Assembly (NCBI GenBank): GCA_017379255.1
Contig: JAFNWZ010000027.1
Span: 1 to 11,829, forward strand
DNA length: 11,829 nucleotides
Direction: 5' to 3'
Origin: Akkermansia sp.
Lineage (GTDB): Bacteria > Verrucomicrobiota > Verrucomicrobiia > Verrucomicrobiales > Akkermansiaceae
Part shown: positions 1-11,829 of the stretch, in pieces
Layout of the letters: the number at the start of each line of letters is the position of its first letter
Position numbering within the stretch: position 1 is the stretch's first letter
Position numbers and translations under genes: made by a program
Notes under the pieces: generated by a model
The model's database searches: none
Told to the model about the DNA's origin: nothing
The model's input: the letters and a program-made list of their open reading frames with translations, nothing else

Positions 1-667
1 CATCGCCATCATCCAGGTCAATATAGAATGAGGGCAGCGTGAGCACACCCAGACGGTACGTGCGGCCACCGCTTTTCATATCAATGATGCGCCCGCTGGC
101 CAGCTCTTCAGACATGGGAATTTCATCGCGCACGATGGTCACCACCTTCTCCTCGCCGGTGTTGTGGTTCTGCACGCGCAGTTTCACCGACTCACCCTTC
201 TGGCCGCGGATAAGGTCCACCACCTTATCAATGCTCAGGAACATGATATCCGTCCAGTTATCATCGCCATGCGGCGCAACCGCCACAATGTGGTCCCCCA
301 GCTGCAACTGGCCGCACTTGGCGGCCGGTCCCCCCTTCACAATACCTTCAATCGTGGTGGAGCCATCATCATCAGACTGCAGCTTGGCACCAATACCGAC
401 AATGGAAGCCTTAATCATGTCCTTGAAGCGCTGCTCCTCGCGGGCACCCATATAATCGCTGTGCGGGTCATACACATGCGCCACAGCATTGAGCAGATAG
501 GACACCATATCCTCGCGGTCTGCCTCCTGAATCTCATTGCGCATACGCTTGATACGGGCCAGCATCTTATCCGTGACTGACATCTCCTTCTCTGCGGGAG
601 AAGGCTTACCCTTGGCCGCTGCCAGGGTGGCCAGGTTTTCGCGGCGAAGCACCTCGGTAAGAATCAT
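1..667 (-). CDS. S41 carboxy-terminal processing peptidase (Prc/Tsp type), PDZ-containing second part, frameshifted and cut by window edge
   Basis: Reading the minus strand from 670 to the left edge gives an uninterrupted frame beginning DMILTEVLRRENLATL. It contains the Prc signature YDPHSDYMG and then a PDZ domain (GIGAKLQ, IEGIVKGGPAAKCGQLQLGD, VDLIRGQKGE). In this family the PDZ domain precedes the S41 protease domain with its Ser/Lys dyad, which lies beyond the window. Tsp/Prc proteases degrade or trim periplasmic proteins from their C termini. This frame continues the protein encoded at 664-1185, but a single missing base around 670-673 puts the two in different frames. An ATG at 667-665 overlaps the upstream stop as ATGA, with AGGTGAGG just before it, so coupled re-initiation is possible. 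I think it is one gene broken by a real mutation or a sequencing error. The family call is firm; the expression state is unknown. Confidence 0.8.
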   Translation of the reverse strand, partial: MILTEVLRRENLATLAAAKGKPSPAEKEMSVTDKMLARIKRMRNEIQEADREDMVSYLLNAVAHVYDPHSDYMGAREEQRFKDMIKASIVGIGAKLQSDDDGSTTIEGIVKGGPAAKCGQLQLGDHIVAVAPHGDDNWTDIMFLSIDKVVDLIRGQKGESVKLRVQNHNTGEEKVVTIVRDEIPMSEELASGRIIDMKSGGRTYRLGVLTLPSFYIDLDDGD

Positions 668-1185
668 ATCCTCACCTGGTCGCGCCAGAGCTGGTCAAGC
701 TCTGCTGCATTTTCAGCACGCGGCAGCTTGCGGCGGCTGCGGGGCACGCTGCGATCCGAATCAAACGAAGGCATTGCTCTGGAATATTCCTGCAGCAGCT
801 TTTCAGCCAGGGCGATGCGCGGCAGTGCCCGGGCGCTGAAATAGGCATACAGCTCCTCCGCCAGGCGCGTTGTCTGGTTCGCCAGCAGGTAATCACCGAA
901 GCTGCTGGCATAACGCTTGCGGAGATATTCCACATCCTGCTGCGTCAGGAAAAGATGCTGGGCATCGAGCGATTGCACATAGCAGTCCAGAAACTTCTGG
1001 TACATATCCTGCGAGAACCGGGCGCGTGAGAAATGCGCATTCTGCAGCACGAGCGAAAACTGCTTACCGATGATATCGTAATCCGGTTCCGCCTGACTCA
1101 CAGAAGAGCACGACACCAACGCCGCCGCCGCGGCCATGGCGAGCGCGCGCGTACGCGCACGCCAGTTGTTGAAGATCATTTTCAT
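664..1185 (-). CDS. S41 carboxy-terminal processing peptidase, N-terminal part (lipoprotein signal plus Tsp N-terminal domain), ended by a frameshift
   Basis: A 173-residue product read from the ATG at 1185. An upstream in-frame TTG at 1206 follows a G-rich stretch and is an alternative start. Residues 1-26 form a basic then hydrophobic leader ending in the lipobox LVSC, with Cys26 as the likely lipidated residue, so the enzyme is probably anchored in the envelope. The rest matches the N-terminal helical domain of Prc/Tsp proteases: the LDAQHLFLTQQDV segment (about residues 73-85) corresponds to the family's conserved LDP.k.yFt..d block, and ELDQLWRDQV precedes the linker to the PDZ domain. 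The frame then hits TGA at 666-664, while the homologous continuation runs on in another frame (entry 1-667). One added base, for example reading GTG-AAG-GAT, would restore a single protein. No clear promoter was recognised upstream. Confidence 0.8.
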   Translation of the reverse strand: MKMIFNNWRARTRALAMAAAAALVSCSSVSQAEPDYDIIGKQFSLVLQNAHFSRARFSQDMYQKFLDCYVQSLDAQHLFLTQQDVEYLRKRYASSFGDYLLANQTTRLAEELYAYFSARALPRIALAEKLLQEYSRAMPSFDSDRSVPRSRRKLPRAENAAELDQLWRDQVRI

Positions 1186-1252
1186 ATATCGGGTAAAAAT
1201 TATCAATCCCCCCGGACCCTCCCAGGGAAAAGGCTTTCTCAGTTAAGTACCG

Positions 1253-1305
1253 GAAAAAAGCCAGCGTTCTGTCACGAAAACAACATCATGACAAAACCCG
1301 CTGGC
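1253..1305 (-). terminator. Rho-independent terminator of the OrfA-like gene
   Basis: On the minus strand a 7-bp stem (GCCAGCG at 1260-1266 pairing with CGCTGGC at 1299-1305) is followed directly by six T residues (1253-1259 region). A second small stem, GTCA 1271-1274 with TGAC 1289-1292, lies inside the long loop. It sits 15 bases past the stop of the gene at 1321-1734. Read on the plus strand the stem is followed by TGATTTTT, so it may work in both directions. Confidence 0.7.
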
Positions 1306-1320
1306 TGATTTTTCGATATC

Positions 1321-1734
1321 TCAGTCTTTCTTGCGGCGCGGGCGCTTAGCTTTAGCCAGCTTGCACCCCATGGCAGCCGCCATGTTGCGCACCCCCTGCT
1401 CCAGCTCAGCAATGCGGGTCTTGGCAGTTTTAAGAGCACCCTCCAGGCGGGTAGCCCGTGTCTTGGCCGTACGGGCAGCAATGCGGGCTACGCGCAGCTC
1501 CTCCTTCACGTCATCAGAGCAAGCCTCCACTTTGCGACGCCCGGGGCGAGTGCCGACAAAACGCTCCATAATGGCGTCTTCCGCCTGCTTCTTCCACAGA
1601 GAAATCAGAGTCGGTGCCACATTTTTTTCCTTGGCCACTTTCTGAATTGTTGTTTTACGGGTCAACACCGCCATAATGATTTCTGCTTTCTCCTCAGGCG
1701 CGTACGATGTGCGGGTTCTAGATTTTTCGGACAT
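1321..1734 (-). CDS. Stand-alone IS3 OrfA-like helix-turn-helix protein (HTH_Tnp_1 type), probably domesticated
   Basis: A 137-residue basic protein. Residues about 8-52 (SYAPEEKAEIIMAVL, then KVAKEKNVAPTLISLWKKQ) match the HTH_Tnp_1 domain of IS3-family OrfA proteins, which binds transposon ends. Residues about 75-118 are a predicted coiled coil with repeated KT/AR/LE heptads (RTAKTRATRLEGALKTAKTR), and the tail KLAKAKRPRRKKD is strongly basic. A normal OrfA is about 90-100 residues and is followed by an OrfB DDE integrase in the -1 frame. Neither OrfB nor terminal inverted repeats are visible, and the gene has its own terminator at 1253-1305. It is therefore more likely a DNA-binding protein derived from a transposase than a working element. 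Its ATG is 19 nt from the only good Shine-Dalgarno, which instead serves an upstream mini-ORF. DNA binding is inferred from the family; the target is unknown. Confidence 0.75.
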   Translation of the reverse strand: MSEKSRTRTSYAPEEKAEIIMAVLTRKTTIQKVAKEKNVAPTLISLWKKQAEDAIMERFVGTRPGRRKVEACSDDVKEELRVARIAARTAKTRATRLEGALKTAKTRIAELEQGVRNMAAAMGCKLAKAKRPRRKKD

Positions 1735-1747
1735 AATAATAAAACAT
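1718..1747 (-). CDS. Possible 9-codon leader ORF overlapping the start of the OrfA-like gene
   Basis: ATG at 1747-1745 follows the strong Shine-Dalgarno AAGGAGA (1760-1754) by 6 nt and encodes MFYYYVRKI, ending at TAG 1720-1718. This stop lies past the ATG of the OrfA-like gene (1734), so the two overlap in different frames by 17 bases. The arrangement suggests either translational coupling of the OrfA-like gene or a start-site decoy. Only the sequence arrangement is seen; translation is not shown. Confidence 0.35.
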   Translation of the reverse strand: MFYYYVRKI

Positions 1748-1753
1748 TCGGTG

Positions 1754-1760
1754 TCTCCTT
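1754..1760 (-). promoter_or_regulatory. Strong Shine-Dalgarno AAGGAGA, spaced for the leader ORF rather than the OrfA-like gene
   Basis: AAGGAGA is 6 nt before the ATG at 1747 but 19 nt before the ATG at 1734. It is one of only two strong Shine-Dalgarno sequences found in the window, which makes its odd spacing notable. The AT-rich DNA upstream has TATACT at 1793-1788, which could be a -10 element, but no convincing -35 was found. Confidence 0.5.
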
Positions 1761-1841
1761 GAATACTACTTTTAATCTGTTAAATCAAGTATATATTTCG
1801 TATTATCCTACATGCTGACACAAACAGCAGCAATAAACAGA

Positions 1842-1880
1842 AAAAAATCCCCTCACTTTATTCAAGTAAGGGGATTTTTT
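1842..1880 (-). terminator. Terminator just downstream of tRNA-Leu, symmetrical
   Basis: Six or more A residues, CCCCT (1849-1853), ACTT (1855-1858), a 5-nt loop, AAGT (1864-1867), AGGGG (1869-1873), then A and six T residues. The near-perfect hairpin with A and T tracts on its two sides terminates in both directions. On the minus strand it begins within five bases of the tRNA 3' end. Confidence 0.9.
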
Positions 1881-1884
1881 CTGA

Positions 1885-1966
1885 TACGCACGAATGGACT
1901 CGAACCATCACGATGTTACTCACTAGAACCTGAAACTAGCGCGTCTACCAATTCCGCCACGTGCGC
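1885..1966 (-). tRNA. tRNA-Leu (anticodon CAG)
   Basis: The minus strand folds as a class II leucine tRNA. The acceptor stem pairs GCGCACG with CGTGCGT (first pair G-U), followed by discriminator A. The D-arm has GCGGAATTGGTAGACGC, as in bacterial tRNA-Leu. The anticodon loop TTCAGGT presents CAG, in a stem CTAGT/TCTAG with one U-U mismatch at the loop end. A 13-nt variable arm and a T-arm with TTCGAGT follow. The 3' CCA is not encoded. A promoter lies upstream at 2014-1986 and a terminator immediately downstream, so it is a single-gene unit. It reads CUG codons. Confidence 0.96.
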
Positions 1967-1985
1967 ATTTGATTGGTGCAGGGGC

Positions 1986-2014
1986 AGTTTACCACAGATA
2001 TTTTTTTATTGCAA
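1986..2014 (-). promoter_or_regulatory. Promoter of tRNA-Leu (-35 TTGCAA, 17 bp, -10 TAAACT)
   Basis: TTGCAA at 2014-2009 and TAAACT at 1991-1986 are separated by exactly 17 bp, with TGG immediately before the -10. The predicted start lies about 13 nt before the mature tRNA 5' end. A-tracts upstream (2024-2035) could add curvature or an UP element. The G/C-rich bases after the -10 fit a stable-RNA discriminator. Confidence 0.7.
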
Positions 2015-2080
2015 GCCAAATTTGCAAAAAAAAATGATTTTTTCTTTTTTTTGCAGAGCCAGCGCCCGCGAGAAAGTAGC

Positions 2081-2109
2081 TTGCGCACGCGCGATGCGCG
2101 TGGTATAAT
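2081..2109 (+). promoter_or_regulatory. Kinase promoter (-35 TTGCGC, 17 bp, TGG-TATAAT), giving an almost leaderless mRNA
   Basis: A consensus TATAAT at 2104-2109, preceded by TGG, lies 17 bp from TTGCGC at 2081-2086. Transcription would start near 2116, only about 3 nt before the ATG at 2119, and no Shine-Dalgarno is present. Either the message is essentially leaderless or the true start is a downstream GTG (2170 or 2215). Confidence 0.75.
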
Positions 2110-2118
2110 GGCAGGCGC

Positions 2119-4761
2119 ATGAACCCAGAGAGCACAGCGGTATCCCCCACCACCCGCAGCAGACGCGGAGTGCCGAGGCGCGATTCACAACGCCCGGCGG
2201 ATACGCGCCCCGAGGTGCCGGATCATGAAATTCTGCGCAAGATTGGAACGGGGTCATACGGTGAAGTATGGCTGGCGCGCTCTGTAACAGGGGCATACCG
2301 AGCAGTCAAGGTGGTATGGCGAGAGGATTTTTCCGATGAACAGGTATTCATCCGCGAGTTTGATGGCATCCTGAGCTATGAACCCATAGCCCGCGGCATA
2401 CCGGGGCTGGTGCATATTCTGCACATCGGCCAGCACGGTGGGCAGTTCCCCTACTATTTCTATGTAATGGAACTGGCAGACGATGCCTACACGGGTTCAC
2501 ACACCGACCCCGGCTCCTACATTCCGCGCACATTGTACAGCGACATGCAGCAATACGGCAACCGCCCCATGCCACTGGATTATGTGCTGGAGGTGGGTTG
2601 CCAGCTGGCGCGCGCGCTCGCGGGGCTGCACGCGCAGGAACTGACCCACCGGGACGTCAAGCTCACCAATGTCATCTTTATCAACGGCAGAGTAAAACTG
2701 GCAGATGCCGGGCTGGTGGCGCACAGCAACCAGCGCAGCTTCGTGGGCACAGAGGGCTATATCCCCCCAGAGGGGCCCGGCACACCGCGGGCAGATGTCT
2801 TTGCCCTGGCAAAAGTGCTCTACGAAATGTCCACCGGCATGGACCGGCTCAACTTCCCCACCCTGCCGGCAAAACTGCCGGAGGGCACCAATTACCGCCG
2901 CTGGATTGAGTTCAACAACATTATCTGTGCCGCGGCAGACCCGCAGGTGCACCGCCACACCATCGTGAACGCCATCATGATGGCTGAGAAGCTGGAAGCC
3001 CTGCGGGATGAAGCCAGCATACGCCGCAAAAAGCGCCTCACCTGGCGGCAACGCGGCATCCGCGCCGGCATCTTCCTGCTCTGCGCCGGGCTGCTGGCAG
3101 GGCTCACCTACCTGCTGCTGCCGGAAGACATGGGAGACCGCCTGCGCAACGCAGCCGACTCCCTGCAGGGCAAACCGCCCGCACCGGCACCGCCGCCACC
3201 GGCCACCACCCCTGAACCACCGCCGCCCGTCCTGCCCCAGCACGGCCAATACTTCGTGGGCAGCGTGCCCGCGGGCGCCTCGGTCTACACCGAGGATGGC
3301 ATCTACCTGGACGAAACACCCTATGGCCCCATCACAGCCCAGGCCGGCAAACGCGTGGCATTCATTCTGCGCAAAGAGGGATACGCAGACACCCACACCA
3401 GCGGCATCATCCCGCCGGGCAACCTGCTTTCCCTGGGGGGAGAGCTGCTGCCATACCGGCCACCGCGTACCGGTGAAGACTGGACCGATGCCCAGGGAAC
3501 CCACTACCGCCCCGCCGGCGGCGTACACGAAGCCACTGCTCCGGTCACCCCGGCCCAATTCCAGGAATTCCTGAACGCAGACCCCGGCGCCGCCGCCAAA
3601 TACCCCAGTGCGGTCAGCGGCGGGCAGCTCCACACCTCCCAGGAGGGCATCAGCGCATTCACTTTGTGGCTAACCCGCCAGTGCGAAAAAGCCGGCACCA
3701 TCGGGAGAGACCACTCACTCATCGCCCGCCCGGAACCCGGCACAGAAGCCGGACCGGATCTCTGCGGCTACCGTCTCTACACCGTGCTGGTGCAGAAAAC
3801 CCCCGTCAGCATCTACACCAACCCGGCCGGGGCCAGTGTATCGCTCAACGGCATGCCGCTGGGCATCACCCCCATGCAGGGCGTGCGTATTCCCCTAGCT
3901 CCCTACTACCTGGAAATCCGCCTGCCGGGCTACTCCACCGTGCGCCGCAGCGGGCTTTCGCCCCAGGATCTGGTGCTCAACCTGCGCCTGCAGCCCAACC
4001 ATTCGGTCAACTTCGGGGCAGAATGGATTAACAGCCTGGGCATCAAGATGCAGCCCATACAGCCTAATCTGCTGGCCTGCGCCACCGAAATACGCGTGGA
4101 AGATTACAGCAACTACTGCCGGCACACCGGCGCCCCCGTGCCGCCACCCACCAGCTTTGAGCAGAACGAACACCACCCGGTGGTCAACATCACCCGCGCA
4201 GAGGCCGAAGCCTTTGCCGCCTGGCTCACCGGGCAGGAACGAGCCAATGGCCTCATCGAGGAAACAGACACCTACCGCCTGCCCACCGATGAGGAATGGA
4301 GCAACATGGTGGGCTGCAAAGATGCCGCGGGCGAAAGCCCGTATGAACGCCAGCGCCACCGCGCCACCGGCGCCACAGAATACCCTTGGGGCCGCAAATG
4401 GCCGCCCGCCTCGAACACGGGCAACTTTGCAGACACCGGCGCCATTCCCCACCTGCGCGCCGACCACACCATTCCGCAATACAACGATGATTTCACCCAC
4501 ACCGCTCCGGTGGGGTCATTCGCGCCCAATGCGCTGGGGCTGCACGACCTGGCAGGCAATGTACAGGAATGGGTGAGCGGGGAATACGGAGGCCCGGAGC
4601 ATTTCCATTTCCGGCGCTACGGCGTGACCCGCGGCGGCGATTATACCTCCTTCCGCCCCGGGCAGCTCAGCTCACACAGCCGCACCCCGCACCCGGCAGA
4701 CTCCCGCCGCCCCACCATCGGATTCAGGCTCGTTCTGGAACGCCAGCTGAACACCCCCTGA
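2119..4761 (+). CDS. Membrane Ser/Thr protein kinase with two PEGA domains and FGE-sulfatase (SUMF1-like) ectodomain
   Basis: An 880-residue protein. The kinase domain (about 36-295) has the Gly loop IGTGSYGEV (42-50), VAIK-type Lys64, HRDVKLTN (177-184), D196 in DAG instead of DFG, and PPE (216-218). A transmembrane helix (about 313-334) follows a basic RRKKR stretch, then a Pro-rich linker (351-373). Outside the membrane come PEGA repeat 1 (about 378-445), a shortened FGE-like segment (about 450-557), PEGA repeat 2 (about 562-625) and a full FGE-sulfatase fold (about 632-875: RLPTDEEW, LHDLAGNVQEW, TRGGDY, IGFRLVLE). Related kinase-FGE fusions occur in PVC bacteria, including chlamydial Pkn1. 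The C-terminal FGE block lacks the active-site cysteines of true formylglycine-generating enzymes, so ligand sensing is more likely than catalysis. It would pass an envelope signal to cytoplasmic substrates; those are unknown. It is transcribed alone. Confidence 0.9.
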   Translation: MNPESTAVSPTTRSRRGVPRRDSQRPADTRPEVPDHEILRKIGTGSYGEVWLARSVTGAYRAVKVVWREDFSDEQVFIREFDGILSYEPIARGIPGLVHILHIGQHGGQFPYYFYVMELADDAYTGSHTDPGSYIPRTLYSDMQQYGNRPMPLDYVLEVGCQLARALAGLHAQELTHRDVKLTNVIFINGRVKLADAGLVAHSNQRSFVGTEGYIPPEGPGTPRADVFALAKVLYEMSTGMDRLNFPTLPAKLPEGTNYRRWIEFNNIICAAADPQVHRHTIVNAIMMAEKLEALRDEASIRRKKRLTWRQRGIRAGIFLLCAGLLAGLTYLLLPEDMGDRLRNAADSLQGKPPAPAPPPPATTPEPPPPVLPQHGQYFVGSVPAGASVYTEDGIYLDETPYGPITAQAGKRVAFILRKEGYADTHTSGIIPPGNLLSLGGELLPYRPPRTGEDWTDAQGTHYRPAGGVHEATAPVTPAQFQEFLNADPGAAAKYPSAVSGGQLHTSQEGISAFTLWLTRQCEKAGTIGRDHSLIARPEPGTEAGPDLCGYRLYTVLVQKTPVSIYTNPAGASVSLNGMPLGITPMQGVRIPLAPYYLEIRLPGYSTVRRSGLSPQDLVLNLRLQPNHSVNFGAEWINSLGIKMQPIQPNLLACATEIRVEDYSNYCRHTGAPVPPPTSFEQNEHHPVVNITRAEAEAFAAWLTGQERANGLIEETDTYRLPTDEEWSNMVGCKDAAGESPYERQRHRATGATEYPWGRKWPPASNTGNFADTGAIPHLRADHTIPQYNDDFTHTAPVGSFAPNALGLHDLAGNVQEWVSGEYGGPEHFHFRRYGVTRGGDYTSFRPGQLSSHSRTPHPADSRRPTIGFRLVLERQLNTP

Positions 4762-4776
4762 GAAAGAATGACAAAA

Positions 4777-4850
4777 GTGATTAGTGACTAGTGATTAATG
4801 AATGTATAATGATGCCCGCCAGACAACCACTAATCACTAATCACTAATCA
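4777..4850. repeat. Inverted repeat made of tandem heptamers between convergent genes
   Basis: Left arm: GTGATTA, GTGACTA, GTGATTA (4777-4797). Right arm: CACTAAT three times (4828-4848), then CA. Positions 4778-4797 pair with 4831-4850 over 20 bp with one C-A mismatch, around a 33-nt loop. The TGA stop of the minus gene (4850-4848) forms the outer end of the right arm; the kinase stop (4759-4761) is 16 bases outside the left arm. There is no U-tract of normal length. It probably ends transcription from both sides or acts as a 3' stabiliser; this is inference. Confidence 0.85.
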
Positions 4851-5396
4851 TATTTCTCTTACCACGCTGCCGGGGTAGGTCTGGGTGCCCTCAGGCAGCA
4901 CGCGGCCGGGCAGAATCACGCATTTGCTACCAATGCGGCAGTGAGCCCCCACCACGCAGCCCAGCTTGTTCAGCCCGGTGGGCAGCAGTTCCCCTTGCCA
5001 GGGCATGCGGATTTCCCCGGCATCGTGCCGGAAATTGCTGAAAATGCAACCGCCGCCCACATTCACATCGTCGCGGATAATGGAATCGCCAATATAGCTG
5101 AGGTGGGACACAAACACCTGGTTACCCAGCAGGCTGCTCTTCACCTCCACCGCATTGCCAATCACGCACCCATCGCCCACGCTGGTTTCACCGCGCAAGT
5201 AAGCATGCGGGCCAATGCGGCAGCCACGGCCAATGCGCACATGCCCCTCAATCACCGTGCCGGGCAGCACCACTGAGCCCTCCCCCAGCGCCAGCACGCC
5301 CAGGATATGAGCACCAGGGCTCACCTCACCGCGGATATCCGGCTGCAGGTGCATGAGCTCTGCCCGGGCCGTCTCCAGCTCTTTCCACGGTTCCAT
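4848..5396 (-). CDS. Left-handed beta-helix (hexapeptide repeat) acyltransferase, GlmU C-terminal-like
   Basis: A 182-residue protein made mostly of hexapeptide repeats ([LIV]-G-x4), the LbH fold of the LpxA/GlmU superfamily. The segment VEVKSSLLG, SHLSYIGDS, VNVGGGCIFSNF closely tracks the acetyltransferase half of GlmU. It keeps the counterparts of the E. coli catalytic and binding residues: Lys86 (GlmU Lys351), His98 (His363) and Asn121 (Asn386); Tyr387 is Phe122. There is no N-terminal uridylyltransferase domain, so it is not a full GlmU, and its acceptor sugar cannot be read from sequence. It may acylate a nucleotide-activated amino sugar in the cytoplasm. The start is well supported: AAGGAGGAG lies 6 nt before the ATG, inside the end of the preceding gene, whose TAA touches this ATG. 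It is the last gene of the 7171-4848 cluster and ends inside the heptamer repeat. Confidence 0.8.
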   Translation of the reverse strand: MEPWKELETARAELMHLQPDIRGEVSPGAHILGVLALGEGSVVLPGTVIEGHVRIGRGCRIGPHAYLRGETSVGDGCVIGNAVEVKSSLLGNQVFVSHLSYIGDSIIRDDVNVGGGCIFSNFRHDAGEIRMPWQGELLPTGLNKLGCVVGAHCRIGSKCVILPGRVLPEGTQTYPGSVVREI

Positions 5397-6176
5397 TTAC
5401 GGCTCCTCCTTTCCGATACCGAACTTGCGGCAGGCCTCAAGCAAATGTTCATAGGCGGATTTCTCCTGCCCGGCGGGGCGCTCCATCAGCAACGCCTCCG
5501 GGTACACATGCGCATAGCGCCGCCCCTCTGCATCCCGCTGCAGTGCCGAAAAACGCAGGTTCACATCTGCCGCCGGGCATTCGCGCCACGGGCCACCCAG
5601 TCGCGCGGCAATATCGCGCACATTGCGGTAAGGGTAGCAGTATGTATTCACCCAGTAATCAACCTGCGGGGCACGCTCTCGGGGCTTGGAGCGCTCCCGG
5701 CGGCTCACCGGGTCCACAGTAAGCACCAGCACCCTGCCCGAGTGAGGCACATCCTCCACGCCGCGCAGCGCATCCATAATGGCCGAGCCGCCATAGCTAT
5801 GCCCCACCAGCACCACATCAGCCGCCGGATTCAGGGTCAGAAAAGCCCGCAAATCACGCTGCAGTTTCCAGGTGCTGTGAAAAAGCAGATTCCCCGTGCC
5901 GCTCTCCCAGGCATAATAGGCGCGCAGCTGCCTGCCCCCGCAGGGCAGCGGCGGGGTCTTCTCATAAATCTTGCGGAACTGCAACAGCACCGGCTCCGCA
6001 AAACCGCCCACAAAGATGAAAGCCACATCGGCCTGCTCCGCCCGCAGCGGCTCCTGCGTGCGCCGCTCAACAGGGCCCGTGCGGGGCGCAGGCTCAATCC
6101 CCGCCGCCACCTGCGGCTGGGAGCAGGAAGCCAGCATCCCGGCCAGTACCACGCAAGCTGTCAGCGCCTGTTTCAC
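5397..6176 (-). CDS. Alpha/beta-hydrolase-fold lipoprotein (putative esterase/lipase)
   Basis: Read from GTG at 6176 (259 residues) because this places a type II signal peptide at the N terminus: KQALTACVVLAGML then lipobox LASC, with Cys18 lipidated. A longer frame upstream to 6302 would bury the signal inside the preceding gene and is unlikely. DVAFIFVGGF (about 50-59) is the first beta strand and loop. VVLVGHSYGGSA carries the nucleophile elbow G-H-S-Y-G with Ser127. LTVDPVSRRE offers Asp155 as a possible acid, and a histidine such as His223 (YAHVYP) could complete the triad. The substrate is unknown. GTG overlaps the TGA of the preceding gene as GTGA, which suggests translational coupling, and its TAA abuts the next ATG. 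It sits in the envelope-related cluster with another lipoprotein. Fold is fairly sure; activity is inferred. Confidence 0.75.
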   Translation of the reverse strand: MKQALTACVVLAGMLASCSQPQVAAGIEPAPRTGPVERRTQEPLRAEQADVAFIFVGGFAEPVLLQFRKIYEKTPPLPCGGRQLRAYYAWESGTGNLLFHSTWKLQRDLRAFLTLNPAADVVLVGHSYGGSAIMDALRGVEDVPHSGRVLVLTVDPVSRRERSKPRERAPQVDYWVNTYCYPYRNVRDIAARLGGPWRECPAADVNLRFSALQRDAEGRRYAHVYPEALLMERPAGQEKSAYEHLLEACRKFGIGKEEP

Positions 6177-6613
6177 AGCTTTGTATTGAATACTTTTTCC
6201 AGATACGGCGCAAGAATGCTGTAAAGCTCGCGTTCCTGAGCTTCGGGCAGCACCACATCGTGCATCACCACGCGGTCGGTCATCACTGTTCCGGCCAGAC
6301 ACTGGCCATTGGAGGCGTAAAGATAGAAACGGTTCTTTACCAGCGGGTGGTGCTCATCATCTGTCTGGTAAGCCACCTCCGGCACGTGGCGGCGTTCACC
6401 TTCCTGCAGGATGGCGCAAACGCGCTCACGGGTCTTCGCCAACAGCAGTTTTCCGGGTTCATCATGCAACCATGCCGGCACAAAGGGAGTCACCATCAGG
6501 TGGGGGGAAGCCAGCATCTCCTCCACCGCATCCTGGCTCACACTGGCATTCTGCGGCACACAGGCGCTCAGCACCGCCGCCGTACATACCAAAAGGGCAG
6601 TCTTCTTCATCAT
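6173..6613 (-). CDS. Small lipoprotein of unknown function
   Basis: Read from the first of two adjacent ATGs (6613), giving 146 residues. MMKKTALLVCTAAVLSAC is a textbook lipoprotein signal with lipobox LSAC and Cys18. The mature part is mixed alpha/beta with many charged residues and two further cysteines (in ERVCAIL and NGQCLAG) that could form a disulfide after export. I do not recognise a family. It begins 12 nt after the stop of the tyrosine phosphatase gene, has no Shine-Dalgarno, and its TGA overlaps the GTG of the hydrolase gene, so it is almost certainly co-transcribed and co-translated with them. An in-frame TTG directly after the preceding stop is an unlikely alternative start. Confidence 0.75.
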   Translation of the reverse strand: MMKKTALLVCTAAVLSACVPQNASVSQDAVEEMLASPHLMVTPFVPAWLHDEPGKLLLAKTRERVCAILQEGERRHVPEVAYQTDDEHHPLVKNRFYLYASNGQCLAGTVMTDRVVMHDVVLPEAQERELYSILAPYLEKVFNTKL

Positions 6614-6625
6614 AACAAAAAACAA

Positions 6626-7171
6626 TCAGGATTCTGCGCGGGCAATATCACTGGCCATCTGCTGCGTGGCCGCCCGCAGCAACGCCACCACATCATCAAA
6701 ACCCTGGATGCCTCCATAGTAGGGGTCGGGCACTTCATGCAGCGGACAATCATCCGCAAACCAGGCGCTCATCGGCACCACCTTGGCCATTTCCTCCGGG
6801 GTTGCTGCCTTGGCAATGACCTCCTCGTAATTGGAATCATCCTGCGGCACAATCAAATCAAACGCCGCAAAATCCCGGCGGCTGAACTGGCGGCCGCGGT
6901 GGCCGTTGTACTCATAACCAGCGCGGGCCAGCGCGTCCCGCATGCGGGCATCCGGCTTTTCTCCGATGTGGTAGGAAGCCGTACCGCATGAATCGGACTC
7001 CACATGGTCTGCCAGCCCGGCCTCTTTCACCGCAGCATTGAACAAATGTTCTGCTGCTACCGAGCGGCAGATATTGCCCAGGCACACAAAAAGCACACGG
7101 AAGGGCTGCTGAGCAGATTCCGGTTGACCATCCCCGTCAATTCTGGTATGTACATCCATGTCAACCAGCAT
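6626..7171 (-). CDS. Low-molecular-weight protein tyrosine phosphatase (Wzb/LMW-PTP family)
   Basis: A 181-residue protein with the LMW-PTP P-loop VLFVCLGNICRS (C-x5-R: Cys30, Arg36) near the N terminus and the catalytic general acid in VPDPYYGG (Asp149). Both are at the expected spacing, so it should be an active phosphotyrosine phosphatase of the cytoplasm. SCGTASYHIGE and the HRGRQ block (about 91-95) are also typical. The start is ATG 7171, or five codons in at ATG 7159; the conserved domain begins at about residue 25, so both are possible. Bacterial members often pair with tyrosine kinases in polysaccharide export, but no such kinase is in this window; here the gene heads a cluster with two lipoproteins and a beta-helix acyltransferase. 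Its start is only 11 bp from that of the divergent queE gene. Confidence 0.92.
   Translation of the reverse strand: MLVDMDVHTRIDGDGQPESAQQPFRVLFVCLGNICRSVAAEHLFNAAVKEAGLADHVESDSCGTASYHIGEKPDARMRDALARAGYEYNGHRGRQFSRRDFAAFDLIVPQDDSNYEEVIAKAATPEEMAKVVPMSAWFADDCPLHEVPDPYYGGIQGFDDVVALLRAATQQMASDIARAES
7124..7152 (+). promoter_or_regulatory. Likely queE promoter (-35 TTGACC, 17 bp, extended -10 TGG-TATGTA)
   Basis: TTGACC at 7124-7129 and TATGTA at 7147-7152 are 17 bp apart, with TGG before the -10. The predicted start is near 7159, leaving about 24 nt before the ATG, too short for a preQ1 riboswitch. The promoter lies inside the 5' end of the divergent phosphatase gene. Confidence 0.55.
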
Positions 7172-7182
7172 CCTAGCATAAC

Positions 7183-7848
7183 ATGCTCAACATTGCACGC
7201 CTGAATTCTGCCCCCGAAATATTTTACTCCCTGCAGGGAGAAGGCATCCGCAGCGGCACCCCTGCCGTATTCCTGCGTCTGGCAGGGTGCAATCTGGCCT
7301 GTAAGTGGTGCGACACCAAGCACTCATGGGGGAACGGCATCCTCTGCTCCGTGCGGGATGTAGCCGCCCATCTGGAGGAATACAACTGCGCCTCCCTTGT
7401 CATAACTGGTGGTGAGCCCCTGCTCCAGCAAGGGCCGCTGGAAAAGCTGCTTGCCCTGCTCCCGGCCGGCCTCCACATCGAAGTGGAGACCAACGGCACA
7501 CTCATTCCCACCCCCGCCCTGGCGCAGCGGGTCAACCAGTGGAACGTGTCTCCCAAGCTGCAGCACTCAGGCAATGCGGGCGATAAATCCATCGTCCCCG
7601 CAGCGCTGGCTTTTTTTGCAGAGCACCCCTGCGCCTGGTTCAAGTTCGTGGTGCAAAACGAGGCCGACTGGGCGTCCATCGCCGCACTGGGGCTGCCACA
7701 GCAGCGCATCATCCTCATGCCCTGCGCCACCACCCGCACCGCGCTGGAGGCCGCCCGTCCTGCCGTAGTCGAGATGTGCCTGCGCCACGGCGTGCGCCTG
7801 GGCGACCGCCTGCACCTCTCCCTCTGGGATGATAAGAAAGGGGTGTAA
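7183..7848 (+). CDS. queE: 7-carboxy-7-deazaguanine synthase QueE (radical SAM)
   Basis: A 221-residue protein, the usual QueE length. EIFYSLQGEG (12-21) is the family's N-terminal hallmark. The cluster motif is C-x3-C-x2-C (Cys36, Cys40, Cys43, in GCNLACKWCDT), which binds the 4Fe-4S cluster that cleaves S-adenosylmethionine. TGGEPLLQ (75-82), VETNGT (101-106) and NVSPK (121-125) are the expected SAM and substrate motifs. QueE converts 6-carboxytetrahydropterin to 7-carboxy-7-deazaguanine on the path to preQ0 and queuosine, which modifies tRNAs with GUN anticodons. No other queuosine gene is present here. There is no Shine-Dalgarno before the ATG; a promoter lies at 7124-7152. The gene is divergent from the phosphatase cluster and is followed by the outer-membrane protein gene, which has its own promoter-like sequence. 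Confidence 0.95.
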   Translation: MLNIARLNSAPEIFYSLQGEGIRSGTPAVFLRLAGCNLACKWCDTKHSWGNGILCSVRDVAAHLEEYNCASLVITGGEPLLQQGPLEKLLALLPAGLHIEVETNGTLIPTPALAQRVNQWNVSPKLQHSGNAGDKSIVPAALAFFAEHPCAWFKFVVQNEADWASIAALGLPQQRIILMPCATTRTALEAARPAVVEMCLRHGVRLGDRLHLSLWDDKKGV

Positions 7849-7853
7849 GGCAC

Positions 7854-7868
7854 AGAACTGTTAGTTCT
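7854..7868 (+). terminator. Small hairpin after queE, weak terminator candidate
   Basis: AGAACT, GTT, AGTTCT forms a 6-bp stem with a 3-nt loop, starting five bases after the queE stop. No U-tract follows, so termination is uncertain; an overlapping alternative stem GTTAG/CTAAC also exists. Confidence 0.3.
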
Positions 7869-7874
7869 AACCTC

Positions 7875-7903
7875 TTGATAAAACAGCCTTGTAGTGCTAA
7901 GTA
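7875..7903 (+). promoter_or_regulatory. Promoter candidate for the beta-barrel gene (TTGATA, 17 bp, TGC-TAAGTA)
   Basis: TTGATA at 7875-7880 and TAAGTA at 7898-7903 are 17 bp apart, with an extended -10 TGC. The predicted start near 7910 is about 3 nt before the ATG at 7913. The -10 is a weak match, so confidence is moderate to low. Confidence 0.45.
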
Positions 7904-7912
7904 TGGGGTGCT

Positions 7913-8515
7913 ATGAAAACCACCCTGTTCTGCCTCTGCCTGCTGGCTGGCAGCGCTGCTGCTGCCCCATATTACCTGCCCTCGCCCCAGCCGGGAGCGC
8001 TTACCGATGCCGACTGGCAACCAACCAACCGGCTGGAAGGCCTCTACGCCATAGGCGCTTCCCACACGCCCGATACTGCGGGTTTCCGCCTGGGGCAAAG
8101 CCTCTACAGCCCGGCAGATTCCAGCATACGCCACGAATTCAGCCTCCAGATAGCCCCGCAGTGGGGCAGCGGCCACCGCACGCGTCATGAGCACCGCAGC
8201 CACCAGGATATTTTCCTGGCACCCCTGACAGGTGGCTACACGCTCAACCTCGGTCTGACCGATGATATCTACCTGTATCTGGGAGGCAAGGCTGGCTGGG
8301 CCTTCGGGCATTACAAAGAAAAATCCCCGGTCTATAAGGAAAGCGGCTACGTCAACGGATTCACCTTCTCAGCCGGCGGCGGGCTTAAAATCCGCTGCAG
8401 CGAACGCCTCTATGCCCAGCTGGGCTACGAATTCGGACGCACCTACACCAACAACCGGCACGATGACACCCTGGGACAGCACATCATCACCGCCGGGCTC
8501 GGGTGGCAGTTCTGA
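7913..8515 (+). CDS. Outer-membrane beta-barrel protein
   Basis: A 200-residue protein with a cleavable signal peptide (MKTTLFCLCLLAGSAAAA, cleaved near residue 18). The mature part shows alternating hydrophobic and polar strands rich in Gly, Tyr and Phe, such as IYLYLGGKAGWAFG, FTFSAGGGLKI and LYAQLGYEFGR, and ends GLGWQF. A C-terminal aromatic residue is the recognition signal of the outer-membrane assembly machinery. The size suggests an eight-stranded barrel of the OmpA/OmpX or OMP_b-brl type. A specific function, whether adhesin, small porin or structural protein, cannot be read. The ATG has only a weak G-rich sequence before it and a promoter-like sequence about 10 nt upstream. The TGA stop forms the first three bases of the heptamer repeat at 8513. 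Confidence 0.8.
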   Translation: MKTTLFCLCLLAGSAAAAPYYLPSPQPGALTDADWQPTNRLEGLYAIGASHTPDTAGFRLGQSLYSPADSSIRHEFSLQIAPQWGSGHRTRHEHRSHQDIFLAPLTGGYTLNLGLTDDIYLYLGGKAGWAFGHYKEKSPVYKESGYVNGFTFSAGGGLKIRCSERLYAQLGYEFGRTYTNNRHDDTLGQHIITAGLGWQF

Positions 8516-8672
8516 ATGTAGGTTGTTGGATGTAGAATGTATTGAGTCTGGCAAGCTAAGGCCTGCAGTCAGTATGCTTTCATCAACCCTACGGCATGCC
8601 CAGCTTAAAGGCCGGGGCTTCGTCTGCTGCGCGCAGCGCAGGGAACTCCATACATTCAACATTCTACATTCA
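8513..8672. repeat. Inverted repeat of tandem heptamers with a structured 116-bp centre, between convergent genes
   Basis: Left arm: T plus four heptamers GAATGTA, GGTTGTT, GGATGTA, GAATGTA (8514-8541). Right arm: TACATTC, AACATTC, TACATTC (8651-8671). Positions 8513-8534 pair with 8651-8672 over 22 positions with 19 identities; two of the three differences are G-U pairs. In another register the inner blocks 8535-8547 and 8645-8657 pair 12 of 13. The stops of both flanking genes (TGA 8513-8515 plus, TGA 8672-8670 minus) are the outermost bases of the arms. The centre includes the palindromes GGCATGCC (8593-8600) and GCTGCGCGCAGC (8626-8637) and no ORF of its own. Confidence 0.85.
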
Positions 8673-9359
8673 ACGGTAGTCCCTCTTGCCGAAAATGGCA
8701 GAGCCCACGCGCACAATGGTAGCCCCTTCCTCCACCGCCACGGCGTAATCATGGCTCATGCCCATGGAAAGCTCCGGCAGGGGGAGCGGGCCGCAGGCGC
8801 GCAGGCGCTCTGCCAGCTCGCGCAGAGCGCGGAATGCCGGGCGCGCCCCCTCCGGGGCTTCCGAGGGCGCAGGGATGCACATCAACCCGCGTATTTCCAG
8901 ATACGGCAGCGCCACCAGTTGCGCCCAGGATTCCAGCAACTCCGCCGGGGTAAAGCCATGCTTGCTTTCCTCGGCATCCACATTCACCTCCAGCAGGATA
9001 CGCGCAGTACAGCCCAGCTCACCCGCTATGCGGGAAACCGTCTCTGCAAGGCGCAGCGAATCCACCGCCTGCAGCAGCCCGAAGCCCTGTTCCAGCGCCT
9101 TGCGTACCTTGTTGCGCTGCAGCGGGCCGATGAGATGCCACTCGCAATCGCCCGGCATTTCCGGCATCTTGCCCATGGCTTCCTGCAGGCGGTTTTCGCC
9201 AAAGAGACGCTGACCGTCATTATATGCCTGCATGATATCCTCCACCGGGAAGGTCTTGCTCACAGCCAGCAGCTTCACACTGCCCGCCGGGCGTCCGGCG
9301 CGCCGTTCTGCCGCGGCAATACTGGCTTTAATCTCCTGCAACTGGTCCTGTATGTACAT
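8670..9359 (-). CDS. yggS: YggS-family pyridoxal phosphate homeostasis protein (PLPBP)
   Basis: Read from ATG 9359 (229 residues, the normal family length); a longer frame to 9434 adds a non-conserved extension. The family blocks are all present: LLAVSKTFP with the PLP-binding Lys35, FGENRLQEA (about 53-61), WHLIGPLQRNKVR (74-86), VDSLRLAE, ILLEVNVDAEESKHGF (121-136), GLMCIPAP, and the C-terminal LSMGMSHDYAVAVEEG with TIVRVGSAIFG. The fold is a single TIM-like barrel related to alanine racemase N-terminal domains. It binds PLP in the cytoplasm and keeps B6 vitamers and amino-acid pools in balance, without known catalysis. A TGG-TATGAT element ends 6 nt before the ATG, so transcription would begin at the start codon itself. 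The stop lies in the heptamer repeat shared with the convergent beta-barrel gene. Confidence 0.95.
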   Translation of the reverse strand: MYIQDQLQEIKASIAAAERRAGRPAGSVKLLAVSKTFPVEDIMQAYNDGQRLFGENRLQEAMGKMPEMPGDCEWHLIGPLQRNKVRKALEQGFGLLQAVDSLRLAETVSRIAGELGCTARILLEVNVDAEESKHGFTPAELLESWAQLVALPYLEIRGLMCIPAPSEAPEGARPAFRALRELAERLRACGPLPLPELSMGMSHDYAVAVEEGATIVRVGSAIFGKRDYR

Positions 9360-9365
9360 GGCTGC

Positions 9366-9374
9366 ATCATACCA
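9366..9374 (-). promoter_or_regulatory. Extended -10 (TGG-TATGAT) immediately before yggS
   Basis: TATGAT at 9371-9366 with TGG at 9374-9372. The usual 7-nt spacing puts the transcription start on the A of the yggS ATG (9359). The -35 region (TCGCAT at 17 bp) is poor, so the promoter would rely on the extended -10. Confidence 0.45.
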
Positions 9375-9449
9375 CACCCCCTCCCCCAATGCGAGAAAAA
9401 AGGCGGTATTCTGCATAGCGAACAGCAGACTCATTCAGAAAGTTTATCC

Positions 9450-9478
9450 TTGCCGGGCGGCGTCCGGCGTGGTACACA
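9450..9478 (+). promoter_or_regulatory. Promoter candidate for the thioredoxin-like gene (TTGCCG, 17 bp, TGG-TACACA)
   Basis: TTGCCG at 9450-9455 and TACACA at 9473-9478 are 17 bp apart with TGG before the -10. The predicted start near 9485 is 2 nt before ATG 9487, and the -10 overlaps the alternative ATG at 9478, arguing for 9487 as the start. Confidence 0.45.
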
Positions 9479-9486
9479 TGGTAGAT

Positions 9487-10443
9487 ATGCACCACTTTCG
9501 CACCATTTTGTACGCCACTGGCCTGTGCGCCCTCATCAGCCCCGCCTTCTCCAGTGAATGGATAACCGATTTCGAGGAGGCAAAAGCCCGGGCACGGGCT
9601 GAAAACAAGGCCATATTTGCCAATTTCACCGGGTCTGACTGGTGCGGCTACTGCATGCGCATGAAACGGCAGGTGCTCGACACCCCGGAGTTCCTGGCCT
9701 ATGTGCGGGATAAGTTCGTGCTGCTCGAAATTGATTTGCCACGCCGCAAACAAGTGGACGCTGCCGTTCTCGAAGAACGGCGCAGGCTCTGCCAGCGGTA
9801 CGAGGTGACAGGTTTCCCCACCTTTGTAACCATGAGCCACACGGGTGAAGTGCTGGGCGGCTGGGTAGGCGCCCGGCCCGATGTGGCCAGCACCACCACC
9901 CTGCTGGATACCGCCCTGGCACGCGGGCAACAGCTTACCGCGGCGCGCCAGCTGCAGGGCACGGCGCGCGCCCGGGCGCTCATGGAGGTTTACCAGAGCT
10001 TCCCCAAGAACTTCAAGCACGCCGCCGCAGCGCTGCGCAAGGAGATTCACGACCACGACCCCGACGATACCACGGGGCTGAAGGAACAAGCCATGGCCGA
10101 TGCCCAGATGCTCGAGCTCATGGAGCAGCTCAATGCCCATTACCGCGATTACCAGCGCCAGACGGAGATTTTCGACTCCTTCATAGCGCAGGCCCACCCG
10201 CTCAACCAGGAGCGCATCATGGAGCTGAAGCGCGATATGGTCGTGTTCCCGTGTCTGAATATCATGCTGCTCAACGCGGACAGTGTGGAGGAGGTGCTGA
10301 AGGCGCGCGATTATGTGCTCAAGGAAGCGCAGAACTCATACCCCGACCACATGAAGGCGGACATGATAAAGGCACTGGAGGCCAATTTCCAAAACCCCGA
10401 AGCCCTGCTGCAGCAGGTGCGTGCCCGCCGGGCACGCACCTGA
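9487..10443 (+). CDS. Exported thioredoxin-fold protein with CGYC active site and helical C-terminal domain
   Basis: Read from ATG 9487 (318 residues); an ATG three codons upstream and a much longer frame from 9232 are alternatives, but only a start near 9487 puts the signal peptide (RTILYATGLCALISPAFS) at the N terminus. The thioredoxin domain spans about 24-145: FANFTGSDWCGYC with redox Cys53 and Cys56, and the cis-proline loop GFPTF (Pro111). This resembles the Thioredoxin_7 group, periplasmic reductases or chaperone-like proteins. The remaining 170 residues are helical and charged (for example ARALMEVYQSFPKNF, QERIMELKRDMVVFP), with no family recognised. It probably handles disulfides or folding in the periplasm; partners are unknown. 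A perfect 11-bp hairpin is encoded in its last codons. Confidence 0.8.
   Translation: MHHFRTILYATGLCALISPAFSSEWITDFEEAKARARAENKAIFANFTGSDWCGYCMRMKRQVLDTPEFLAYVRDKFVLLEIDLPRRKQVDAAVLEERRRLCQRYEVTGFPTFVTMSHTGEVLGGWVGARPDVASTTTLLDTALARGQQLTAARQLQGTARARALMEVYQSFPKNFKHAAAALRKEIHDHDPDDTTGLKEQAMADAQMLELMEQLNAHYRDYQRQTEIFDSFIAQAHPLNQERIMELKRDMVVFPCLNIMLLNADSVEEVLKARDYVLKEAQNSYPDHMKADMIKALEANFQNPEALLQQVRARRART
10404..10440 (+). terminator. Two perfect palindromes in the last codons of the thioredoxin-like gene
   Basis: CCTGCTGCAGCAGG (10404-10417) is a 14-bp palindrome. GGTGCGTGCCC (10416-10426) pairs perfectly with GGGCACGCACC (10430-10440) over 11 bp with a 3-nt loop, ending at the base before the TGA stop. 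Only a weak T-run (GATTCCGCTTTCT) follows, so it may stall RNA polymerase or protect the 3' end rather than act as a strong terminator. Confidence 0.5.
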
Positions 10444-10479
10444 TTCCGCTTTCTGCAGCCACGTGGCAAGAGGAAAAGC

Positions 10480-10878
10480 TCACAGCCGCCCCTCGTTGCG
10501 CATATCCTGCACAAAGCGGCTGATGGTGGATACGTTTACGAAGAAGGCATCTGCGGCCTCGCGCAGTGGTGCCCCGGGATGCGCTTTCAGAAATGCAAGC
10601 AGAGCTTCATCCCGCTTGTGCGGGCGGCGTTTGCGGGGCGGTCTTTCCCTTTTGGCAGGCAGAGAGGGTCTGGCAATCATCATTCTGACCGTATTGCCGG
10701 AAACCGTAACCTCCGGTGAAGCCAACCCCGCAGACGCACAAGCCTGCAGGACGCGCTGAATGCCAGTTCCCCATTGCTCTACGATGTTCATCTTACGGAA
10801 CACATCGGCCAGAAGAGGATTTCGCAGACGGGAATACCCGGAAAGCATTTCCTCCACGGTCAGATTGTCGTATAGCAT
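10480..10878 (-). pseudogene. C-terminal remnant of an AlbA_2/RecG-like ATP-binding protein
   Basis: The encoded LTVEEMLSGYSRLRNPLLADVFRKMNIVEQWGTGIQRV is the hallmark C-terminal block (HATPase_c_4 type) of the AlbA_2/COG2865 'ATP-binding' or 'RecG-like' proteins. It is followed by a winged-helix-like tail (EALLAFLKAHPGAPLREAADAFFV, then STISRFVQDM). Full proteins are about 400-550 residues and begin with an AlbA_2 (Schlafen-like) domain; here everything before the block is missing. The frame instead runs into a 10-bp tandem repeat and then the terminator of the neighbouring RRM gene. Translation could begin at ATG 10878 in the repeat, giving 132 residues, but there is no evident promoter. 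I regard it as a deletion remnant; a short expressed DNA-binding protein is possible. It converges on the thioredoxin-like gene, 36 bp away. Confidence 0.7.
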
Positions 10879-10917
10879 CTTTTTGCATCTTTTTGCATCT
10901 TTTTGCATCTTTTTGCA
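10875..10917. repeat. Tandem repeat: four perfect 10-bp units GCATCTTTTT
   Basis: Units occupy 10875-10884, 10885-10894, 10895-10904 and 10905-10914, plus a partial GCA. Read on the minus strand each unit carries an ATG, and since ten is not a multiple of three successive ATGs fall in successive frames. No stop occurs in any frame of the array. It lies exactly where the remnant gene loses similarity to its family. Confidence 0.95.
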
Positions 10918-10960
10918 AAAAGAAAGAAAATCGCGCGCACCTGTTCCGGGTGCGCGCGAT
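10917..10960 (-). terminator. Strong intrinsic terminator of the RRM gene
   Basis: ATCGCGCGCACC (10930-10941) pairs perfectly over 12 bp with GGTGCGCGCGAT (10949-10960) around a 7-nt loop. On the minus strand it is followed by a T-rich run (TTTTCTTTCTTTTT). It lies 25 bp past the stop of the RRM gene. Confidence 0.9.
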
Positions 10961-10985
10961 GGCATCAAATCAAGCGTAAGTAAAA

Positions 10986-11651
10986 TTATTCCTCTGCGGG
11001 AGCAGCCGGGGCTTCGGGGGCAGCAGGCTCAGCAGGGGCTGCCTCAACCGCGGTCTCTGCGGGCTTCTCCTCAGGTTTCTCAGGCGTTTCCGGGCGTTCG
11101 CTGGCGGCGCTCACCATGAGCTCACGCCCCATGAAGGGCTGGCCGTGCAGCACCTCGGCAGCGCGCTGGGCATCCTCCAGCTTCTGCATCTCCACAAAGG
11201 CATAGCCCTTGCTCTTGTAAGTGCGGGTGTTATAGATGATTTCCACGCTGCGCACATTGCCAAATCCCTTGAAGAGATCCTCCAGCTCAGCTTCGGAAGC
11301 CTCGTAGGAAAGATTACCTACATAGAGGCGGGCATTGCGGGTGGGGGAAACGGAAGCCGGGCGGCGGCGCTGTTTCTCCTGGCGGGCGGCGGGGTTGCCC
11401 CCCTGGTTATTGCGCCCCTTGGCCACGCGCACGTTCTCCTTGGGTTTGCGCTTGTCATTCTTGCGGTTTTCTTTCTGGGCACCCTCTTTCTTCTTGCCGA
11501 AACCGAAGAAATTGAGAATGCGCTGCAGCAGACCGGGCTTGGGAGCGGGCTGTTCCTGGCGCGGCATACGGCGGCGGTACGGACGGCCCTTATTATTACG
11601 GCGGCGGCGGGCTCCCTGTCCCTGCCGGCCTTGTGTATAATGTTCTGCCAT
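10986..11651 (-). CDS. RRM-domain RNA-binding protein with basic N-terminal and acidic Pro/Ala-rich C-terminal regions
   Basis: A 221-residue protein. A single RNA-recognition motif spans about residues 107-183, with RNP2 LYVGNL (109-114) and RNP1 KGYAFVEM (148-155). The last RNP1 aromatic is Met, but the other stacking aromatics are kept. The first 100 residues are very basic and low in complexity (ARRRRNNKGR, RKNDKRKPK), with a short hydrophobic segment LLQRILNFFGFG (41-52). The last 35 are a Glu/Pro/Ala-rich tail. Single-RRM proteins in bacteria are usually short (about 80-150 residues) and are linked to RNA chaperone or cold-response roles; the long disordered arms here are unusual and could support RNA-rich assemblies. 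RNA binding is well supported; the function is inference. There is no Shine-Dalgarno before the ATG, and it is monocistronic with a strong terminator. Confidence 0.85.
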   Translation of the reverse strand: MAEHYTQGRQGQGARRRRNNKGRPYRRRMPRQEQPAPKPGLLQRILNFFGFGKKKEGAQKENRKNDKRKPKENVRVAKGRNNQGGNPAARQEKQRRRPASVSPTRNARLYVGNLSYEASEAELEDLFKGFGNVRSVEIIYNTRTYKSKGYAFVEMQKLEDAQRAAEVLHGQPFMGRELMVSAASERPETPEKPEEKPAETAVEAAPAEPAAPEAPAAPAEE

Positions 11652-11829
11652 GTTGGTTATTGAATCGGATTACTATGCGGAATCATGCCCGGCTCTGCCT
11701 GTACATACCCGGCGGCCTGGGCATTTGAGAGATTTGATAGATAGGTTGGACACACGATGTCCAACTCCATGTTACTACACCCGCCCCCACACGCAAGCCA
11801 AAATCGCGCCAGCATGGGGAAATTCCGGA
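11652..11829. other. Upstream region of the RRM gene, no confident gene
   Basis: It holds the likely minus-strand promoter region of the RRM gene (no convincing -10/-35 pair found) and the inverted repeat at 11745-11765. A minus-strand frame from ATG 11770 to TAA 11657 encodes 37 residues (MELDIVCPTY...) and is open back to the right edge; nothing in it is recognisable. I see no reliable coding sequence. Confidence 0.5.
11745..11765. repeat. Perfect 8-bp inverted repeat, possible operator
   Basis: GTTGGACA, CACGA, TGTCCAAC: two perfect 8-bp arms with a 5-nt centre, about 95 bp upstream of the RRM gene start. No U-tract follows on either strand, so a protein-binding site or RNA hairpin is more likely than a terminator. 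Confidence 0.5.

Follow-up and report, generated by a model that had tools for sequence, protein, structure and literature searches.

Heptamer-armed hairpins between convergent genes of an Akkermansia genome resemble stripped-down copies of an insertion element related to rRNA intervening sequences

Intervening sequences (IVSs) of the 23S rRNA are the namesake of the IVP protein, whose ORF (S23p/IVP) is nevertheless absent from some known IVSs, and their hallmark is excision by RNase III without religation. In Coxiella, the IVS has a small ORF of this family within complementary borders, its presence is sporadic and its ORFs are decaying (PMC4990558). Among the rRNA insertions of CPR bacteria some also have IVP ORFs, and shorter insertions without an ORF occur at identical sites; in contrast with the elements described below, these are found in rRNA only, carry mainly homing endonucleases, and the main text of that report nowhere uses the term "tandem" (PMC11270868). 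The IVP genes of cas loci (PMC3936711) and Avd of the diversity-generating retroelements (PMC10053308) belong to the same protein superfamily.

Repeats with a period of 7 nt have been described in Beggiatoaceae, Cyanobacteria and Bacteroidetes, with the unit TAACTGA (PMC4679880). As in the arrays analyzed here, they are mostly intergenic, their indels between strains are mostly in 7-nt increments, their positions are strain-specific and some lie between stop codons; a possible transmission by mobile elements was considered in the same report. They differ in being direct repeats of one unit, located in the main genome mostly just 5' of start codons, with one indirect repeat, and in the absence, in the text examined, of any link to an IVP gene. 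The tandem repeats of constant size and variable sequence of Bacillus (PMC8161180) share with our arrays a fixed unit length and several unit families, but their units are of 20-21 and 52 nt and inverted arms are unreported in the abstract.

The window, i.e. the whole stretch of 11,829 nt that was analyzed, contains two pairs of inverted heptamer arrays, both between convergent gene ends (Table 1): element 1 (4776-4852, unit GATTAGT) and element 2 (8513-8674, unit GAATGTW). Period 7 was detected by TRF at 4776-4794 and 4828-4850 in element 1 and at 8652-8674 in element 2, and an inverted-repeat search returned arms that are 90% (4776-4796/4825-4845) and 86% (8513-8534/8651-8672) complementary, the two arms being separated by about 18-28 and 110-116 nt, respectively. 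The arm-pair score of element 1 is 37 (control maximum 29) and that of element 2 is 29 (control maximum 25); neither was reached by any of 5000 N-free windows taken from 48 sampled contigs of the genome. The RNA folds have energies of -27.0 kcal/mol (z -6.6) and -63.4 kcal/mol (z -4.2). The two period-7 hairpins at converging stops reported by the first-pass annotation are therefore real, and they lack a common unit as it stated, the inward-read units being (TGATTAG)n and (TGAATGT/AGAATGT)n. At three of the four gene ends (those of the hexapeptide, barrel and YggS-like proteins) the stop codon lies within the array; the stop of the kinase/FGE gene is located outside, 14 nt ahead of the element 1 array. 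The same annotation saw no normal U-tract, which is consistent with the terminator-like matches in 4700-8720, none of whose three members falls on element 1 or 2.

Table 1. Coordinates of the two heptamer elements and of the genes that flank them.
Feature	Position	Strand	Remarks
Protein kinase / PEGA / FGE-sulfatase fusion, flanking element 1 on the left	2119..4761	+	stop TGA 4759-4761
Element 1 left heptamer arm, GATTAGT units	4776..4805	+	TRF, repeat pairing
Element 1 spacer	4806..4823	.	repeat pairing
Element 1 right heptamer arm	4824..4852	-	one 7-nt unit longer than the arm of sister genome G036
Hexapeptide-repeat protein	4848..5396	-	its stop (4848-4850) coincides with the first right-arm TGA
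Outer-membrane beta-barrel protein	7913..8515	+	stop TGA 8513-8515 is the start of the element 2 left arm
Element 2 left heptamer arm	8513..8540	+	TGAATGT/AGGTTGT/TGGATGT/AGAATGT
Element 2 structured spacer	8541..8650	.	right part recurs with the right arm in relatives
Element 2 inner GC palindrome CTGCGCGCAGCGCAG	8627..8641	.	
Element 2 right heptamer arm	8651..8674	-	contains the stop codon of the YggS-like gene, 8670-8672
YggS-like (Ala_racemase_N) protein	8670..9434	-	stop codon 8670-8672 inside the right arm

A class of arrays with a fixed 7-bp period and changing units, as that annotation had supposed, does exist: 62 were counted in 1.34 Mb of five genomes, much of this sequence having been selected for containing one unit. 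Samples of two genomes gave different pictures. In 381 kb of genome G033, on contigs picked because matches were present, period 7 stands out, with 17 arrays at 17/21 matches against none for periods 4, 5, 8, 10, 11 and 13; in contrast, an unbiased sample of 265 kb of the window's own genome yielded a single array at 12/14 matches or better, no more than periods 8, 10 and 11, and array density is therefore patchy. Few arrays were seen in G015. The expected enrichment at stop codons was borne out, given that 31 of the 62 arrays lie within 10 nt of a called stop (200 random placements: mean 2.6, maximum 8); these genes were called with our own codon-usage caller, for which some starts come out too short. 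Convergent junctions are enriched about two-fold but are not the rule: among the 48 arrays for which a gene was called on each side, 15 gaps are convergent, 31 tandem and 2 divergent, compared with 16.5, 62.4 and 21.2% of background gaps. An inverted partner better than in the array's own shuffled flanks was found for just 26 of the 62. In the pattern search, the control made with reversed units is unclean for TAATCAC, which yields one of its own rotations when read backwards. The idea of a universal stop cassette, in which 7-bp units would provide stop codons in all frames, was abandoned as a general rule because some units (GAAGTAC, GATTTAC and GAATGCA among them), inspected by hand, lack any stop trinucleotide when read inward.

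In this genus a concrete partner can be named for the process invoked to explain heptamer arms, a four-helix-bundle IVP gene (PF05635/TIGR02436) flanked by inverted arms, many of which are 7-bp arrays with copy-specific units; we found no description of this association in the open-access PMC literature. Of 76 genomes of the genus, 55 have a PF05635 match above the cut-off, and for 41 of 54 distinct IVP ORFs the arm score is above all 290 control windows (maximum 29). These ORFs come from two sets that share one ORF: the best match per genome in 30 genomes (21 of 30 loci above 29), and the listed matches of G000, G034 and G036 outside the first set, one ORF being skipped, plus L032, L152 and L188, three loci already known to hold arrays (21 of 25). 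Heptamers are visible by eye in some of the 13 remaining ORFs. Many IVP arms are series of hairpins and not heptamers. When arms of different loci were swapped, the 95th percentile (29.5) was exceeded by 21 of the 30 loci and the 99th (76.9) by just 8, the swapped scores being inflated by related elements; several of these loci are orthologs from closely related genomes and are therefore not independent. Period 7 was detected in 38 of 198 IVP flank segments and 6 of 404 controls, and period 8 in 9 and 2, respectively.

The heptamer-arm design, with its variable units, is also found in other phyla, where all four IVP loci examined score 36-72, without a control of their own (the ORF of L466 is broken by a stop). 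In distant families 33 IVP ORFs were found and 30 scored, 11 of them above the maximum of 143 controls; on plasmids 7 of 12 loci are above 29, of which 6 also exceed the local control maximum of 31. An eighth plasmid locus, scoring 47 once its ORF start was re-examined, lies inside an LSU rRNA gene; in this single case of a true 23S rRNA insertion the arms are built of heptamers, as in the intergenic copies. On two other plasmid loci (L469 and L471) the IVP gene is placed between cas6 and cas4 with heptamer arrays adjoining it, which suggests that it is a passenger insertion and not a Cas component. The Avd profile gave weak, below-cut-off matches for two of four of our proteins. Solved structures of the IVP family include 2GSC and 2RLD.

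The association is less frequent when approached from the arrays. Just 4 of the 62 arrays in the five genomes have a detected IVP ORF or fragment within 300 nt (about 0.3 expected by chance), or 8 with two remnants recognized by eye (L156 and L188, four arrays). The exact 21-mer (GTGATTA)x3 is present in at least 120 sequence stretches from many phyla; an IVP gene was found beside it in 0 of 120 with the genus profile, which recovers 16 of 16 IVP loci from other phyla and plasmids, and in 1 of 120 with a broader profile, a locus that the genus profile missed. PF05635 is present in 27 of 30 genomes chosen from these matches, a figure to which we attach no weight.

Whole elements are present or absent at a given site. 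At one junction, compared in 30 species loci, 11 are filled with an element of this kind and 19 are empty, with 4-23 nt (counted by eye) from stop to ATG and no heptamers; arm units at this junction go with IVP groups, and between sister genomes the IVPs are 66% identical and the neighbour protein 96%. A 128-aa IVP in G036 corresponds to a 46-aa remnant in G033 at a common junction where the GATTGAC arms are kept, and the ORF has thus been lost between the arms. Between sister genomes there are differences of entire insertions, and arrays differ in length by 7, 14 and 35 nt; one difference of 12 nt, not a multiple of 7, comes from non-orthologous IVP copies. A reverse transcriptase was considered as the mover and rejected: RVT_1 occurs in 18 of 73 genomes and is absent from G000, G034 and G036.

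Element 2 has sequence relatives. Copies of 8623-8674, or of part of it, with 76-90% identity were found in G034, G040 and G036 and twice more in G000, that is, in 4 of 76 genomes counting its own. Its match with copies adjoining IVP genes (G036:C46 and G040:C256) covers the arm and inner border, although it is largely the arm itself (47 query nt, E 8.8e-5). The view that the arms arise by a process rather than by spread of one mobile repeat is thus not supported as stated, since sister species differ by insertions, element 2 has these relatives, and arms recur as the ends of gene-bearing insertions. Element 1 has only the unit in common with IVP copies at another junction; at its own junction heptamers are present in three relatives, with a different unit, GAAGTAC, in G026. 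A GATTAGT array occupies the element-2 junction of G034. Like 23S rRNA IVSs, both window elements are bounded by complementary sequences that could pair into a long stem, built here as tandem period-7 inverted arrays with matched units in an intergenic position. No rRNA was found in the window, where the Rfam match is one tRNA only, and both elements lie between protein genes, as do other copies here except the plasmid-borne 23S one; the changing units and many copies per genome are further differences. No IVP ORF or remnant was detected in the window, with a search that overlooked two short remnants at other loci. Taken together, we consider it probable that the window hairpins belong, as copies without the ORF, to a class of small insertion elements located between protein genes; they have the appearance of reduced versions of an insertion element that is widespread in bacteria and kin to rRNA insertions.

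A different origin would be polymerase slippage in 7-nt steps wherever it is tolerated, with fold-back copying giving the inverted partners and IVP elements as only one type of insertion that picks up or rides on such arrays. Array differences in 7-nt steps, the majority of arrays without a detected IVP, the many phyla with (GTGATTA)x3, and the finding of Mrazek et al. (via PMC4679880) that in most genomes heptanucleotides are the commonest long simple repeats, for which slippage was proposed, all agree with it; slippage alone, however, would leave unexplained the matched inverted arms around one gene family, the presence or absence of whole elements, the units that track IVP groups at one junction, and the 19 empty junctions without heptamers, and we regard it as possible but rather unlikely. 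More doubtful still is that selection maintains bidirectional transcript-end hairpins in which the arms take the place of intrinsic terminators and the repetition is incidental. The enrichment at stop codons and convergent gaps, the nearly empty divergent gaps and the strong folds of both elements fit this idea, and the replacement of terminators, already proposed in the first-pass annotation, finds some support in G043 (L482), one of two relatives examined besides G036, where the element-2 junction has an ordinary stem-loop followed by UUUGAGUAUUU. Against it, most classifiable arrays are in tandem gaps, neither element carries a terminator-like match, and the element-1 junction of G031 and G042 consists of just 15 and 33 nt devoid of heptamers.

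A conventional DNA-transposon MITE whose terminal repeats are heptameric by accident would account for dispersed copies with precise presence or absence and for the CCTGG at both edges of a 219-nt insertion, the only one of three compared that has a 5-bp direct repeat. This explanation seems to us very improbable, given that units vary among copies and are of the kinds found around IVP genes, no constant terminal sequence was seen across insertions, and the 219-nt insertion resembles a heptamer hairpin nested in another repeat.

Under the favoured reading, an insertion element related to rRNA IVSs, a complete copy consists of an array of 7-bp (sometimes 8-bp) units, an IVP/S23 four-helix-bundle gene and the array inverted, with a unit that varies from copy to copy and matches between the two arms of one copy. 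It would insert at a gene end, often providing the stop codon of the upstream gene. On co-transcription with the neighbours the arms would pair in the RNA, as in rRNA IVSs, leaving the ORF in the loop, and by analogy with 23S rRNA IVSs RNase III would probably cleave this duplex; tolerated sites would be those where an RNA break is harmless, i.e. rRNA helices, operon gaps and 3' ends. Array length changes mainly in whole units. Once the ORF is lost, as presumably happened to the window copies, the remaining arms would still form a hairpin, which at convergent junctions may have a role in 3'-end formation as the end structure of both transcripts.

More tentatively, and with considerable doubt, many bacterial heptanucleotide repeats could be arms or relics of one pan-bacterial, transposase-less IVP element in which the length of the repeat and not its sequence is fixed; rRNA IVSs would be the special case noticed first, and IVP would aid spread or the matching of the arms. 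Ends set by period instead of sequence would be unusual for an element, and testable claims follow, namely that the arms pair and are cut and that ORF-less hairpins are relics. A four-helix-bundle gene without an assigned function turns up in several phyla through annotation pipelines, and the "Cas-associated" IVP genes may be passengers. The link proposed here would join three loose ends: the excess of 7-bp repeats in bacteria, this IVP gene, and the unexplained mobility of rRNA IVSs.

Both period-7 hairpins that the first-pass annotation had placed at convergent gene ends were recovered at the same positions by a repeat and inverted-repeat search of the window, and in three of the four flanking genes the stop codon lies inside the array. 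RNA folding gave a good fold for both. In a control of 5000 windows, drawn from 48 further contigs of this genome, no window matched the arm score of either element. A terminator search agreed with the earlier claim that a normal U-tract is absent, as neither element is a consensus terminator.

Window features, two long arrays and one insertion from other loci
Feature	Position	Description
Element 1, arms	4776-4805 and 4824-4852	GATTAGT-type units
Element 2, arms	8513-8540 and 8651-8674	GAATGTW-type units
Small ORF	1321-1734	transposase-type helix-turn-helix (HTH_Tnp_1)
Stem near the HTH_Tnp_1 ORF	1842-1880	17 bp, 94% complementary
tRNA near the HTH_Tnp_1 ORF	1885-1966	
Fusion gene	2119-4761	protein kinase with PEGA and FGE-sulfatase domains
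10-bp repeat	10875-10917	GCATCTTTTT, 4.3 perfect copies, near start of reverse-strand 162-aa ORF
Very long array, relative G033	L168:11061-11170	GATTAGT, ~15 units; inverted partner not detected
Very long array, relative G033	L153:18841-19000	CACTAAT/CACTAAA, ~22 units, reaching end of the sequenced stretch examined; inverted partner not detected
219-nt insertion, own genome	L031, ~18690-18910	CCTGG at both edges; encloses a nested heptamer hairpin of TGTACAA type; imperfect inverted repeats (GATTTGC) at its ends

Period-7 arrays numbered 62 in 1.34 Mb of the own genome and four relatives, a sample picked in part for carrying one unit; by eye, their units include GATTAGT, GAATAGT, GATTGAC, GAATTAC, GAAGTAC, GATTTAC, GATGAAA, GGATTAA and GAATGTA. 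The anticipated enrichment at stop codons was found, with 31 of the 62 arrays overlapping one (random placement: mean 2.6, maximum 8 in 200 runs); eight overlap a start codon, against 2.7 on average and at most 8 at random. Divergent intergenic gaps are almost free of arrays. A shuffled-flank test assigned an inverted partner, at a distance of up to 450 nt, to 26 of the 62. The expected excess of the period itself was borne out in part: in 265 kb of the own genome, sampled without bias, there is one array, no more than for periods 8, 10 and 11. An excess is present in G033, where 381 kb of contigs chosen for matches contain 20 arrays at the 12/14 threshold and 17 when 17/21 is required; at the latter, six neighbouring non-triplet periods yield zero. 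The sister genome, G036, has 10 arrays, G026 nine and G015 three.

In relatives, the small ORF in the spacer between GATTAGT arms is TIGR02436/PF05635, the four-helix-bundle protein (IVP) of 23S rRNA intervening sequences (IVS); no trace of it was found in the two window elements. PF05635 occurs in 55 of 76 genomes of the genus, in up to 15 copies. Upstream flanks of IVP genes pair with the reverse-complemented flanks downstream: at 21 of 30 loci the score exceeds that of all 290 control windows (maximum 29), as it does at 21 of the 25 loci of another set, which has one overlap with the first and three pre-chosen loci; 13 of 54 loci fail to exceed this maximum. Against arms swapped between loci, 8 of 30 lie above the 99th percentile and 21 above the 95th, a weaker contrast, since arms are shared among related elements and the loci include orthologues. 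IVP arms consist of heptamer arrays, or of small hairpins in series with 7-8-nt linkers between them, mirrored across the ORF; a lag analysis of four sets gave a period excess at 7, 14 and 21. At 18 loci (L360, L362, L364-L368, L370-L373, L375, L376, L378, L414, L418, L425 and L430) the ORF is bordered by series of small unrelated palindromes with constant 7-8-nt linkers (e.g. ATATCGTC), mirrored on the opposite side in many. At L351, which has the genus's strongest IVP match, a long CCAAGCT array next to that match runs into an assembly gap; assemblies may break at arrays, concealing elements.

The junction upstream of an aminopeptidase-like gene, present in 74 genomes, was compared at 30 loci. 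Eleven carry an IVP element, in every case co-oriented with the host genes, and 19 are empty, with 4-23 nt from stop to ATG (counted by eye). Identity between IVP groups is 31-36%; between the own and sister genomes the IVPs are 66% identical and the adjoining protein 96%. By eye, the arm unit tracks the group (GAATAGT in one, GATTAGT in another, GATTAAG/GATTAGG in a third). Taken together, these data suggest that arms arrive with the element, and the junction has been struck several times.

Both neighbours of element 1 are present in 10 of 30 loci compared, the own genome among the ten. The own and sister genomes have the element in common, with a difference of a single 7-nt unit; in G034 there is a spacerless GATTAGT palindrome, and G026 has ~35-nt arms of a different unit, GAAGTAC, around ~70 nt. 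Six of the ten loci have no heptamer element at this junction: by eye, short GC-rich stems occupy three of them; in two the gap is very short, and in the sixth it measures 241 nt. Element 2 is present in the sister genome with 81% identity and arrays differing by 14 nt, its place being taken by a one-sided GATTAGT array in G034 and an ordinary stem-loop in G043. Sites are occupied repeatedly, with different units. The right border and arm of element 2 recur in G034, G036, G040 and at two other sites of the own genome, and these matches include copies adjoining IVP genes (G036:C46, G040:C256), to which the similarity lies to a large part in the arm itself.

At another junction the sister genome carries a complete 128-aa IVP between GATTGAC arms, where G033 keeps the arms and, after an internal deletion, 46 residues of the ORF. 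A shortened copy (G036:C69) and a 280-nt ORF-less hairpin-linker copy (G036:C105) are missing from the own genome, and the 219-nt insertion (G000:C54) is missing from the sister; a left end resembling that of the insertion recurs in L024, L104 and L429. Arrays of the two genomes differ by 7, 14 or 35 nt, and once by 12 nt between non-orthologous IVP copies. Loss of the ORF with retention of the arms is one route that could give rise to window-like hairpins.

In distant families of the phylum, 33 IVP ORFs were found, and 11 of the 30 scored exceed all 143 controls; several arms have period 8. In other phyla, inverted heptamer arms flank the IVP at all four loci obtained of 20 sought (two Bacteroidota, one cyanobacterium and one Gemmatimonadaceae genome, chosen for holding a GATTAGT array), one ORF having an internal stop. 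Among 12 plasmid records, of 27 with an IVP match, seven score above 29 and six above the highest local control. The weightiest case beyond the phylum is plasmid p2 of Azospirillum lipoferum 4B, where the IVP ORF lies within a bacterial LSU rRNA gene and splits it; its arms score 47 once the ORF start is re-set (15 with the wrong start), and the insertion is a true IVS whose stem is a pair of inverted period-7 arrays. Two cyanobacterial plasmids (L469, L471) have heptamer arrays beside a four-helix-bundle gene between cas6 and cas4, and at L474, likewise in a cas operon of a cyanobacterial plasmid, such a gene lies between cas10 and cmr3; these genes may represent insertions and not parts of the Cas machinery.

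An IVP was detected within 300 nt of 4 of the 62 arrays, or 8 with two remnants seen by eye, in a sample with six IVP matches; in other phyla, where at least 120 stretches carry a pure (GTGATTA)x3 array, it was found at one of the 120 searched. Since most arrays stand alone, either they are mostly relics, or heptamers grow by a more general process, of which IVP elements make use. Steps of 7 nt are seen between arrays, and the matching of arms despite changing units would reflect selection on the duplex or a copying process in which one arm templates the other. No fixed terminal sequence was seen among the elements compared. A reverse transcriptase was considered as the mover and rejected, its distribution not going with the elements.

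The first-pass annotation had attributed the hairpins to a process that generates or maintains heptamer arms at gene ends; the observation stands, and the interpretation survives in part, re-rooted in IVP/IVS elements. Known IVSs are described as part of the host transcript until RNase III removes them (PMC4990558). An ORF that points with its neighbours and is enclosed by inverted arms would fit this design, placed in an operon gap. Apart from the copy on plasmid p2, the elements described here are IVS-like, lie outside rRNA and have ends defined by a period.
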